Shown: positions 1-64,000 of the stretch, piece after piece
Numbering within the stretch: the stretch's first letter is position 1
Layout: the number at the start of each line of letters is the position of its first letter
Source of the DNA: Phocaeicola coprocola DSM 17136
Lineage (GTDB): Bacteria > Bacteroidota > Bacteroidia > Bacteroidales > Bacteroidaceae
Length of the DNA: 64,000 nucleotides
Direction: 5' to 3'
Assembly (NCBI RefSeq): GCF_000154845.1
Contig: NZ_DS981450.1
Location: 1 to 64,000, forward strand
The notes under the pieces: model-generated
The model's input: only the letters and a program-made list of their open reading frames with translations
Database searches by the model: none
What the model was told of the DNA's origin: nothing
Program-made: the position numbers and the translations under genes

Positions 1-824
1 AGAGTGTCTCCAAGGAGTTGTCCACCAGGCAAAATTCCTATGGTTGACGAGACGACGAGCTGTCGAGTGAACACCGATGCAGCTTACAGAGAAGTATTAT
101 GGGCTTTTTGCAAAGCATGTCAAGTGGTTTACTATCATTACAATAACGGCAGCAGAGCCTCTGATGTAGCAAAGACCTTCCTTGAACATTTATGGGATCT
201 GTATCTACAGACGGATATACGGTTTACAGGATGTTCGACGGAGAAGACTCAAAGGTGCTTCATATAGGATGCTGGACACACTGCAGGAGGCTGTGGGTCG
301 ATGCCTTGCCATCAGACAGAACTGCGATGGATATAATAGACCCTATCGGTGATATGTTCAGAAATGAAGACTTGTTCCGCACAATGAAACTCAGCGGTGA
401 GCAGATTAAGGAAAAAAGACTTAAGCTTACGAGACCTATTCTTGAACGTATCCATCATAAGGTGGTCATGATGATGCAGGATACCAAACTCATGGCAAAC
501 GAACTGATGAGAAAGGCTGTGAACTATACGATAAACCAGTGGAAATCCCTGAAAAATATCCTCAAGGACGGTTCTGCGGAAATATCGAACAACCTCTGTG
601 AGCAAAGGATGAAACCTGTAAAGCTGCTGCTCAAGAACTGTATGAACATAGGCAGTGAGGATGCAGCAGGAAACTCGGCATTCATCTTTTCTCTGATAGA
701 AAGCTGCAAGCTTAATGATATAGCCCCTCAGGATTACCTGAAGCACTTGTTTGAATGTATTCTTCATGGTAAGGACTGCGACAAGAAGGTCCTTCTGCCA
801 TGTTTTTATAAATCGGAATGTTAA
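1..824 (+). pseudogene. IS66-family transposase (TnpC), 3' part, frameshifted
   Basis: This is the catalytic part of an IS66-type DDE transposase, cut by the window edge on its 5' side. The first frame (from base 1) carries the DET motif and the conserved stretch VVYYHYNNGSRASDVAKTFL. The reading then moves to another frame near 190-210, where TDGYTVYRMF, the CWTHCRRLWVDAL block and the NNLCE motif (third acidic residue) follow to a stop at 822-824. D, D and E are therefore all present but in two frames. One indel just before TDGY explains it, because the family reads LEH, a short linker, then YLQTDGY. The protein is unlikely to be made intact. No terminal inverted repeat was recognised. The family assignment is sure; whether the indel is natural or a sequencing error is not. 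Confidence 0.88.
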
Positions 825-853
825 AACTAAACTATTTTCTTGCGGACATTTTT

Positions 854-884
854 ATTTTATCGGCTGAAAAACAGCCGATAAAAT
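854..884. terminator. 13-bp perfect hairpin downstream of the IS66 remnant
   Basis: Bases 854-866 and 872-884 are perfect reverse complements around a 5-base A loop. A/T-rich ends on both sides let it act in either direction. It lies 29 bases past the transposase stop and probably ends its transcript. The rest of 825-1093 shows no gene, and I see no clear TAnnTTTG box ahead of the sigma-factor gene. Confidence 0.55.
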
Positions 885-1093
885 TGTCGTGGCGGAAAAT
901 AGAATGGTTACGAATTCAAAAACGCTTTCTGTTGAATATAAATTCGTTTGTGGTTTTGAGTTCTTGATTTTGAAATTGTCTGTAACACGGTATCACTCTT
1001 CTACAGTAGTTGTCTTTGGGTTTCAGAAGGAATAATTGAGCAGGGGACGCTGTGTGCGGGCAGATTGTTAAACCCTTAAAAGTCAATCCTGCT

Positions 1094-1678
1094 ATGGAAG
1101 ATAACGAAAGAATATTCCCGGATGATAAGTTGGTTTCTATGTTTCGTAATGGTGACAGTCACGCTTTCGAAATTTTGTTGTCACGTTATGATGAATGCAT
1201 AATGAGAGCTATCCGAAAGAGTACCATTAATAATAATGATAGCGTAGAAGACCTGTATCAGGAAATTGTTACCCATCTCTATGAAAAACTAAAATGCGTA
1301 TACAAGGCAAATGGCCATTTCGGAGCATGGCTGAATTGCGTCGTTGGGAATTTTTTATGTAGTGTGTATCGTAAGAAACATCAGGATTGCCTTCCATTGA
1401 AACTTGATATATTGAAAGATGACGATTGTCTTGTCGATAATTATATTTCAGCAGAAAGAAGAGAGCGGAAATTCGAGGATCTGAAAGAGGCTGTAGAAGG
1501 CCTGTCGGAAGAATTGGGCCGTTTGGTTAAAATGAAAATCTGGGAGGGGATGACCTATCAGGAAATATCAGAACAGACAGGTATTAATAGATCTACAGTT
1601 GTAAAACGCTTGAAGTCTGCTTATCAGGAGTTGGAAAAAAGGATGATTGCTAAAGGATATGACGATGCTTTGATATAA
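1094..1678 (+). CDS. ECF-type RNA polymerase sigma factor
   Basis: A sigma-70 family protein of about 194 residues with only regions 2 and 4, the ECF layout. Region 2 covers the first half (FEILLSRYDECIMRAIRK, then EDLYQEIVTHLYEKL, then HFGAWLNCVVGNFLCSVYRKK). Region 4 with its helix-turn-helix is near the C-terminus (EGMTYQEISEQTGINRSTVV). The frame opens at a GTG at 1052, but the ATG at 1094 (MEDNERIF) starts at the usual family position and is preferred. No anti-sigma gene lies beside it: the next gene downstream is rseC of the rnf operon and the gene upstream is a transposase remnant. Its regulon cannot be read from this window. The function class is secure. Confidence 0.88.
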   Translation: MEDNERIFPDDKLVSMFRNGDSHAFEILLSRYDECIMRAIRKSTINNNDSVEDLYQEIVTHLYEKLKCVYKANGHFGAWLNCVVGNFLCSVYRKKHQDCLPLKLDILKDDDCLVDNYISAERRERKFEDLKEAVEGLSEELGRLVKMKIWEGMTYQEISEQTGINRSTVVKRLKSAYQELEKRMIAKGYDDALI

Positions 1679-1739
1679 AATTTTACTTTTTTTAATGAGA
1701 AAAACATTGTTAACGTTACCAATGAAACAATTTTTATAG

Positions 1740-1747
1740 TACATTTG
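1740..1747 (+). promoter_or_regulatory. Bacteroides -7 box (TACATTTG) for rseC-rnf
   Basis: TACATTTG matches TAnnTTTG and ends 31 bases before the ATG of rseC, so it probably drives the rseC-rnfBCDGEA operon. No convincing -33 element was found. Confidence 0.5.
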
Positions 1748-1778
1748 CCACGGATTTGTAAAGTACGGTTTGCAAAAC

Positions 1779-2204
1779 ATGGTAAATAGTATAAAACATC
1801 TAGGTATTGTGGAAAACATCAATGGCTCTCGCTTGAAAGTAAGAATTGTGCAGAGTTCAGCTTGCTCGTCTTGTAGTGTGAAAGGACACTGTAGTGCTTC
1901 CGAAACCAAAGAAAAAATAATTGATGTTTATAATAAGAATGGAGTTCCATGCCAGATTGGCGAACGAGTAATGATTGTTGGAACTACCTCAATGGGTATG
2001 AAAGCTGTCTTTTTAGCTTTTGTACTCCCTTTTGTCGTGTTATTGCTTGCCCTGATTTTTTCGTTGAAACTGACTGGGGGGGATGAGGTTTTGTCGGCTT
2101 TGATTTCTTTGGCTACCCTGGTTCCCTATTACCTTATTATATATATGTGCCGGCAGAAAATCAGCCGCTCGTTTATGTTTACCCTAGAATCAATATATAA
2201 TTAA
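1779..2204 (+). CDS. rseC: RseC/SoxR-reducing-system family membrane protein
   Basis: A small membrane protein (141 residues from the ATG at 1779; an in-frame TTG lies 9 bases upstream). The N-terminal half is soluble and holds a Cys cluster, ACSSCSVKGHC, as in RseC proteins. Two hydrophobic segments follow (around AVFLAFVLPFVVLLLALIF and LISLATLVPYYLIIYMC). In proteobacteria RseC acts with the Rsx/Rnf complex in reducing SoxR. Bacteroidales commonly keep the gene just ahead of rnfB, as here (20 bases apart). SoxR is not seen in this window, so the role here is more likely assembly or redox support of Rnf. That role is inference; the family and operon position are clear. Confidence 0.85.
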   Translation: MVNSIKHLGIVENINGSRLKVRIVQSSACSSCSVKGHCSASETKEKIIDVYNKNGVPCQIGERVMIVGTTSMGMKAVFLAFVLPFVVLLLALIFSLKLTGGDEVLSALISLATLVPYYLIIYMCRQKISRSFMFTLESIYN

Positions 2205-2224
2205 TAAACTAACTTTATATTTTT

Positions 2225-3190
2225 ATGAACTTAATTTTGGTTGCAGTGATTTCATTGGGGGCCATTGGCTTGATTGCCGCAGTTATTTTGTTTGTGGCTT
2301 CAAAGAAATTTGCTGTGTATGAAGATCCGCGAATTGCTCAGGTAGCCGAAGTGCTTCCACAAGCTAACTGCGGTGGATGTGGTTATCCGGGATGTTCTGG
2401 TTTTGCCGCTGCTTGCGTGAAGGCTGGTTCACTCGAAGGAAAACTGTGTCCGGTGGGCGGTCAGCCTACCATGGAAAAGGTTGCTGGTATTTTAGGACTG
2501 GAGGCTACAGCTTCAGAACCTAAAGTAGCGGTAGTGAGATGTAACGGTACATGTGCCAACCGTCCTAAACTTACTCAGTACGACGGTGTGCGTTCATGTG
2601 TAGTAGCTAATTCCACTTATGGAGGTGAAACCGGATGTACATTCGGCTGCTTGGGATGTGGCGACTGTGTGAGTGCTTGCCAGTTCGATGCCATTCACAT
2701 GAATCCGGAAACCGGATTACCCGAAGTGGATGAAAGTAAATGTACTGCTTGTGGTGCTTGTAGCAAAGCATGTCCGCGCAACATTATCGAAATCCGTCCG
2801 AAAGGAAAGAACAACCGTCGTGTATACGTACAGTGTGTCAATAAAGATAAAGGTGCTGTTGCACGTAAGGCTTGTACCGCTGCATGTATCGGCTGTGGCA
2901 AGTGTGTGAAGGTTTGTCCGTTCGAAGCTATTACACTCGAAAATAATCTGGCATACATCGATCCGGCTAAGTGTAAATCTTGCCGCAAGTGCGAAACTGA
3001 ATGTCCTCAGAATGCAATTGTTGCAGTAAATTTCCCTCCTCGCAAGGCTAAACCTGCTGACGCTGCTCCTGCAGCACAGGCTGCTTCTGCTGCACCAAAG
3101 GCTGCTCAGCCTGTAGCTGAACCTAAAAAGGAAACAGTGGAAGTTAAAGCTGCTGAAGCTCCGAAAGAAGCTCCTAAAACTGAGGCTTAA
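2225..3190 (+). CDS. rnfB: Electron transport complex subunit RnfB (polyferredoxin)
   Basis: RnfB feeds electrons from ferredoxin into the membrane Rnf complex, which couples ferredoxin:NAD+ oxidoreduction to Na+ or H+ pumping. An N-terminal membrane anchor (about residues 3-25) is followed by the RnfB-type Fe-S domain NCGGCGYPGCSGF (about 48-60). Several further 4Fe-4S motifs follow: CLGCGDCVSACQ, CTACGACSKACP, CIGCGKCVKVCP and CKSCRKCETECP. This is the long, multi-cluster form seen in Bacteroidetes and anaerobes. The last 45 or so residues are a low-complexity Ala/Pro/Lys/Glu tail of unknown role. It is the second gene of the operon, 35 bases ahead of rnfC. Confidence 0.96.
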   Translation: MNLILVAVISLGAIGLIAAVILFVASKKFAVYEDPRIAQVAEVLPQANCGGCGYPGCSGFAAACVKAGSLEGKLCPVGGQPTMEKVAGILGLEATASEPKVAVVRCNGTCANRPKLTQYDGVRSCVVANSTYGGETGCTFGCLGCGDCVSACQFDAIHMNPETGLPEVDESKCTACGACSKACPRNIIEIRPKGKNNRRVYVQCVNKDKGAVARKACTAACIGCGKCVKVCPFEAITLENNLAYIDPAKCKSCRKCETECPQNAIVAVNFPPRKAKPADAAPAAQAASAAPKAAQPVAEPKKETVEVKAAEAPKEAPKTEA

Positions 3191-3225
3191 TCAAAATTAG
3201 TAATTAAATTAAAAAGATATTTACA

Positions 3226-4563
3226 GTGAAGACATTTAGAATTGGTGGAGTTCATCCAGCAGAAAATAAATTGTCAGCAGGCAAAGCTATCGAAACGCTT
3301 GCTCTTCCTAAGCAGGCTGTTTTCCCTTTGTCACAGCATATCGGTGCTCCCGCTACTGCTATCGTAAAAAAAGGTGATGTAGTGAAGGTCGGAACCAAGA
3401 TTGCTGAAGCAGGAGGCTTTGTTTCTGCCGCTATCTTCTCTTCTGTTTCTGGTAAAGTAAACAAAGTGGATAGCGTTATCGACGCCAGTGGCTATCGTAA
3501 ACCGGCTATTTTTATTGATGTGGAAGGTGACGAATGGGAAGAAAGCATCGACCGCAGCAGCGAACTGGTAAAAGAATGTAACCTGACTCCTGAAGAAATT
3601 GTTGCTAAGATAAAAAATGCAGGTGTTGTTGGTATGGGTGGTGCTTGTTTCCCTACTCATGTAAAACTTACTCCTCCTCCGGGCTGTAAGGCAGACTGCG
3701 TAATTATCAATGCAGTAGAATGTGAACCATATCTGACAGCCGACCATCGTCTGATGCTGGAAAAGGCAGATGAAATATTGGTTGGCGTACAGATTCTGAT
3801 GAAAGCAGCTAAGGTTACCAAAGGATATATCGGCATTGAAAATAATAAGCCGGATGCCATCAAGCTGATGACAGAGAAGGCTGCTGCTTATCCTGGTATT
3901 GAGATTGTTCCTTTGAAAGTGAAATATCCGCAAGGAGGTGAAAAACAGTTGATTGATGCTGTTATTGGCCGTCAGGTTCCTGCTCCTCCCGCAATTCCTA
4001 TTAATGTAGGTGCAGTCGTTCAGAACGTAGGAACTGCTTATGCAGTATACGAGGCTGTACAGAAAAACAAGCCTTTGTTCGAACGTATCGTAACCGTTAC
4101 AGGAAAATCGTTGAAGAACCCTTCAAACTTCCTGACACGTATGGGTACTCCGATGAGCCAGCTTATTGAAGCTGCCGGCGGTCTGCCCGAAGACACAGGA
4201 AAGGTAATCGGCGGTGGTCCGATGATGGGTAAGGCACTGGCCAATACCGAAGTTCCTATCTGCAAAGGTAGTTCGGGCGTATTAATCATGAACGATAAGG
4301 AAGCATGTCGTGCAGAACCTCAGCCATGTATCCGTTGCGCTAAGTGCGTTAGTGCTTGTCCGATGGGACTGGAACCGTTCTTGCTGGCTACTTGCTCGGC
4401 TCATGGCGACTGGGAACGTGTAGAACATGAAATGATTATGTCATGTATCGAGTGCGGTTCTTGTCAGTTCACATGTCCTTCTCATCGTCCGATGCTGGAC
4501 TATATTCGTTTAGGTAAAGGTAAGGTGGGCGGAATTATCCGTGCACGTAACGCTAAAAAATAA
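3226..4563 (+). CDS. rnfC: Electron transport complex subunit RnfC
   Basis: RnfC is the peripheral NADH- and FMN-binding subunit of the Rnf complex. The protein (445 residues, GTG start at 3226) has the N-terminal RnfC barrel domain, then the Complex I 51-kDa-like fold with the glycine-rich GMGGACFPTHVKL, and an SLBB-type region. Two 4Fe-4S motifs near the C-terminus read CIRCAKCVSACPMG and CIECGSCQFTCPSH. It lacks the long Ala/Lys repeat tail of E. coli RsxC and is a compact form. It lies 13 bases ahead of rnfD. Subunit identity is certain from domains and order. Confidence 0.96.
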   Translation: MKTFRIGGVHPAENKLSAGKAIETLALPKQAVFPLSQHIGAPATAIVKKGDVVKVGTKIAEAGGFVSAAIFSSVSGKVNKVDSVIDASGYRKPAIFIDVEGDEWEESIDRSSELVKECNLTPEEIVAKIKNAGVVGMGGACFPTHVKLTPPPGCKADCVIINAVECEPYLTADHRLMLEKADEILVGVQILMKAAKVTKGYIGIENNKPDAIKLMTEKAAAYPGIEIVPLKVKYPQGGEKQLIDAVIGRQVPAPPAIPINVGAVVQNVGTAYAVYEAVQKNKPLFERIVTVTGKSLKNPSNFLTRMGTPMSQLIEAAGGLPEDTGKVIGGGPMMGKALANTEVPICKGSSGVLIMNDKEACRAEPQPCIRCAKCVSACPMGLEPFLLATCSAHGDWERVEHEMIMSCIECGSCQFTCPSHRPMLDYIRLGKGKVGGIIRARNAKK

Positions 4564-4576
4564 TTGAATTTTAATT

Positions 4577-5566
4577 ATGGCAAACAAATTAATTGTATCA
4601 TTATCACCCCACGTGCATAGCGGTGACAGCGTACAGAAGAATATGTATGGTGTAATCATCGCTTTGGTGCCTGCCTTGCTTGTATCATTCTACATGTTCG
4701 GTCTGGGGGCTGTCATTGTCACGTTGACTTCTGTCATTGCGTGTCTGTTTTTCGAATGGGCTATTACAAAGTATATCTTGAAGCGTGAACGTACTACCAT
4801 TATGGATGGTTCTGCTGCGCTGACCGGTATTCTTCTTGCATTCAACTTGCCTTCTAATCTTCCTTTATGGATTATCATCATCGGTGCGCTGGTTGCTATC
4901 GGTATTGGTAAGATGACTTTCGGCGGATTGGGATGTAACCCGTTCAACCCTGCTTTGGTAGGACGTATTTTCTTGCTGATTTCTTTCCCTGTACAGATGA
5001 CTTCATGGCCTGTTACCGGTCAGTGGGCAAGCTATACAGATGCTGAAACAGCTGCAACTCCACTTGCTCTGATGAAGCAGGCTGTACATGGCGATGCAAA
5101 TGCATTGAGCCAGTTGCCCGATACAATGAGTCTTTTCTTGGGTAACAATCCGGGATGTATCGGTGAAATCAGTGCATTGGCTTTGCTTATCGGTCTGGTA
5201 TATATGTTATGGAAAAAAATCATTTCATGGCATATTCCGGTATCTATCATCGCAACAGTGTTCGTATTCTCAGGCTTGATGCATCTGGCAAACCCTGTAG
5301 CTTATGCATCTCCGTTCGTTCACCTGTTTACCGGTGGTTTGATGTTGGGAGCAATCTTTATGGCTACCGACTATGTTACTTCACCTATGACTCATAAAGG
5401 AATGATCATTTATGGTGTAGCTATCGGATTCCTGACAGTGGTAATTCGTCTTTTCGGTGCTTATCCGGAAGGAATGTCATTCGCTATTTTCATCATGAAT
5501 GCATTTACTCCGTTGATTAACACTTATTGTAAACCTAAACGATTCGGGGAGGTAGTAAAGAAATGA
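4577..5566 (+). CDS. rnfD: Electron transport complex subunit RnfD
   Basis: RnfD is an integral membrane subunit carrying covalently bound FMN, homologous to NqrB. The 329-residue protein has about 9-10 hydrophobic segments. The flavinylation site is read as ETAATPLAL, with Thr161 in the position of the FMN-bearing Thr of the (S/D)GATPL motif. NPFNPALVGR (about 121-130) is the conserved loop of the NqrB/RnfD family. The last codon overlaps the rnfG start by 4 bases (5563-5566), suggesting translational coupling. Confidence 0.95.
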   Translation: MANKLIVSLSPHVHSGDSVQKNMYGVIIALVPALLVSFYMFGLGAVIVTLTSVIACLFFEWAITKYILKRERTTIMDGSAALTGILLAFNLPSNLPLWIIIIGALVAIGIGKMTFGGLGCNPFNPALVGRIFLLISFPVQMTSWPVTGQWASYTDAETAATPLALMKQAVHGDANALSQLPDTMSLFLGNNPGCIGEISALALLIGLVYMLWKKIISWHIPVSIIATVFVFSGLMHLANPVAYASPFVHLFTGGLMLGAIFMATDYVTSPMTHKGMIIYGVAIGFLTVVIRLFGAYPEGMSFAIFIMNAFTPLINTYCKPKRFGEVVKK

Positions 5567-6225
5567 AAAAACTTGAATCATCTTTAAAGAATATGGCCTT
5601 GGCACTAACAGGCTTTTCTGTAGTAGCCGGAGGTTTATTGGGCTGGGTGAACGATATTACCGCTGAGCCGATTGCTCAGGCAAATGCTAAAACATTGAGT
5701 GATGCAATTGCTGTAGTGGTTCCGGGATTTGACAACAACCCTGCCGAAGCGCCCGAAACTGTAGAGGTAAACGGTGCTACTTATAAGATTTATAAAGCAA
5801 CTAAAGGCGGAGAGCCGATAGGAGCTGCCGTAGAGTCGTCGGCAAACGGATTCGGTGGTGCGCTGACCGTATTGGTTGGTTTTGATAATGATGGAAATAT
5901 CATCGATTATTCTCTGTTAAGTCATGCAGAAACTCCGGGATTGGGTTCGAAGGCTGCCGACTGGTTTAAAAAGGGAGCTAAAGGCGACATTACCGGAAAG
6001 AATCCGGGTGAAGCAGCCCTGACTGTAAGCAAGGATGGGGGACAGATCGATGCGATTACGGCTTCTACCATTACTTCACGCGCTTTCTTGCTGGCAGTGA
6101 ACAATGCTTATGCAGCATATAAGAATCAGTATGTAGATGGTGCTAGCGGTGCAACTACCCAGGCTGAAGAGGCAGATGCTGAAACAGCTGTTGCTGCTGA
6201 TAGTACAAATGTTGAAAATAATTAA
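5563..6225 (+). CDS. rnfG: Electron transport complex subunit RnfG
   Basis: RnfG is a single-pass protein with a periplasmic FMN-binding domain, the second covalent flavin carrier of Rnf. One N-terminal membrane helix (about residues 10-28) is followed by the FMN_bind domain. The HAETPGLG motif is at 121-128. The flavin attachment motif reads TASTIT at 166-171 instead of the usual SGATxT; Thr171 is the likely flavinylated residue. A second SGATT string occurs near the C-terminus (about 195-199) but lacks the terminal Thr and lies in a variable acidic tail. The gene overlaps rnfD by 4 bases and is followed by rnfE. Confidence 0.94.
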   Translation: MKKLESSLKNMALALTGFSVVAGGLLGWVNDITAEPIAQANAKTLSDAIAVVVPGFDNNPAEAPETVEVNGATYKIYKATKGGEPIGAAVESSANGFGGALTVLVGFDNDGNIIDYSLLSHAETPGLGSKAADWFKKGAKGDITGKNPGEAALTVSKDGGQIDAITASTITSRAFLLAVNNAYAAYKNQYVDGASGATTQAEEADAETAVAADSTNVENN

Positions 6226-6241
6226 TAGGAAGGAGCAGACT

Positions 6242-6826
6242 ATGAATAATTTTAAAGTATTGATGAACGGGATTGTAAAAGAAAATCCTACGTTTGTACT
6301 CCTTTTGGGTATGTGTCCTACGCTGGGTACTACCTCTTCTGCCATTAATGGTATGGGAATGGGACTGGCTACTATGTTCGTTCTTATCTGTTCGAATGTG
6401 GTGATTTCGTTGATTAAGAATCTGGTTCCTGACATGGTACGTATTCCTATTTTCGTTGTAGTTATCGCTTCGTTCGTAACCTTGTTGCAGATGGTGATGC
6501 AGGCTTATGTCCCCGCACTGTATGCTACCCTCGGATTGTTTATCCCCTTGATTGTGGTAAACTGTATCTTGCTGGGACGTGCAGAAGCTTTTGCTGCAAA
6601 GAATAATCCGCTTTCGTCGTTCTTCGACGGACTGGGTATGGGACTTGGTTTTACCATTGCTCTGACACTGTTGGGCGGTGTTCGTGAATTCCTTGGAACA
6701 GGTAAGTTGTTTAACATTGCCATCATGCCGGAAGAATATGGTATGCTGATCTTTGTACTGGCTCCGGGAGCATTCATCGTATTGGGTTACCTGATTGCTA
6801 TTGTAAACCGTCTGAAAAAGGCATAA
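6242..6826 (+). CDS. rnfE: Electron transport complex subunit RnfE
   Basis: RnfE is a six-helix integral membrane subunit of Rnf, paralogous to RnfA and homologous to NqrD. The open frame extends back into rnfG. The start at 6242 is chosen because it gives the usual 194-residue protein (MNNFKVLMNG), lies 16 bases after the rnfG stop, and follows a good purine-rich ribosome site (AGGAAGGAG). The conserved ENPTFVLLLGMCPTL and DGLGMGLGFTIAL segments are present. RnfA and RnfE together form the membrane core that holds the Cys-ligated iron centre. Confidence 0.95.
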   Translation: MNNFKVLMNGIVKENPTFVLLLGMCPTLGTTSSAINGMGMGLATMFVLICSNVVISLIKNLVPDMVRIPIFVVVIASFVTLLQMVMQAYVPALYATLGLFIPLIVVNCILLGRAEAFAAKNNPLSSFFDGLGMGLGFTIALTLLGGVREFLGTGKLFNIAIMPEEYGMLIFVLAPGAFIVLGYLIAIVNRLKKA

Positions 6827-6845
6827 CTCCTAAAAAGTAGAAGAT

Positions 6846-7445
6846 ATGGAATATATATTGATATTTATCACCGCTATCTTTGTGAACAACATTGTGTTGT
6901 CACAGTTTCTCGGTATCTGTCCGTTCTTGGGCGTTTCTAAGAAGGTAGAAACCGCTATGGGTATGGGAGCTGCTGTTGCCTTTGTGTTGACGCTGGCTAC
7001 CATTGTGACTTACGTTATCCAGAAGTTTGTGCTCGATGCTTTCGGACTGGGTTATTTGCAGACCATTGCATTTATCCTTGTCATTGCGGCATTGGTTCAG
7101 ATGGTGGAAATTATTTTGAAGAAAGTTTCTCCGGCTTTGTATCAGGCTCTGGGAGTATTCTTGCCGTTGATTACAACAAACTGCTGTATCTTGGGTGTGA
7201 CTATTCTGGTTATTCAGAAGAATTATGATTTGCTGACAGGTGTTGTCTATGCGTTCTCTACAGCTCTCGGTTTTGCTTTGGCATTGATCGTCTTTGCTGG
7301 AATTCGTGAACAACTCAGTCTGGTGAATATCCCTAAAGGTATGCGTGGCATGTCTATTGCATTGGTCACAGCTGGTCTGCTGGCAATGGCATTCATGGGC
7401 TTCTCTGGTGTAGATAAAGGCCTGGCAGTTTTATTTGGACTGTAA
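6846..7445 (+). CDS. rnfA: Electron transport complex subunit RnfA
   Basis: RnfA is the inverted-topology partner of RnfE in the membrane core of Rnf. It is about 199 residues with six hydrophobic segments. FVNNIVLSQFLGICPFLG at the N-terminus and LGVFLPLITTNCCILG in the middle carry the conserved Cys residues of the family. It starts 19 bases after rnfE and is the last gene of the B-C-D-G-E-A order common in Bacteroidetes. A strong terminator follows at 7481. Confidence 0.96.
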   Translation: MEYILIFITAIFVNNIVLSQFLGICPFLGVSKKVETAMGMGAAVAFVLTLATIVTYVIQKFVLDAFGLGYLQTIAFILVIAALVQMVEIILKKVSPALYQALGVFLPLITTNCCILGVTILVIQKNYDLLTGVVYAFSTALGFALALIVFAGIREQLSLVNIPKGMRGMSIALVTAGLLAMAFMGFSGVDKGLAVLFGL

Positions 7446-7480
7446 TCCGCACGAAACCTGATTGGTTAATATATTGAATG

Positions 7481-7528
7481 AGCAGAACTCTTTTCTGTCC
7501 GGAAGGATGAAAGAGTTCTGCTTTTTTT
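7481..7528 (+). terminator. Intrinsic terminator of the rnf operon
   Basis: Arms 7481-7493 and 7510-7522 form a perfect 13-bp stem. A T run directly follows on the plus strand, 36 bases after the rnfA stop. Confidence 0.9.
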
Positions 7529-7603
7529 ATGCCTTTGCATATTTATTTGATAAATTTGAGAGAGTTTTTTCTGACAGATGACGTGATATTCGATAATTAT
7601 TTC

Positions 7604-7611
7604 TACTTTTG
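7604..7611 (+). promoter_or_regulatory. Bacteroides -7 box (TACTTTTG) for galE
   Basis: TACTTTTG matches TAnnTTTG and ends 38 bases before the galE ATG. Confidence 0.55.
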
Positions 7612-7649
7612 TTGAAGAAAAAATTTGAAGGACGTAATTTTATAGCAAT

Positions 7650-8684
7650 ATGAAAGAAAGAATTCTGGTAACAGGTGGAACCGGTTATATTGGTTCTCAT
7701 ACAGTTGTAGAGCTTCAGAATAGTGGTTATGAGGTAATTATTGTAGATAATCTTTCGAACTCTCGTGCTGATGTAGTCGATAATATTGAAAAGATTACAG
7801 GTATTCGTCCTGAATTCGAACAGGTAGACTGCTTGGATTATGCAGGAATGGATGCTGTGTTTACCAAATATCCAGGTATTAAAGGAATTATCCATTTTGC
7901 AGCAAGCAAGGCTGTAGGTGAATCAGTGCAGAAACCTTTGTTGTATTATCGCAACAATCTGGTTTCATTGATTAACTTGCTGGAGCTGATGCCTAAGCAT
8001 AACGTTCCGGGCATTATCTTCTCATCTTCATGTACAGTATACGGTCAGCCCGACAAACTTCCTGTTACAGAAGAGGCTCCGATTAAGAAAGCAGAATCAC
8101 CTTATGGAAATACAAAACAGATAAACGAAGAAATTATTCGTGATACTGTGGCTTCCGGCTCTCCGATTCATGCTATTCTGTTGCGTTACTTCAATCCGAT
8201 AGGTGCTCATCCTACAGCACTCATCGGTGAATTGCCTAACGGTGTTCCGCAGAATCTTATTCCGTATCTGACTCAGACAGCTATCGGCATCCGTGAAAAA
8301 TTGAGTGTATTTGGTGATGATTATAATACACCTGATGGTTCATGTATCCGCGATTATATTTATGTTGTCGATTTGGCTAAGGCACATGTTATTGCCATGA
8401 ACCGTATCCTGGAAAACAAACAGAAAGACAAAGTTGAAGTATTCAATATTGGTACAGGTAGAGGCCTTTCTGTTCTGGAACTGATTCATGCTTTTGAATC
8501 GTCAACAGGAGTGAAGCTGAATTATCAGATTGCAGGTCGTCGTGCCGGAGATATCGAACAAGTGTGGGCCGATCCTTCTTACGCTAACAATGAATTGGGC
8601 TGGAAGGCTGAAACTTCTATCGAAGAAACACTGCGTTCAGCATGGAACTGGCAGCTGAAACTTCGTGAAAAAGGAGTTCAGTAA
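7650..8684 (+). CDS. galE: UDP-glucose 4-epimerase
   Basis: An extended short-chain dehydrogenase that interconverts UDP-glucose and UDP-galactose, linking the Leloir pathway with surface glycan precursor supply. The N-terminal NAD-binding motif is TGGTGYIGSH (residues 8-17). FSSSCTVYG precedes the catalytic Tyr152-x3-Lys156 pair (SPYGNTK). The GalE-specific RYFNPIGAHP segment follows. Length (344 residues) is normal. It has its own -7 box and sits alone between the rnf terminator and a possible structured RNA. Confidence 0.95.
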   Translation: MKERILVTGGTGYIGSHTVVELQNSGYEVIIVDNLSNSRADVVDNIEKITGIRPEFEQVDCLDYAGMDAVFTKYPGIKGIIHFAASKAVGESVQKPLLYYRNNLVSLINLLELMPKHNVPGIIFSSSCTVYGQPDKLPVTEEAPIKKAESPYGNTKQINEEIIRDTVASGSPIHAILLRYFNPIGAHPTALIGELPNGVPQNLIPYLTQTAIGIREKLSVFGDDYNTPDGSCIRDYIYVVDLAKAHVIAMNRILENKQKDKVEVFNIGTGRGLSVLELIHAFESSTGVKLNYQIAGRRAGDIEQVWADPSYANNELGWKAETSIEETLRSAWNWQLKLREKGVQ

Positions 8685-8753
8685 TCGGTTGAATGAAAAA
8701 TGATAAAAAACGTTAATATATAAAACCAAAACGTTTGAAGAAATGTTTTATTG

Positions 8754-8837
8754 ATGCAGACGCTTAAAACACTTGGATGTATGTGAATATGTGTAAGTGT
8801 TACCTGTTCCAGAAGTGGAAAAGGAGCGTTAATGCAT
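8754..8837 (+). ncRNA. Possible structured RNA or galE 3' UTR (three-way junction)
   Basis: The 300-base gap after galE has no ORF but holds nested helices. The outer helices are 8754-8758 with 8833-8837 and 8760-8764 with 8825-8829. Inside them are two hairpins: a 7-bp stem (8768-8774 with 8795-8801) and a 5-bp stem with a GAAG loop (8807-8811 with 8816-8820). A terminator follows at 8876-8910. This looks like a small RNA or a structured 3' UTR of galE. No Rfam family was recognised and chance pairing is possible. Confidence 0.3.
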
Positions 8838-8875
8838 AGTAGTTTTGTCGTGTTTTATTTTGTGTTTGTGTTGTG

Positions 8876-8910
8876 ACTGTTTCTCGACGTGAGTCGGGAA
8901 ACAGTTTTTT
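8876..8910 (+). terminator. Intrinsic terminator upstream of the fluoride riboswitch
   Basis: Arms 8876-8888 and 8893-8905 pair over 13 bp with one G-T wobble and a 4-base loop, followed by a T run to 8910. It ends whatever transcript covers 8685-8870 (galE read-through or a separate small RNA). Confidence 0.85.
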
Positions 8911-8927
8911 GTTTGCAGAATTTTGTA

Positions 8928-8935
8928 TAACTTTG
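8928..8935 (+). promoter_or_regulatory. Bacteroides -7 box (TAACTTTG) for the riboswitch-CLC transcript
   Basis: TAACTTTG matches TAnnTTTG. It lies between the galE-side terminator and the fluoride riboswitch aptamer, which begins about 55 bases later. Confidence 0.6.
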
Positions 8936-8989
8936 CAGCCGATTTTGAATTCTGTCCGATTTTACCGATTATTCAGGCTGATTCAAAGT

Positions 8990-9047
8990 CAGGGGAATGG
9001 GACTTCCCTGTTATAAACCGCTAATAAAGTAGCTGATAGTTCCTGCC
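8990..9047 (+). promoter_or_regulatory. Fluoride riboswitch (crcB motif) aptamer
   Basis: The aptamer follows the crcB-motif plan. P1 pairs 8993-8997 with 9004-9008. A joining strand TATAAACCGC resembles the conserved AAAC-containing linker. A short stem (GCTA 9020-9023 with TAGC 9030-9033) is followed by the signature CTGATAGTTCCTGCC, close to the consensus CUGAUGRYUCCUACC. The P1-loop bases GGGAC (8999-9003) pair with GTTCC (9039-9043) as the pseudoknot, with one G-U wobble. In established systems this RNA binds fluoride and raises expression of fluoride exporters; the next gene is one. It also shows that the CLC gene cannot start at the in-frame TTG at 9052. Confidence 0.88.
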
Positions 9048-9079
9048 GGAGTTGGTCTTTGGAGTAAGACTGGCAGGAA
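9040..9079 (+). promoter_or_regulatory. Probable expression platform of the fluoride riboswitch
   Basis: TTCCTGCC (9040-9047) is fully complementary to GGCAGGAA (9072-9079), with an inner pairing of TGGTCTT and AAGACT-containing bases. This hairpin uses bases of the pseudoknot strand 9039-9043, so it and the fluoride-bound aptamer should exclude each other. No T run follows directly, so the output mechanism is unclear. Confidence 0.55.
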
Positions 9080-9165
9080 AATCTATATCTGCTTGTCTGA
9101 AAAAAGAATCCGGCTTCCGTTTTCGAAGAAGTTATTTTTATTGTTTGACAAAATATAGACAAGAG

Positions 9166-10443
9166 ATGAAGATTCAGAAAAATCAAAACATTGCGATGAA
9201 ACTGCAACAGTTTCCTTTACTTTTTTATTTATTCAAGTGGCTTTTTCTTTCTGCTATATCCGGAGCGTGTATCGGTTCGGCTTCCGCCTTATTGTTGGTT
9301 TCGCTGGAATGGGCAACCCAATATCGTGAACACCATCTGTGGATTATAGCCCTGCTTCCTGTAGCCGGCTTGGTCATCGGACTGATGTATCATTACCTGG
9401 CAGGTACGGCGTCACGGGGAAATAATTTTTTGATAGAAGAAATCCGTTCTCCGCATGACATAATTCCTTTTCGGATGGCTCCTCTTGTTTATATAGGAAC
9501 AGTTCTGACACATCTGTTTGGCGGATCAGCCGGACGTGAAGGAACCGGAGTGCAGATGGGAGGGGCAATAGCCGACCGTTTTTCCAAGCTTTTCCGTTTG
9601 CCCAGACGCGACCATCGGGTTATGGTGGCAATAGGTATCAGTGCCGGCTTTGCTTCTATTTTCGGTACACCGCTGGCAGGAGCTGTATTTGGCCTGGAGG
9701 TAATCATTGTGGGAAGAATGCGTTATGAATCTATTCTTCCGGTCTTTTTGTCGGCTGCCTTTGCACATTTGACTTGCCATTCCTGGGGCGTAGAGCATAC
9801 GCTTTATCCGGCTCCTGTAGTTCCGGAACTGGGCGTTTCAAATATCTTGTGGGTTGCTCTTTCGGGCATTGTATTTGGAGTTGTCGCGATGGCATTCTCA
9901 CGTTCTATCGGTTTCTGGGGAGGAGTGGCAAAAAAGTTTATATCCTATCCACCTTTACGTCCGGTAGCAGGAGGTATAATAATTGCCTTGGCAGTCTGGC
10001 TGTTGGGTACGACCAAGTACATCGGACTGGGTGTGCCGACCATCGTAGCCTCTTTTTCGGAACAGCAGATGTGGTATGATTTCCTCTTGAAACTGATTTT
10101 TACAACATTTACGATTGGTGTTGGTTTTAAGGGAGGAGAGGTTACTCCTTTGTTCTTTGTCGGAGCTACCTTAGGCAGTGCCTTATCTTTTATCATTCCA
10201 TTGCCCATGAGCCTATTGGCCGGACTCGGATTTGTAGCCGTTTTTGCCGGAGCCACCAATACCCCGATAGCCTGTACCTTTATGGGAATCGAACTGTTCG
10301 GTATAGAGCCGGGAATTTATCTGGGCATAGCTTGTGTCGTAGCCTATTTGTTTTCCGGACATACAGGAATATACACGTCGCAGGTTGTTGGTACTCCCAA
10401 ACATTTACTCTATTTGCGTGATAAGGGAAAGACGCTGAAATAA
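9166..10443 (+). CDS. CLC-family fluoride/proton antiporter (CLC-F, EriC-F type)
   Basis: A CLC membrane transporter whose sequence fits the fluoride-exporting branch. The gating-glutamate motif reads GREGTGVQMGG (chloride CLCs read GREGPxxQ). The usual GSGIP chloride motif is replaced by a GNNFLIEEI segment, and the second conserved stretch is GFKGGEVTPLFFVGATLG. After TPLAGAVFGLE, the position of the internal proton Glu203 of E. coli ClcA is Val; Glu202 is kept. CLC-F proteins swap F- for H+ and protect against fluoride. The start at 9166 (MKIQKNQN) is chosen because upstream sequence is riboswitch; the ATG at 9196 is possible. Fluoride specificity rests on both the motif and the riboswitch. 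Confidence 0.9.
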   Translation: MKIQKNQNIAMKLQQFPLLFYLFKWLFLSAISGACIGSASALLLVSLEWATQYREHHLWIIALLPVAGLVIGLMYHYLAGTASRGNNFLIEEIRSPHDIIPFRMAPLVYIGTVLTHLFGGSAGREGTGVQMGGAIADRFSKLFRLPRRDHRVMVAIGISAGFASIFGTPLAGAVFGLEVIIVGRMRYESILPVFLSAAFAHLTCHSWGVEHTLYPAPVVPELGVSNILWVALSGIVFGVVAMAFSRSIGFWGGVAKKFISYPPLRPVAGGIIIALAVWLLGTTKYIGLGVPTIVASFSEQQMWYDFLLKLIFTTFTIGVGFKGGEVTPLFFVGATLGSALSFIIPLPMSLLAGLGFVAVFAGATNTPIACTFMGIELFGIEPGIYLGIACVVAYLFSGHTGIYTSQVVGTPKHLLYLRDKGKTLK

Positions 10444-10520
10444 GTCTTGATTTATAGCAAGATTTTGAAGATAAAAAATGAGAAAACTGTTAAATCGGCA
10501 ATATTATCCATGGGTTTCCG

Positions 10521-10528
10521 TAATTTTG
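10521..10528 (+). promoter_or_regulatory. Bacteroides -7 box (TAATTTTG) for the MATE gene
   Basis: TAATTTTG matches TAnnTTTG and ends 27 bases before the ATG at 10556. Confidence 0.5.
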
Positions 10529-10555
10529 TAACCTATTTCAGAAACAGACACGGAT

Positions 10556-11908
10556 ATGGCACAATTAAGAGAAATGACAACAGGCCCTTCACTGCCGTTG
10601 ATCTTCAATTTCACATTACCTTTATTGCTGGGTAACTTGTTGCAGCAGACTTATTCATTGGTTGATGCGGCTATTGTCGGAAAATTTCTTGGGATAAATG
10701 CCCTGGCATCGGTCGGAGCAAGCACTTCGGTGGTCTTTCTTATATTAGGCTTCTGCAACGGATGCTGTGGAGGATTTGCTATTCCCGTAGCTCAGAAATT
10801 TGGTGCGCGCGACTATGTGACGATGCGGCGTTATGTTTCTGTCAGTCTGAAAATAGCCGGAGTCATGTCGGTCATCATCGCATTGCTTACCAGCCTGCTG
10901 TGTGCCTTTATTCTCCGGACGATGCAGACGCCTGAGAATATTTTTCAAGGAGCATACAGCTATCTGCTGGTAACTTTCATCGGAGTGCCGTGTACATTTT
11001 TCTACAATCTGCTGTCCAGCATCATACGTGCGTTGGGCGATAGCAAGACACCTTTCTGGTTTCTGCTTTTCTCGACAATCTTGAATATTATACTTGACCT
11101 CTTCTGCATACTGATTATGGGGTGGGGGGTAACAGGAGCTGCTGTCGCTACGGTATTTTCTCAGGGAGTTTCGGCTGTATTATGCTATTTTTATATGTAC
11201 CGGAAGTTTGATATTCTGAAAACAGAACCTTTAGACCGTCGCTTCCGTCCGGAACTTGCCAGACAACTGATGTACATTGGCGTGCCTATGGGACTTCAGT
11301 TTTCCATAACCGCTATTGGCAGTATCATGCTTCAGAGTGCGAATAATGCGCTGGGTACGGCATGTGTGGCAGCCTTCACAGCCGCTATGCGTATCAAGAT
11401 GTTTGTGATGTGCGCGCTCGACAGTCTGGGAATGGCGATGGCTACGTACAGCGGGCAGAATTACGGTGCGGGCAAACCAGGCCGTATCTGGCAGGGCATT
11501 AAGTCGGCTTCACTGATGATGATAATCTATGTAGCTGTAGTGGCAGCTCTTATCTGGGGATTTGCCGATAAGTTTGCCTTGCTGTTCATTTCTGCTGATG
11601 AAACGGAAATCATAGCCGATACAGCCTTATTTCTGCACTTCAATGTTTCTTTCTTCCCCTTGCTGGGCATGCTCAGCATACTCCGCTATTCCATTCAGGG
11701 AGCGGGATATACCAAGCTTGCCATGTTTTCCGGCGTTTCAGAGATGATAGCACGTGTGCTGGTAAGTGTGATTATTGTTCCACTTTGGGGATTTGTAGGA
11801 GTATGTGTGGGCGACCCAACCGCATGGCTTTTTGCCAATCTCTTCTTGATACCCGCATTTATCTATGTATATCGCCGTTTGCAGGTCATTGTAGCCAAAG
11901 AACGTTAG
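10556..11908 (+). CDS. MATE family efflux transporter
   Basis: A 450-residue polytopic membrane protein of the MATE family, which exports organic cations and drugs with Na+ or H+. The N-terminus shows the family pattern PLIFNFTLPLLLGNLLQQTYSLVDAAIVGKF (written here as the start of transmembrane 1 and its loop). Similar sequence recurs in the second half (MYIGVPMGLQFSITAIGS), as expected for the two-fold repeat of six helices each. Substrate cannot be predicted. Its stop overlaps the convergent SDR stop by 4 bases (11905-11908) with no room for a separate terminator. Confidence 0.92.
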   Translation: MAQLREMTTGPSLPLIFNFTLPLLLGNLLQQTYSLVDAAIVGKFLGINALASVGASTSVVFLILGFCNGCCGGFAIPVAQKFGARDYVTMRRYVSVSLKIAGVMSVIIALLTSLLCAFILRTMQTPENIFQGAYSYLLVTFIGVPCTFFYNLLSSIIRALGDSKTPFWFLLFSTILNIILDLFCILIMGWGVTGAAVATVFSQGVSAVLCYFYMYRKFDILKTEPLDRRFRPELARQLMYIGVPMGLQFSITAIGSIMLQSANNALGTACVAAFTAAMRIKMFVMCALDSLGMAMATYSGQNYGAGKPGRIWQGIKSASLMMIIYVAVVAALIWGFADKFALLFISADETEIIADTALFLHFNVSFFPLLGMLSILRYSIQGAGYTKLAMFSGVSEMIARVLVSVIIVPLWGFVGVCVGDPTAWLFANLFLIPAFIYVYRRLQVIVAKER

Positions 11909-12648
11909 TTCTTCACCGGCATCCGTTTCCAGATTCCCGCAGGGATAAGCTTCCAGAAGAATACTAGCAGACGGTATCTCCAGTCGATAACGGCAATGCG
12001 CTGTTTCCTGTGTAGGGCTCGTACGATATGTGCGGCTACTGTTTTCGGTGACATGAGCATGGGATAATGTTTCCCGTCGTTCAGAAGTCCGGTAGCGACA
12101 AAGCCCGGCCGGATGTCTGTGAAACTGATATGCAGGTGATGCATACGCGATAATTGTTCGAGTGCATCGATATATGTATTCTGGAAACGCTTGGTTGCCG
12201 AATAAGCCGGTGCGATACCCAAGCCTTTAGTTCCGGCTATGGAACTGATGATTGCGATATGACCTTTACCCTGCTGGCGGAAGTGCCGGAAAGCATATCC
12301 TACCATACGTACGAATCCTGTACCGTTTGTTTCAAGCGTATTCAGTTCAATGTCGGGCGAAAGCTCAAAATTCTGGAAACCGATACCGGAACTTTGTAGA
12401 AACAAATCCATGCCTCCCAGTTCCCCTATTAGTTTCTCCAGTTCGTTTTCTGCCCCTTCTTTCCTGATGTCGAGTGCACAGATTTTTATTCTGTCGGGAG
12501 ATTTCTTCTGAAATTCCAGCAGATTTTCCCGGCGTCTTCCTGCTATGCCGAGATACCATCCTTCGGCTAATAATAACTGTGCTACCTCATAGCCTATGCC
12601 CGAGGTTGCTCCTATGATGACTGCACGTCTGGTTTTCGGTGAATCCAT
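11905..12648 (-). CDS. SDR family NAD(P)-dependent oxidoreductase
   Basis: A classical short-chain dehydrogenase of 247 residues. The nucleotide-binding motif GATSGIG is at the N-terminus (VIIGATSGIGYEVAQLL), SSIAG gives the catalytic Ser region, and YSATK is the Tyr-x3-Lys pair. The frame is open further upstream into the helicase gene. The ATG at 12648 (MDSPKTRRAVIIG) is chosen because it puts the Rossmann motif at the usual distance and leaves 25 bases after the helicase stop. Substrate is unknown. It is probably the second gene of an operon with the nuclease-helicase, with no evident functional link. Confidence 0.88.
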   Translation of the reverse strand: MDSPKTRRAVIIGATSGIGYEVAQLLLAEGWYLGIAGRRRENLLEFQKKSPDRIKICALDIRKEGAENELEKLIGELGGMDLFLQSSGIGFQNFELSPDIELNTLETNGTGFVRMVGYAFRHFRQQGKGHIAIISSIAGTKGLGIAPAYSATKRFQNTYIDALEQLSRMHHLHISFTDIRPGFVATGLLNDGKHYPMLMSPKTVAAHIVRALHRKQRIAVIDWRYRLLVFFWKLIPAGIWKRMPVKN

Positions 12649-12673
12649 ATCAGTGGTTGTTATAGTGTGTAAA

Positions 12674-15600
12674 TTATTTGTTTGTACGTATTTCGTATAT
12701 GAATGTTTCAGCGTTTGGAATATCCGCACCCTTACAGTTGTAAAAGAACTGGCCGGCAAAAGGCATTTGTTCATTCAAGGGCCGGAGCTCTTGTGTAAGA
12801 TGGGCACAGAATGTTTTGTATGAATGGATATTCATGCGTTCGCCGGCATCGTCACGGAAAAGGATGGCATAATGGTTAAGCGGACGGGCATGCACAAGCT
12901 GGTTGATTTCCAGGGCAAGTGAGCGGGCTTCCCGAGCCGATATACGGTCGAAAAGACTGGAAACATTGAAAATAATCAATTCAGATAAGACAGCGTGTGC
13001 CGTCCAGAATGAAGTCGGTACAGCCGATATTCTCGGATAGAAACAGTGAGTTGCATGGCGATACGCTTCCGACTGGAAGAACTGCAAGGCTATATCGTCC
13101 ATTTCTTTTGTCGGGTAAATACCCATATAAGTCAGATCCAGATGAGGGAGCCGTCGGCATGCGTCGATAAAGGCAAGCCCGGAAGCACCTGTTTCGTAGC
13201 TTAAGTCGCAGAACACTACACGTCCCGATAAGTTGCGGACAGCACTGAACAGCCAGCCTCCGTTGCTTTCGAACAAAGCACGTGCCGCACTGTATGCACG
13301 CCTCATATAGTAGCAGTTGTAGAGCTGTATTTGCTCGTATGCAGAAACGGTATCCGTTCCGTTCCGGAAATCACATCTTCCGTAAGCCGTCAGTTCACGG
13401 TTACGTGCTTCATCCTTGTTTATTTTGCTGTTTTCTTCTACTATATGACGGAAAGCATGGTCGAACGCTTCAGAAAGAGGATAGTTTTCCGATTGTAAAT
13501 CCCATCCCGGCATATATTCAGGCAATGTGAAATCTCCCCGGCAGAATGCGTCGGTATCAGTCTGGCTATATCCGTTGTTCATGCGGATATATTCCATCAG
13601 TTTATAAAATGTGATGTTTGCCCCCAGTATTTGTGGGTTTCCGGTAAGAAACAACTGCTTTCTTGCGCGGGTGATCGCCACATTAAGTTTTCGGTCTATT
13701 ACATATTCATCTTCCTGAAAAGTATTGGCCGTCAGGAAATTCAGCTGACTGAAATTCTGTATGGTAAACGAATAGATGATTACATCACGCTGGCTTCCCT
13801 GATAGCGTTCTACCGTATCAATGGAAATATGGGCCAGTTCCGGGATTCCTTTTCTGGCAATCTCTCTGCGTATCATCGCTATCTGATTTCTGTACGGGAC
13901 AATCACCCCCACAGTCTTGTAGGCGTCAAAAGTGCCGGAAGTCATCCGGTAAATACGTTCGAGCAGAGCGGCGACGATTCGTGCTTCATTGATGTTCGTT
14001 TTCTCCGAATAAGCGAGATTGTCGGGAGCATCTGCGGGGATAAACACCATACGGCGGCTTTGTATTAATTTATCCAGATTATCCTGTGGGGCAGGTGCGG
14101 AGGCGTAGGGCAAGCACTCCTCCTGATGCGGCAACGGGACTGGCTCCAGTTGCTCACGATAGTAAAATGTCTGGTTAGGAAATTCCGATATGGCAGGATG
14201 CATACGTCCCTGTTTATGCAGAATACTTCTGAAATCCTCCTTACTCTGTTTATACAAACGCTCGAAAAGCGAATTGCGGCAGTCGTTCAGTCCGATAGAC
14301 TGTAACAGCGGATCATCTACGCGAGCTTCTTCCTCTTCCTGCTGGGCGATGGCGGGCAACTGCTTGTAGTCGCCTATCAATATAAACTTGTCGATTGCGT
14401 TACTACGGTCGTGGCGTGCCGATAAAATACCGACCAGGTCCGGTTCCAATATCTGTGAAGCCTCATCGATGATAGCCAGTGTGAAATGTTTCAGATTAAA
14501 CAGGTGCAGACGGCTGTTTATTGCAGTCGTAGTACCAGTGAAAATGCGTGTATGAGCTATTTTCTGCTGAATATCCGTCAGCTTGGGGCAGTCGGCAAGG
14601 CTGTTCTTCAATAAGTAAGGCGCGAAACGTTTATCGCATGACAGTTCACTGCCTATCCGGATAAAAGGAGTACTTTCTGCGATGCCCGAGTCGACCAGCA
14701 TGCTACAGATCTCATCAACAGCCCGGTTGGTGTACGACAAAAGCAGGAGAGAAGCTTCCGGATCGGTCAGAGCTTCTTCTACCATATACCGCAAGGCACA
14801 CGATGTCTTTCCGGTTCCCGGAGGACCTACCAGCAGGAAGTAATCGTCCGTCTGCTTTTCTTTCAGAATCAGTTCGTCAAAACGTCCGTACGAACCGTTC
14901 AGTGTACGTTCCGGATGTTTCCCCGGAGTACGTAGCCCCAGCAACAGTTCTTTACGGTCGGTTCGGGCAGACAGGAACGCATATAGTCCGCGCATGGCAT
15001 TCATGGCCGAAGAGTCAGACGAGTCATGTTCTACGGCAAACACTTCATCGGCTCCACCTATGATATCCTTGTTCTGCTGTCCGTTACGCAGCAATATAGT
15101 AAGGTTGTTAGCCTGTATGTCGAGTATATTGCCTTTCATCAGTATCTGTTGGCGTACGTCGGGCTCCTTTTGATATGCATAAAAAATGATGATATCCCCC
15201 GTGCGGAAGTTGGGCAGGAAGTCTTCCCCCTGTTGCGGTATATGGAGTTCGATAATATCATATCCTTTTCCCGGTCCGCTTTGACGCTTTTCGGTGACTG
15301 TCAGTCCGAGCAGAATATTTCCCGATTCGATTTTTTCGGCAAGAGGAGTGTGCCAAAGGCCGGCAAATCCGTTCGAAGAATCATTCTTTCCTCCCGTTTT
15401 GCTTAGTATCTGCTCTTTCGATACAAAGGTGAAGAACCGCTGGAAGTAGGCCCGTTCCAGTGGCGTACAGCGTTTCAGCGTATTGATTGTTTCCTGCAAC
15501 TGCGGTTCTTGAAAATCATTCCATAAGCGGTTGCTCACCTGTAGCTCGTTCAGCAGGTCGGTGCTCAGTTCTTCCGTTACAGAAGCGATAGCTCCGTCAC

Positions 15601-16942
15601 CGAAAGCCATTTCGCGTGCCGCTATCCGGTTGCGCAGATGTATGCTCTCACGAAACAAAGTTTCGGCAAAATGTTCTATCATGAGGCCATCGGTATATTT
15701 GGAATAAAGCAGGAAAGTCTGCAAGTCCTCCGTCTTCCGTCCGAAGTTATACATCAGTACCCCCTGATAAAGCATCATCTGGATGAAATGATCCTCCTTA
15801 TGACGCCGGTTGTATTCATCCCGTTTTCCCGATTTCTGTTCCACAAGTACCTTGAAATCCTTTTGAAGCATATCGACACGTCCCTGCAAGCCAAGCTGTT
15901 CGCAGATGAAAGAAGCCTCCAGCAAGGTATTGTGCTTGTCGAAAGCCTGAATATTATGTGGCAGTACATCGTGTACAAACGAGCGGATGTTCATCATTTG
16001 TGCCTGCGCCTGCTCGTGAAAGTTGGCGGGAATAGGGCAGGTACAAAACTCCAAAGCCGCTGAAGCAAAAAACTTCTTGACCGTTGTGCTATAGGCTACC
16101 GGGGCATCTTCGCGTTCGTTTATATAATCATCCAGAAACTGGCTGGCCAGGTTACCCAGCAGAATAGGAGCCGTATTAGCCTTTGGCTTGACCTTGTTCA
16201 TGAAAAAGTTCAGCGGATGATGCCCGTACTCGCGGAAACAGGCAGCCAGCGAACTGATATCTATCAGATAGTCGGGATGGATGACAATCAGGTTCGGTAT
16301 ATAATGATTCTCTTCATCCACATGTACATCCAGCAGATTCAGCTGAAGATTTTCAGCAAGCAAGTCTTTTACGTAAAGCATGTCGCTGTTATATCCTCCT
16401 TTTGCATAGTCAATGATGATGAAAGGATCTTCATCACTGTCGGTTGCCGCAAATATCTTTGTATCATCCCAACTGCTTACGGCTGCGCGTATATAGGGGA
16501 TGCGTGAGTACTGCGTACCGCGATAAGGACGGTTCGAATGTGGAATTTCCGGAATTAAAGAAGCTGGAATATCTTCATCGAAAGCCAGGGAAACGAAACG
16601 GACTATGGCACGGAGGTCGTACAGGTATTCTTCCATTACGGGACGGAAATCGTCGCGCATGGCAGCGTTGCAGTTGCGTCGCATGGTCTGTATGGCATAT
16701 TTGTCCGAAGGAGTCATCCGTTTCTCTTTACAGATATAGTCGAGGCGTGAAAACAAATTTGCGAAAGAGAACGTAACCCCTGCCGTCAGTTCGTAACATG
16801 CCTGTTCGAGCACTTTGTATAAAAGAATATATTTGGCCCGGATATTTTCGGGAGCGGCTGTAGGCTGACGGTGAATTTGTTCGATGCGATTATATAAATC
16901 GAAAGATTGCAGTTCGATGTGGTTCGTTAAGTTTCCAGACAT
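12674..16942 (-). CDS. Large Dna2-like nuclease-helicase (RecB-like nuclease + superfamily 1 helicase)
   Basis: A 1422-residue protein with at least two enzymatic parts. Around residues 345-400 is a RecB/Cas4-type PD-(D/E)XK nuclease core: GRVDML, then VLVEQKSGK, then QMMLYQ fitting the QxxxY motif. From about 700 to 1110 is a superfamily 1 helicase: Walker A GPPGTGKTS, DEAS Walker B, GDYKQLPAI motif III, VERYQGSQRDVIIYS motif V and AITRARKQLFLTGN motif VI. The order matches Dna2/UPF1-like enzymes that process DNA ends or RNA-DNA structures. The last 240 or so residues form an extra alpha/beta domain (FCDLSYETGASGLAF) that loosely resembles a methyltransferase fold. It is the first gene of a two-gene operon. 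A defence role is possible but unproven. Confidence 0.85.
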   Translation of the reverse strand: MSGNLTNHIELQSFDLYNRIEQIHRQPTAAPENIRAKYILLYKVLEQACYELTAGVTFSFANLFSRLDYICKEKRMTPSDKYAIQTMRRNCNAAMRDDFRPVMEEYLYDLRAIVRFVSLAFDEDIPASLIPEIPHSNRPYRGTQYSRIPYIRAAVSSWDDTKIFAATDSDEDPFIIIDYAKGGYNSDMLYVKDLLAENLQLNLLDVHVDEENHYIPNLIVIHPDYLIDISSLAACFREYGHHPLNFFMNKVKPKANTAPILLGNLASQFLDDYINEREDAPVAYSTTVKKFFASAALEFCTCPIPANFHEQAQAQMMNIRSFVHDVLPHNIQAFDKHNTLLEASFICEQLGLQGRVDMLQKDFKVLVEQKSGKRDEYNRRHKEDHFIQMMLYQGVLMYNFGRKTEDLQTFLLYSKYTDGLMIEHFAETLFRESIHLRNRIAAREMAFGDGAIASVTEELSTDLLNELQVSNRLWNDFQEPQLQETINTLKRCTPLERAYFQRFFTFVSKEQILSKTGGKNDSSNGFAGLWHTPLAEKIESGNILLGLTVTEKRQSGPGKGYDIIELHIPQQGEDFLPNFRTGDIIIFYAYQKEPDVRQQILMKGNILDIQANNLTILLRNGQQNKDIIGGADEVFAVEHDSSDSSAMNAMRGLYAFLSARTDRKELLLGLRTPGKHPERTLNGSYGRFDELILKEKQTDDYFLLVGPPGTGKTSCALRYMVEEALTDPEASLLLLSYTNRAVDEICSMLVDSGIAESTPFIRIGSELSCDKRFAPYLLKNSLADCPKLTDIQQKIAHTRIFTGTTTAINSRLHLFNLKHFTLAIIDEASQILEPDLVGILSARHDRSNAIDKFILIGDYKQLPAIAQQEEEEARVDDPLLQSIGLNDCRNSLFERLYKQSKEDFRSILHKQGRMHPAISEFPNQTFYYREQLEPVPLPHQEECLPYASAPAPQDNLDKLIQSRRMVFIPADAPDNLAYSEKTNINEARIVAALLERIYRMTSGTFDAYKTVGVIVPYRNQIAMIRREIARKGIPELAHISIDTVERYQGSQRDVIIYSFTIQNFSQLNFLTANTFQEDEYVIDRKLNVAITRARKQLFLTGNPQILGANITFYKLMEYIRMNNGYSQTDTDAFCRGDFTLPEYMPGWDLQSENYPLSEAFDHAFRHIVEENSKINKDEARNRELTAYGRCDFRNGTDTVSAYEQIQLYNCYYMRRAYSAARALFESNGGWLFSAVRNLSGRVVFCDLSYETGASGLAFIDACRRLPHLDLTYMGIYPTKEMDDIALQFFQSEAYRHATHCFYPRISAVPTSFWTAHAVLSELIIFNVSSLFDRISAREARSLALEINQLVHARPLNHYAILFRDDAGERMNIHSYKTFCAHLTQELRPLNEQMPFAGQFFYNCKGADIPNAETFIYEIRTNK

Positions 16943-17017
16943 GGCAGATGAATATCCTTGAATAAAATGACTTTACATAACAAACAAAGTAAAGCCCTTA
17001 CCTATTAATCTTTTGTT

Positions 17018-17025
17018 CAAAGATA
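17018..17025 (-). promoter_or_regulatory. Bacteroides -7 box for the nuclease-helicase operon
   Basis: CAAAGATA on the plus strand reads TATCTTTG on the minus strand, matching TAnnTTTG. It is 75 bases upstream of the ATG at 16942, so a leader of about 65 bases is implied. Confidence 0.5.
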
Positions 17026-17108
17026 CAACTATTTTCCGAAACACTGCAACCTCTCCTGCGTTCTGCTAAAATCTTTTGCGGTTCGTGATGCTTTTTGTTT
17101 CTCTTGCT

Positions 17109-17116
17109 TATCTTTG
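17109..17116 (+). promoter_or_regulatory. Bacteroides -7 box (TATCTTTG) for the Crp-like regulator
   Basis: TATCTTTG matches TAnnTTTG and ends 24 bases before the ATG at 17141. Confidence 0.55.
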
Positions 17117-17140
17117 TCATTTGAAAAACGAAATAGTATT

Positions 17141-17716
17141 ATGAAGCATGTAATAGCGTGTATGAGGGCCTTATGTCCTATATCGGATGAAACAGTGAAG
17201 GAACTGGAAAGTCTTGTTGTAAAATGTAATTATCCCAAAAGATATCAGCTTATAAAAGAGAATATTTTCTGCCGATACGCTTATTTTATAGAAAAGGGAA
17301 TGACGCGTTCTTTCTGGCTGGTAGACGGAGAAGAAATTACGACCTCATTTTCGTGTGAGGGAGGGATTGTCTTCAGTATGGACGAACTCTATTATAATAA
17401 AAAGAGCGAAGAATTTGTTGAAACACTGGAAGACGTAGAGGTGTATAGAATAGAACTGACAGATTTAAGACGGCTGTTCGAAACCAATCTTGAGTTTTGT
17501 AACTGGGGGAGAATCATACATCAGAATGAATACAGAAGGCTGCACAGAAGTCATAAGGAAAGGCTTACACTTCCGGCCAGACAGCGGTATGAAGAGTTCA
17601 AGAAACAGTTTCCGTATGTTTGCCAGAGAACCAATTTAGGCTACATCGCCTCTTATCTGGGCATTACTCTCTCTACGTTGAGCAGGCTTCGCTCGAATGA
17701 GAATGATAAGGCATAA
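17141..17716 (+). CDS. Crp/Fnr family transcriptional regulator
   Basis: A 191-residue regulator with an N-terminal cyclic-nucleotide-binding-type beta barrel (YPKRYQLIKENIFCRYAYFI through the FSMDELYYNKKSEEF turn). A C-terminal helix-turn-helix reads NLGYIASYLGITLSTLSRLR. The frame opens at a TTG at 17114, but that codon lies inside the -7 box, so the ATG at 17141 is used. Proteins of this Bacteroidetes subgroup usually have a divergent effector pocket, and no Fnr-type Cys ligands are visible. It precedes an acyltransferase gene that has its own -7 box, and may or may not control it. Confidence 0.88.
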   Translation: MKHVIACMRALCPISDETVKELESLVVKCNYPKRYQLIKENIFCRYAYFIEKGMTRSFWLVDGEEITTSFSCEGGIVFSMDELYYNKKSEEFVETLEDVEVYRIELTDLRRLFETNLEFCNWGRIIHQNEYRRLHRSHKERLTLPARQRYEEFKKQFPYVCQRTNLGYIASYLGITLSTLSRLRSNENDKA

Positions 17717-17764
17717 TGGCAGCCGATTTTGATGTAGGACAACTTTTTATTGGCGGATAGAGGC

Positions 17765-17772
17765 TACCTTTG
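17765..17772 (+). promoter_or_regulatory. Bacteroides -7 box (TACCTTTG) for the acyltransferase gene
   Basis: TACCTTTG matches TAnnTTTG, 51 bases before the ATG at 17824. Confidence 0.55.
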
Positions 17773-17823
17773 TTGTGTGATTAACCTTGAAAGTTTATTT
17801 GTTTAATTTAAAAATCGATAATC

Positions 17824-19002
17824 ATGCAACAATTAAAAGCATCTGCAGCTTTTTCTGATACAAAGCCTCATTACGACTTGCTCGACGGTCTGCGTGGGGT
17901 AGCTGCTATCTTGGTCTTATGGTATCATGTTTTTGAAGGATATGCTTTTGCGGCAAATGCCCCAATCATCGAAACTCCTAATCATGCATATTTGGCCGTA
18001 GACTTCTTTTTTATCTTGTCCGGATTTGTCATCGCTTATGCGTATGACGACCGCTGGGGAAAATCAATGTCTTCCGGCAACTTCTTTAAGCGCCGTTTAA
18101 TCCGTCTGCATCCCATGGTCGTAATGGGAGCTGTATTGGGAGTAATAACCTTCTTGTTACAGGGCAGTGTGCAGTGGGACGGAACACATGTTGCCACATC
18201 AGCAGTGATGATTGCCCTTTTGTGCGCCATGTTCTTTATCCCCGCTGTGCTGGGTTGCAGTTACGAAATACGCGGAAATGGCGAAATGTTTCCGCTGAAT
18301 GGTCCTGCATGGTCACTTTTCTTCGAGTATATAGGCAATATCTTGTACGCATTGTTTATTCATCGTTTCAGCAACAAAGCGCTGGCTGTGTGGACGGCCG
18401 TCATGGGAATTTGCTTAGCCTTCTTTACACTGACCGATTATTCGGGTTATGGTTCGCTCGGAGTAGGATGGACACTCGACTCTGTCAATTTCATCGGAGG
18501 CTTGCTGCGCATGCTTTTCCCGTTCAGTCTTGGTATGCTGGTGTGCCGTTATTTTAAACCCGTGAAGGTTCGTGGCGCATTCTGGATTTGTTCACTGGTA
18601 TTGATATGCCTGTTTTACGTACCGTTTATTCCGGGCTTGGAACCCATCTGTTACAACGGCGTGTTTGAAATGGTGTGCATTATGATTGTTTTCCCGGTTC
18701 TGGTATGGCTAGGCGCTTCCGGTTCTACCACCGATACGATTTCCTCTTCCGTATGTAAATTCTTGGGCGATATATCTTTCCCCGTTTATATCATTCACTA
18801 TCCTTTCTATTACCTGTTTTACGCGTGGCTGATAAAGAATCAGTATTTCACTTTCGGAGAAACATGGGAAGTTGCAACCTTGTTGATGGCCGGTAATATC
18901 GTTTTAGCCTACCTGTGTCTGAAGTTATACGATGAACCGGTGCGTAAATATCTTGCAAAACGTTTCATGCATAAAAGACAACAGGCAGGCAGTCTGCGTT
19001 GA
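17824..19002 (+). CDS. Acyltransferase family 3 membrane protein (OafA-like)
   Basis: A 392-residue protein with about ten hydrophobic segments and the acyltransferase-3 signature at its start (LLDGLRGVAAILVLWYHVF, with the conserved His). FFILSGFVIAYAYDDRW and KRRLIRLHPM follow in the family order. These enzymes transfer acetyl or other acyl groups from the cytoplasmic side to surface sugars, peptides or lipids. The acceptor here is not predictable. It is a single gene with its own -7 box, and its stop lies 22 bases from the stop of the convergent copA. Confidence 0.9.
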   Translation: MQQLKASAAFSDTKPHYDLLDGLRGVAAILVLWYHVFEGYAFAANAPIIETPNHAYLAVDFFFILSGFVIAYAYDDRWGKSMSSGNFFKRRLIRLHPMVVMGAVLGVITFLLQGSVQWDGTHVATSAVMIALLCAMFFIPAVLGCSYEIRGNGEMFPLNGPAWSLFFEYIGNILYALFIHRFSNKALAVWTAVMGICLAFFTLTDYSGYGSLGVGWTLDSVNFIGGLLRMLFPFSLGMLVCRYFKPVKVRGAFWICSLVLICLFYVPFIPGLEPICYNGVFEMVCIMIVFPVLVWLGASGSTTDTISSSVCKFLGDISFPVYIIHYPFYYLFYAWLIKNQYFTFGETWEVATLLMAGNIVLAYLCLKLYDEPVRKYLAKRFMHKRQQAGSLR

Positions 19003-19024
19003 TTTGATATGTTGATTTAGAGGA

Positions 19025-21253
19025 CTATCTGATTCGCTTCATTCTCAGTCGGAGGCTGTTTGTTACTACCGAAACCGAACTGAATGCCATGGCAGCTCCC
19101 GCAATCATCGGGTTCAGCAAGAATCCCGTGAAAGGGTAAAGCACACCTGCCGCTACGGGAATTCCTGTCAGGTTGTAGATAAATGCCCAGAATAAGTTCT
19201 CGCGAATAGTACGTACGGTGAGTGTCGAAAGCCGGATGGCCTCACTTATTTTAGTCAGGTCCGACGATATAATGGTCATCTTTGCCACATCCATGGCGAT
19301 GTCGCTTCCTTGTCCCATGGCGATACTCAGGTCAGCTTGGGCAAGGGCGGCGCTGTCGTTGATGCCGTCGCCAACCATGGCTACATGCTTTCCTTCCGCC
19401 TGAAGCTGTTTGATATACTCCGATTTTTGCTGAGGCAACACTTCCGCGCGGAATTCGGCGATACCAGCCTCCGCAGCAATCCGACGGGCAGTCTGCTCAT
19501 TGTCACCCGTCAGCATGACAACTGAAATACCTCTTTGCTGTAACTCGGCGATGGCCTTTTTCGATGTTTCCTTTATCCGGTCGGCAATGGCGCAAGTTGC
19601 CAGTGCCTGCTGTTCGTCGGCAAACCAGATGACGGTTTTGGCTTCCTGTGCGAAAGCTTCAGCCTTTTCTGAAAGGGCAGGAGAGATAGTAATACCCCTT
19701 TCGGCAAGCATCCGGCGGTTTCCTGCATAATACGTTTTGCCGTTCCAGCTTGCTTTCACACCTTTCCCCGTAATACTTTCGAAACCGGTTAGCAGACAAT
19801 CCCCTCCGTTATCAGCATTTGCCTGAGATAATGCCTGCACTACGGCTGTAGCCAGCGGATGTTCGGAATGCTTTTCCAGTCCCAGAAAGATACGCTGTAT
19901 ATCAGCATTCTCAGCTTCCCAGACAATGTCTGTCACCACAGGCTTCCCTTCCGTTATGGTTCCCGTCTTGTCGAGTACAATCGTATCTATCTTTTTGGCC
20001 ATTTCCAGACTTTCGGCATCCTTGATCAGTATACCGTTTTCGGCCCCTTTGCCGATACCCACCATAATAGCCGTAGGGGTAGCCAGTCCCAAGGCGCACG
20101 GACAGGCGATAATCAGTACGGTAACGGCTGCCAGCAGTCCGTGCGTAAAGCCGTTCTCCGCCAGCACGATCCATGCAATGAAAGTAAGCACGGCCATTGT
20201 CATGATAGCAGGGACGAATACAGCTGCAATTTTGTCGACCAGTTGCTGTACGGGCGCTTTGCTTCCCTGAGCTTCCTGTACCAGATGAATAATGTGAGAA
20301 AGCATCGTATCAGCTCCCACCTTTTCAGCCCGAAACCGGAAACTTCCTTTCTGGTTGATGGTTCCTGCATATACTTTTGCTCCTGCCGACTTACAGACAG
20401 GAATTGGCTCGCCGCTCAGCATACTTTCGTCGATGAAAGAACTGCCTTCCGTTACGGTTCCGTCTACAGCGATACGTTCTCCCGGTTTCACGACAATCAT
20501 GTTGCCTGGAACAATCTGATCAATACTCACTTCCCGTTCGCCGGTTCCGTCATCGATAATAACTGTACGGGGCTGTAGTCCCATCAGTTTCCTGATAGCA
20601 GCCGATGTATTGCCTTTTGCGCGTTCTTCCAGTGTGCGTCCCAGCAGGATAAAGGCGATAATCACGCTGGCCGCTTCAAAATACACATGCGGAGTCACTC
20701 CCCTTGATAGCCAGAAATCGGGAAAAAACAAGTTGAACAAGCTGAACAGATAGGCGATTCCGGTACTGTTTGCCACCAGCGTGTCCATATTGGCAGAACG
20801 GTGCTTCAGCAGCTTCCAGGCATTGACATAGAATCCGCTTCCCAGCCAGAACACTACAGGAGTAGATAATATCCACATGATGTAATTGGCATATGGCATA
20901 TCCATGAAAAACATTCCGATAATAGCGACAGGAAGCGATAGGATAATAGCCCATATAGTCCGGAACTTCAATTGCCTGTAATGGGCGGCATGTGTGTCTT
21001 CAGCCTCTTTTTCGGCTTCTTTAGCCGTATCAATCAGCAAGTCGAATCCTGCGTTTTGTACAGCCTGCTTCATCATTTCGGGCGAGCAGAGCGACGGATC
21101 ATATTCTACGGTAGCGATAGCTGTTGCCAGATTGACATTGGCCGAGCACACCCCTTCCTGCCGGCTCAATGTTTTGTTAACACGTGCAGCGCAGGCGGCA
21201 CAACTCATGCCCAGTACGGGGAAAGTCTGTTTTTTTATTTGTTGGTCTGTCAT
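19025..21253 (-). CDS. copA: Copper-type heavy-metal P1B-ATPase
   Basis: A 742-residue P1B-type ATPase that exports Cu+ (or Ag+) from the cytoplasm. One N-terminal HMA domain carries GMSCAACAARV. The metal-conducting membrane motif CPC is at about residue 382 (ACPCALGLATPTA). The phosphorylation motif DKTGT is at about 427, the nucleotide-binding HP motif is HSEHPLATA, and the hinge is GDGINDSAAL. The CPC motif and the Asn/Tyr-rich last helices fit the copper subgroup. The ATG at 21253 (MTDQQIKK) is preferred to an upstream in-frame start because a -7 box lies in between. The AraC regulator with its own HMA-like domain is just upstream on the same strand. Confidence 0.93.
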   Translation of the reverse strand: MTDQQIKKQTFPVLGMSCAACAARVNKTLSRQEGVCSANVNLATAIATVEYDPSLCSPEMMKQAVQNAGFDLLIDTAKEAEKEAEDTHAAHYRQLKFRTIWAIILSLPVAIIGMFFMDMPYANYIMWILSTPVVFWLGSGFYVNAWKLLKHRSANMDTLVANSTGIAYLFSLFNLFFPDFWLSRGVTPHVYFEAASVIIAFILLGRTLEERAKGNTSAAIRKLMGLQPRTVIIDDGTGEREVSIDQIVPGNMIVVKPGERIAVDGTVTEGSSFIDESMLSGEPIPVCKSAGAKVYAGTINQKGSFRFRAEKVGADTMLSHIIHLVQEAQGSKAPVQQLVDKIAAVFVPAIMTMAVLTFIAWIVLAENGFTHGLLAAVTVLIIACPCALGLATPTAIMVGIGKGAENGILIKDAESLEMAKKIDTIVLDKTGTITEGKPVVTDIVWEAENADIQRIFLGLEKHSEHPLATAVVQALSQANADNGGDCLLTGFESITGKGVKASWNGKTYYAGNRRMLAERGITISPALSEKAEAFAQEAKTVIWFADEQQALATCAIADRIKETSKKAIAELQQRGISVVMLTGDNEQTARRIAAEAGIAEFRAEVLPQQKSEYIKQLQAEGKHVAMVGDGINDSAALAQADLSIAMGQGSDIAMDVAKMTIISSDLTKISEAIRLSTLTVRTIRENLFWAFIYNLTGIPVAAGVLYPFTGFLLNPMIAGAAMAFSSVSVVTNSLRLRMKRIR

Positions 21254-21278
21254 TGTTCTTTTCTTTTTGATTCTGGCG

Positions 21279-21286
21279 CAAAGATA
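21279..21286 (-). promoter_or_regulatory. Bacteroides -7 box for copA
   Basis: CAAAGATA on the plus strand reads TATCTTTG on the minus strand, 25 bases upstream of the copA ATG. It lies between copA and the AraC gene, so copA can be transcribed on its own. Confidence 0.55.
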
Positions 21287-21329
21287 CACCGGCAGACCAT
21301 TGTGTGTGTTATAAAATTATGGGTATGAT

Positions 21330-21902
21330 TTATACGATTTCATCCAGTCCTTTGCGTAATTGGATCTTTTGTTTTTTGAATTCGCTAGGAGTAGTGCCGG
21401 TCACTTCTTTAAACTGCCGGCTAAGATGAGCCGTACTCGAATAATTTAGCAGGAAAGCGATTTCGTTCAGTGAGAGTTCATCATACACAAGTAGTTCCTT
21501 TACGCGCTCTATTTTTTGTGAAATGAAGTATTTTTCTATTGTAATGCCATTGGTTTCCGAAAACAGTTTGCTTAAGGAGCTGTAATCGTGATGAAGCCTG
21601 TCGGCAAGAAAGTCCGACAGAGTTGTTTTAAGTTCACCGTTTTGGCTATGTACCAGCCGGATAATTTCCTGCTTGATTTGCTCTATCAGCCTGTTGCGTT
21701 TGTCGTCTATCAGTTCAAATCCCACAGACTGTAACGTTTGCCGGATATGTTCCAGTTCGGCTTTTCCGACAGTTTCCTGTATGATAGCCTTTCCCAGCTC
21801 AACATGCAAGGGTGTAAAGCCCAGTTTGGCAAGCAAGTCTTCTACCACCATAATACAGCGGTAGCACACCATGTTTTTAATATAGAGCGTTGTATTGTTC
21901 AT
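21330..21902 (-). CDS. AraC-family regulator with N-terminal HMA-like metal-binding domain
   Basis: A 190-residue protein joining two folds. Residues 1-70 look like a heavy-metal-associated (HMA) domain, with the metal-binding loop reading NMVCYRC (Cys13 and Cys16). Residues of about 85-185 are an AraC-type double helix-turn-helix (LSLNEIAFLLNYSSTAHLSR, then QFKEVTGTTPSEFKKQ). The gene sits 76 bases upstream of copA on the same strand. The likely role is a copper or silver sensor that turns on copA: the Cys pair binds the ion and the AraC part binds the promoter. This is inference from domain pairing and neighbourhood. Similar copA-linked regulators exist in other Bacteroidetes. Confidence 0.88.
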   Translation of the reverse strand: MNNTTLYIKNMVCYRCIMVVEDLLAKLGFTPLHVELGKAIIQETVGKAELEHIRQTLQSVGFELIDDKRNRLIEQIKQEIIRLVHSQNGELKTTLSDFLADRLHHDYSSLSKLFSETNGITIEKYFISQKIERVKELLVYDELSLNEIAFLLNYSSTAHLSRQFKEVTGTTPSEFKKQKIQLRKGLDEIV

Positions 21903-22015
21903 GCGTCTTAAAATAATTTCTGCAAAATAAAGCTTTTCAATATGAATATATGCCGGTTTGCTGAATTTTCTTTTGTTAAAAGAACCACAACTGTTCTTTT
22001 TTTGTTTCTATCTTA

Positions 22016-22023
22016 TATTTTTG
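22016..22023 (+). promoter_or_regulatory. Bacteroides -7 box (TATTTTTG) for the 68-residue gene
   Basis: TATTTTTG matches TAnnTTTG and ends 28 bases before the ATG at 22052, supporting that this small gene is real. Confidence 0.5.
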
Positions 22024-22051
22024 TAAAGTTAATAAAAATCAGCATAGAGAA

Positions 22052-22258
22052 ATGAGAAAAATGCTTTGTCCGCAGTGTAAGATTGCTGCCATGTATGTAA
22101 AGAATGAAGCAGGCGACCGCCGTCTGGTATACGTTGTTGAGGGAGGAGAGGTCATACCTAAAAATCCGGAAGAGTCGCTCGACGGATTCGATGTGAGCGA
22201 AGTATTCTGCCTGGGCTGTTCATGGCACGGGAATCCGAAGAAACTGGTCCGCTATTGA
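22052..22258 (+). CDS. Small zinc-ribbon-like protein, function unknown
   Basis: A 68-residue protein with two CxxC pairs, CPQC near the start (about residues 6-9) and CLGC near the end (about 53-56), the layout of a zinc ribbon. KKLVRY follows at the C-terminus. No enzyme motif is visible. A -7 box just upstream and start and stop placement that exactly abuts the convergent transglutaminase gene (stops at 22258 and 22259) support it as a gene. I do not recognise a named family. Confidence 0.75.
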   Translation: MRKMLCPQCKIAAMYVKNEAGDRRLVYVVEGGEVIPKNPEESLDGFDVSEVFCLGCSWHGNPKKLVRY

Positions 22259-24187
22259 TTACCACCACATCTGTTCCCCATTTTCGTAAGTGAAAGGACG
22301 TTCCTCTTTTCCTGAAGTGCGGTCTTTCAACAGGAGTAGAGCATGTGCAGGTACTCTGTCGTATGTCAGTGTATAGGTTTCAGGCTTGCGTTTACCCAGT
22401 GAAACCCATCCTCTGTCGTAATAAAACAGCTCATATTCGTGTGTAGGAAGTACGAAGTTGTCATCGTTCCACGGATAGAATACGATAGAGTCCAGTACTG
22501 CCGGTTTTTCCAGTTCATAGCCCAATATATATCCCGGAGTGATATCCGGTCTGGTCAAAGTATTACCGTCCACACTCAGTTCCACTTTCTTTACTGTACT
22601 TTGACCCGGTACGGCTTTCATTTTGCTTCCTTTGTTCCAGAATTCCACTTCCGCCATCGGAGTATCACATGTATCATTCGAACAATAACGGATATAGCGG
22701 TACATCTGTTTGCTTTCCACTTTCAGTACATTGCGGAATACCGGCATCTGTTCTACCCGTGCCAGAACTTCCGCATGAGTAAAATTCTTGTCATTACTAC
22801 CCTCAAACCGTGCCCCAGGCATTGGAGCCCATTCATTTGGCCACTTTCCCGTCAGCGGGTATTTACGGGTTAACACCACCCGTCCGGTCATACTTTTGTC
22901 AGGCGAAAGCGTGTGCTTCTTTCCGTTTAGCATCAGGAATGCATTATCCAGCGCTATCGGTTTTTCTTTTTCGAATCCGATTACCGCATATACAACCGAA
23001 TCTCCCAATGCTTCAAAGCGGCACATTCCGTTCTTAACTTCGGAAGCAGCGACTGGCGACCAGTCTGTTCCGGTAGCGAATGTACACAGATATGCCCGTT
23101 TTACTGCACGGTCCGTTTGCATTTCCACACTATTGTTCAGCCCGTAAGCGGCTGATACATCCATACGGAAAGGTGATGATACGTTCTTTCCCCACTCATC
23201 TTCTGCGACATCCTCCGTCGGCTGTCGCTCGAACGTGCTTCGCCATATCTTGGCACAACGTTTCTTGAAATCCGTCCGCATCGGAAAATCTTCCGGTATC
23301 GGATACTTCAATTCGAATTCCGTAGCATCGATGCGGTTATTAATCTTTGCCACTCTTTCGTCTTCGTATACCGAGTAAGTCCCTTTGTCGGTAATAAGTG
23401 CCGCCCAGGCATGACCGTTCCGGCTGTAATTCGCCCATCTTCCAACATTGTCAATGGCAGCCGGAATCCCCAGCGCACGCATTACTGCCCCTAACATCAC
23501 ACATCTCTGTACACACATTGCCTTACGCTGATGTTGCATTGCCACTACATCCAGTATATGAGGAAAGTGCGAACTGCTGCTCAATAACCGTTTCCATACC
23601 GTATCGTGTACGATTTCGAACGCCTCTTTTACAGTCCGTGCATCTTTTACTAATGTATGATATTCCTGATAAAGCGAGTCCCTCCAGCCATACGCCAACA
23701 ATTCCGACTCAAAACGATATGGCAACACATATCGGCAGAACAGTCCGAAATCTATTTCTTTTTGCCATGGCGCTTCCTGCCATGCCTGAAAAGCTCCATC
23801 TATGTTTTGAATGAGAAAATCGGCTTTCACGTAATTCAAGTCCCGCTTCAGTATTGGATGGTGATTCTTTGCCAGTTCGTCCCACCATGTATTCAGTGGT
23901 TCCATGGTCAGCAGCGAGTCAGCTTCCGCTACCCGGTTCCGGAAGGTATCAATCGCTTCACTCCATACTGTACCGTGCCCCCTCATGTTTTCTATCAGAA
24001 ACAGTGCCGCTTTCAGTTTCAGCGAGTCACTGTTATCCACATTCTGGTAATGGTCTATCACCTTCAGCAGCTCCAGTCTGTTTTCGCCAGCCTCTTCCAG
24101 CGCCAGCTCCAGATTTGTTTGCCTACCACAACTATACAGCACCAGTACCAGGAGTGCACTTAAACTAAAAAGATTCCACTTATTCAT
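22259..24187 (-). CDS. Transglutaminase-fold lipoprotein
   Basis: A 642-residue exported lipoprotein. The signal peptide ends in a lipobox, LYSC with Cys20. A transglutaminase-like core lies at about residues 200-290: the candidate catalytic Cys225 (KAMCVQRCVML, then ALGIPA at the family spacing), His259 (NGHAWAAL) and an acidic residue in YSVYEDERV. In bacteria this fold is often a peptidase or amidase, not a crosslinking enzyme. The C-terminal 300 residues are beta-rich, with a region that may be a carbohydrate- or cell-wall-binding sandwich (MAEVEFWNKGSK, GYILGYELEKPAVLDSIVF). It is the last gene of a four-gene operon, 13 bases after the Wzy-like gene. Its substrate is unknown. Confidence 0.82.
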   Translation of the reverse strand: MNKWNLFSLSALLVLVLYSCGRQTNLELALEEAGENRLELLKVIDHYQNVDNSDSLKLKAALFLIENMRGHGTVWSEAIDTFRNRVAEADSLLTMEPLNTWWDELAKNHHPILKRDLNYVKADFLIQNIDGAFQAWQEAPWQKEIDFGLFCRYVLPYRFESELLAYGWRDSLYQEYHTLVKDARTVKEAFEIVHDTVWKRLLSSSSHFPHILDVVAMQHQRKAMCVQRCVMLGAVMRALGIPAAIDNVGRWANYSRNGHAWAALITDKGTYSVYEDERVAKINNRIDATEFELKYPIPEDFPMRTDFKKRCAKIWRSTFERQPTEDVAEDEWGKNVSSPFRMDVSAAYGLNNSVEMQTDRAVKRAYLCTFATGTDWSPVAASEVKNGMCRFEALGDSVVYAVIGFEKEKPIALDNAFLMLNGKKHTLSPDKSMTGRVVLTRKYPLTGKWPNEWAPMPGARFEGSNDKNFTHAEVLARVEQMPVFRNVLKVESKQMYRYIRYCSNDTCDTPMAEVEFWNKGSKMKAVPGQSTVKKVELSVDGNTLTRPDITPGYILGYELEKPAVLDSIVFYPWNDDNFVLPTHEYELFYYDRGWVSLGKRKPETYTLTYDRVPAHALLLLKDRTSGKEERPFTYENGEQMWW

Positions 24188-24200
24188 ATCATATCATTTA

Positions 24201-26336
24201 TCAAAACATCAATTTACACCGATACCAGTTTTGAAACTTCGCCGCATAGTCCACCAGCATCAGCTGATGCTCGCCGAAGTTACGTTTTTCGTTTTCCATC
24301 GCTCGGTCACTGTTATTGAAAGCCCCTTTTATCCGCAGATTATATTTGCGGAAGCAGCTGTCCGCCTGTTCCATTTTGCCCTCTTCTCGATAGATTTGTC
24401 CTAAAAGCAGCCACGGCACAGCATATCCCGGCTGTGCATTTACTACTTGTTCCAGTACCTCTGTTGCCTCTTTTTTTCGGTTCAGATAATAAGCCAGTGC
24501 TCCGTATCGGGCATAGGCATGAGCCGTCCCTTCGTTTTTTGCCAGCCCTACCGTCAGTCCCTGTTCCACGGCACGGCGCAAGTCGGGGTCCGCAGTCAGC
24601 CACTCTTGTGTCTTTTCCGTACGCAGCCAGTCAGGACGCAACCATATAGCCCGGCGCAACTGTTCTGCCGCCTCATCCTTTCGTCCGATTTCATACAGTA
24701 ACACCGCGCTCTCGTAGGCAATGGATGCATTTCGAGGAAACTCCGATTCTAACTTTTGCTGTACCAGCATTGCTTCCTCGTACTTTCCGTCAAGCCGGTA
24801 CAGCCTGCCTCGCAGAAAATCGGCATACACATCCGTGTCGTTCATATCCAGTTCCAGTTGCTGCCGTATCTTTGCCCGATATCCCTCAGATAATGTGCTG
24901 TCGGGCGCGAACGCCGCAACTATCGCCTTGTTTATCCGGCAGGGAAAACGGTCGGAGGTCTGTTCCAATGCTTGTAATGCCTCTTTGTGATTTCCTTTTT
25001 TCCAAGCCTCGCAAGCCTGCTCCACCGCCTTGTTATCCATACGTAGACGTGTGTCCAACACCATAAACGCTATCCAGCAGCAACATCCCACGGCTAGCGG
25101 CATATACCGTATCCATGCAGTAAGCCTTACAGACTTTACAGTTTCGTTTCCGCTCTCTGCTTCCGTCTGCATCAAGGCAAGCAATATCAGGGTAAGTATC
25201 CATACGGATCCGTCGGCCAGCATGATGCTCATTGTCATTTCCTTTACTCCCACTGCCAGCAGACATGCAGCTATTGCCGTCATTGTCTTTTTCTTGCGAT
25301 ATTTTATCCAATATATTACTACCGCTGCACACAGACCGATATACAGCATCATCCCTGTCAATCCTTTCTCTACCAGCACCTGTACCACCACATTCGGTGC
25401 ATACGAGGTATAAGGTCGGGTAGAGTCTTCGTTCAGTACCCGATCCATCGCCAGCGTATAACTTCCGTTTCCTGTTCCCGTCCACAGATGTTCCTTTATC
25501 ACTGTCATTGCCTGCTCTGTGGCACGAAAACGGCTTTCCGTACTCTGTCGCTGCGATTCGGTACGCTTCATTGCCAGTGTAGTTCCTGTTTCGGTAGGAA
25601 ACAGCATCCATACCGTTCCCACAATGAATACGCACACTGCCACCAGTACCAACCTGTACCGCCATGTAGCCATAGATACGCACAATACTGTCACATACAC
25701 CGCCCACGACACAAAGGCTCCTCTCGAAAAAGACAGCAGCATTGTTACGGAAGCCAGCACCCAGCATATACCGAACACCTTCCGCCATCGGTCTATCCGG
25801 TATATCCCCATCGCAAGCATCCCCAATACGGGTAACCATACACTTGCCCATGCATTTGTGATGTAACCGAAAGGACGGAACAAGAAACGGAACGGATACA
25901 CATCGGTAAATCCCGCTCCATGTACCGCTCTCGTCCAGATTGAGAATGAAGCCAGCGTAATCGCCAGGGCGATGCCTGCTATTCCGGCGGACAGTTTCAG
26001 AAAGAGCGAAATACTTTCTGCCCGGCACGATGCCTCTCGTAGCAACAGATATGCGCAAAGTCCCGTCAGCGAGATACGTGCCGCATACATTCCTGTTATC
26101 GGATTTAGAATCCAAGTTGCCACGTCATACAGACAGACTGCCAGCACCGCCGCGTCCACCGCCGAAAACCGGAAGTGCAGCCACAATACAGATACAGTTA
26201 CACACAGCCCGAGCGGTAACAACATCCACGGGTCGTTTATGCGGAATAATTCCGCAGCCAGTGCCATGACAGCCATTACAGCCGCTATCTGCATGCCCCA
26301 TCGTGCCGAAATCCGTTGTCTATCTTCTGCCGACAT
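24201..26336 (-). CDS. O-antigen ligase/polymerase-like membrane protein with C-terminal TPR repeats
   Basis: A 711-residue protein with about eleven hydrophobic segments in the first 430 residues. The Wzy/WaaL-type signature LSFSRGAFVSWAV is present, with a large periplasmic loop after it (AMKRTESQRQSTESRFRATE). From about 440 to 690 the sequence is soluble and helical with tetratricopeptide-like repeats (GKYEEAMLVQQKLESEFPRN, GRKDEAAEQLRRAIWLRPDW, NRKKEATEVLEQVVNAQPGY). Family members join glycans or attach them to lipid or protein acceptors; PglL-type O-oligosaccharyltransferases also carry TPRs. A role in glycosylating a secreted peptide or protein is therefore possible. Its start overlaps the M50 gene by 17 bases. 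GC content in sampled lines is higher than in the flanking genes. Confidence 0.8.
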   Translation of the reverse strand: MSAEDRQRISARWGMQIAAVMAVMALAAELFRINDPWMLLPLGLCVTVSVLWLHFRFSAVDAAVLAVCLYDVATWILNPITGMYAARISLTGLCAYLLLREASCRAESISLFLKLSAGIAGIALAITLASFSIWTRAVHGAGFTDVYPFRFLFRPFGYITNAWASVWLPVLGMLAMGIYRIDRWRKVFGICWVLASVTMLLSFSRGAFVSWAVYVTVLCVSMATWRYRLVLVAVCVFIVGTVWMLFPTETGTTLAMKRTESQRQSTESRFRATEQAMTVIKEHLWTGTGNGSYTLAMDRVLNEDSTRPYTSYAPNVVVQVLVEKGLTGMMLYIGLCAAVVIYWIKYRKKKTMTAIAACLLAVGVKEMTMSIMLADGSVWILTLILLALMQTEAESGNETVKSVRLTAWIRYMPLAVGCCCWIAFMVLDTRLRMDNKAVEQACEAWKKGNHKEALQALEQTSDRFPCRINKAIVAAFAPDSTLSEGYRAKIRQQLELDMNDTDVYADFLRGRLYRLDGKYEEAMLVQQKLESEFPRNASIAYESAVLLYEIGRKDEAAEQLRRAIWLRPDWLRTEKTQEWLTADPDLRRAVEQGLTVGLAKNEGTAHAYARYGALAYYLNRKKEATEVLEQVVNAQPGYAVPWLLLGQIYREEGKMEQADSCFRKYNLRIKGAFNNSDRAMENEKRNFGEHQLMLVDYAAKFQNWYRCKLMF

Positions 26337-27513
26337 TCACTTTTAATTTGCGTATCACATTGTATAGCATGAATCCCACCAGTCCCAGCAACACAAGTTG
26401 CATGAAGATGTTGCGCAGCAAGGCGAACGAGGGCGCCATACCATTAGACAGATACAGCACCAACTGGTGTATCTCATCGGGAAACGAAGCCACAAAGTTT
26501 ACCATAAACTTAGGCAGGATATAGAAGAAGTAGTATCCCATAAACAGATTCACCACCACGGTATACACCAGCAGTCCGTAACGCCCCAGCCGGTTGGTTT
26601 GGAGTAGATAGGGCCTTTCACTCTCCGCACGTCCGCGTATCCGGCTGTACAGATAGTTCAGCAATTCCTTCGAACGGTTGCGTAGGTTGGGGATGCCCAG
26701 CACGTCGGACGCTATCCAGTAGCCGTCGAACTTGAAGAAAGGATTCAGAGTCATGATAAATCCGAGGTTGAGTGTCAGTATCATGTAGCGAAGTGTATCG
26801 CTTCCAGTAGCATAAAACAAGGCAAGCACTGCCAGCAGGATATACATCTGGAAGTATACTCCCGCCAGGTTTACGATGCAACGGTCTGTACGCCGCAAGC
26901 GCCACACCTCGGTCACGTCGGTGTACAGCACGGGGAAGTTAAGGTACAGTCCGAATCCGATTCCTCCGTGGCGGATGCCGAAGTGCTTGCACGCCGAAGC
27001 ATGTCCCAACTCATGGAAGAGCGATGATGCTACCATAAATATCAGCATTCCTATCACCATATAGGCATTGGCGGAACCGTTGAAGGTAAGTAGGTTGTCG
27101 GTGATACAGAAGAAACAGATGTCGGCTGCCAGTACCGCTATCATCAGCGGAAACATTACCGTTTTACGGAACAGAAAGCTACATGCATCCGAAAAGCGGT
27201 CTATCACCGAAGCGGAGAACAGCTCACGTTCGTAGAGGAATGTCCGTTTACGGGGTTTCGCATCGTCGGCAAACATCGGCTGGATCAGCCGTGTTATCAC
27301 GTCCTCCACCTGAGCGTACGAAAACATGCCCTTCTTTTTTTCCACAAAGGCAACTACCGCCTCCTCTTGTGTATTTTCTTGTTGCAGACAGCGGATTAGG
27401 TCTACCACTGGTGCGCCAGCCTCGTAGTGCCGTCCGTTATACACCAGCAAGAAGCGTTCCTTCACCGAGGCCGAAGAAAAATTTTGTATATGTATCTGCT
27501 TATATTTATTCAT
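26320..27513 (-). CDS. PqqD-like/M50 membrane metallopeptidase
   Basis: A 397-residue membrane protein. The first 85 residues resemble the PqqD-like, RiPP-recognition type segment (FLLVYNGRHYEAGAPVVDLIRCL and on). Membrane helices follow, with a zinc-site motif HELGH at 167-171 (SSLFHELGHASACKHFG) and the second M50 motif NPFFKFDGYW with Asp263. This plan matches YydH-like putative peptide zinc metallopeptidases linked to peptide maturation and export. It differs from site-2 proteases, which lack the PqqD-like part. Its start lies 1 base after the OMP stop and its end overlaps the Wzy-like gene. The peptide-processing role is inference; zinc peptidase motifs are seen directly. Confidence 0.82.
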   Translation of the reverse strand: MNKYKQIHIQNFSSASVKERFLLVYNGRHYEAGAPVVDLIRCLQQENTQEEAVVAFVEKKKGMFSYAQVEDVITRLIQPMFADDAKPRKRTFLYERELFSASVIDRFSDACSFLFRKTVMFPLMIAVLAADICFFCITDNLLTFNGSANAYMVIGMLIFMVASSLFHELGHASACKHFGIRHGGIGFGLYLNFPVLYTDVTEVWRLRRTDRCIVNLAGVYFQMYILLAVLALFYATGSDTLRYMILTLNLGFIMTLNPFFKFDGYWIASDVLGIPNLRNRSKELLNYLYSRIRGRAESERPYLLQTNRLGRYGLLVYTVVVNLFMGYYFFYILPKFMVNFVASFPDEIHQLVLYLSNGMAPSFALLRNIFMQLVLLGLVGFMLYNVIRKLKVNVGRR

Positions 27514-27514
27514 T

Positions 27515-29800
27515 CTATTCCACTTTCAATATTGCGCTATTGATATTATAATCAACATCATTTCTGTCACGGGAAGTTTTCTTTCCGAATTCGAATGTAT
27601 AGGCTACCTTTACGTATCCGCTTTGCTGATTATATCGGTAATATTGGTAACGGTCGAAACTATATACCTCCGAAGTCAGATAATTTCGTGTCTTGCTGCT
27701 GTCGATAAACGGATTATTCGTACCTCCTTCCAGTGACCAGTTGCCGTGATTCCAACTCAATGACAGCCCATAACAGCCGTCCTGTTCGCTGTAAATACCA
27801 CTCATACTCAACTCCTTGCTTTTCATTTGTCCGTAGATGTTCAGTGCAAAATCTTTCCAGAAGTAATTGATGTCCAGTTTACCGTACACACTGTTTTCAT
27901 GTTCTTTTTCTGTTCCTGTTATCAATCCACGCTGCCAGCGTCCGCTAATTTTCAAACGTAACGCATCAGTCACCTTGTACGAAAGATCCAATCCACCACG
28001 GAACGAATGATAATCTCCGTCACCTCTGAATGTTTCCACCACTTTATCCCCTTCAATAAAGAAAGCAGGCAGGGTGGTGTTTATCTCCGTATCATACATG
28101 AAGATTCCAAACAAGTTAAAGCGCCCGAACTGTACGCTATAGTTGGCTGATGCCGAATACATGGAAATCTTAGGCAAATATGGATTACCACGTTTCACAT
28201 GAAGCATATCCACTGTCTGCTCAGCCGTGTTGATGGTATTGATTTCGGGATAGGCATTACCTACTGCCATTCCTCCGCCAAGGAACTGCTTCTTGCTGAT
28301 GCTGTACATCAAGGCTACAGAACCTCGCGGGCTGATCCGGCTGATTTTGTCTTGACCATGCAGACGATACTGTAAGGAAGACATACCCGCTTGTGCATCT
28401 AACGTGAGTTTCTTGCTCAACTTGTGATTATAATTAAGAAACAATAAGGTTTCACCCGACCACAGATGTTGCCAGGAAGGAGAATCACCTTTATAGGTAG
28501 TCGAACTGATACGATGTATATGACGAACTTGAGCTGTCAGAGAGTTACCGTGTTTAAACTTGGCATAATATTTCACCGAAGGAGAAAGCGTGTACATTTC
28601 TTCCTGCACATTGCTATGTGAAATAAACTTGTTTTCCAGATACGAGCGGTCATAACTGTTATCGGTGTAATCTCCATTCAGCGTACACTGCAATTTCTGA
28701 TTCTTATTGAAACGGAATTCTCCATATAGGTTTAACGACGGTTTCAGCGAGCGCTGTTCCATCCTGCTATGGGAGGATGAGCTGGGGTATAGCTCCGAAT
28801 AGGTCAGGCTGCTTTCCTGTTCACTGCCCGGCTCTTCACTGTGTACCAACGCCATCTTGGCCATCAGTTTTCGTTTGTTGGTCTGGTTCAATATATTCAA
28901 CTGTGCATATTGTCTATTGTTCTTCTTGCGGTCTAAGTCCGTATTGCCTTGTTTTACAATACTATGTTCCGGAAAATAATAGGTTTCTGTATTTACGCTT
29001 CCCTCATTCTCATATTCTTGCATAGAATGTCCGCCAAACAACGTATATGAAGTATTACCACTATACAGCTTGACTCCCAAGTTATAATCTCCTTTCAGAT
29101 AACCGATTGTCTGGTCCGCATCTGCCGACACATAACCTCCGTTTATCCGCTTCTTGGTAATAAAATTTACGGAAGTTTTATCTCCGGCATATTCTCCGGT
29201 GGGCATATCCATGTATTCTATCCTTTCAATATCTTTCGGGCGTAGATTCTTTATTTCCCGATAGTCTGCTTCGCGTCCGTCTATATATAAAGTGGCGTTT
29301 CCGCCCATGGCTGATACTGTTCCTTTCCGGCGGTCGACATCCATGCCCGGAATCATCAGATTATAAAGCAAATCGTATCCTGTATGTGAGTGTTTCAACT
29401 GCTGCTTGTCGGGAATTATCAGTATTCGGTCGTCTTTACGGATGAATGAACTTCCTTTAATTTCTACATTGTTTAGCATTATATTGTTAGTCTGTAAGGT
29501 AATGACTGGTAATGTCCTGTCATTCTCACCATTGCTAATTACAGGAATTGTCTTGGTAAGATAGCCGATTGAACTGACAGACATCAAATATTCTCCTTTC
29601 CGTACTGTCATTTTATAGTTACCGGTACTATCGGTTGCTGTTCCTTGTACAAAAGTAGAATCCGGTTGTAATAATTGAATTGATGCATAAGGAACAGCAG
29701 TTCCAGTTTCTGATTTTACAATACCTTTCAGTATAGACTGTGCTTGAAGAGGAGTCGTTATCAAACTGCTGAAAAATAAAATTTTTATAATCAATTTCAT
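27515..29800 (-). CDS. Outer-membrane beta-barrel protein with carboxypeptidase-regulatory-like domain
   Basis: A 761-residue exported barrel protein. A signal peptide (residues 1-20, ending PLQAQ) precedes a CarboxypepD_reg-like domain (KGIVKSETGTAVPYASIQLL). A plug-like region follows with MGGNATLYIDGREADYREIK and RPKDIERIEYMDMPTGEYAG, then about 550 residues of alternating barrel sequence. It belongs to the TonB-receptor-like OMP family of Bacteroidetes, distinct from SusC. There is no SusD partner, and instead it heads an operon with an M50 peptidase, a Wzy-like protein and a transglutaminase-fold lipoprotein. It may import or export the cluster product. Lower GC than the two genes after it. 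Confidence 0.85.
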   Translation of the reverse strand: MKLIIKILFFSSLITTPLQAQSILKGIVKSETGTAVPYASIQLLQPDSTFVQGTATDSTGNYKMTVRKGEYLMSVSSIGYLTKTIPVISNGENDRTLPVITLQTNNIMLNNVEIKGSSFIRKDDRILIIPDKQQLKHSHTGYDLLYNLMIPGMDVDRRKGTVSAMGGNATLYIDGREADYREIKNLRPKDIERIEYMDMPTGEYAGDKTSVNFITKKRINGGYVSADADQTIGYLKGDYNLGVKLYSGNTSYTLFGGHSMQEYENEGSVNTETYYFPEHSIVKQGNTDLDRKKNNRQYAQLNILNQTNKRKLMAKMALVHSEEPGSEQESSLTYSELYPSSSSHSRMEQRSLKPSLNLYGEFRFNKNQKLQCTLNGDYTDNSYDRSYLENKFISHSNVQEEMYTLSPSVKYYAKFKHGNSLTAQVRHIHRISSTTYKGDSPSWQHLWSGETLLFLNYNHKLSKKLTLDAQAGMSSLQYRLHGQDKISRISPRGSVALMYSISKKQFLGGGMAVGNAYPEINTINTAEQTVDMLHVKRGNPYLPKISMYSASANYSVQFGRFNLFGIFMYDTEINTTLPAFFIEGDKVVETFRGDGDYHSFRGGLDLSYKVTDALRLKISGRWQRGLITGTEKEHENSVYGKLDINYFWKDFALNIYGQMKSKELSMSGIYSEQDGCYGLSLSWNHGNWSLEGGTNNPFIDSSKTRNYLTSEVYSFDRYQYYRYNQQSGYVKVAYTFEFGKKTSRDRNDVDYNINSAILKVE

Positions 29801-29815
29801 AATCTTTAAAATTAT

Positions 29816-29850
29816 GAGATTTAGGAATACTGACTAGATTCCTAAATCTC
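29816..29850 (-). terminator. 13-bp hairpin between micro-ORF and OMP gene
   Basis: Bases 29816-29828 and 29838-29850 are perfect reverse complements with a 9-base loop, 16 bases upstream of the OMP start. On the minus strand the stem is followed by ATAATTTT. It may be a weak terminator or attenuator that lets a small upstream transcript exceed the operon message. Confidence 0.6.
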
Positions 29851-29865
29851 AATACAATAACTGTG

Positions 29866-29940
29866 TTACCAATCATAACCATGACAACTCATACCTGGAC
29901 ATTTGTATTCATCACAATGCCCTAGAGTATCAATATCCAA
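29866..29940 (-). CDS. Possible Cys-rich micro-peptide upstream of the OMP-M50 operon
   Basis: A 24-codon frame reading to TAA, with C-terminal sequence HCDEYKCPGMSCHGYDW: three Cys spaced CX4CX4C, ending in an aromatic/acidic tail. It sits on the operon strand between a palindrome and a hairpin, where a precursor-peptide gene would be expected for a PqqD-like/M50 maturation system. Against it: the only usable start is TTG at 29940, an in-frame TAA lies four codons before that TTG, and no double-glycine leader is present. It could equally be a truncated or chance frame. Confidence 0.25.
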   Translation of the reverse strand: MDIDTLGHCDEYKCPGMSCHGYDW

Positions 29941-29943
29941 TAC

Positions 29944-29963
29944 TTCGGTAAATTTTTACCGAA
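29944..29963. repeat. Perfect 9-bp palindrome upstream of the micro-ORF
   Basis: TTCGGTAAA (29944-29952) and TTTACCGAA (29955-29963) are exact reverse complements separated by two bases. It could be an operator for a dimeric regulator or part of a transcript hairpin. No second copy was noticed in the window. Confidence 0.6.
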
Positions 29964-29970
29964 AGATTAA

Positions 29971-30051
29971 AAGTTAAACAACAGAACCGGCAAAAGCTGG
30001 TTCGGAAACACTAAAGAGGTCATTGAAATGTTGTCAAAAACGAATGGTTAA
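29971..30051 (+). pseudogene. Possible gene-end remnant beside the IS element
   Basis: A plus-strand frame without a start codon reads KLNNRTGKSWFGNTKEVIEM and then LSKTNG to a stop at 30049-30051. The composition is protein-like and it may be the C-terminal tail of a gene lost when the IS inserted or rearranged. Family unknown. The remainder of 30052-30114 shows nothing. Confidence 0.2.
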
Positions 30052-30114
30052 GCATGAAGAAATGTGCTGAAAAAAGAGAGCTAACCTGCTGATAATAAAG
30101 GAGGAAAGTATTGC

Positions 30115-31406
30115 ATAATTCGTTATTTCTTAGTAAATTAGAAGTCTCTGAACTCTTCTGATTATGACTAAAGAAACACTCCTTATGCAATACCAATCCG
30201 AGTGCCTGTCGGCTCTCAAATCAGTAGCGAATATACACAAACCTTTTGAAAAAGCATTCATGGACACCATGAAATTATTCATGGCCATCCCGGATCGTAT
30301 AAATTTCCTTCAATTGGGCAGATATGGCTGTTTCTCAGAACAGACTTATCGCAACCTTTTTGAGCATGAAACTTTCGACTGGTTTGCGTTCAACGGATCT
30401 ATCATCAGCAAGCATCTCACAGGCAAAAGAAAAGCCATTGCCATCGACCCTTCCTATATTCCCAAATCAGGCAAGAAGACACCTTGGATAGGTTACTTCT
30501 GGTCCGGTTGTGCAGGAGAGTACAAGCGTGGACTGGAAATCATGGGCATCGGTGTCATTGACATCGACAACCATGAATGCATGACTTTAGGTTCCATTCA
30601 GACACCGGATTGTAAGACCTTGGATAATATGGACAAGAACCTTGTTGACTGGTACAGCTGCTATCTTATCAGCAGAAAAGACAAGCTACAGAGCCTGTCC
30701 AGAACGGTGGTTGCAGACGCATTCTTTTCCAAGGAAACTTTCGTAACGCCTATGTGTGAGAACGGTTTCCATGTCATCAGCCGCTTTAGGAATGATGTTG
30801 TCCTGTACTATCCGACATTGGAAAAGAAAACAGGAAAACGTGGTCATCCCAAGTGGTTTGACGGCAGGATTGACTTTGCCAATCTGGATTTGACCCGGTG
30901 CAAGGAATACGAGGTGAACAAAGGAAAGCTATACGGATTGAGGGTTTATGCTAAAGCTTTCAAAAGGTATGTTTCCTTAGCCGTCTGGTATCCGATGGAC
31001 GGAAGAACAGACAAGTGGCAACTTTATTTCTCTACAGACGATTCCATGGATGGACGCGAGGTGCTGGATTATTACAGAACCAGGTTCCAGTTGGAATTTT
31101 GCTTTAGAGATGGCAAGCAGCATGCAGGAATCACCAGCTGCCAGTCTACCGACTTCAGGAAATTGGATTTTCACTTCAATGCATCGCTTGCTGCTGTCAA
31201 CTTGGCCAAAGCGGCATGTAAGAGGCTCGGAATAACCTATTCCATATCCTCCTGCAAGTCTTTCATACACAATGCTTATATGCTTGAACGATTTATTTGC
31301 GTGTTTGGGATTAGCCCAGACCCGCAAGTTATTGACAAACTTTTCAAAGAACTCATTTTATTTACTGCCAGAGCCGCTTAGGCTTGGCGAATTTTTAACG
31401 AACTAT
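30115..31406 (+). mobile_element. IS4-group insertion sequence
   Basis: The transposase gene is bracketed by short inverted repeats: ATAATTCGTTA at 30115-30125 and its near-complement TAACGAACTAT at 31396-31406 (10 of 11 bases match). The outer bases on each side do not agree, so no target-site duplication is visible. The right end lies inside a GT8 glycosyltransferase gene. The exact ends could differ by a few bases. Confidence 0.7.
30164..31381 (+). CDS. IS4-group DDE transposase
   Basis: A 405-residue transposase. First acidic motif AIDPSYIPKSGKKTPW, second VVADAFFSKETFV, and the IS4 signature Y-(2)-R-(3)-E-(6)-K exactly in YRTRFQLEFCFRDGK. The frame is intact from ATG to stop, so the element may still be active. 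It is transcribed opposite to both neighbouring gene groups. Confidence 0.92.
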   Translation: MTKETLLMQYQSECLSALKSVANIHKPFEKAFMDTMKLFMAIPDRINFLQLGRYGCFSEQTYRNLFEHETFDWFAFNGSIISKHLTGKRKAIAIDPSYIPKSGKKTPWIGYFWSGCAGEYKRGLEIMGIGVIDIDNHECMTLGSIQTPDCKTLDNMDKNLVDWYSCYLISRKDKLQSLSRTVVADAFFSKETFVTPMCENGFHVISRFRNDVVLYYPTLEKKTGKRGHPKWFDGRIDFANLDLTRCKEYEVNKGKLYGLRVYAKAFKRYVSLAVWYPMDGRTDKWQLYFSTDDSMDGREVLDYYRTRFQLEFCFRDGKQHAGITSCQSTDFRKLDFHFNASLAAVNLAKAACKRLGITYSISSCKSFIHNAYMLERFICVFGISPDPQVIDKLFKELILFTARAA

Positions 31407-31655
31407 TGTTACTTCATAGGCATTTTTAAATGATTCTCCTACGTTAAAAAAAGAAACACGACAATCTTTAGAATAAAAATCTTGTATTTTTAAAATTTGG
31501 CTTCTATATTCTGATGAAAGATTTTCTTCATTATATAAAATGAAGAAATCATAGTAGGTATTTGTATGCTTGTTTAAAAGCATTGAAGTAATACATACAC
31601 CAGCTGGCATTACCATATTTTTGTCAAAACAAAAAAATATAGGAATTTTATTCAT
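31407..31655 (-). pseudogene. Truncated GT8-family glycosyltransferase (N-terminal 82 or so residues)
   Basis: The fragment starts normally at 31655 with the GT8 opening (IPIFFCFDKNMVMPAGVCIT, then SMLLN). It continues through YYDFFILYNEENLSSEYRSQ to FKNAYEV, where it runs into the IS end and stops after four foreign codons. GT8 enzymes need a DxD motif and about 250-300 residues, both missing here. The rest of the gene is not found on the other side of the IS, so the insertion was accompanied by loss or rearrangement. A -7 box is kept upstream. Confidence 0.82.
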
Positions 31656-31726
31656 ATTTGTTTATTTTTTAACTAAGCGGGTGGCTTGGATTACTGAATG
31701 AATAATCCGATAAATTATTTTGTTTA

Positions 31727-31734
31727 CAAAGTTA
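31727..31734 (-). promoter_or_regulatory. Bacteroides -7 box for the truncated GT8 gene
   Basis: CAAAGTTA on the plus strand reads TAACTTTG on the minus strand, 71 bases upstream of the GT8 ATG. Confidence 0.45.
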
Positions 31735-32064
31735 TAGTTTTTACTAGATAAACACAATTTTGTCCCTTTAAAATGTTTATATTGATATGTTTCATATGTA
31801 AACTTTTGCTTTTTATATATAAAATGTTCTTTTCTTAAAATACTGCTTGTCTTTTTGTTTTTTGTTAGGTAAGGGTGGTATATTTAAAAGATGTATATAC
31901 TTCGCAGATAGAAGAAAAATTAATTAGAAAACAAACTCTTCTTAGATGTTTATTTATAATTACTTGTTCTTTTTCTAAAAACATCCTCATCTTTTTTTAT
32001 TTTTCGTACAAATCCATAGAACCTATTGTACAAAAAAAGAAGTAAAATTTGTAGAGAAAAAAAT
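31735..32064. other. A/T-rich intergenic stretch
   Basis: About 330 bases without a supported gene between the GT8 promoter and the ABC-transporter terminator. It is strongly A/T-rich and shows no ORF, repeat or RNA that I can support. Confidence 0.6.
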
Positions 32065-32103
32065 AAAAGGTCTTGTACTTTTCTTTTTTATACAAGACCT
32101 TTT
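32065..32103 (-). terminator. Intrinsic terminator of the ABC exporter gene
   Basis: Arms 32065-32077 and 32091-32103 form a perfect 13-bp stem. On the minus strand it is followed by a T-rich run, 32 bases beyond the ABC gene stop. Confidence 0.85.
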
Positions 32104-32134
32104 GGTTATATTATACGTTTGGTATGGTCAGAAT

Positions 32135-33967
32135 CTACAGAGCCTGCATATCGTTCAAACGTTTATAGTAACCGTTTTTCTGGAGCAGCTCTTCGTGTCT
32201 GCCGCTTTCTACGATACGGCCTTCATAGAGTACATAAATGCAGTCGGCATTCTTGATAGTCGACAAGCGATGTGCGATAGCAATAGTAGTGCGGGTCTTC
32301 ATCAAACGTTCCAAAGCCTCCTGTACCAGGCGTTCACTTTCTGTATCAAGGGCAGAAGTAGCTTCGTCCAGAATCAAGATGGCCGGGTTTTTCAAGATGG
32401 CACGGGCTATCGAGATACGTTGACGCTGTCCTCCTGAAAGGCGGCAGCCGCGGTCGCCAATGTTGGTGTCGTAGCCTTTTTCACTTTCCATAATGAAATC
32501 GTGGGCATTGGCTATCTTGGCAGCGGCAACAACTTGTTCCATGGTGGCATTGTCTACACCGAAAGCAATGTTGTTGAAGAAACTGTCGTTGAACAGGATG
32601 GCTTCCTGATTTACATTACCTATCAGTCCGCGGAGGTCTTTTACTACCAGATCTTTAATATTTTTTCCGTCTATCAGAATTTCACCAGCCTGCACATCGT
32701 GAAAGCGGGGAACTAAATCGACTAGTGTTGACTTTCCTGAACCACTTTGTCCTACCAATGCAATAGTCTGTCCTTTGCGTACTTTCAGGCTGACGTCGTG
32801 GAGTACTTCATGCGTGCCGTAGCTGAACGAAATATTGCGGAATTCCAGTCCTTCTTTCATTTCGCTGATATGTTCGGCATCGGTACGTTCTGTAATGTTG
32901 TTTGGAGCTTTCAGAATCTTGTCTACACGTTCCATTGAAGCGAGCCCCTTCGGGATATTGTAACTTGCCTTGGAGAAATCTTTCAACGGGTTGATGATGC
33001 TGTAAAGTATCACCATATAGAAAATGAAGGTAGAAGCGTTGATGGTAGAGTTAGCACTTAGAATCAGTGAACCACCAAACCAAAGTACAAGTACGATGAG
33101 TACGGTTCCCAAGAACTCGCTCATCGGGTGGGCAAGACTCTGGCGCATGGCTACGCGATTGGTTGCACTACGATATTCATTACTGCACTTCACGAAGCGG
33201 TTTATCATTTTTTCTTCTGCGATAAATGCCTTGATGATACGCATACCGCCTAATGTTTCTTCCAACTGCGACATGGTTTCGCTCCATTTGTTCTGGGCTT
33301 CGAGCGACTGGCGTTTCAGTTTGCGTCCTACACGTCCCATGATCCATCCCATAACTGGCAGCACGATGATGGTAAACAGGGTAAGTTGCCAGCTGGTTAC
33401 AATCAGGGTGGCGAAATAAGAGATGATAAGAATCGGGTTTTTCAACAGCATGTCGAGTGAGCTGGTGATGGAGTTTTCTATTTCGCCAACGTCGCCGCTC
33501 ATACGGGCGATGATGTCACCTTTTCGTTCGTCAGATAGGAAGCTGAGTGGGAGGTACATTACCTTTGAATAAACCATGATGCGGATATCGCGTACTACAC
33601 CGGTACGAAGCGGAATCATGATGGCTGTAGAACCGAAATAGCATGCGGTTTTCAGCAGGGTCATTCCTGCAAGGAAAAGTCCCAGCCAAAGTAAAGTAGT
33701 GGCAGGGCCGAATATTTCTATCAATTCGGATACGTAATAATAGAAATTATTTACGGCAACGTCTTTCAGTTCTCCGCTTCCCCATTCCATAAAATGATAT
33801 ACTTTTTCTGACTCTCCAGTCTTGAACAGGATGTTCAGAATCGGTATAAGAAGTGAAAAAGAGAAGACATTGAATATTGCCGACAGCAGATTAAGACCTA
33901 TTGCTCCGACAACATACTTTTTGTAGGGCGAAATGAACCGCCGCATCATTTGGAAAAATTCTTTCAT
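32135..33967 (-). CDS. MsbA-like ABC exporter (fused permease and ATPase)
   Basis: A 610-residue half-transporter that works as a homodimer. Six hydrophobic segments fill the first 330 residues. The ATPase part has Walker A GQSGSGKST (about 404-412), signature LSGGQRQR (about 507), Walker B ILILDEATSALD and the switch His in AHRLSTI. Such proteins flip lipid A-core or other lipids, or export drugs. The lipid A acyltransferase-like gene is divergently placed just upstream, which fits an MsbA role, but substrate is not proven by sequence. Confidence 0.92.
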   Translation of the reverse strand: MKEFFQMMRRFISPYKKYVVGAIGLNLLSAIFNVFSFSLLIPILNILFKTGESEKVYHFMEWGSGELKDVAVNNFYYYVSELIEIFGPATTLLWLGLFLAGMTLLKTACYFGSTAIMIPLRTGVVRDIRIMVYSKVMYLPLSFLSDERKGDIIARMSGDVGEIENSITSSLDMLLKNPILIISYFATLIVTSWQLTLFTIIVLPVMGWIMGRVGRKLKRQSLEAQNKWSETMSQLEETLGGMRIIKAFIAEEKMINRFVKCSNEYRSATNRVAMRQSLAHPMSEFLGTVLIVLVLWFGGSLILSANSTINASTFIFYMVILYSIINPLKDFSKASYNIPKGLASMERVDKILKAPNNITERTDAEHISEMKEGLEFRNISFSYGTHEVLHDVSLKVRKGQTIALVGQSGSGKSTLVDLVPRFHDVQAGEILIDGKNIKDLVVKDLRGLIGNVNQEAILFNDSFFNNIAFGVDNATMEQVVAAAKIANAHDFIMESEKGYDTNIGDRGCRLSGGQRQRISIARAILKNPAILILDEATSALDTESERLVQEALERLMKTRTTIAIAHRLSTIKNADCIYVLYEGRIVESGRHEELLQKNGYYKRLNDMQAL

Positions 33968-33998
33968 GCAGGAAAAATTTCTGTTATAATATAGTGCA

Positions 33999-34006
33999 CA
34001 AAGATA
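33999..34006 (-). promoter_or_regulatory. Bacteroides -7 box for the ABC exporter
   Basis: CAAAGATA on the plus strand reads TATCTTTG on the minus strand, 31 bases upstream of the ATG at 33967. It is divergent from the box at 34061. Confidence 0.55.
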
Positions 34007-34060
34007 GTGTAATTTATTGTTTTATTTTATATAAAGCAGGTGCTTTTGCATATTATTTTA

Positions 34061-34068
34061 TAAATTTG
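34061..34068 (+). promoter_or_regulatory. Bacteroides -7 box (TAAATTTG) for the acyltransferase operon
   Basis: TAAATTTG matches TAnnTTTG, 26 bases before the ATG at 34095. Confidence 0.5.
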
Positions 34069-34094
34069 CACTTTAACTGAAACATGGCAATTCA

Positions 34095-35009
34095 ATGAAA
34101 TTCATATATTATCTGATTTTTTTCTTCTGGTATCTGCTCTCTTTGCTGCCATTGAGGGTACTCTATTTCATATCCGACCTGCTGTTTGTACCGTTATTCT
34201 ATGGCTTGAAATATCGCCGGGATATTGTACACCGCAACATTGCCGGTTCGTTTCCGGAAAAAAGTGAAAAGGAGATTCTGAAGATAGAAAAGGAGTTCTA
34301 TCATTTTTTCTGCGATTATGTGGTAGAAACCATCAAATTGTTTTCCATGTCGAAAAAGCAGATGATGAAGCGTATGACTTTCAGCGGACTGGATGAGGTA
34401 CGCGCGGAGTTGGACAAGGCTGGGAAAAAATGTTGCTTCGTATGTCTGGGACATTATTGCAACTGGGAGTATGTAGCTTCTCTGCAATACTGGTTTCCTG
34501 AAATTCATTGCGGACAGATTTATCATCCTTTATATAATAAGGCGTTCGATAAGTTATATCTCCGCCTTCGCGGACAGTTTGGTGGTGAGTCCATTCCGAT
34601 GAAGGAGACGTTACGCCGGCTGGTTACACTCAGCAGAGGAGAAAAGAAAGTGATGATAGGCTTTATTTCCGACCAGGCGCCTGGATGGGAAGGGATGAGC
34701 CACTGGACAAAGTTTTTGCATCGGGACACTGCTTTCTTTCAAGGAACGGAACGCATAGGGCGCCGGCTGGATGCTGCCGTTTACTACCTGAAAGTAACAC
34801 GGGTAAAGCGCGGATACTATCATGCTTCTTTCGAACTGCTGACCTTGCATCCTGCCGAATTACCTGAGTATCAGCTGACGGATATGTACTCGGAGCATCT
34901 GGAGCAACAGATAAAGGAAGCTCCTGCGTATTGGCTGTGGAGTCATAACCGATGGAAACGGACAAAAGAAGAATGGTTGAAAATGTCGTGGAACACTCAA
35001 AATTCGTAG
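34095..35009 (+). CDS. LpxL/HtrB-like lipid A acyltransferase family protein
   Basis: A 304-residue protein with one N-terminal membrane helix and the acyltransferase HX4(D/E) motif in LGHYCNWEY. SDQAPGWEG and PAYWLWSHNRWKR near the C-terminus are further family blocks. Family members add a secondary fatty acid from acyl-ACP to lipid A on the inner face of the cytoplasmic membrane. Bacteroides lipid A is penta-acylated, consistent with one such enzyme. It starts an operon with a GT32 glycosyltransferase (5 bases downstream), and an MsbA-like exporter is divergent. Confidence 0.9.
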   Translation: MKFIYYLIFFFWYLLSLLPLRVLYFISDLLFVPLFYGLKYRRDIVHRNIAGSFPEKSEKEILKIEKEFYHFFCDYVVETIKLFSMSKKQMMKRMTFSGLDEVRAELDKAGKKCCFVCLGHYCNWEYVASLQYWFPEIHCGQIYHPLYNKAFDKLYLRLRGQFGGESIPMKETLRRLVTLSRGEKKVMIGFISDQAPGWEGMSHWTKFLHRDTAFFQGTERIGRRLDAAVYYLKVTRVKRGYYHASFELLTLHPAELPEYQLTDMYSEHLEQQIKEAPAYWLWSHNRWKRTKEEWLKMSWNTQNS

Positions 35010-35014
35010 ATATC

Positions 35015-35725
35015 ATGCCCCCGAAAATTATTCATTTATGCTGGTTCAGCAAGGATCCTTATCCGCTGGAAATCAAGATTTGTCTGGCAAGCTGGAAGCG
35101 TGTTCTTCCTGATTATAAGGTACGTGTCTGGACGTACGAGGATGCAAAGGCTATCGGTTGTAAATATATAGACCAGGCGCTGTCGGTCAGGAAATGGGCA
35201 TTTGCGGCAGATGTAGTCCGTTTTTATGCTGTATATAAAGAAGGTGGCGTGTATATGGACAGTGATATTTATCTGCGTAAGCGTTTCGACCGGTTTATTC
35301 CTGAAACCGGATGTGCTACGTTTAATGAGCGGTGGGAAGAAGGAGAAACCGATTATGGTATTCAGGCCGCGTTCTTTATCGGTTCAAAGGGAAATGATTT
35401 CTGTAAGGAGGTCTTTGAGTATTATCAGGAACGGGACTTTATCCGTCCTGACGGTTCGCTGGACCAGACGATTTCTCCGTATATCATGCGAAGTGTTGCG
35501 GAACGTAGGGGATATGTCTGCAAGGAGGAGGAACAGCATTTGGATGGTATACATATATATCCTACTCATTGGTTGTCGCCAAGAAGCCGCTTCAAGCATA
35601 GTCCGGATGCTTTTGGGGAACATCGGGTGTACGGAAGCTGGCGTGACCATAAGTTTGGCAGGAAACTGGAACGTTCGTTCAAGCATTTCTGTAATGCGGT
35701 AAGATTTTATCTGCTTGGCAGATAA
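35015..35725 (+). CDS. GT32-family glycosyltransferase
   Basis: A 236-residue soluble glycosyltransferase of the DXD sugar-binding (GT32, capsule/mannosyl) group. IPKIIH-type opening is seen as MPPKIIHLCWFS, and the metal and sugar-nucleotide site is GGVYMDSDIYL. The frame is open further upstream into the acyltransferase gene. The ATG at 35015 is chosen because it gives the family start and lies 5 bases after the previous stop. It probably adds a sugar to lipid A-core, O-chain or a capsule; donor and acceptor are unknown. Confidence 0.9.
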   Translation: MPPKIIHLCWFSKDPYPLEIKICLASWKRVLPDYKVRVWTYEDAKAIGCKYIDQALSVRKWAFAADVVRFYAVYKEGGVYMDSDIYLRKRFDRFIPETGCATFNERWEEGETDYGIQAAFFIGSKGNDFCKEVFEYYQERDFIRPDGSLDQTISPYIMRSVAERRGYVCKEEEQHLDGIHIYPTHWLSPRSRFKHSPDAFGEHRVYGSWRDHKFGRKLERSFKHFCNAVRFYLLGR

Positions 35726-35765
35726 TGTGACTGGATTACATGGTAAACTAAAAAATAGAGTAAGT

Positions 35766-36128
35766 ATGGCTTTTAAAAATTTACGTTTAGGTTCTGATAC
35801 ATCAAGGCTTATATTATTATTTGTCGCGATATTGCCTGCTACGGAGTCTAAGGACTGGCTCTTTTATACGGTTTCTGTCTTAATCATTGGGCTGTTTATA
35901 ATGCATGTGATTTATGCTATACAATTGTACAGAAAGGAAAAGTCTTTCTTGTGTATAACGGGCAATCTGCGGAGTGAGCTGATTGATTTGATGGTTGACA
36001 TCGCAGGGCTTATGGTAGCTTATTCTATGGATTATACTGGATATATCCGCTTTTGGTGGTTCATGATTGCTATTACGCTGGTAGGGATTCTGCTTCAACT
36101 GAAACTGAAAAATCAAAAGAAAGGATAA
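35766..36128 (+). CDS. Small membrane protein, function unknown
   Basis: A 120-residue protein from the ATG at 35766 (an in-frame TTG at 35715 overlaps the previous gene). Three or four hydrophobic segments are seen, such as WLFYTVSVLIIGLFIMHVIY and FWWFMIAITLVGILLQL, with a basic C-terminus. I do not recognise the family. It follows the GT32 gene by 40 bases on the same strand and is closed by a terminator, so it is probably the third gene of the lipid/glycan operon. Confidence 0.75.
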   Translation: MAFKNLRLGSDTSRLILLFVAILPATESKDWLFYTVSVLIIGLFIMHVIYAIQLYRKEKSFLCITGNLRSELIDLMVDIAGLMVAYSMDYTGYIRFWWFMIAITLVGILLQLKLKNQKKG

Positions 36129-36144
36129 TTGCTTAATACGATAT

Positions 36145-36187
36145 GGAAAAAGGATTTATGACATTTCAAAAGTCATAAATCCTTTTT
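36145..36187. terminator. Bidirectional terminator between convergent genes
   Basis: Arms 36145-36161 and 36171-36187 pair over about 16 bp, with T runs on both strands. It serves the small membrane-protein gene (+) and the metallophosphoesterase gene (-). Confidence 0.85.
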
Positions 36188-36198
36188 TCATCTTATAT

Positions 36199-37553
36199 TT
36201 ATTGGATACCTTTCCGCTGTTTGTATTCATCGATTCGCTTCTGGAAGGCTTCTTCTTTTTTTCCGCCGTTGGAATGGAATATCAGTGCTTCGGGAATCTC
36301 TTTTCCACGGTCTTCCAGTCGGGATTTTCCGGTTTTATCTTTTATTATATCGACAGCATCGTATAAGTCGTTGGTCGTGGCATCGTAGGCGTTCATGGTG
36401 AGGGTGTCGCCATGTACACGGATTTGCTGATAGTAACGGCTACCTGTTCCGAACTTGTCGAACCGCTTGTCGAACTCAATGTAGTAGTTTTTGGGTGAGC
36501 AGTGACTGACTGTATAAACAGGTGCTTGGGCTTCTCCATTTTCACCGTGGGCAGTCATACGGGCATAAGCGTGTTCGTGTCCTTGCAGTACGAGATCGAC
36601 TCCATATTCCTCAACCAGCGGGTTGAACATGGTACGTTGAAACAGGTTGTTCATACTGCCTTTAATGGAGTATAGCGGATGATGAAGTACGACGATCTTC
36701 CATCGTGCATTGCTTTTCTTGAGCTGTTCTTCTAACCATTTTTTCTGAGTCCACAGGTAGAAGAACTCGCGGTTACTGTCGAGACAGAAGATTTGCATGT
36801 CGTTATACTTCAGAGTATATACTTGATTTTCGCCTACCATTGAGTCGAGATAGTATGAAAATACCAGTGAGAAGCGGCGTTCCAGTTTGCGAATGATGTA
36901 TTTCAGGTATTCGTGGTTTCCTGTAACGGTGATGACAGGGTATTGTTGTCCGATGGAATCCAGCCCGCGATATGTTTCTTCCCAGCGTTGTTCAGTTGGA
37001 CGTTCGGTCAGATCGCCTCCGAAAACTCTGTATCGGGATGACGTTGCAATGCTTCACGGAAAAAATGGTTTGCTTTCCCGTTGATGCTGTCTTGCACATC
37101 GCCTACATACATGAATGAATAATCGTTGCGGGTAGACTGATTGTATGTACGGAAGCTATACCAGGATGAGGTCTTGCCTTCATTACAAACGCGGTAAGTA
37201 TAATAGCGGTCAGGTTGTAAGGTACGGAGTTTGGCAACGTAGTATGCTGCCTTTCCGCTACGTGACTGGAAAATTTCTCCTTGTACATCGATTTGTATGG
37301 TATCTTTCGAAAGTGTATCTACCAATTCGACATGCGACGGTACGACTATAGAGTCGTACTGCCAGCTGATATTGCGCGACAGTTCGTTTTCATCGCCGAA
37401 AGTGAGTAGTACTCGTCCGGGTTCTGACTGCGGTGCATAAGGAAGTTCTGCTTCGTTGTGGAACCATGCGCTCCAGCGTGAATTGATCCACAGTGCGAGT
37501 GCCGCGATGACAATCAATGTGATGCTAAGTCGGATGATAGTTTTCTTTTTCAT
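36199..37553 (-). pseudogene. Purple-acid-phosphatase-like metallophosphoesterase, frameshifted
   Basis: Two frames together make one complete protein. The first part (37553 to about 37020) has an N-terminal membrane anchor, a fibronectin-like domain (DRYYTYRVCNEGKTSSWYSF) and FMYVGDVQDS, ending HPDTEF. The second, shifted frame continues GGDLTERPTEQRW, then TGNHEY, VVLHHPLY and GHEHAY, the metal-binding motifs of purple acid phosphatase-like enzymes. The total length is one base short of a multiple of three. One extra T in the T run at 37021-37026 (minus strand) would restore EFFGGDL. This is either a homopolymer sequencing error or a recent mutation; all catalytic motifs are otherwise intact. 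Export to the periplasm is likely. Confidence 0.85.
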
Positions 37554-37578
37554 GTTGTAACAGATTGTTATTCGGTTA

Positions 37579-37586
37579 CAAAGATA
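37579..37586 (-). promoter_or_regulatory. Bacteroides -7 box for the metallophosphoesterase
   Basis: CAAAGATA on the plus strand reads TATCTTTG on the minus strand, 25 bases upstream of the ATG at 37553. Confidence 0.55.
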
Positions 37587-37678
37587 GAAAATGGTACTTT
37601 AAATTTCTTATATTGTGTTCTGTTTTACAGAAAAGTTATTTTAAAATAAGGTCTTGAGAGGGTTTGGAAAATAATCGT

Positions 37679-37686
37679 TAACTTTG
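37679..37686 (+). promoter_or_regulatory. Bacteroides -7 box (TAACTTTG) for the LtaS-like gene
   Basis: TAACTTTG matches TAnnTTTG, 28 bases before the ATG at 37715. Confidence 0.55.
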
Positions 37687-37714
37687 TCGCTCTTAACCTC
37701 CAAAAACATTGGCA

Positions 37715-39679
37715 ATGAAAAAAGAATTGTTTTCGAATGTCTTTTCCTTGATATGGAATTTGTTCATTATCTATGTGTGTTATTCGCTTTGCCGTTTGAC
37801 TTTTTTGCTTGAGAATTTCCGTCTGTTCAGTGAGAACTTGACAGGAGAATATGCGCTGAATATGTTCGGAGCAGGTATTATTTTTGATACGACGGCCATT
37901 TTGTATAGCAATGCCTTGTTTATTTTATTGTTTCTGCTGCCGTTTCATTGGAAAGAGAATGCTACCTTTTATAAGGTTGTCCGCTGGATTTTTACGGTAG
38001 TCAATGGCTTTTTCCTGATATCGAATCTGGTAGACTGTGTGTATTTCCGTTTTTCCGGACGGCGTACTACCATGAGTGTCTTTCAGGAATTTAGCAATGA
38101 GGGTGGGGGTAATCTGGCTTCTATCTTCATGGATGAGTTTATTTCGCACTGGTATCTGGTGGTATTGGCGGCAGTGTTCTGTTATGCTATTTATAAATTG
38201 TATCGGGCACCACGGAATATTCCGGTATATAGCAAGTGGCAATATTATCTGATACAGACCGTTACTTTGCTGGTTGCCATACTGTTTACAGTATTTGGTA
38301 TGCGTGGAGGTATGACAACTGCTACACGTCCGATTACCATTAGTAATGCCAATCAGTATGTCGACCGGCCGCTGGATGCGGGGGTGGTGCTGAATACACC
38401 GTTTTCTATTTTCCGTACACTCGGGAAAAAGGCTTTTATTGTTCCCGACTATATGCCCGAAAGTGAAGCACTTGCCGTATATTCTCCGGTACATGTTCCT
38501 GCCGATTCAGTACAGTTCAAGCCGATGAATGTGGTTGTGATTATTTGGGAAAGCTTTACGAAAGAATTTGTAGGCAAGCTGAATCCTGATCTGGATAACG
38601 GGACATATAAGGGTTATACACCGTTTATCGATTCACTGTTGACAAAGAGTCTGAGTTTTACATATACTTATGCCAACGGGCGAAAGAGTATCGAGGGAAT
38701 GCCTTCGGTCTTGTCGTCCATACCGAGTTTTGTTGAGCCGTTCTTCCTTACACCGGCTTCGCTGAACGATGTATCCAGCATTGCAGGTGAGCTGACTAAG
38801 AACAAAGGATATTATTCGGCTTTCTTCCATGGGGCTATGAACGGTTCGATGGGATTTCAGGCCTTTGCTCGTTCAGTAGGATTTACTGATTATTACGGAC
38901 GTACGGAGTATAATGAAGATCCTCGCTATCACGGTGATGATGATTTCGACGGTACATGGGCTATCTGGGACGAAGAGTTTCTGCAATACTATTGTGATAA
39001 GATGACAGAATTTAAGCAGCCGTTTGTTACTTCCGTATTTACGGCAAGTTCACATCATCCGTTTGCAATACCAGCATGTTATGAAGGAAAGTTTCCAGAC
39101 GGACCAACTCCGCTTCAGCGTTGTATCGGCTACACGGATCATGCCTTGCAGCTCTTTTTTGAGAAAGCTTCCCGTCAGCCTTGGTTCAATAATACATTGT
39201 TTGTGATAACTGCCGATCATACCAGCTTTGGTACATATCCAGAGTATATGACCGACTTGGGTTTGTATAGTGTTCCTATCTTGTTTTATGCTCCCGGTAT
39301 GCCGGAACTTCGCGGTATGGAGGACAAGATTGTCGAGCAGATAGATATTATGCCGACTGTACTGGGATTGCTGGGTTATGATCGCCCATATATCAGTTTC
39401 GGACAGGATGCACTCCAAACTCCGGCTGCTGAGAAATTCTCAGTGAATAATGTAATGGGTACAAATGTCTATCAGTTTGTAAAGGGAGATTACATGATTC
39501 AGTTCGATGGAGAGAAAGTGCTGAAAGCTTATCGTTACCGTACCGACCGTTTACTGAAAGATGATGTGAAGGATACCATGCCTCAGGACACACTTCGGGC
39601 TATGGAAACACAAGTGAAATCGTTTATCCAGCAGTATATGCAACGTATGAACTCGAATGATCTGGTTTACAGAGAGTAA
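37715..39679 (+). CDS. LtaS/sulfatase-like membrane phosphotransferase
   Basis: A protein of about 654 residues with five hydrophobic segments, then an exported alkaline-phosphatase-fold domain. The metal-site motif is VVVIIWESFTKEFVG, the probable nucleophile is Ser in GRKSIEGMPSVLSSIPS, and FVITADHTSFG carries metal ligands. Family members move phosphoglycerol or phosphoethanolamine from lipids to surface glycans or lipid A. Gram-negative Bacteroides lack lipoteichoic acid, so glycan or lipid A decoration is more likely. The start at 37715 is preferred to an in-frame TTG at 37709. A 25-bp bidirectional terminator follows. Confidence 0.88.
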   Translation: MKKELFSNVFSLIWNLFIIYVCYSLCRLTFLLENFRLFSENLTGEYALNMFGAGIIFDTTAILYSNALFILLFLLPFHWKENATFYKVVRWIFTVVNGFFLISNLVDCVYFRFSGRRTTMSVFQEFSNEGGGNLASIFMDEFISHWYLVVLAAVFCYAIYKLYRAPRNIPVYSKWQYYLIQTVTLLVAILFTVFGMRGGMTTATRPITISNANQYVDRPLDAGVVLNTPFSIFRTLGKKAFIVPDYMPESEALAVYSPVHVPADSVQFKPMNVVVIIWESFTKEFVGKLNPDLDNGTYKGYTPFIDSLLTKSLSFTYTYANGRKSIEGMPSVLSSIPSFVEPFFLTPASLNDVSSIAGELTKNKGYYSAFFHGAMNGSMGFQAFARSVGFTDYYGRTEYNEDPRYHGDDDFDGTWAIWDEEFLQYYCDKMTEFKQPFVTSVFTASSHHPFAIPACYEGKFPDGPTPLQRCIGYTDHALQLFFEKASRQPWFNNTLFVITADHTSFGTYPEYMTDLGLYSVPILFYAPGMPELRGMEDKIVEQIDIMPTVLGLLGYDRPYISFGQDALQTPAAEKFSVNNVMGTNVYQFVKGDYMIQFDGEKVLKAYRYRTDRLLKDDVKDTMPQDTLRAMETQVKSFIQQYMQRMNSNDLVYRE

Positions 39680-39810
39680 GTTCGCTTTGTGTCAAACTCT
39701 GCAAAGAATATAATAATTTTCTATAACTATTGCTTATGGTTGTTGCTCTATTTTGAAAAAGAATGGAGTGAAACTCTCCTTCTTTTAATGGACGAAAGGT
39801 TTTAATAGTT

Positions 39811-39880
39811 AGCTATATATAAAACAGCCCTGTCAGATTCAGCTTTTAAAGTGAATGACAGGGCTGTTTTATATATAGTT
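39811..39880. terminator. 25-bp bidirectional terminator between LtaS-like gene and typA
   Basis: Bases 39811-39835 and 39856-39880 are reverse complements with one G-T wobble, around a 20-base loop. It lies between two convergent genes, and A/T runs flank the GC core on both strands. Confidence 0.88.
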
Positions 39881-39947
39881 AAATCTAAAATCAGATTAAA
39901 AGTTTATTTTCTGAAGTTGAAATTTAGCTTTTATTCTGTATTCTTTA

Positions 39948-41750
39948 TCAGTTCTTATTTGCGCGCTTACGTTCTGTTTCATCCAGAATGACTTTACGCA
40001 TACGCATGCTCTTTGGAGTTACTTCTACATATTCGTCTTCTTTGATGTATTCCAAAGCTTCTTCCAGTGAGAAGATTACCGGAGGAATGATACGAGCTTT
40101 ATCATCCGATCCGGAAGCACGCATGTTTGTCAGTTTCTTCGATTTGGTAACGTTGATGACAAGGTCGTTTTCGTGAACATGTTCTCCTACTACCTGACCA
40201 GCATATACTTCATCCTGCGGGTAAATAAAGAATTTTCCACGGTCTTGCAGCTTGTCGATAGCATAAGCAAACGCTGTTCCGCTTTCCATTGCAATCATAG
40301 AACCATTAGTACGGCGAGGAATTTCACCCTTATATGGCTGATATTCTTTAAAGCGGTGAGCCATGATAGCTTCTCCCTGTGAAGCTGTCAGTACATTGGT
40401 ACGCAGACCGATGATACCACGTGAAGGCATGTCGAATTCGATGTTTACGCGGTCACCCTGAGTTTCCATAGAAACCATTTCACCTTTACGGCGTGTTACC
40501 ATATCAATCATCTTGCTGGCAAACTCTTCGGGTACGCTGATGGTCAGTTCTTCAATCGGTTCGCATTTTACACCGTCTATTTCTTTGAAGATAACCTGAG
40601 GCTGTCCTACCTGAAGTTCGTATCCTTCGCGGCGCATGGTTTCAATCAATACAGACAAGTGCAATACACCACGTCCGGAAACAATCCATTTTCCATCTTC
40701 ATTTTCTGTCTTGCGTACACGTAATGCCAAGTTCTTGTCAAGCTCTTTCATCAGGCGGTCGTGGATGTGACGTGAAGTAACAAACTTACCTTCCTTGCCA
40801 AAGAACGGAGAATCGTTGATAGTGAACAGCATACTCATGGTCGGTTCATCGATAGCAATAGGTGGCAGTGGTTCCGGATTTTCAAAATCGCAGATAGTAT
40901 CACCGATTTCGAATCCTTCTATACCGATAAGTGCACAGATATCACCTGAAGAAACTGATTCTACCTTTTTGCGGCCCAATCCTTCGAAAGTGTGAACTTC
41001 CTTGATCTTAGATTTCACCATTGTTCCGTCACGTTTAGCCAATGTGATATTCATGCCTTCGCGAAGTGTTCCGCGATGTACACGACCTACGGCTATACGT
41101 CCGGTATATGAAGAATAATCAAGAGAGGTAATCAGCATTTGTGGAGTACCATCCAATTGATGAGGAGCCGGTATATATTTAACGATAGCATCCAATAATG
41201 GAGTAATAGTGCCGGTAGGAGTTCTCCAGTCTTCGCCCATCCAGTTATTCTTTGCAGAACCGTAAAGAACAGGGAAGTCAAGCTGGTCTTCTGTAGCGTT
41301 GAGGCTGAACATCAGGTCGAATACCATTTCGTAAACTTCTTCCGGACGGCAGTTTGGCTTATCTACCTTGTTGACAACAACAATAGGTTTCAATCCGATC
41401 TGTAAAGCCTTTTGCAATACAAAGCGTGTCTGTGGCATCGGACCTTCGAACGCATCAACCAGCAGGATGCATCCGTCTGCCATGTTCAAAACTCGTTCTA
41501 CTTCTCCACCGAAGTCGGCGTGTCCCGGAGTATCGATAATGTTGATTTTTGTACCGTTGTAATTGATGGATACGTTTTTAGAAAGGATAGTTATACCTCT
41601 TTCACGTTCCAGATCATTGTTATCCAGTACCAATTCGCCATTGGCTTGGTCATTGCGGAATAAGTGTCCCGCCAGCATCATTTTGTCCACCAGTGTAGTT
41701 TTTCCGTGGTCTACGTGGGCAATAATGGCAATGTTTCTAATATCTTGCAT
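39948..41750 (-). CDS. typA: Translational GTPase TypA/BipA
   Basis: A 600-residue ribosome-associated GTPase related to EF-G and LepA, needed for 50S assembly or growth under stress. The G domain has [15 protein letters not shown] (G1), RGITI (G2), DTPGHADF (G3) and NKVDKP (G4). Domains II, III, V and the BipA-specific C-terminal domain follow in normal length. The start at 41750 ([10 protein letters not shown]) is preferred to an in-frame start 24 bases upstream because homologues begin here and a -7 box is correctly placed. Confidence 0.96.
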
Positions 41751-41771
41751 ACTATACCTATAATTTGGTTG

Positions 41772-41779
41772 CAAATTTA
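41772..41779 (-). promoter_or_regulatory. Bacteroides -7 box for typA
   Basis: CAAATTTA on the plus strand reads TAAATTTG on the minus strand, 21 bases upstream of the ATG at 41750. Confidence 0.5.
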
Positions 41780-41858
41780 CTACTTTTTTATTGAACGCAA
41801 AAACGTAAAGATACAGAAGTTTTTATTTATTCTGATATGAGCGTAATAAACTGTGTCT

Positions 41859-44800
41859 TTAGAGTTTGTCTAAGTCTATTTTCATATATTTTATAAGTTC
41901 TCTGCGCCAGGTAAAGGTGATATGTAGTTTTCCATCTTTTCCTTGTATGATTGCAGGATAGGAGTATTCACGTATCGGAGAATCTTCCAAAGTAAGTACA
42001 GGTTTCCAGTGGATACCATCCTCGGATAAAGCAAGGTTGAGTGGAGTACGCACTGCTTTTTTTGCACGAAGCTGTGGCTTGGAGTTATTGTAGACTAATA
42101 CATGTCTTCCATCTTTCAATGTAACAGCATCGGTTCCGGAGTTATTGTTGGGAAGTTCGTCGATCAGGGTCACTTTGCTCCAGGTTGTTCCATTATCTTT
42201 GCTCCATGAGGTTGCCAGATGGGAGTTTCGTGTACGGCAGATTACTTGTAGCGTTCCATCCTTATGCTTGAGTATACTGGGCTGGATAACTTGTATGGGA
42301 CGTTTCAAGGAATCATCAGCTCCGATACCTTGATGCTGGCTGAGAAACTCTTGTTCTGCATCTATCGGACCTGTTGTTTTCCATGTCTTTCCCATGTCGT
42401 CAGAATATTCCATATGTATGCGCCAGCCGGCATTTCCTTCCGTGCTTGACGGACAAATGATTCTTCCGTTTATGAATTCAGGTTTATTTTTAATGGGACC
42501 TAAAAAGCCTTTGGGAAGCGGTTCACGTTTGCTCCAGGTTTTTCCTCCATCCTTTGAACGTACCAACCAGCCCGTCCAGTCGGGAACGTTTAATCCTATT
42601 TTGAAGAAAAGTAGCAGGTCGCCTCCCGGAACTTGAAACAGGACTGGGTTCCAACAAGCTTTACGATGATCTTTTATGTCGGCGGTTACACCGGCTATGG
42701 TTGCATCAGGATCGTCTAAATCGAACACACCGTCGGCTGCTTTTATCGGTGCAGTCCATGTATTGCTGTCATGAGATTTACGGCATACCCAGATACATAC
42801 ATCGGGATTGCGTTCTTTTGTGCCACCGAAGAAAGCAGTTACCAAATCGCCATTGTCGAGTTCTACAATCGTAGAGGCATGACATTCGGGGAAAGGAGCC
42901 TTTTCATATAGAAATTCATTTTGAATAACAGCGGGATGAATAGCTGGTATTTCTACTGCATAATGATATTTTCCCGATCCTATTTGCTGTATGCTGCCAT
43001 CAGGGAAATGGACTTCTGCTGTGGTATTGCAGGGGATGGTGATGTCCCACTCTACATGAGTCAGTGTCTTTTTCCACCGGCTTTCTATTTTGCCATACAA
43101 TGAACGATAAGAGGCGTTTACCCAGAATAAGTTCTGGATGCTGAAATCAGGTTTTAATATAATGTGTTTAAATCCTGTCTTTTCACGGTCACTACGTATC
43201 CCAGCTGCGTTTTCATAACACCATGGCAGTAAGTCGCCCAGCAGCATAACATGATTTCCGCTATTCATTGCTGGGTTAGCGGTATTGCCATTCCATAATT
43301 CCCATATCGTAGTAGCTCCTTGCTGAGCCATATATCCCCAGGAAGGGTAGGTTTTGTTTGATGCAAGTAAGAATGCTACATCGGAAAAACCTCTTCGGGA
43401 GAGTTCACGCAAGAGCCATTGTACTCCAATGACTCCGCAACCTATATGACCTCCGTTTCGGAGAATGGTATTGGCTATGATTTGGCCTGTAACATCTTTC
43501 TGGCAATCTTCTGGTACAATATCGAATGCCAAAGGCAACAGATTGGCTGTGACAGTATTATTACTGTAGCGGATGCTATCCGGATAGAGTGGGTTACCGG
43601 GTTTTTGTGAAGTCCCGCGTTCGATGTGCAGATATTTTTTATTGAAAGCATCTTTCATTTCTTTGGCCCATGCTTGCCATTGGTTTCTATCCTCTTCAAG
43701 ATTCTGGAGGGATGCAAAACGGCTCATCATATCAAGAAGCTTAATGTAATATGCTGTAGATATCAGGGTTCCGTCGGTTATACGTGCAGAATCTTTGCTG
43801 TGAATCAGTTCCAGAGATTCTGGTGGAACACACCAGTCACCGTATCTGTCTTTGGTAATTAATCCGTCTTTTAGATATTCTTTATGAAGATGTAACATCC
43901 ACTTGCGAATGTAAGGATAACAGCGTTCTATGGGTTCACGATTTCCAAACTGTGTATACAGCATGTCGCAGGCAAAAGGTAAAGCTGCCGGCCATGTAAC
44001 ATTGTCGCTGTAGTACATCCAGAAGGCTGGGGCCACATCGGGAATGCAGCCATCTTCGCGTTGGGCCTCACAGATGTCGCGTGTCCATTTACTATATAAT
44101 GTGCTGTTATCGAATAAAAAGCTTTCTCCCCAGCAGCCCATTGTGCGGTCGCCGAGCCAAGGTTGACGTTCGTCACGCTGCGGACAGTCTACTGGCATAC
44201 CTTTATAATTATCAAGTATTCCCCACCATGCATTTTGGTGAATGCGGTTTAATGTGGTATCAGAACATTCGAATGTTCCGATTGGTTCCAGGTTATCACT
44301 GACAACTTCTCCCGTGAAATCAGACAGTTTAGCATTTTTATATCCACTGATTTCTACAAAACGGAATCCGTGATAAACAAATCGTGGAGCCCATGTCGCC
44401 CCATTCTCTTTTCCGTTACATATATAAAAGTCGGTAGATTCCGCATGTCGGAAATTATCCCGGTACAGTTCGCCGTTAGCGGAGAGCGTTTCAGAAAAAC
44501 GCAGTCGGATTGTATCGCCCGTATTTCCCTTTATTTTCATACGAATCCATCCGGCGATGTTTTGTCCTAAATCGAGTATGTATTTATCTCCTAGAGGAGA
44601 GATTTTGATGGGCTTAATTGTTTGTACGATAGTCATTGGGGAAGTCATTTGAGAGCGGAGAGTACCTCCCGGCATACCTACTCGTTCGGCTTCGAGCCAC
44701 TGACTGTCATCGTAACCGGGTTTTGTCCAGTCGCCTAATTCATAGCGTGCATCGTAAATTTCTCCATCATATTCGTTATTGCTGCGTATGGGACCATTGG

Positions 44801-45662
44801 CTGTAATGCGCCAGCTGGTATCAGTTGCAATTGTTTCTTTGCTGTCATCAGTATATTCTATAAGCAGGTTGAGGCGTAGTTTGGGATAACCGAAATTGAC
44901 AATCTTATATGATTTGTATTTTTGTTGCATGGTGTAATAACGTCCATTGCCTAATGTAACTCCTATGGCGTTATTGGTTGTCAGCAGGGAAGTAACATCG
45001 AATGTATTATATAACACCGTTTTCCGATAGTCAGTGGGTGCAGGTGTCAAGACTTGGTTGCCTATATGCTGACCATTGATAAATAGTTCGTAGAGTCCGA
45101 GTCCGCAAATAAATACAGTAGCTCTCTTTATCGGTTTACTGATGGAAAACTCTTTGCGTAAATAGCGTGCGCTGAGGCGGCTGTGGGCTGTTTCTTTTTC
45201 CCATGGGAAGACTTTATCCAGTCCTATCCACCGGCCTTTCCATTTTACTTCTCCTAATAATCCGATGCTCCATGTTGCAGGCTGGCTCCATTCACTTTCT
45301 CCTACAGTAGTGTAACTCTTTACTTTCCAGTAGCATAAATCATTGCTCTTTAATGGTTTTCCTGCATACTGAATCCACTGAGAACTGGATGACTGAACTT
45401 TTCCAGAATCCCATATGTCGCCTTTGTCTTGTGCCAGGAGCTCGGGCGAAGAAGCTACCAGAATATGATAGGCTGTTTGCATCACATTTTGTTTGTCCGA
45501 TTCCAGTTGCCATCCTAGGCGTGGACTGGCAGTATCAATTCCCATCGGATTGCTAAGCTGTTCTGTCTTTAATTGGGTGACTGATACATTTTCGGCAAGC
45601 ATGATAGCCGGAATAAGACAGCAAGTGAGCAGCAGTGTCTTGATGAAATAAGTAGTTTTCAT
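41859..45662 (-). CDS. GH78 alpha-L-rhamnosidase fused to a C-terminal BNR propeller
   Basis: A 1267-residue exported enzyme. After a signal peptide (1-23) come the GH78 N-terminal beta domains and the (alpha/alpha)6 catalytic part, with DCPQRDERQPWLGDRT near residue 490 and GVIGVQWLLRELSRRG later. Residues from about 905 form a second enzyme-like domain of the BNR/sialidase-like type with four Asp boxes (SKDGGKTWS, SDDMGKTWK, SKDNGTTWS, SEDGIHWK). The Arg of the sialidase RIP motif is not evident: the equivalent strand reads FPECHASTIVEL. True sialidase activity is thus doubtful. The first domain removes terminal L-rhamnose. The pairing suggests attack on a rhamnose-capped plant or microbial glycan. 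It probably belongs with the SusCD genes beyond rpsO. Confidence 0.88.
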   Translation of the reverse strand: MKTTYFIKTLLLTCCLIPAIMLAENVSVTQLKTEQLSNPMGIDTASPRLGWQLESDKQNVMQTAYHILVASSPELLAQDKGDIWDSGKVQSSSSQWIQYAGKPLKSNDLCYWKVKSYTTVGESEWSQPATWSIGLLGEVKWKGRWIGLDKVFPWEKETAHSRLSARYLRKEFSISKPIKRATVFICGLGLYELFINGQHIGNQVLTPAPTDYRKTVLYNTFDVTSLLTTNNAIGVTLGNGRYYTMQQKYKSYKIVNFGYPKLRLNLLIEYTDDSKETIATDTSWRITANGPIRSNNEYDGEIYDARYELGDWTKPGYDDSQWLEAERVGMPGGTLRSQMTSPMTIVQTIKPIKISPLGDKYILDLGQNIAGWIRMKIKGNTGDTIRLRFSETLSANGELYRDNFRHAESTDFYICNGKENGATWAPRFVYHGFRFVEISGYKNAKLSDFTGEVVSDNLEPIGTFECSDTTLNRIHQNAWWGILDNYKGMPVDCPQRDERQPWLGDRTMGCWGESFLFDNSTLYSKWTRDICEAQREDGCIPDVAPAFWMYYSDNVTWPAALPFACDMLYTQFGNREPIERCYPYIRKWMLHLHKEYLKDGLITKDRYGDWCVPPESLELIHSKDSARITDGTLISTAYYIKLLDMMSRFASLQNLEEDRNQWQAWAKEMKDAFNKKYLHIERGTSQKPGNPLYPDSIRYSNNTVTANLLPLAFDIVPEDCQKDVTGQIIANTILRNGGHIGCGVIGVQWLLRELSRRGFSDVAFLLASNKTYPSWGYMAQQGATTIWELWNGNTANPAMNSGNHVMLLGDLLPWCYENAAGIRSDREKTGFKHIILKPDFSIQNLFWVNASYRSLYGKIESRWKKTLTHVEWDITIPCNTTAEVHFPDGSIQQIGSGKYHYAVEIPAIHPAVIQNEFLYEKAPFPECHASTIVELDNGDLVTAFFGGTKERNPDVCIWVCRKSHDSNTWTAPIKAADGVFDLDDPDATIAGVTADIKDHRKACWNPVLFQVPGGDLLLFFKIGLNVPDWTGWLVRSKDGGKTWSKREPLPKGFLGPIKNKPEFINGRIICPSSTEGNAGWRIHMEYSDDMGKTWKTTGPIDAEQEFLSQHQGIGADDSLKRPIQVIQPSILKHKDGTLQVICRTRNSHLATSWSKDNGTTWSKVTLIDELPNNNSGTDAVTLKDGRHVLVYNNSKPQLRAKKAVRTPLNLALSEDGIHWKPVLTLEDSPIREYSYPAIIQGKDGKLHITFTWRRELIKYMKIDLDKL

Positions 45663-45769
45663 AATACGGTTTTATTGTGTTTTTGGATTGTTTGTATTTT
45701 CAAAGCTTTAAATATAATGAAAATCTGCATGTTTCTTTCATTTTTTGTGTATAAAAAAGAAGAAAAATG

Positions 45770-45799
45770 TTGTATAACGGAAGATTATCACTATCTTTG
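45770..45799 (+). promoter_or_regulatory. Full Bacteroides promoter for rpsO
   Basis: A -33 TTG (45770-45772) and a -7 TATCTTTG (45792-45799) are separated by 19 bases, the published spacing. The ATG of rpsO is 42 bases further on. Confidence 0.7.
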
Positions 45800-45841
45800 C
45801 ACCCGCAAATCAATTTAGTATATTAAAAAATAGTCAAAATT

Positions 45842-46111
45842 ATGTATTTAGACGCAGCTAAAAAACAAGAAATCTTTGAAAAGTACGGAAAGTCTAACAC
45901 TGATACTGGCTCACCTGAAGCACAGATTGCATTGTTTTCATACCGTATTTCTCACCTGACTGAGCACATGAAGCTCAACAGAAAAGATTATAGCACTGAA
46001 AGAGCTCTGACAACACTGGTAGGTAAGCGTCGTTCTTTGCTGACTTACTTGAAGAACCGCGATATCGAAAGATACCGTGCTATTGTTAAGGAACTCGGTC
46101 TGCGTAAGTAA
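45842..46111 (+). CDS. rpsO: 30S ribosomal protein S15
   Basis: A full-length S15 of 89 residues, a primary 16S rRNA-binding protein of the small-subunit platform. Conserved blocks DTGSPEAQIALFSYRI, LTEHMKLNRKDYSTERAL and GKRRSLLTYLKNRD are present. It is a single gene with its own promoter and a long terminator. pnp, its partner in many bacteria, is not adjacent. Confidence 0.98.
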   Translation: MYLDAAKKQEIFEKYGKSNTDTGSPEAQIALFSYRISHLTEHMKLNRKDYSTERALTTLVGKRRSLLTYLKNRDIERYRAIVKELGLRK

Positions 46112-46125
46112 TTCATTACTTGCTG

Positions 46126-46186
46126 CAACAAAACACAAATCGAGCCGCCTCTTCGAAAGAAGGACGGCTCGATTTGTGTTTTGTTG
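46126..46186 (+). terminator. 22-bp hairpin terminator of rpsO
   Basis: Bases 46126-46147 and 46165-46186 are perfect reverse complements with a 17-base loop. It lies 14 bases after the rpsO stop. Confidence 0.88.
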
Positions 46187-46517
46187 TTAAAGAAAAAATT
46201 AACCGAGCTTTTATTGATGAACCAATTTTTACCTTGCTAACCTTCTTGTAAATTTGTTGAATTATTTAAACTCATTGATTCCTATAGAATTACATTTTTA
46301 TATCCCAAATTGTATACAAAAAAGAATAAATAGTTCACTTTATAAAAAATGTGGTAGCTTAAATTTGTTTGCAAAAACGAAAAGAACTTAAAATCTTATA
46401 GCTTATTGATTTTAATATATCTCAATTATTGAGGAGAAATATTTTCCATATTTATATTATATCAATTTGTTATAGTGGTTTTATCCAATTGATTTTGTTG
46501 AACTAAAATAATATATC
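46187..46517. other. A/T-rich leader region of the SusC operon
   Basis: 330 bases without a gene before susC. It must carry the PUL promoter, but no exact TAnnTTTG box at a fitting distance was found and no repeat or riboswitch is evident. A regulated promoter with a poor core would fit. Confidence 0.5.
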
Positions 46518-49500
46518 ATGAAAAAGGAAGTGAAAAGAAGCTGGCTATTTTTTTTATGGGTGTTATGTTTTATGATACCGATAGAGGCTCTAGCCCAGCG
46601 TATTACTGTGGAAGGAATCGTAACAGACTCAAACGGTGAACCTATTATTGGTGCTACTGTCATTGAAAAGGGCAATAAAACAAATGGTGTAGTTACGGAT
46701 CTGGATGGAAAGTTTTCTATTACGGTTTCTGAGAAGAAAAAGGTACTTGTTATTACCTATATTGGAATGAAACCTCAAGAAGTTGTATCTCAGCCTGGTA
46801 AACTTTTGAAGGTTAAGATGGAGGATGAATCTCAGTTACTTGATGAGGTAGTGGTTGTTTCCGTTGGTTATGGTAATGCTCGTAAACGTGATTTGACGGG
46901 AGCTATATCTTCTGTAGGTGAAAATACATTGAAGAATATTCCTGTGACTTCTGCTTCAAGTGCACTTACAGGTCGTTTGGCTGGTGTTAGCGTAATTACC
47001 TCCGAAGGTTCTCCTGATGCTTCTGTCAGTATTCGTGTACGTGGTGGTGGTTCTATTACTCAAAGTAATGAGCCGCTCTTTATAGTAGATGGATTTGAAG
47101 TTAGTGGTATTGATGATATACCACCTACAGATATTGAAAGTATTGATGTATTAAAGGATGCTTCCTCTACGGCAATTTATGGTGCGAAAGGTGCTAATGG
47201 AGTTATTTTGGTAACAACTAAGAGTGGACGTACTGGACGTACAGAAGTTTCGTTTAACGCTTCGGTTGGCTTTAGCCGGATGTATAATCAGACGGAAGTG
47301 CTTTCTCCTTATGAATATGTGTATTTACAGCGTGAATTGGATTCTTCTGATAATGCAGGTTTCTTTGACAAATTTGGTCGTTGGGAGGATATTAATAATT
47401 ATAAGGCTCGTGTTGGAACGAATTGGCAGGATATGTTATTCGGAAATACAGGTATTAAGCAGAATTACAATTTGAATATCAGTGGAGGTAGTAAAGATTT
47501 GATCTATAGTCTAAGCTATACGCATGATGATGAAAGCTATATAATGTCTGTTTCTAATTTTAAACGTGATAATTTGAATTTAAAGTTGACTAAAAAGTTT
47601 GGAGATAAATTACGCTTAGACTTTAATGCAAAAATGACCAATAGAGTGGTTGATGGCCCAAGTGTATCTAGCGGCTCAAAACTTCGTGATGCGATTAAAT
47701 ATCCTAATATCGGAACATTGACAGACCTCTCGGATGAGGATTTGGCTGGTGATGATGAAATACTGATAGAAAATATTAGTAACTTGAATGATCCGATGTT
47801 TAATATTACAAATGAGTATAAAAAACAGACTAAGTTTAACAATAACTATAATGTAGCTTTAATTTGGAATATTATCAAAGGTTTGGAGTGGCGTGCAGAA
47901 GGTACATATGGTTATTCTTATGATCGTACGGATAATATTTGGTTAGCAAATACAGGTGAAGCTAATAGTAAGGCAGGACAGCCTGTTGCTCGACGTCAGT
48001 ATTGGAATGGAAATAACTGGGCATTACGTACTATATTGAATTATAAATTTGATATTCAGAAGAAACATAGATTTGGTATTATGGCAGGTTGGGAAGCTAA
48101 ACATTCTCAACGTGATGAAATGGAAATAAATGCAGATTATTATCCTGCAGATTATACAGTAGATAATATTCTAGCAATGTGGAATAACGGTACTTCTGAA
48201 CCGACTTATACTACTATTGAGGAACCTAGTCGTAGCATGTCTTATTTTGGACGTTTAAATTACATTTTTAATGACCGCTATTATTTGACTTTTACATTAC
48301 GTTCGGATGGTACAAATGTTTTTGCTCCAGGTAATAAATGGGGAATTTTTCCTGCTGGTTCGTTAGCATGGCGAATTAGTGACGAGAAGTTTATGGATTC
48401 TGTTCGGAACTGGTTTAATAACTTAAAATTGCGTGCTAGTTATGGTAAGTCTGGTAATGCTCGTGTAGGATCTTATTGGCGTCAGACTTATAGCCCTGTA
48501 ACTAATACAAAGAATCTTTATTATCAGAATGAAATAGGACAAAGCAGCTTGCAGCCATCAACTCGTTTGCGTAACGAAAATTTAACCTGGGAGTCAAAGT
48601 ATTCTACCAATCTTGGATTGGATATGACTTTTTGGAATAGATTAAATGTTACTTTCGATTTTTATAATGATGTAACAAAGGATTTGATTATGGAGATACA
48701 GCTGCCTTCTGTTTCTGGTTATCGAACTCAATATCAGAATTTAGGACAGACTACAAACCGTGGTGTCGAACTTTCATTGAATGCCAATTTAATAAATAAG
48801 AAAGATTTCTTTTTAGATTTTAATTTTAATATAGCTTTCAATAAAAATAGAGTAGATGCGCTTTATGGCTCAGAGGATACTGAAATGATTATTAAAGGTG
48901 ATAAAGTAGAAGTTGGTAGTGATAATTATCGTGTATTTGTTGGACAGGAAGTTGGTTTGATGTATGGCTATGTTTGTGACGGTATGTATACTTTTGATGA
49001 TTTTAATTTTGACGAAACAACTCAGCGTTGGGTTTTAAAAGAAGGAGTGCCCGATGTGACAGAAGAACTGTTGACTAATAGTGGTCAGTATTTTGGTCCA
49101 GGTCATTTGAAATTAAAAGACTTAAATGGAGATGGGCATCTTGATGCAGATAACGATCGTCAGGTAATAGGTCATGCATTACCTAAACATACTGGAGGTT
49201 TTGGTATTTCAGCAGGATGGAAGGGATTTGACCTCACTGCTTTATTTAACTGGTCTTATGGAAATGATGTGTTCAATGCTAATAAAATAGATTACACCTC
49301 GTTTGTTGGTTCAAAACGTTATCAAAATATGAGTTCGGAAATGAGTCTGGCAAATCGTTTTGCTACAATTGATCCGGAAACTGGATATAATATCTATTAT
49401 GGTGCACATGCAGATCCTGTTCGTTTACAAGAACTTAATGCAAATGCTACAATCTGGCATCCTTTGATGAATAACTCGATTATGACAGATTGGGCAATAG

Positions 49501-49748
49501 AAGATGGTTCTTTCTTACGTCTAGGAACATTAACACTTGGTTATACGCTTCCTCAAAATTTAACTCGAAAGTTTGGAGTACGTAATTTACGATTGTATGC
49601 TACAGGTAGTAATTTGTTGTGTATTACAGGATACAGTGGACAAGATCCGGAAGTGAATACAAGTTCTAATAAGATGGTTATGGGATTTGATTATTCAGCT
49701 TATCCCAAATCACGTTCTTATATAGTAGGAGTAAATGTAACATTTTAA
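46518..49748 (+). CDS. SusC/RagA family TonB-linked outer-membrane protein
   Basis: A 1076-residue TonB-dependent glycan importer. A signal peptide (1-26) precedes a CarboxypepD_reg-like domain (GIVTDSNGEPIIGATVIEKG) and the plug, which carries the SusC signatures VSVGYGNARKRDLTGAISSV and IRVRGGGSITQSNEPLFIVD. VLKDASSTAIYGAKGANGV leads into the 22-strand barrel. It forms the import pore capped by the SusD protein, whose gene starts 13 bases after. The stretch 46518-53492 is more A/T-rich than the flanking housekeeping genes. Confidence 0.95.
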   Translation: MKKEVKRSWLFFLWVLCFMIPIEALAQRITVEGIVTDSNGEPIIGATVIEKGNKTNGVVTDLDGKFSITVSEKKKVLVITYIGMKPQEVVSQPGKLLKVKMEDESQLLDEVVVVSVGYGNARKRDLTGAISSVGENTLKNIPVTSASSALTGRLAGVSVITSEGSPDASVSIRVRGGGSITQSNEPLFIVDGFEVSGIDDIPPTDIESIDVLKDASSTAIYGAKGANGVILVTTKSGRTGRTEVSFNASVGFSRMYNQTEVLSPYEYVYLQRELDSSDNAGFFDKFGRWEDINNYKARVGTNWQDMLFGNTGIKQNYNLNISGGSKDLIYSLSYTHDDESYIMSVSNFKRDNLNLKLTKKFGDKLRLDFNAKMTNRVVDGPSVSSGSKLRDAIKYPNIGTLTDLSDEDLAGDDEILIENISNLNDPMFNITNEYKKQTKFNNNYNVALIWNIIKGLEWRAEGTYGYSYDRTDNIWLANTGEANSKAGQPVARRQYWNGNNWALRTILNYKFDIQKKHRFGIMAGWEAKHSQRDEMEINADYYPADYTVDNILAMWNNGTSEPTYTTIEEPSRSMSYFGRLNYIFNDRYYLTFTLRSDGTNVFAPGNKWGIFPAGSLAWRISDEKFMDSVRNWFNNLKLRASYGKSGNARVGSYWRQTYSPVTNTKNLYYQNEIGQSSLQPSTRLRNENLTWESKYSTNLGLDMTFWNRLNVTFDFYNDVTKDLIMEIQLPSVSGYRTQYQNLGQTTNRGVELSLNANLINKKDFFLDFNFNIAFNKNRVDALYGSEDTEMIIKGDKVEVGSDNYRVFVGQEVGLMYGYVCDGMYTFDDFNFDETTQRWVLKEGVPDVTEELLTNSGQYFGPGHLKLKDLNGDGHLDADNDRQVIGHALPKHTGGFGISAGWKGFDLTALFNWSYGNDVFNANKIDYTSFVGSKRYQNMSSEMSLANRFATIDPETGYNIYYGAHADPVRLQELNANATIWHPLMNNSIMTDWAIEDGSFLRLGTLTLGYTLPQNLTRKFGVRNLRLYATGSNLLCITGYSGQDPEVNTSSNKMVMGFDYSAYPKSRSYIVGVNVTF

Positions 49749-49761
49749 ATAAAATAGAATA

Positions 49762-51831
49762 ATGAAAAAATATAAATCAATAATATTACTATTTGGATGT
49801 CTGTGTATGGCTTCATGTAGTGATTTCCTAGATACAGAATCTTTGTCGGAACAGACAGGAGAGGTTATTTATGAGAATGAGGGTATGACACGGTCAGCTA
49901 TAATGGGTATTTATTCTCAACTGTGTGATAGTTATGTGTACGGACAAAAAATGTCTGTCAATTGGCAAGGTGTCTCTGATATAGAATTGGCTAGTGGCTA
50001 TCAAAAAGATCCTTCTACTGCAGGGGCAGATAATGGTATTGCTAATTATTGGTGTAATTGGTATTTGGAAAATACAAAATGGGAAGGTATTTTTAAAATG
50101 GCAGAATTAGCAAGTACTACAGTTGATGGTTTACGTAAATCTACTAAGTTATCTGAATCTAAGACTTTACAGGGATATTTAGGTGAGGCCTTGGTGCTGC
50201 GTTCATTAGCTTATTTTGAATTGGTACGTCGCTATGGAGATGTTCCTTATAAAGAAGGTATGTCTAATTCTGATCTTTCGAATGTGTATATGGGAAAGAC
50301 TGATCGTGACAGTATCTATTCTTGTATAATAAAAGAAATGAAAGAAGCGATAAACTATTTGCCTTGGATGGGAACTTCAGATTATAATAGTGAACGTGTA
50401 ACTAAAGGTTTTGCAAAAGGTTTATTGGCACGTATTGCTTTGTTTGCAGGTGGTTGGTCTGTACGTGATGGAAATGCTTTTGATGATACGAATGTAGAAC
50501 ATTATCCTAACATTGAAGGTAATCCTGGGATGGAAGAAACAAACGGTTTTTATGTAGGACGTCCTAAAAACTGGCGTGATTATTATGAAATTGCTGAGCA
50601 GCAGTGTGCAGAGTTGATTGCAGATCCAGAGAATCCTCATGCATTGGACCCCGATTATGGAGATATATGGAAAACAGTTTGTGGGTTAGGTTATAATGCA
50701 TATAACGAGAATTTATTTGAAGTTGCTAATGGTGTTGGATATAGTGGGGATATAGGAACACTGATGGGACGTGCCATGGATGGAAATATAGGTTATGGAC
50801 AACGTGGATTCGGTGGTACTTATGTAAGTACGAATGCTTATTATTTCTATTCATTCGATAGAGCTGATAAGCGTCGTGACTATGCATGTTATTGGCCTAC
50901 TTATAAAAAAGATTCGGATGTGGATGGTGGCAACCGTGAAATAATGAATAATGATATAATGAATGTGCGTTTAGGTAAATGGAGTTTTTGGTGGACTTCT
51001 GACACTTACCGCAGTATTGCAGCTACTGCAACTAGTCGAACTCCGACCGGTATAAATTGGATTATTATGCGCTATTCTGATGTGCTGTTAATGTTTGCGG
51101 AAGCTGGTTATGCATTGAATGGTAGTGCCGATATGATAAATTCAGTAGCCGGAATCAGTCCTCGTCAGGCTTTGGAAGCTGTACGTCAACGTGCATTTGG
51201 AGCTGATTCTCCACAAGTTTCATCATATGATTCAGATTTCTTTGAAGCCATAGTTAATGAACGTGCTTGGGAATTTGGAGGTGAAGGTATCCGTAAATTA
51301 GATTTAGTACGTTGGGGATTATTGGATAGTAAAATCGAAGATATGAAGAAGGCTATGCTATATATGATGGATGGTACAAAGACCGTGCAGATTTTTGATA
51401 AAACTTATAACCCAAGTGATTTTCCGCAAGTATTATATTATACTTATGAAGGAAGCAATTTAAATGGTGAGCTTATTGACTGGTCTTCTGTTAATTTCTA
51501 TATGAATCGAAATGCCAATCCGAATCCTAAGATTTATCGAGAAATACGCTGGTTCCCCGGAAACTATTGGGAACGCAAAGATGAGAGTGCAGCAAAAACT
51601 TTAATTCAGAACTCAGCTAAAGTGTGTGCTTGTGCATCTGGATTACGTGCATCCTATGATTATACTGGATTGTTACAAGAACTACAATGGGGAGCACAGA
51701 TTCAAGATTATATTTTAAAGAATATAAGTCAGATGGGAAATGGCAAATGTAATTATCGCCATCTTTATCCTATTTATTATGAAGATGTTTATAAATCGAA
51801 TGGATGTTTGTCCAATTCGTATGGATATTGA
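49762..51831 (+). CDS. SusD/RagB family glycan-binding lipoprotein
   Basis: A 689-residue outer-membrane lipoprotein that binds glycan at the cell surface and closes over the SusC pore. The signal peptide ends with a lipobox MASC (Cys19) followed by SDFLDTES, the classic SusD start. The TPR-like helices include LGEALVLRSLAYFELVRRYG and YSDVLLMFAEAGYALNG, and INERAWE-type residues are seen as VNERAWEFGGEGIRKLDLVR. It is at the long end for SusD proteins. Confidence 0.95.
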   Translation: MKKYKSIILLFGCLCMASCSDFLDTESLSEQTGEVIYENEGMTRSAIMGIYSQLCDSYVYGQKMSVNWQGVSDIELASGYQKDPSTAGADNGIANYWCNWYLENTKWEGIFKMAELASTTVDGLRKSTKLSESKTLQGYLGEALVLRSLAYFELVRRYGDVPYKEGMSNSDLSNVYMGKTDRDSIYSCIIKEMKEAINYLPWMGTSDYNSERVTKGFAKGLLARIALFAGGWSVRDGNAFDDTNVEHYPNIEGNPGMEETNGFYVGRPKNWRDYYEIAEQQCAELIADPENPHALDPDYGDIWKTVCGLGYNAYNENLFEVANGVGYSGDIGTLMGRAMDGNIGYGQRGFGGTYVSTNAYYFYSFDRADKRRDYACYWPTYKKDSDVDGGNREIMNNDIMNVRLGKWSFWWTSDTYRSIAATATSRTPTGINWIIMRYSDVLLMFAEAGYALNGSADMINSVAGISPRQALEAVRQRAFGADSPQVSSYDSDFFEAIVNERAWEFGGEGIRKLDLVRWGLLDSKIEDMKKAMLYMMDGTKTVQIFDKTYNPSDFPQVLYYTYEGSNLNGELIDWSSVNFYMNRNANPNPKIYREIRWFPGNYWERKDESAAKTLIQNSAKVCACASGLRASYDYTGLLQELQWGAQIQDYILKNISQMGNGKCNYRHLYPIYYEDVYKSNGCLSNSYGY

Positions 51832-51857
51832 TACTTGTTTTATTAAAATTGAGAATT

Positions 51858-53492
51858 ATGAAACTAAATAGGTTATTGATTTTATTGGGCCTGCTCAATC
51901 TTTTGATTGTTTCTTGTGAAGACCCTAATAACTGGGGATATGACCCGAATTATGATAATATGTATCGTCCTATTCATTTTGATATAGTGGAGGAAAGGCC
52001 TACATCTGTAATTGTTAGTTTTACAGGGGTTATAGATGCTACCAAATATGTATTTGAATTTAGTGAGGGAGACAGCCTTCTTTTTAATAATATTGTACGT
52101 ACTGAAACGGCATTAGTTGATACACTGACCGCTTATAAAGAGGAAAGTACAGTAACAGCTACCGAATATCGTTTATTATTTGAAGATCTTCATGGTACTA
52201 GCCGTTATTCAATTAGAGTGAAAGGTGTGGATGATCTTACTGGTAAAGAGTCTGGATGGACAGCTCTTTGCTTTGATACACCTGCTGAGCAAATCTTTAC
52301 TAAGGTTGTTCCAGGAATTACTAGTGCTACATTGCAGTGGGATATTGAAAAGGAAGCAACAAATATTAAGTATGGCCAATTAATACAAAATGATGAACCT
52401 GAACTTGATACGGATACTCTTTGGATTGAAGATCATCAATTGACAGATACCGAATTACAGAATGGGCAATTAGTTATCTCTGATTTGCAAATTGGAACTA
52501 ATTATATTGCTCAAATATTAAATGATGGAATCTTACGAGGCACGTATACTTTCCGAACTTTAGGCTCATCTACTTCAACCTTGATTAATGTCACTCCTCA
52601 AGATGATATTAATATAGTTTTAGCTAACGTTGCTGGTACAGTTGAAGCACCTGTAGATGTGACTCTTGCTTTTGAGGGAGGGTTGGTTTACAAGGCTGAT
52701 GAAATAATTATTCCTGAAGGAATCAAGAATATTTATTTATCAGGTAATATTGTGAATGGAATAAATCCTGTTTTGGAAATGAGTAAGTTTACTTTCTCTG
52801 CTCCAATGGGTAACTTCTATGTTCAGTATATGGATGTATTAAGTAATGGAGGATCACAATTCCTTGTCGAAATAGGTAATGGTAATTGCTTTACGAATAT
52901 CAGTTTTACTGGATGTACAGTTCGTGAAGTTCCTCGTAGCATTATTCGAATGAATTCTAATGACGCAATGGCTGAAAGTATAAATATTGATAATTGTATA
53001 TTAAAGAATATTGGCTTAAGTGGATATGGTTTATTGAATATAGGGAAAGCTGGAACGTTAAGTTCCATTTCTATAACAGACTGTACATTATGGGAAATCG
53101 GCAATCAGATTATTGACCTGCGTGTAGCTTTATCTGAATTTGAGTTCTCTAACTGTACCTTTTATAATAATGAAACAGGTATTCCTAAGATGTTCCGTTT
53201 AGAAAAGCAACCTAAGATGATTACTATCACTAATTGTATTTTCTCTGGTCCTAATGGAGGAAGTAAAGTTAATTCAGGTAATAGTGATTATTCCGGTTGG
53301 CTAAGTTATGCTGGTTGTTATGTGACATCTGATATGGTAATTGATAGTAGAGAATTTAATGATGCCATTAGTTTGGAATACACAAGCGATGATCTGTTTA
53401 TCGATCCTACCAATGGTGATTTCCGTTTTAAACCAGAACTGAAATTTGACGGTGAAGGTGTTGCTGGAGATCCGCGCTGGTGGGCTAATTAA
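51858..53492 (+). CDS. DUF5123/DUF4957-type surface lipoprotein
   Basis: A 544-residue lipoprotein from the ATG at 51858 (lipobox IVSC, Cys20). Fibronectin-like modules fill the first half (SVIVSFTGVIDATKYVFEFS). The second half is a right-handed beta-helix-like run of short repeats (NISFTGCTVREV, SINIDNCILKNIG, SISITDCTLWEIG, ITITNCIFSGPNG). It ends with GVAGDPRWW, the usual end of DUF5123 proteins. In pectin-type PULs such proteins take the SusE/F-like place as surface glycan-binding proteins. That fits the rhamnosidase nearby. Binding specificity is inference. Confidence 0.85.
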   Translation: MKLNRLLILLGLLNLLIVSCEDPNNWGYDPNYDNMYRPIHFDIVEERPTSVIVSFTGVIDATKYVFEFSEGDSLLFNNIVRTETALVDTLTAYKEESTVTATEYRLLFEDLHGTSRYSIRVKGVDDLTGKESGWTALCFDTPAEQIFTKVVPGITSATLQWDIEKEATNIKYGQLIQNDEPELDTDTLWIEDHQLTDTELQNGQLVISDLQIGTNYIAQILNDGILRGTYTFRTLGSSTSTLINVTPQDDINIVLANVAGTVEAPVDVTLAFEGGLVYKADEIIIPEGIKNIYLSGNIVNGINPVLEMSKFTFSAPMGNFYVQYMDVLSNGGSQFLVEIGNGNCFTNISFTGCTVREVPRSIIRMNSNDAMAESINIDNCILKNIGLSGYGLLNIGKAGTLSSISITDCTLWEIGNQIIDLRVALSEFEFSNCTFYNNETGIPKMFRLEKQPKMITITNCIFSGPNGGSKVNSGNSDYSGWLSYAGCYVTSDMVIDSREFNDAISLEYTSDDLFIDPTNGDFRFKPELKFDGEGVAGDPRWWAN

Positions 53493-53498
53493 ACCTTC

Positions 53499-53538
53499 TA
53501 GTTACCTAATTTGAGTTTCTTCTTAAATTAGGTAACTA
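53499..53538 (+). terminator. Hairpin just after the PUL operon
   Basis: Perfect 14-bp arms at 53499-53512 and 53525-53538, starting 6 bases after the stop. It has only a weak T run, so it may protect the mRNA 3' end or assist the next hairpin. Confidence 0.6.
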
Positions 53539-53539
53539 A

Positions 53540-53602
53540 AAACTCCCTTATATTTGATTGTATATTATCATTAATGATCAAATATAAGGGAGTTTCTTTT
53601 TT
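53540..53602. terminator. 19-bp bidirectional terminator between the PUL and luxS
   Basis: Perfect arms at 53540-53558 and 53577-53595, followed by a T run on the plus strand. The minus-strand luxS gene ends 11 bases away, so it probably serves both. Confidence 0.88.
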
Positions 53603-53613
53603 TATTATCTATT

Positions 53614-54093
53614 TTATTCCGGATACTGAAGTTGTGCTTCGGTAATATTCTCTAATACTTCGTGAAGATATTTTGCAGCTTCCCAGCGGGCCATCGGAAG
53701 ATTCATCATCAGATAGTTGCCACAATCTTTAGCGCTGGCTCCGGGTACATCACCTTCATAACCGGCAATGAAGCGGAAGGTTTCCTGCATCAATGGAAGG
53801 ATATCTTTCGATTCAAGATCACCTTTTACAACCAGATAGTTGCCAGTAAGGCAACCCATCGGGCCCCAGTAGATAATTTTGTCGGCCCATACAGGATGAT
53901 TGCGCAGGAAAGTTGCAGCCAGATGTTCCATGGTGTGGATGGCCGATGGACTGAGGCAAGGCTCACGGTTCGGCTCCTTCATACGGATATCGAATGTTGT
54001 TACGATTTCGTTTCCTACCGTATCTTTGCGTGATACATAAATACCGCGTAACAGACGGATATGATCGACAGTAAAACTTGGGATTTTCTTCAT
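53614..54093 (-). CDS. luxS: S-ribosylhomocysteine lyase
   Basis: A 159-residue LuxS, which splits S-ribosylhomocysteine into homocysteine and the AI-2 precursor DPD. The metal site HTMEH (His53, Glu56, His57) and Cys124 in AKDCGNY are present, as is the catalytic Cys81 in GPMGCLTG. It lies 17 bases downstream of mtnN, the enzyme for the preceding step, in one operon. Its role may be methyl-cycle recycling alone; signalling is not implied by sequence. Confidence 0.97.
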   Translation of the reverse strand: MKKIPSFTVDHIRLLRGIYVSRKDTVGNEIVTTFDIRMKEPNREPCLSPSAIHTMEHLAATFLRNHPVWADKIIYWGPMGCLTGNYLVVKGDLESKDILPLMQETFRFIAGYEGDVPGASAKDCGNYLMMNLPMARWEAAKYLHEVLENITEAQLQYPE

Positions 54094-54110
54094 AATCTTC
54101 TTGTCTTTTA

Positions 54111-54806
54111 TTATAATTTGTTTGGCAAAGCCTTTAAGAATGTTTCAGTAACATGGAATGAACGGTCGGCCATTTCGCCCCAGAAGTTCTGGTACTGTTC
54201 GAAATGTTTGTCTGCTCCCGGAGTGTCACTGATAATGCGGAAGCTGATGAAAGGTACTTTGTACAGGTAGCAAACTTGGGCAATCGCAGCAGATTCCATG
54301 TCTACTGCAAGACCTTCGGGGAAGTTTCCCTTGATTGTTTCCAGTTCACTGCGATCTGTAATGAACTTATCACCGCTACAGATTAGTCCACCGTGGATGG
54401 CTGTTTCTGTATCAAGCGACAGAGCACAGTCGTAAAGTGTTTCATTACCGTCGAAAAAAGTCGGAAGTCCTTGAATTTGTCCGTAAGCATTTCCTTCGCC
54501 ACACCATACATCGTGATACACAATCTGTCGGCTTGCTACTACATCCATGACTTTAAGGCAAGAATCAATGCCTCCGGCTACTCCTGTGCTGATAATGCAG
54601 TCAGGTTCAAAATTGCGGATAAGCTCTACTGCTCCGGCGGCAGCATTTACTTTACCGATACCGCATTGCATCAGTATGATTGTATTGTTCTTGATTGTTC
54701 CTTCAATGTAGTTAAAGGGACCTTTGGTACATTCTGTCTTGTCTCTCAGTTGGTTTGCCAGTTGCTTCTGCTCTGAAGACATGGCGGTTATGATTCCTAT
54801 TTTCAT
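54111..54806 (-). CDS. mtnN: 5'-methylthioadenosine/S-adenosylhomocysteine nucleosidase
   Basis: A 231-residue nucleosidase that removes adenine from S-adenosylhomocysteine and methylthioadenosine. The start motif is MKIGIITAMSSEQ with the catalytic Glu12. AVDMESAAIAQVCY forms the ribose site, and SFRIISDTPG carries the catalytic Asp. An in-frame start exists 42 bases upstream, but it lies within the promoter, so 54806 is used. The product feeds luxS next door. Confidence 0.96.
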   Translation of the reverse strand: MKIGIITAMSSEQKQLANQLRDKTECTKGPFNYIEGTIKNNTIILMQCGIGKVNAAAGAVELIRNFEPDCIISTGVAGGIDSCLKVMDVVASRQIVYHDVWCGEGNAYGQIQGLPTFFDGNETLYDCALSLDTETAIHGGLICSGDKFITDRSELETIKGNFPEGLAVDMESAAIAQVCYLYKVPFISFRIISDTPGADKHFEQYQNFWGEMADRSFHVTETFLKALPNKL

Positions 54807-54829
54807 ATTATTTTTATGATTTTCGATGG

Positions 54830-54837
54830 CAAAGTTA
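54830..54837 (-). promoter_or_regulatory. Bacteroides -7 box for mtnN-luxS
   Basis: CAAAGTTA on the plus strand reads TAACTTTG on the minus strand, 23 bases before the ATG at 54806. It is divergent from the box at 54861. Confidence 0.55.
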
Positions 54838-54860
54838 CTATTTTTCATGGACTATTGTGT

Positions 54861-54868
54861 TATCTTTG
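54861..54868 (+). promoter_or_regulatory. Bacteroides -7 box (TATCTTTG) for the YfhO gene
   Basis: TATCTTTG matches TAnnTTTG, 35 bases before the ATG at 54904. Confidence 0.55.
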
Positions 54869-54903
54869 CTGCCTGAAAACATTAATTAATAAACTATTTC
54901 TGT

Positions 54904-57399
54904 ATGAATCAATTAAAGAAACTTGTCCCTGATATTGTGGCGATTGTACTCTTTGCAATTATATCAGTCGCCTATTTCTTTCCGGCTATTACCGAGGGAC
55001 GTATCCTGGCACAACATGATGCTGTAGCAGGTATCGGAGCGGGAAGAGAACATCAGGAATACTATGAAAAGCATGGTAAGGCTACCCGATGGACAAACTC
55101 ATTGTTTAGCGGTATGCCGACTTATCAGCTGGCTCCGGGATATGAGTCGAGTCGTACATTGAACTTTGTTCAGGAAATCTACCGGCTGTTTCTTCCTACC
55201 TATGCCGGATATATTTTTATCATGCTGCTGGGTTTTTACATCCTGCTTCGTGCATTCAATTTTAAAGTCTGGCTATCTGCTCTGGGAGCTATTATCTGGG
55301 CTTTTTCTTCTTATTTCTTTATTATTATTGCTGCCGGACATATCTGGAAGTTTGTAACGCTTGCTTATATACCGCCTACTATCGCAGGTATGGTTTTGAT
55401 ATATAGAGGAAAATATTTGTGGGGTGGTTTGCTGACTGCATTGTTTGTTGCTTTACAAATCGTGTCAAACCATGTGCAGATGACTTACTATTTCCTTTTT
55501 GTCATGCTGTTCATTGCAATAGCCTATGGTGTTTCGGCATGGAAGGAGAAACGTTTTCCGCAATTCTTGAAATCGACTGGAGTATTGGTTGTTGCCGGAA
55601 TATTGGGAATATGTGTGAATCTGTCGAATATATATCATACATATCAGTACAGTAAGGAAAGTATGCGCGGAAAGAGTGAACTGGTAAAAGAACACTCTGC
55701 CAATCAGACCGGAAGTGGACTGGAGCGTGATTATATTACTCAGTGGAGCTATGGTATAGGAGAAACTTTTTCATTGCTTGTTCCTAATGTAAAGGGTGGG
55801 GCATCTGTTCCTCTTTCACAGAATGAAACGGCTATGAAGAAAGCAGATCCGACATACATGGGACTGTACAGTCAGATAGGGCAGTACTGGGGTGAACAGC
55901 CTGGAACTTCGGGACCGGTATATGTGGGAGCTTTCGTAATGTTCCTGTTTATTATGGGCTGCTTTATAGTAAAAGGTCCGATGAAATGGGCTTTGCTGGG
56001 CGGTACACTGTTCTCTATTTTACTGTCGTGGGGAAAGAATTTCATGGGACTGACCGATTTCTTTATCGATTATATCCCGATGTACAATAAGTTCCGTGCT
56101 GTATCATCTATTCTTGTAATAGCAGAATTTACCATTCCGTTGTTGGCTATCATGGCATTGAAGGAAGTGATTGAACATCCTTCTGTATTAAAAGAAAAAG
56201 CAAAAGCTTTTTATATCAGTCTGGGATTGACAGGCGGACTGGCCTTGTTGTTTGCTGTTGCTCCGCGTGTATTCTTCCCGTCGTATGTTTCGAGCATGGA
56301 AATGAGCGCTTTGCAAAACGCTATTCCGGCAGAACAGCTTGCTCCGATCCTGATGAACCTGGAAGATATGCGTGTAGCTATCTTTACGTCGGATGCTTGG
56401 AGAAGTTTTGTTATCATATTGATTGGTGTGGCATTACTTTGGGCTTATTGTGCCGGAAAACTGAAAGCCGGGTTGCTTGTCGCTACGCTGACTATATTGT
56501 GTCTGGTAGATATGTGGAGCGTGAATAAGCGTTATTTGTACGACGAACAGTTTGTGGCTAAAGGAACAGAGATGCAGCCTTTCCTGCAACCTTCGGAAAC
56601 GGATAAGAAGATTCTGGAAGACAAGACACTCGATTATCGTGTACTGAATCTGGCTAGCAATACATTTAATGAAAACCAGACTTCGTACTGGCATAAGAGT
56701 ATCGGAGGTTATCACGCAGCCAAGTTGCGCCGTTATCAGGAAATGATAGAAGAGCATATCCAGGGTGAAATGACTGCCTTGTTTAAAGAACTTCCGGCAG
56801 CAGGTGGAGATATGACAAAGGTAGATCCCGTTCATTTCCCTGTACTGAACATGTTGAATACCCGTTACTTTATTTTCCCGCTTCAGGGTGGTTCTACAGC
56901 TCCTATATTCAATCCGTATGCCTTGGGCAACGCTTGGTTTGTAGATAAGGTTCAGTATGTGAACAATGCCAACGAAGAAGTAGAGGCTATTCATCAGATT
57001 GATCCTGCCAAAGTGGCTGTAGTAGACAAACGCTTTGCCGAAGCTGTAAAAGATTCGGGAGCAGGAAAAGACAGCTTGAGTACAGTTGTTCTGAAAAGTT
57101 ATGAACCGAATGAACTGGTTTATGAAGTTAATTCTCAGAAGGGTGGAGTAGTAGTATTTTCTGAAATCTATTATCCGGGTTGGGGATCTTACATAGACGA
57201 TAAGGAAACAGTTCACGGACGTGCCGACTATATTCTTCGTGCAATGAATGTTCCGGCCGGTAAACATACAGTACGTTTTGTTTTCGATCCGAAATCATTG
57301 CATGTTACCGAAACTGTTGCGTTTGTTGCTTTGGGAATATTGGCTGTTGTAGCAGTTATTGCTGTCGTCTTGCAGCTTCGTAAACGAAGAAAAGAATAA
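54904..57399 (+). CDS. YfhO-family membrane protein
   Basis: An 831-residue polytopic protein with about 12 membrane segments and a periplasmic domain before the last helix. YfhO proteins have a GT-C glycosyltransferase-like fold; in Firmicutes, YfhO adds sugars to lipoteichoic acid. The first periplasmic loop has the acidic/His segment ILAQHDAVAGIGAGREHQEY typical of the family. In Bacteroidetes these genes are common and of unknown acceptor. It is transcribed alone. Confidence 0.88.
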   Translation: MNQLKKLVPDIVAIVLFAIISVAYFFPAITEGRILAQHDAVAGIGAGREHQEYYEKHGKATRWTNSLFSGMPTYQLAPGYESSRTLNFVQEIYRLFLPTYAGYIFIMLLGFYILLRAFNFKVWLSALGAIIWAFSSYFFIIIAAGHIWKFVTLAYIPPTIAGMVLIYRGKYLWGGLLTALFVALQIVSNHVQMTYYFLFVMLFIAIAYGVSAWKEKRFPQFLKSTGVLVVAGILGICVNLSNIYHTYQYSKESMRGKSELVKEHSANQTGSGLERDYITQWSYGIGETFSLLVPNVKGGASVPLSQNETAMKKADPTYMGLYSQIGQYWGEQPGTSGPVYVGAFVMFLFIMGCFIVKGPMKWALLGGTLFSILLSWGKNFMGLTDFFIDYIPMYNKFRAVSSILVIAEFTIPLLAIMALKEVIEHPSVLKEKAKAFYISLGLTGGLALLFAVAPRVFFPSYVSSMEMSALQNAIPAEQLAPILMNLEDMRVAIFTSDAWRSFVIILIGVALLWAYCAGKLKAGLLVATLTILCLVDMWSVNKRYLYDEQFVAKGTEMQPFLQPSETDKKILEDKTLDYRVLNLASNTFNENQTSYWHKSIGGYHAAKLRRYQEMIEEHIQGEMTALFKELPAAGGDMTKVDPVHFPVLNMLNTRYFIFPLQGGSTAPIFNPYALGNAWFVDKVQYVNNANEEVEAIHQIDPAKVAVVDKRFAEAVKDSGAGKDSLSTVVLKSYEPNELVYEVNSQKGGVVVFSEIYYPGWGSYIDDKETVHGRADYILRAMNVPAGKHTVRFVFDPKSLHVTETVAFVALGILAVVAVIAVVLQLRKRRKE

Positions 57400-57446
57400 G
57401 TATGACACCGCTTGTCTGATATAAATGTTTGTCAGACTAACATAAG

Positions 57447-57501
57447 ATATGCCCTTTACTTTTTATACTATTGAGTTTGTATAAAGAAGTAAAGGGCATA
57501 T
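57447..57501 (+). terminator. Terminator after the YfhO gene
   Basis: Arms 57447-57461 and 57487-57501 form a perfect 15-bp stem, extended by further pairs inside the loop, with a T-rich tail on the plus strand. Confidence 0.8.
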
Positions 57502-57570
57502 TATTTTCTCTCGAAGAGCTCTCTGAAAACTCTTCCTTTTCTTCTGAAAAATATTTGTACGAAAAATAAA

Positions 57571-57610
57571 AAAATATCAGCATGTTTGGAGGAAAACATG
57601 CTGATATTTT
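57571..57610 (-). terminator. Terminator of the M48-like gene
   Basis: Arms 57571-57587 and 57594-57610 form a perfect 17-bp stem with a 6-base loop. On the minus strand it is followed by a T-rich run. Confidence 0.8.
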
Positions 57611-57665
57611 CTTGTTATTATGCTGATGAATTTTTTCTTGTAGTAATCCTTTTATTTTGAGAGAA

Positions 57666-59201
57666 TTACAGAATATATAACTGTTTCATCAACGTGGTAG
57701 CCCAATGGTATTCTTTTGCCAGCCATAGTTCATCGGTTTCACTATGAGGAGTCTGTTTGATATCATTCAACATTTGGATGTATTGATTGACTTCGGCAAC
57801 GGCATCTTTTTGTTTATTGTCGCGCAACAATAAGAGAATCTTCTGTTTTGAGATATTCACATTAGAAAACTCACCCAGTGATTCGGCTTTCTTCAGCATT
57901 TTCCAACTGTTCAGGTTGCTTTCTGCACTGTTATCTTGTTTCATGATACACTTTGCCATGACTACATAGTCATCGGATGAAGCCATCTTGTTATTTATAT
58001 TTTTCTGGGCTAACTTCATGGCCTGTATATAATCCCGATTGTATTCCATCATGGCTGCAGAGAAGCTGATCAATCCGCTTGTACGTTTCAGGTAGATAGG
58101 ATCTTTTCCCGTTTCCTTTAGTGGGTATTTTTTCTGCAATCTGGTAAGTCTTTCTTCCAGACTGCTATATATACCGTATTTTTCCAATACGCTTTTATCC
58201 TTTATTTCCAGATAATATTGCAGGATTTTATTCTGTGCTGAAATCAGCGCGGAAGGATCTTTTTTCATGAATTGCATAAACTGGACAGCAACGTCATCGG
58301 CCTCCTTTTCCTGTTGTTTGGAATAATCCAGTCCCATGCGGTTGTATATATCATAATTGACCAGTGTCTGTACAATGGCATTGGTTGTAAAGATAGCTCC
58401 TGGTACATAGTTTTCATATTTGTTGTAAAGCGCAGCTTCGATGGCCAGGCCTGCAACATCGGCTACACCACCCCAGAAGGCAGCCCGATTGGCGCGGTTG
58501 ATATTTTTGTTGACGGTTATTACAGCATGGTCGAGAACATAATGTGCTGTTTCTCTGGCAAGCATGCCAAATAATTCATCTTCCGTATCGAGCAGTGTAA
58601 GCAATCCGCTTGAAACCAGCATACAATTATTGCTTAGCATCAAGATATCTGGATTGGGAGATTTCAGTATACGTATATAAGGCATTCCATATCGTTCGGC
58701 TATGAATTCTTTGGGAATCATACTCAACATGATACAGTGTACGTAGTCTTCCATGGCAGCGTCCTCATAAATCATTCCTGCTTTTTCCAACTCGTCGAGA
58801 TAGGTGTTGGCTTCATTTTCCATTTCTTTTCTCATGGTTTCCTGAAGTCCTTTGGTTTCGTAATACTGTACCAGTCTGGAGTTGATCTGTGCGGCCAACC
58901 AGAACGTGTTCGGATCGGTAGGAGTAAACTCCAGCTTATACATATCGTTGAGGCCGACACCTTGTTGTTGTCCGTTGACAATCAATACTGCTTGCCGGTA
59001 ATTGGGGTCGCTTGGTTGGTATTGTGTCAGTTTTACAAAGCGCTGGAGAGTAAAAGGAGTGCCGGCTTTTATCTCTCTGATATCTTCTTTTACTACTCCT
59101 TTGATGTTGATAGTCGGACTAAGACTAGTGATATTTTTCTGCGCGGATAATTCTGTACATATAGTACATAAAAAGAACAAAATTAGGACAAGTTGTTTCA
59201 T
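57666..59201 (-). CDS. M48-like peptidase with altered zinc motif
   Basis: A 511-residue exported protein (signal peptide MKQLVLILFFLCTICTELSA). The peptidase core has LFGMLARETAHYVLDH where active M48 enzymes read HExxH, so the first zinc His is Arg. The downstream EKEADDVAVQFM matches the third zinc-ligand helix. The C-terminal 200 residues are helical and TPR-like. Without the first His, zinc binding and peptidase activity are doubtful; it may be a non-catalytic relative acting as a chaperone or assembly factor. The ATG at 59201 is chosen so that the signal peptide is at the N-terminus. Confidence 0.8.
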   Translation of the reverse strand: MKQLVLILFFLCTICTELSAQKNITSLSPTINIKGVVKEDIREIKAGTPFTLQRFVKLTQYQPSDPNYRQAVLIVNGQQQGVGLNDMYKLEFTPTDPNTFWLAAQINSRLVQYYETKGLQETMRKEMENEANTYLDELEKAGMIYEDAAMEDYVHCIMLSMIPKEFIAERYGMPYIRILKSPNPDILMLSNNCMLVSSGLLTLLDTEDELFGMLARETAHYVLDHAVITVNKNINRANRAAFWGGVADVAGLAIEAALYNKYENYVPGAIFTTNAIVQTLVNYDIYNRMGLDYSKQQEKEADDVAVQFMQFMKKDPSALISAQNKILQYYLEIKDKSVLEKYGIYSSLEERLTRLQKKYPLKETGKDPIYLKRTSGLISFSAAMMEYNRDYIQAMKLAQKNINNKMASSDDYVVMAKCIMKQDNSAESNLNSWKMLKKAESLGEFSNVNISKQKILLLLRDNKQKDAVAEVNQYIQMLNDIKQTPHSETDELWLAKEYHWATTLMKQLYIL

Positions 59202-59274
59202 TATTGCGATAAGTTTATAGTTTCTGTATCGCAATGTAGTGTTTTTTACTGGACCATCAAAAGAAACATCGTTA

Positions 59275-60030
59275 TTATTTGTGAAGTATCAGTCGCAATG
59301 CAAACCATAGATGTCTCATGACAGTTGATACATATCCGTAGTGTTTGCACATAATGCGAAAGCGTTCTTTCAGCGATGCCTTGTGGTTGCGTGTAGTCAT
59401 CCCTTCGTTCAGGTAGTCTATTAAAGTAAGGTGAGTATTATGAAGTATCTTACTTTGTTTCATGATACGGATGCACCAGTCGAAGTCGGCAGAGAAACGA
59501 TAGTGCAAATCGTATTTGACTGCGCGGTCACGACGGGCAAAGAAAGCTTGATGACAGACCAGCATACCTTCACGGAAACTTTTCCATGTAAGTTGTTCAG
59601 GAGCAGAAAGTCTCCGCATCCGTAAGAAATGTCCTTCTTCATCCACGATGGCTGTTTCTCCGTATATTACGTCCGGCAGTTCGTTAAGTCCTGCCAGTGA
59701 ATGCACCATCAACTGTAAGGTATCATCTTCATGCAGTTCGTCGCCGGCATTCAGAAAACATACATAATCTCCCGTGGCTAAGGCTATGCCTTTGTTCATG
59801 GCATCATATAATCCTTTATCGCGTTCGCTTACAACTGTATGGATATGTTCCTTGTATCGGCCGACTATTTCCATTGTCTTGTCGGTCGATTTGCCGTCTA
59901 CGATGATATATTCTACATTTTTATAAGTCTGGGTTATGACACTTTGAATAGTATCCTCCAGAACGTTTTCGGCATTATAGGTTACAGTAATAATGGAAAA
60001 CTTCGGATGCAGATGTGTGATATTATGCAT
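59275..60030 (-). CDS. GT2-family glycosyltransferase
   Basis: A 251-residue GT-A enzyme. It starts with FSIITVTYNAENVLEDTIQS, then NVEYIIVDGKSTDKT and the acidic metal site NAGDE (GDYVCFLNAGDELHEDD). RFSADFDWCIRIMK carries the acceptor-side catalytic region. It is a typical surface polysaccharide or O-chain transferase of unknown sugar. Its start overlaps the GT4 stop by 8 bases, so the two are translationally coupled. Confidence 0.9.
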   Translation of the reverse strand: MHNITHLHPKFSIITVTYNAENVLEDTIQSVITQTYKNVEYIIVDGKSTDKTMEIVGRYKEHIHTVVSERDKGLYDAMNKGIALATGDYVCFLNAGDELHEDDTLQLMVHSLAGLNELPDVIYGETAIVDEEGHFLRMRRLSAPEQLTWKSFREGMLVCHQAFFARRDRAVKYDLHYRFSADFDWCIRIMKQSKILHNTHLTLIDYLNEGMTTRNHKASLKERFRIMCKHYGYVSTVMRHLWFALRLILHK

Positions 60031-61285
60031 TTTCCCCTGTAATATGGTTGTAAATCTTGATATATTTCATGGCGACAGTCTGCTCTGAATATGTATCTAC
60101 AGCTTTTCGCCGTGCCTCTTCGCTGAGGCTTGCATAATCTCCTTCATTCAGCGACCAGCATATACCATTGGCGAGGTCTTCTGATGATTTGTATTGGGCT
60201 ACATAGCCGTTGTGCAGGTGGTCAATCATTTGCGGAATGCCGCCAATGTTAAATCCTACACATGGAATGCCGCACGACATTGCTTCTACAATCGTGTTAG
60301 GCAGATTTTCCTGTAGCGAAGGTGTTACGAACAAATCGACAGCATTGTAAATGTTTACCAGTTCTTTTTCGTTTCCTACATAACTCAGGCAATAGATGGG
60401 GAAGGGAAAAAGATCGGCATATTGTTGTGACTCTTTTCCGACGACTACTACTCCCAGTGAACTGCAGAAATCAGGATGCTGTTGCTGGATCAGCTTGCAT
60501 GCTTCTACCAGATAATCTATACCTTTCTTCGGGTCGGTTATTTTCATCGAGCTGAACAAAAGTAGTTTCTTGTCAGTCGGTAAATTCAGGTTCTTACGTA
60601 CCTGTGTTTTGTTTAACGGACGGAAAAGGTTGGTATTAATGGGGTTAGGTATATTGGTAACCGAATGTCCCAAAGCCAGTACACTATGTCTGGCAAGTTC
60701 TTCGAGCCATTGGCTGCAAGCAACGAACGTTATATTGGCTTTTTTGTATAGTTTCTGTTTTTTCAGGAAAACCTGATATGAGAGGTCGTGCTTGGAGCCT
60801 TTATAGAGCAACGGACAAGTATGACACTGAGTCTGATACTTTGTACAGTCTTGTGCGTGGTGACAGATGCCCGTGATAGACCACATATCGTGCATGGTCC
60901 ATACGACCGGTTTTCCGGAATCAATGATTTTCTGTATATCTTTCAGCGAAAGCATTCCTTGGTTGATCCAATGTAAATGTATGACATCGGCTTGCTGAAA
61001 TTCCGGCAATGAAGTGATATCCGTTCCCATGCTGGCAATATCAACAGCAAAAAGGTTGTGCTTTTTGAAATGGTTTGCTTTCCAGATAATTACACGTTCC
61101 CAAACAAACTGCCAGATATGTCTCCATGATTTTTTCAGTGGTACGACTGTAACCTGATCTGTCTGTTTGTCGCGCACCAGCATTTTGGCTTTTATACCTT
61201 TGCCTTTGAGTGCCTCCATTAAACGATTTGCCGCTATCGCTGCCCCTCCGATTCGCTCGGAAGTATTGATGATTAATACTCTCAT
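60023..61285 (-). CDS. GT4-family glycosyltransferase
   Basis: A 420-residue GT-B enzyme. The opening MRVLIINTSERIGGAAIAAN and the C-terminal retaining motif (FVTPSLQENLPNTIVEAMSC, with the EX7E pattern) define the GT4 group. VWTMHDMWSITGICHHAQDC matches Bacteroides transferases of the same type. The ATG at 61285 is preferred over one 21 bases upstream because it gives the family start and a -7 box lies at 61304. Donor sugar is unknown. Confidence 0.9.
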   Translation of the reverse strand: MRVLIINTSERIGGAAIAANRLMEALKGKGIKAKMLVRDKQTDQVTVVPLKKSWRHIWQFVWERVIIWKANHFKKHNLFAVDIASMGTDITSLPEFQQADVIHLHWINQGMLSLKDIQKIIDSGKPVVWTMHDMWSITGICHHAQDCTKYQTQCHTCPLLYKGSKHDLSYQVFLKKQKLYKKANITFVACSQWLEELARHSVLALGHSVTNIPNPINTNLFRPLNKTQVRKNLNLPTDKKLLLFSSMKITDPKKGIDYLVEACKLIQQQHPDFCSSLGVVVVGKESQQYADLFPFPIYCLSYVGNEKELVNIYNAVDLFVTPSLQENLPNTIVEAMSCGIPCVGFNIGGIPQMIDHLHNGYVAQYKSSEDLANGICWSLNEGDYASLSEEARRKAVDTYSEQTVAMKYIKIYNHITGENA

Positions 61286-61303
61286 TGCTTCCTGAATTTT
61301 GTG

Positions 61304-61311
61304 CAAAGGTA
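61304..61311 (-). promoter_or_regulatory. Bacteroides -7 box inside the glycosyltransferase cluster
   Basis: CAAAGGTA on the plus strand reads TACCTTTG on the minus strand, 18 bases before the ATG at 61285. It may let the last two transferase genes be transcribed separately from the upstream three. Confidence 0.5.
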
Positions 61312-61337
61312 ATTCATTTTATTTTTTTTCTTCCGAA

Positions 61338-62249
61338 TCAGGCGCCAAAATCTCCCTTTAACGTGCGTTTGATACGTCGAATTGCTTTTGCCCAGAAACA
61401 ATTTGTCTGGTGATAGTATCTTTCGAATACCTTTCGTGCTGTCTGATTTTCTTCTGTCGGGGAAATAAGTGTTACAGGAAGAGGTTGTTGCCATAGAGTG
61501 GAGTCGTACAGACCACCTCCACCACAGTTTGTTCCACTTCCGTCGAATCCGGTATTTTGTATCAGTGATTTCCCTACATTCAACGATAAGATATCAGCTA
61601 GAAAAAGGCTGGCGTTCCAGCGGATAGCCCAAGAGTTATTTTTCCCTTCTATTTGCCGGCGTAGCATTCGAGTGAAAGGGTAATTGCCGTTAAAGTCGAA
61701 GTATCGTGTCAGGTTACGTGCTTCCAGTTGTGCAAGCAGTTCTTTGCCGTCAGGGTTGAAATGCTTCCATGCCCGGCTCCATGTTGCCCATCCCCAGCTG
61801 CCTGTCCACTTGATAAGGAAAGTATCAGGCAGTGATATGTCTTTTGTAAAGTCACATGCCTGAATATGTCCCACCCGCTGTTCGTCCTTATAAACCTCTA
61901 GTGCATCATTCATAAATTTCAGAAAATAGGGAGCTACTATCAAGTCATCTTCCAGTACAATAACCCTTCCGAAGTGATTGACTTGTGTTGTTACCCCATC
62001 GATGATGTTGCGTGCGAGTCCCCAGTTCGTTTCACGTTCGATAATGGTTATTGTTTTAAATCCGCTGATACTATGAATATATCGGCGTACCTCTTGTACA
62101 GCAGCATCACTTTCAGGGTTTTTGCTTTGGTCGGCATAGATAAATAAAGGGCTGTCTGCTGCTTCTTTGTTGTGTAGCAGAGAAGAAACAACCTGTCGGG
62201 TATGTTCCGGACGGTTGTAGACGAATAACAGAATAGGTGCGTATGTCAT
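61338..62249 (-). CDS. GT-A glycosyltransferase (GNT-I-like)
   Basis: A 303-residue transferase of the family that opens PILLFVYNRPEHTRQVVSSL. It has NWGLARNIIDGV and the metal motif VIVLEDDLIVAP (EDD). WTGSWGWATWSRAWKHF is a conserved block of these enzymes. It lies 3 bases after the stop of the preceding GT2 gene. Sugar and acceptor are unknown. Confidence 0.88.
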   Translation of the reverse strand: MTYAPILLFVYNRPEHTRQVVSSLLHNKEAADSPLFIYADQSKNPESDAAVQEVRRYIHSISGFKTITIIERETNWGLARNIIDGVTTQVNHFGRVIVLEDDLIVAPYFLKFMNDALEVYKDEQRVGHIQACDFTKDISLPDTFLIKWTGSWGWATWSRAWKHFNPDGKELLAQLEARNLTRYFDFNGNYPFTRMLRRQIEGKNNSWAIRWNASLFLADILSLNVGKSLIQNTGFDGSGTNCGGGGLYDSTLWQQPLPVTLISPTEENQTARKVFERYYHQTNCFWAKAIRRIKRTLKGDFGA

Positions 62250-62252
62250 GGG

Positions 62253-63146
62253 TTAAAGATAACTGGCGTGAATTTGTTTGGTTTGCTTACGAACTTGAAT
62301 TACAGCTTTACTCTGTTTGAGTAAACTGAAAACGGTAGAAGCATATCCTTTGGCATATTTGATATGTCCTTTTAAAAGGGCTATTGTAAGTTTCTTGATT
62401 CCTGCCAAAATACCGTAAGCAAATGCTTGTGTGAAGCGATAATTGATATTGGCATATTCTGAAAGCAGATAGACACGTTCCGCACGCAAGAGTCCTTCGA
62501 AAGAAACTTTGCGGAATTCTCTGTCGTGACAACCATATATGGTCGGAATATAGCCTATCTTATATTGATGGAAGTGCAGGCGGTTTACATAATCTTTATC
62601 TTCTCCGTAGTGGTAGAAGAGAGGAGAAAATCCTCCAGTCCGCTGTAAAGTGCTGACTGGAATAAACCAAAAAGCAGCATTGATGAACGGGCATGATATG
62701 GGCTCATGTCTGTGGGGAATGTTATTGATGCTTGCGAGCTGAGCGTATGAAGCAAACCCTTTGTCGAGTTCTTCTCCGCTTCCGTTTAAATGTACGGGAG
62801 AAAGAATGCCAAACTCAGGATGCTTTACAGACTGTTCTGCCAGTGTCGCAAGCGTATCACTTCCTATCCATGCGTCTTGGTTCAGCAGAAAAACTGCATC
62901 ATATCCTTCCTTTAATGCAAGCTGCATACCGATATTATTAGCCTTGCCGAATCCTAAATTGGCATGGTTTTCTATCAGTCTTACATAAGTATATTGGGTT
63001 TTAATAATCTCTACCGTCCGGTCATTCGAACAGTTGTCTATCACGATAATATCGGTAGGATGTGATGATGCTTTCAAGCTGCCTAAACATCGCTCTATCC
63101 ATTTTTCGAAATTATATGAAACAATGATTGTCAGGATTTTCATCAT
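62253..63146 (-). CDS. GT2-family glycosyltransferase (rhamnosyl/galactosyl type)
   Basis: A 297-residue GT2 enzyme. KILTIIVSYNFEKWIERCLG, then DIIVIDNCSNDRTVE, and the DXD-like metal site FLLNQDAWIG. FFYHYGEDKDYVNRLHFHQY resembles the acceptor-site ED motif of rhamnosyl- and galactofuranosyltransferases. The overlapping ATG codons at 63146 and 63143 leave the exact start open by one residue. Confidence 0.9.
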   Translation of the reverse strand: MMKILTIIVSYNFEKWIERCLGSLKASSHPTDIIVIDNCSNDRTVEIIKTQYTYVRLIENHANLGFGKANNIGMQLALKEGYDAVFLLNQDAWIGSDTLATLAEQSVKHPEFGILSPVHLNGSGEELDKGFASYAQLASINNIPHRHEPISCPFINAAFWFIPVSTLQRTGGFSPLFYHYGEDKDYVNRLHFHQYKIGYIPTIYGCHDREFRKVSFEGLLRAERVYLLSEYANINYRFTQAFAYGILAGIKKLTIALLKGHIKYAKGYASTVFSLLKQSKAVIQVRKQTKQIHASYL

Positions 63147-63168
63147 GCTGGTCGTTTATCGTGATAAA

Positions 63169-64000
63169 TTATTTGAATTTCATCCATAATGTGGTAAGAC
63201 GGTCTTTTACTTTTTTCTTCAGACTGATATGAGGAATGCCTGTATATTTTCCTGCTTTTTCCCAGAAATCGGCTTCATCTGTTATTTCACTCTTTTCTCC
63301 TATCAATCTGTACAGGTAGTATAATCCCCGCTTTTTCTCATATGGCAAATGCCATACCGGATAGTTTTCGTCGCCGGGTTGCACGTTGTTGAAATGAGGA
63401 GTAGTCCACATACGTTTCACATATCGGTTTGCCGTTTTGTTCCGTATGTTCAAATGTTCGGCAAGTAAACTCAATATATGGGCTTCTTCATTCAGCTTGA
63501 ACGGATGTTGTTTTCCGTATTCCAGATTGAATGCCCACAGTTGAGGATAAGCGATATTTATTTTGCTGATTATATCTTTGCGTAAGGCAACGAACTCCCC
63601 TCCATAATACGTGATAGAGCTTGTTGCCTCCTTGCCGTAGCACGACTGGTATACCTCTTCCATCTGGGGAAGTGTAATACCGTTGATGGAGTATGTTCTG
63701 TCGGTAATGAATTCATAAAGTGCACTTCCATCTTTACGGACAGCGTCGAAGAGCGTATTCAAAGGTGTACGGCACAAGCAATCGGCATCACTGATGAGTA
63801 ATGTATCATTTTCTAGCATCCGGCCGTCCATGTACTTCAGAATATCGTACAAGTAAAACTGGTTCTGCCATGCCGGATACCAGTCTTTAGGTGGTTTGCA
63901 TGTATAGGGTAATGTTACGACCTCTACATTCAGTTTATGGAAAAGCCGGATGAGATAGTCGGGCAACTCTTTCTGATTTAAATTGGTGAAGAAGATAAAT
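63169..64000 (-). CDS. Glycosyltransferase, 5' end beyond the window
   Basis: A C-terminal part of at least 276 residues. The frame is open to the window edge (FIFFTNLNQKELPDYLIRLF), so the TTG at 63966 is not the start. A DXD-type motif is seen in LLISDADCLC, followed by ITYYGGEFVALRKDIISK and EEAHILSLLAEHL. This fits a nucleotide-sugar transferase of the cluster. Family number is uncertain. It lies 22 bases ahead of the next GT2 gene. Confidence 0.78.
   Translation of the reverse strand, partial: FIFFTNLNQKELPDYLIRLFHKLNVEVVTLPYTCKPPKDWYPAWQNQFYLYDILKYMDGRMLENDTLLISDADCLCRTPLNTLFDAVRKDGSALYEFITDRTYSINGITLPQMEEVYQSCYGKEATSSITYYGGEFVALRKDIISKINIAYPQLWAFNLEYGKQHPFKLNEEAHILSLLAEHLNIRNKTANRYVKRMWTTPHFNNVQPGDENYPVWHLPYEKKRGLYYLYRLIGEKSEITDEADFWEKAGKYTGIPHISLKKKVKDRLTTLWMKFK

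Follow-up and report, generated by a model that had tools for sequence, protein, structure and literature searches.

What might four contiguous genes, for an outer-membrane barrel, an intramembrane protease, a Wzy-like protein and a lipoprotein, accomplish together? The question is raised by a 64,000-nucleotide stretch of the genome of Phocaeicola coprocola DSM 17136 (contig NZ_DS981450.1, positions 1 to 64,000; hereafter, the window), and no such gene set was found described in the literature searched. Our analysis indicates that the four genes very probably form one half of a Bacteroidales RiPP cluster, the one concerned with processing and the envelope, and that an insertion sequence (IS) within the precursor gene has split it from the radical SAM half.

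The four genes lie on the minus strand between positions 22,259 and 29,800. The OMP gene (27515..29800, 761 aa) comes first, followed by the gene for an M50 intramembrane metalloprotease with an N-terminal RRE (26320..27513, 397 aa), a Wzy_C/TPR membrane protein (24201..26336, 711 aa) and a transglutaminase/Cys-protease-fold lipoprotein (TGL; 22259..24187, 642 aa). The spacers between them measure 1, −17 and +13 bases. The tight packing noted in the sequence-only reading is thus present, and the grouping recurs in other genomes. The segment is just the downstream half of a conserved unit; the upstream part, set apart by the IS, comprises the peptide gene and that of a radical SAM enzyme. At the N-terminus of the OMP, a CarboxypepD_reg domain was identified by Pfam; no Pfam model matched the barrel region, which was assigned from its length and its relatives, and no SusD gene adjoins the OMP gene in the ORF list. 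The TGL matches Transglut_core slightly under the cut-off (3.1e-4), and its lipobox Cys20, Cys225 and His259 are invariant in 11 aligned homologues. Its C-terminal region is F5/8C- and CBM-like: it resembles CBM6-named PDB chains in a profile search (3e-25), and the homologue at locus L012 carries an F5_F8_type_C domain. A strict Bacteroides promoter pattern matched once between 21901 and 34000, at 31756 of the minus strand and ahead of a GT8 gene fragment, and not before the OMP gene.

Upstream of the OMP gene, the minus strand carries the Cys-rich core end of a RiPP precursor gene (29866..29937), the predicted C-terminus of which resembles that of the L012 precursor (..GHC..Y.C.GM.C..YDW). 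The gene is severed by the IS (29938..31408, plus strand; delimited by comparing ends and flanks over copies), which encodes a 405-aa DDE_Tnp_1 transposase (30164..31381, plus strand). The leader half of the precursor gene is found elsewhere in the genome, on contig C40, next to a radical SAM gene. Each half abuts an IS end, and the two have in common AATATC, a six-base target duplication. The sequence-only reading missed both this tail and the radical SAM enzyme on the other contig; with them, a vague envelope operon becomes a RiPP cluster. As the only precursor found in the genome is broken, the operon in the window is probably orphaned, and a full-length product is not expected.

On the far side of the IS, a gene for a GT8 glycosyltransferase is represented by a 5′ fragment (31409..31655, minus strand; weak GT8 match, 0.009). 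Its 3′ half is located on contig C60 (GT8, 5e-13), adjoining another IS copy, with the matching flank TTACTT/AAGTAA. The fragment is outside the system and adjoins it solely via IS recombination or misassembly. The chances appear evenly balanced that the GT8–IS–precursor tail junction is an assembly chimera formed at the repeated IS, in which case the C40 half would face the window half across one IS on the true chromosome. The IS has at least 40 matches in the genome, many at contig ends, and a matching duplication was found in just 5 of the 14 other copies with both flanks readable (L024, L026, L029, L033 and L034); for both split genes, moreover, the missing half turns up at another place, with flanks that match. 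However, the IS copies of C40 and the window differ at 2 of 1061 bases, and genuine recombination between IS copies would look identical.

The radical SAM enzyme has CteB (5wgg, 3e-17) as its top PDB match, and its highest-scoring curated families are RiPP maturases. Three such enzymes scored 97.6–116 of 340 bits against NF047865 and 87–96 of 425 bits against TIGR03974, missing both cut-offs; the general SPASM domain model TIGR04085 was the sole model over its cut-off among the matches listed. PADLOC matched the enzyme to two viperin models (best 9e-15), limited to its radical SAM part, and gave zero matches for the four window proteins; a defence system was thus rejected.

The conservation of the unit was assessed in 16 loci with a full-length M50 gene. 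A precursor and a radical SAM sequence are each present in 14, and a TGL gene likewise; the OMP gene lies beside the M50 gene in 14 and the Wzy gene in 15. The homologues are therefore not scattered singly, and the conserved short ORF suggested for a search upstream of the copies exists, in the form of the precursor gene. The earlier proposal of a set that makes, glycosylates or processes and then secretes a peptide is supported as regards processing and unsupported as regards glycosylation, and secretion is conjectural. The precursor and the radical SAM sequence are both missing from L010, on a contig that begins ~470 bases ahead of the OMP match, and from L081, with neither within the 20 kb read; at L086, the radical SAM piece is a C-terminal half without the CxxxCxxC half. 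The TGL gene varies in position and is missing from L010 and L082, while the OMP gene is missing from L085 and L088. L080, with two N runs of 2601 bases in its precursor and radical SAM genes, was counted from its readable parts, and L115 has one N run of 100 bases. Outside the 16 stand the distant M50 loci L090, L091, L093–L096 and L125–L131 and the plasmid L132. Among these, L125 and L126, relatives in other classes, have radical SAM, precursor and M50 only; from such gene content, the OMP, Wzy and TGL proteins may be accessories. A Muribaculaceae mobilizable plasmid carries all six genes (radical SAM, precursor, OMP, M50, Wzy and TGL). No peptidase-containing ABC transporter (PCAT) was noticed in the ORF lists as far as these were read, and the recombinant locus L021 carries one.

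The leader motif LE.R.ETDP is invariant in 11 aligned precursors, and the cores are variable, with 2–7 Cys residues. No curated family matched the precursors (four scanned in NCBIfam, three in Pfam). In a search of 399 genomes of the family with a precursor profile, 13 genomes matched at E ≤ 1e-7, and 11 of these are among the 18 M50-positive genomes (Fisher p 2.7e-15, which is not a true probability because the genomes are related); the profile found no match in 7 of the 18. The M50 and precursor scans were taken as covering the same 399 genomes, as number and displayed handles agree. G514 and G494 (E 0.005 and 0.009) were read as chance and excluded from the 13, G434 and G476 were counted among the 18 with only distant M50 genes, and G005 (L016, at a contig edge) entered this count only, being outside both the 16 loci and the list of broken clusters. 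From these sequence patterns, a RiPP family is definable and would be searchable by its leader LExRxETDP, its radical SAM enzyme and its RRE-bearing M50 protease.

The M50 protease itself is distant from curated models. Its Pfam M50 matches are weak and below cut-off, and its HELGH was seen by eye; H-E-x-G-H is invariant in all 15 aligned M50 proteins. The NCBIfam model NF041824 (daptide_HExxH) matched it at 1.3e-28, yet with 100 of the 300 bits needed, far below the cut-off, and three homologues scored 90, 110 and 99 bits. The sequence-only reading had also called the N-terminus PqqD-like and suggested structural modelling, which we carried out. Residues 1–87 (27253..27513, minus strand), modelled alone (pLDDT 85.8), form three strands followed by three helices, and a second-look structure alignment placed RREs first (CteB, TigE, lasso B1, MccB and PqqD) at middling Z values of 5.8–6.7. 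In the model, then, the N-terminus has an RRE-like fold, in line with that call. Foldseek gave no significant E-value for it (0.13 or worse), with PH-domain rows interspersed, so RRE-like denotes a likeness of fold rather than proof of leader binding. The model of the whole protein is poor (pLDDT 58.3) and returned nothing in Foldseek at E 0.001; when the M50 profile was searched against PDB sequences, no match fell below 0.1.

The Wzy_C/TPR protein has a Wzy_C domain (3.6e-17), TPRs and 10 TM-like segments. Its Pfam score above cut-off, a weak NCBIfam match to the oligosaccharyltransferase TfpM (3.9e-8) and its alignment to WaaL 7TPG are what one would cite for a conventional operon for surface glycans or for O-glycosylation of proteins, with the Wzy-like protein as ligase and the M50 protein as envelope-stress regulator. 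We consider such an operon very improbable. In a 12-sequence profile alignment, A/S-H-N in 7TPG and 9RMK stands opposite A-P-N/S, found in all 14 aligned Wzy homologues; Pro thus replaces the proposed ligase His, and glycosylation was dropped as the leading idea for this reason. The H324A variant of PglS serves as an inactive control in the part of the source consulted (PMC12800693). The GT8 piece, which adjoins the set solely through an IS, and the recurring precursor and radical SAM sequence also speak against a glycan operon. Glycosylation through a D-T-L stretch seen by eye in the window peptide, which we take to resemble the Bacteroides O-glycosylation motif, was considered and dropped; the L012 core is without such a stretch.

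For the RiPP cluster, the following course is proposed. A precursor of ~60–100 residues, in which a conserved leader (..LExRxETDP..) is joined to a variable core rich in Cys, would be translated and its core modified, probably at Cys, by the CteB-like radical SAM/SPASM enzyme. The M50 protease, with its own RRE, would then bind the leader and cut it in the inner membrane, freeing the peptide to the periplasm, by analogy with MpaP and EpeP; modification and leader cleavage are thus both inferred. In the periplasm, the TGL and the Wzy_C/TPR protein might trim or fold the peptide or pass it along, the least certain step, and the barrel could move it through the outer membrane or take it back up. 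It is conceivable, albeit improbable, that the His-less Wzy_C/TPR protein and the TGL form a new periplasmic peptide-ligation machine, joining the freed modified peptide to an envelope acceptor or passing it to the barrel, with the Wzy fold switched from glycan to peptide transfer. The second Wzy_C/TPR protein of the genome, located in an NVEALA peptide cluster, is also without the His; were peptide ligation true, this would point to a wider Bacteroidota peptide-handling family.

As to what the peptide does, a bacteriocin-like competition factor is a possibility, at odds below even. The Cys-rich variable cores and the presence of the cluster on a mobilizable plasmid are consistent with it, and so are clusters found broken elsewhere (genomes G002, G017, G661, G774, G527 and G730, with the radical SAM gene cut in G715), where repeated gene loss would reflect a production cost; gene loss is, however, compatible with many system types, and no immunity gene was recognized. 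Nearly as probable, in our judgement, is a signal (pheromone) made and trimmed by the cluster, returning via the barrel and read by TPR lipoproteins that are encoded upstream and combine a TM helix with a C-terminus resembling a DNA-binding domain. TPR regulators matching over more than 300 profile positions occur in 7 of the 16 loci, but the other nine lack one, or have a fragment only (L082), in the stretch read, and the regulator is cut short in L086. C40 has two copies, which agree at all of the first 120 residues but at just 17 of 39 C-terminal positions. The HTH-like nature of this C-terminus was judged by eye, whereas Pfam found TPR matches and no HTH in the four TPR proteins scanned. 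In L014, L092 and L108, where M50, Wzy and TGL are mostly gone, the OMP and the TPR protein persist, a point in favor of the signal; two other decayed loci, L015 and L107, have a broken OMP as well.

Although Bacteroidales are the prevailing gut bacteria in the human colon, few modified peptides are known from them. The envelope set of the RiPP cluster hints at export across both membranes with no peptidase-containing ABC transporter involved, and it brings forward a family with the Wzy fold, found next to peptides, in which the proposed ligase His is missing. The repeated breakage of the cluster by IS elements and deletions also offers a way to approach its cost or its social role. In the literature searched, no mention of NVEALA or LETDP was found.

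Among known systems, daptides resemble the window set in having an M50 protease with an N-terminal RRE (MpaP), and NF041824 is the best curated match. Daptide leaders with ELExMEAP, encoded beside RRE-fused M50 proteases, recall the LExRxETDP motif; beside daptides, the part of the source consulted names genes for an aminotransferase, an alcohol dehydrogenase and a methyltransferase as well as ABC transporters, and no radical SAM gene (PMC10036551). In contrast, the present cluster combines a radical SAM enzyme with Cys-rich cores, the NF041824 score is one third of the cut-off, and none of the 20 precursors with a readable C-terminus ends in Thr, a daptide trait (22 rows, with the cut L043 and L018 excluded). 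The ranthipeptide/SCIFF-type maturases CteB and PapB share the combination of a radical SAM/SPASM enzyme and a Cys-rich precursor, CteB being the top PDB match, but the scores fall far short of the curated cut-offs for these families and the OMP, TGL and Wzy/TPR envelope set distinguishes the present cluster. In the epipeptide protease EpeP/YydH and in LiaK, as far as the sources consulted go, an M50 protease is likewise considered responsible for the maturation and export of a RiPP; the NF058609 match, however, covers residues 120–282 of the window protease only, skips its RRE part and reaches 56 of 225 bits. Bacteroidales radical SAM RiPP clusters mined with BAGEL4 share the radical SAM gene and the OMP and TPR genes and have precursors with GG-like ends; seven of the nine described have a PCAT, and M50, Wzy and transglutaminase genes are not described in the consulted part of that source (PMC10352776). 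The NVEALA cluster of the same genome has a signal peptidase S26 protein in place of the M50 protease, and no radical SAM gene was noticed in its 9-kb ORF list, but it shares with the RiPP cluster a His-less Wzy_C/TPR protein with small exported peptides alongside (NVEALA, two Pfam matches).

The four genes placed by the sequence-only reading at 22259-29800 are present there as ORFs, all on the minus strand. They encode an outer-membrane barrel protein (OMP, 27515-29800), an intramembrane metalloprotease (M50, 26320-27513), a Wzy_C/TPR membrane protein (Wzy, 24201-26336) and a transglutaminase-fold lipoprotein (TGL, 22259-24187). In this order, successive genes are 1, -17 and 13 bases apart. 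The motifs named in that reading broadly match the family searches, although the M50 and transglutaminase Pfam matches fall under their cut-offs. The most telling match of M50 is the daptide intramembrane metalloprotease (NCBIfam NF041824, 1.3e-28, residues 28-323), at 100 bits for a cut-off of 300; the second NCBIfam match is the epipeptide protease NF058609. The TGL carries a lipobox, LYSC (by eye), and is likely an active Cys hydrolase or transferase, because Cys225 and His259 are invariant in 11 aligned sequences.

Upstream of the OMP gene, 72 bases in frame (29866-29937, minus strand) read as the tail of a precursor peptide, ending ..GHC..Y.C.GM.C..YDW and cut by an insertion sequence (IS, 29938-31408). 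In L012, a relative with a 57% identical OMP, a 67-residue peptide has the same ending and is preceded by a radical SAM gene. This radical SAM protein has one match in the window's own genome, 60% identical, on contig C40, where downstream of the gene a peptide leader (..SLNETFSEFDLQKLEDRLETDPLAVGGLLDLSADGLSDI) runs up to an IS copy. A precursor profile search of the genome matched the C40 half alone; the window half was recognised by reading. The hexamer AATATC flanks the IS both in the window, on the core side, and on C40, on the leader side, as expected if a single IS inserted into the precursor gene. As judged by eye, target duplications of 6-8 bases are found in five of the 14 other IS copies with both flanks readable (L024, L026, L029, L033, L034), and a matching duplication is absent in the remaining nine and in the window copy. 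The IS has at least 40 matches in this genome (40 scored among 100 candidates), many at contig ends.

Across the window IS lies a piece of a GT8 glycosyltransferase gene that a further copy of the IS has divided: the first part occupies 31409-31655 of the window (contig C67) and the second half (Pfam GT8, 5e-13) is located on contig C60 (L115:3250-4038), adjoining that copy with a matching 6-base flank. Thus, the neighbourhood of the operon that the window shows (GT8, ABC transporter) differs from the ancestral one. It was produced either by IS-IS recombination or by misassembly.

M50 was found, own genome counted, in 8 of 60 relatives, 6 of 393 genomes of the order, 18 of 399 of the family and, at E 1e-15, 21 of 395 of the phylum. 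Four loci are located on named contigs of Bacteroides reticulotermitis, Phocaeicola faecicola, a Muribaculaceae MAG and Bacteroidaceae IMSAGC_004 (a fragment). Full-length close matches from the relatives, the named contigs and the order and family searches gave 16 distinct loci, the window's included, whose gene content was determined by profile scans over all frames. Wzy adjoins M50 in 15 of them (exception L082), and OMP adjoins M50 in 14 (exceptions L085 and L088). A radical SAM sequence and a precursor are each present in 14 (missing from L010 and L081), counting the window and P. faecicola (G024), where both are on another contig. TGL is likewise found in 14 loci (missing from L010 and L082). 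It directly follows Wzy, in the same orientation, in the window, L018, L081, L086 and L087, and L083 has a fragment at this position; the other loci have it 5' of the radical SAM gene or on the opposite strand. Some genes are fragmented: radical SAM in L018, L080 (N runs) and L088, TGL in L018, and Wzy in L087 and L088. The two N runs of L080 (12904-15504 and 16092-18692, each 2601 bases) lie within the precursor and radical SAM gene of genome G709. In L086 the radical SAM gene is reduced to its C-terminal half, with no CxxxCxxC found in the stretch ahead of it.

L125 and L126, from other classes, have just the radical SAM gene, a precursor (..IQELEQRLETKPW..) and M50, so that these three look like a core trio, with OMP, Wzy and TGL as a Bacteroidales add-on. 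Distant M50 proteins are encoded with a 366-aa protein, an OMP and a radical SAM gene in L093 (9377-15338), and beside ketosynthase-like genes (by eye), a 383-aa and a 707-aa protein in L095 (5555-13625). The 366-aa and 383-aa proteins have zero Pfam or NCBIfam family matches.

Eight leader residues (N12, L23, E24, R26, E28, T29, D30 and P31, L012 numbering) are invariant in 11 aligned precursors. The cores vary in length and contain 2-7 Cys (20 readable rows); the L083 leader also contains a Cys. Searches of Pfam with three precursors and of NCBIfam with four yielded no genuine family, the exception being a single chance match at 0.17. In L085 (10457-11003), two tandem precursors have similar leaders and dissimilar cores; its genome, G616, has a second cluster, L084. 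Among the 399 family genomes, the precursor profile matched 15 genomes at E 0.01, of which 13 remain at E 1e-7. Eleven of these 13 genomes belong to the 18 with M50, and the other two (G527 and G730) are decayed loci. The Fisher p of this co-occurrence is 2.7e-15, weakened by the common ancestry of the genomes. Seven M50 genomes gave no precursor profile match (G002, G035, G661, G774, G434, G458 and G476).

Residues 1-87 of M50 were modelled alone, with three homologues (pLDDT 85.8), giving strands at 8-11, 20-25 and 28-33, followed by three helices. Foldseek returned nothing under 0.001; its list is headed by two rows of cyanobactin heterocyclases (4v1v, TruD), followed by PH-domain entries interspersed with TbiB1, and PqqD at rank 15. 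In a second look at this list by VIA-align, CteB is on top (Z 6.7, 72 aligned, rmsd 3.2), with TigE (6.6), lasso B1 proteins (6.6), MccB (5.8) and PqqD 5sxy (Z 5.8, 78 aligned, rmsd 3.0). All rows down to rank 11 are, as far as is known, RiPP proteins bearing a RiPP recognition element (RRE). A lone Z of such size could be chance, and it is the consistency of the rows that argues for a predicted RRE-like N-terminus.

CteB is also the best PDB match of the radical SAM protein, in which CxxxCxxC and seven more Cys are invariant in five sequences (one partial). Its top-scoring curated families are RiPP maturases, far under cut-off; among the matches listed, the SPASM domain model alone exceeds its own cut-off.

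In Wzy, alignment places A-P-N/S where WaaL (7TPG) and an OTase (9RMK) have A/S-H-N, and A-P-N/S occupies this ligase-His site in 14/14 homologues. This His is described as the proposed catalytic residue, with H324A PglS as inactive control (PMC12800693). The sole other Wzy_C protein found in the own genome carries TPRs and is missing the His too (F-N, by eye). It is encoded on contig C4, in a cluster (L114:129-7369) that also comprises an S26 signal peptidase, a lipoprotein-like ORF and two NVEALA peptides (Pfam 2e-18 and 1e-21). This suggests that such Wzy_C/TPR proteins and exported peptides are more widely linked. TPR lipoproteins spanning more than 300 profile positions are located upstream in 7/16 loci; a TM segment and an HTH-like C-terminus were seen by eye, and Pfam gives TPRs only. 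In L043, two of them (3000-4559 and 7166-8698) flank a further OMP; their first 120 residues are identical and the C-terminal third is much less alike, a pattern resembling a duplication after which the output domain diverged.

Radical SAM, precursor, OMP, M50, TGL and Wzy genes are also located together on a MOBV plasmid of 18.8 kb from Muribaculaceae bacterium MF13079. The plasmid Wzy gene is interrupted, probably by an IS, since the intervening ORFs match DUF4372 and, weakly, DDE_Tnp_1. Apart from the window, broken clusters are found in G002, G017, G661, G774, G527 and G730, and a cut radical SAM gene in G715. In G661 a fusion joins the M50 N-terminus to the final TGL residues, and in G527 the M50 N-terminal and TGL terminal pieces lie side by side, which shows that TGL was formerly downstream of M50 in both. 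A near-identical deletion occurs in two genera (L092:9989-10303 and L107:8848-9223), where the M50 start (profile positions 1-73 or 3-93) runs straight into the last 29-44 TGL positions. L014, L092 and L108 keep OMP and the TPR protein and have lost Wzy and all or part of M50; L015 and L107 have a broken OMP as well. L021 (662-7493; Bacteroidaceae IMSAGC_004, same contig as G774) is a recombinant locus in which radical SAM and OMP genes and a C39-peptidase ABC transporter, accompanied by a small ORF, precede a C-terminal piece of a cluster-type M50 and an N-terminal piece of Wzy.

The gene set probably forms a RiPP cluster, with an architecture that is apparently unreported. Among the papers listed by full-text searches (for example 12 of 1,267, 10 of 456 and 15 of 30 matches), no description of the gene set was recognisable by title or abstract start, subscription journals being mostly outside the scope. 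Bacteroidales RiPP clusters have been described, with peptidase-containing ABC transporters in 7/9 (PMC10352776); that paper contains no O-antigen, transglutaminase or TonB term. M50 proteases named in RiPP maturation include EpeP, TglG and TmoG (PMC10885120). Daptide site-2 proteases also bear an RRE, joined to their N-terminus, and the daptide leader motif reads ELExMEAP (PMC10036551).
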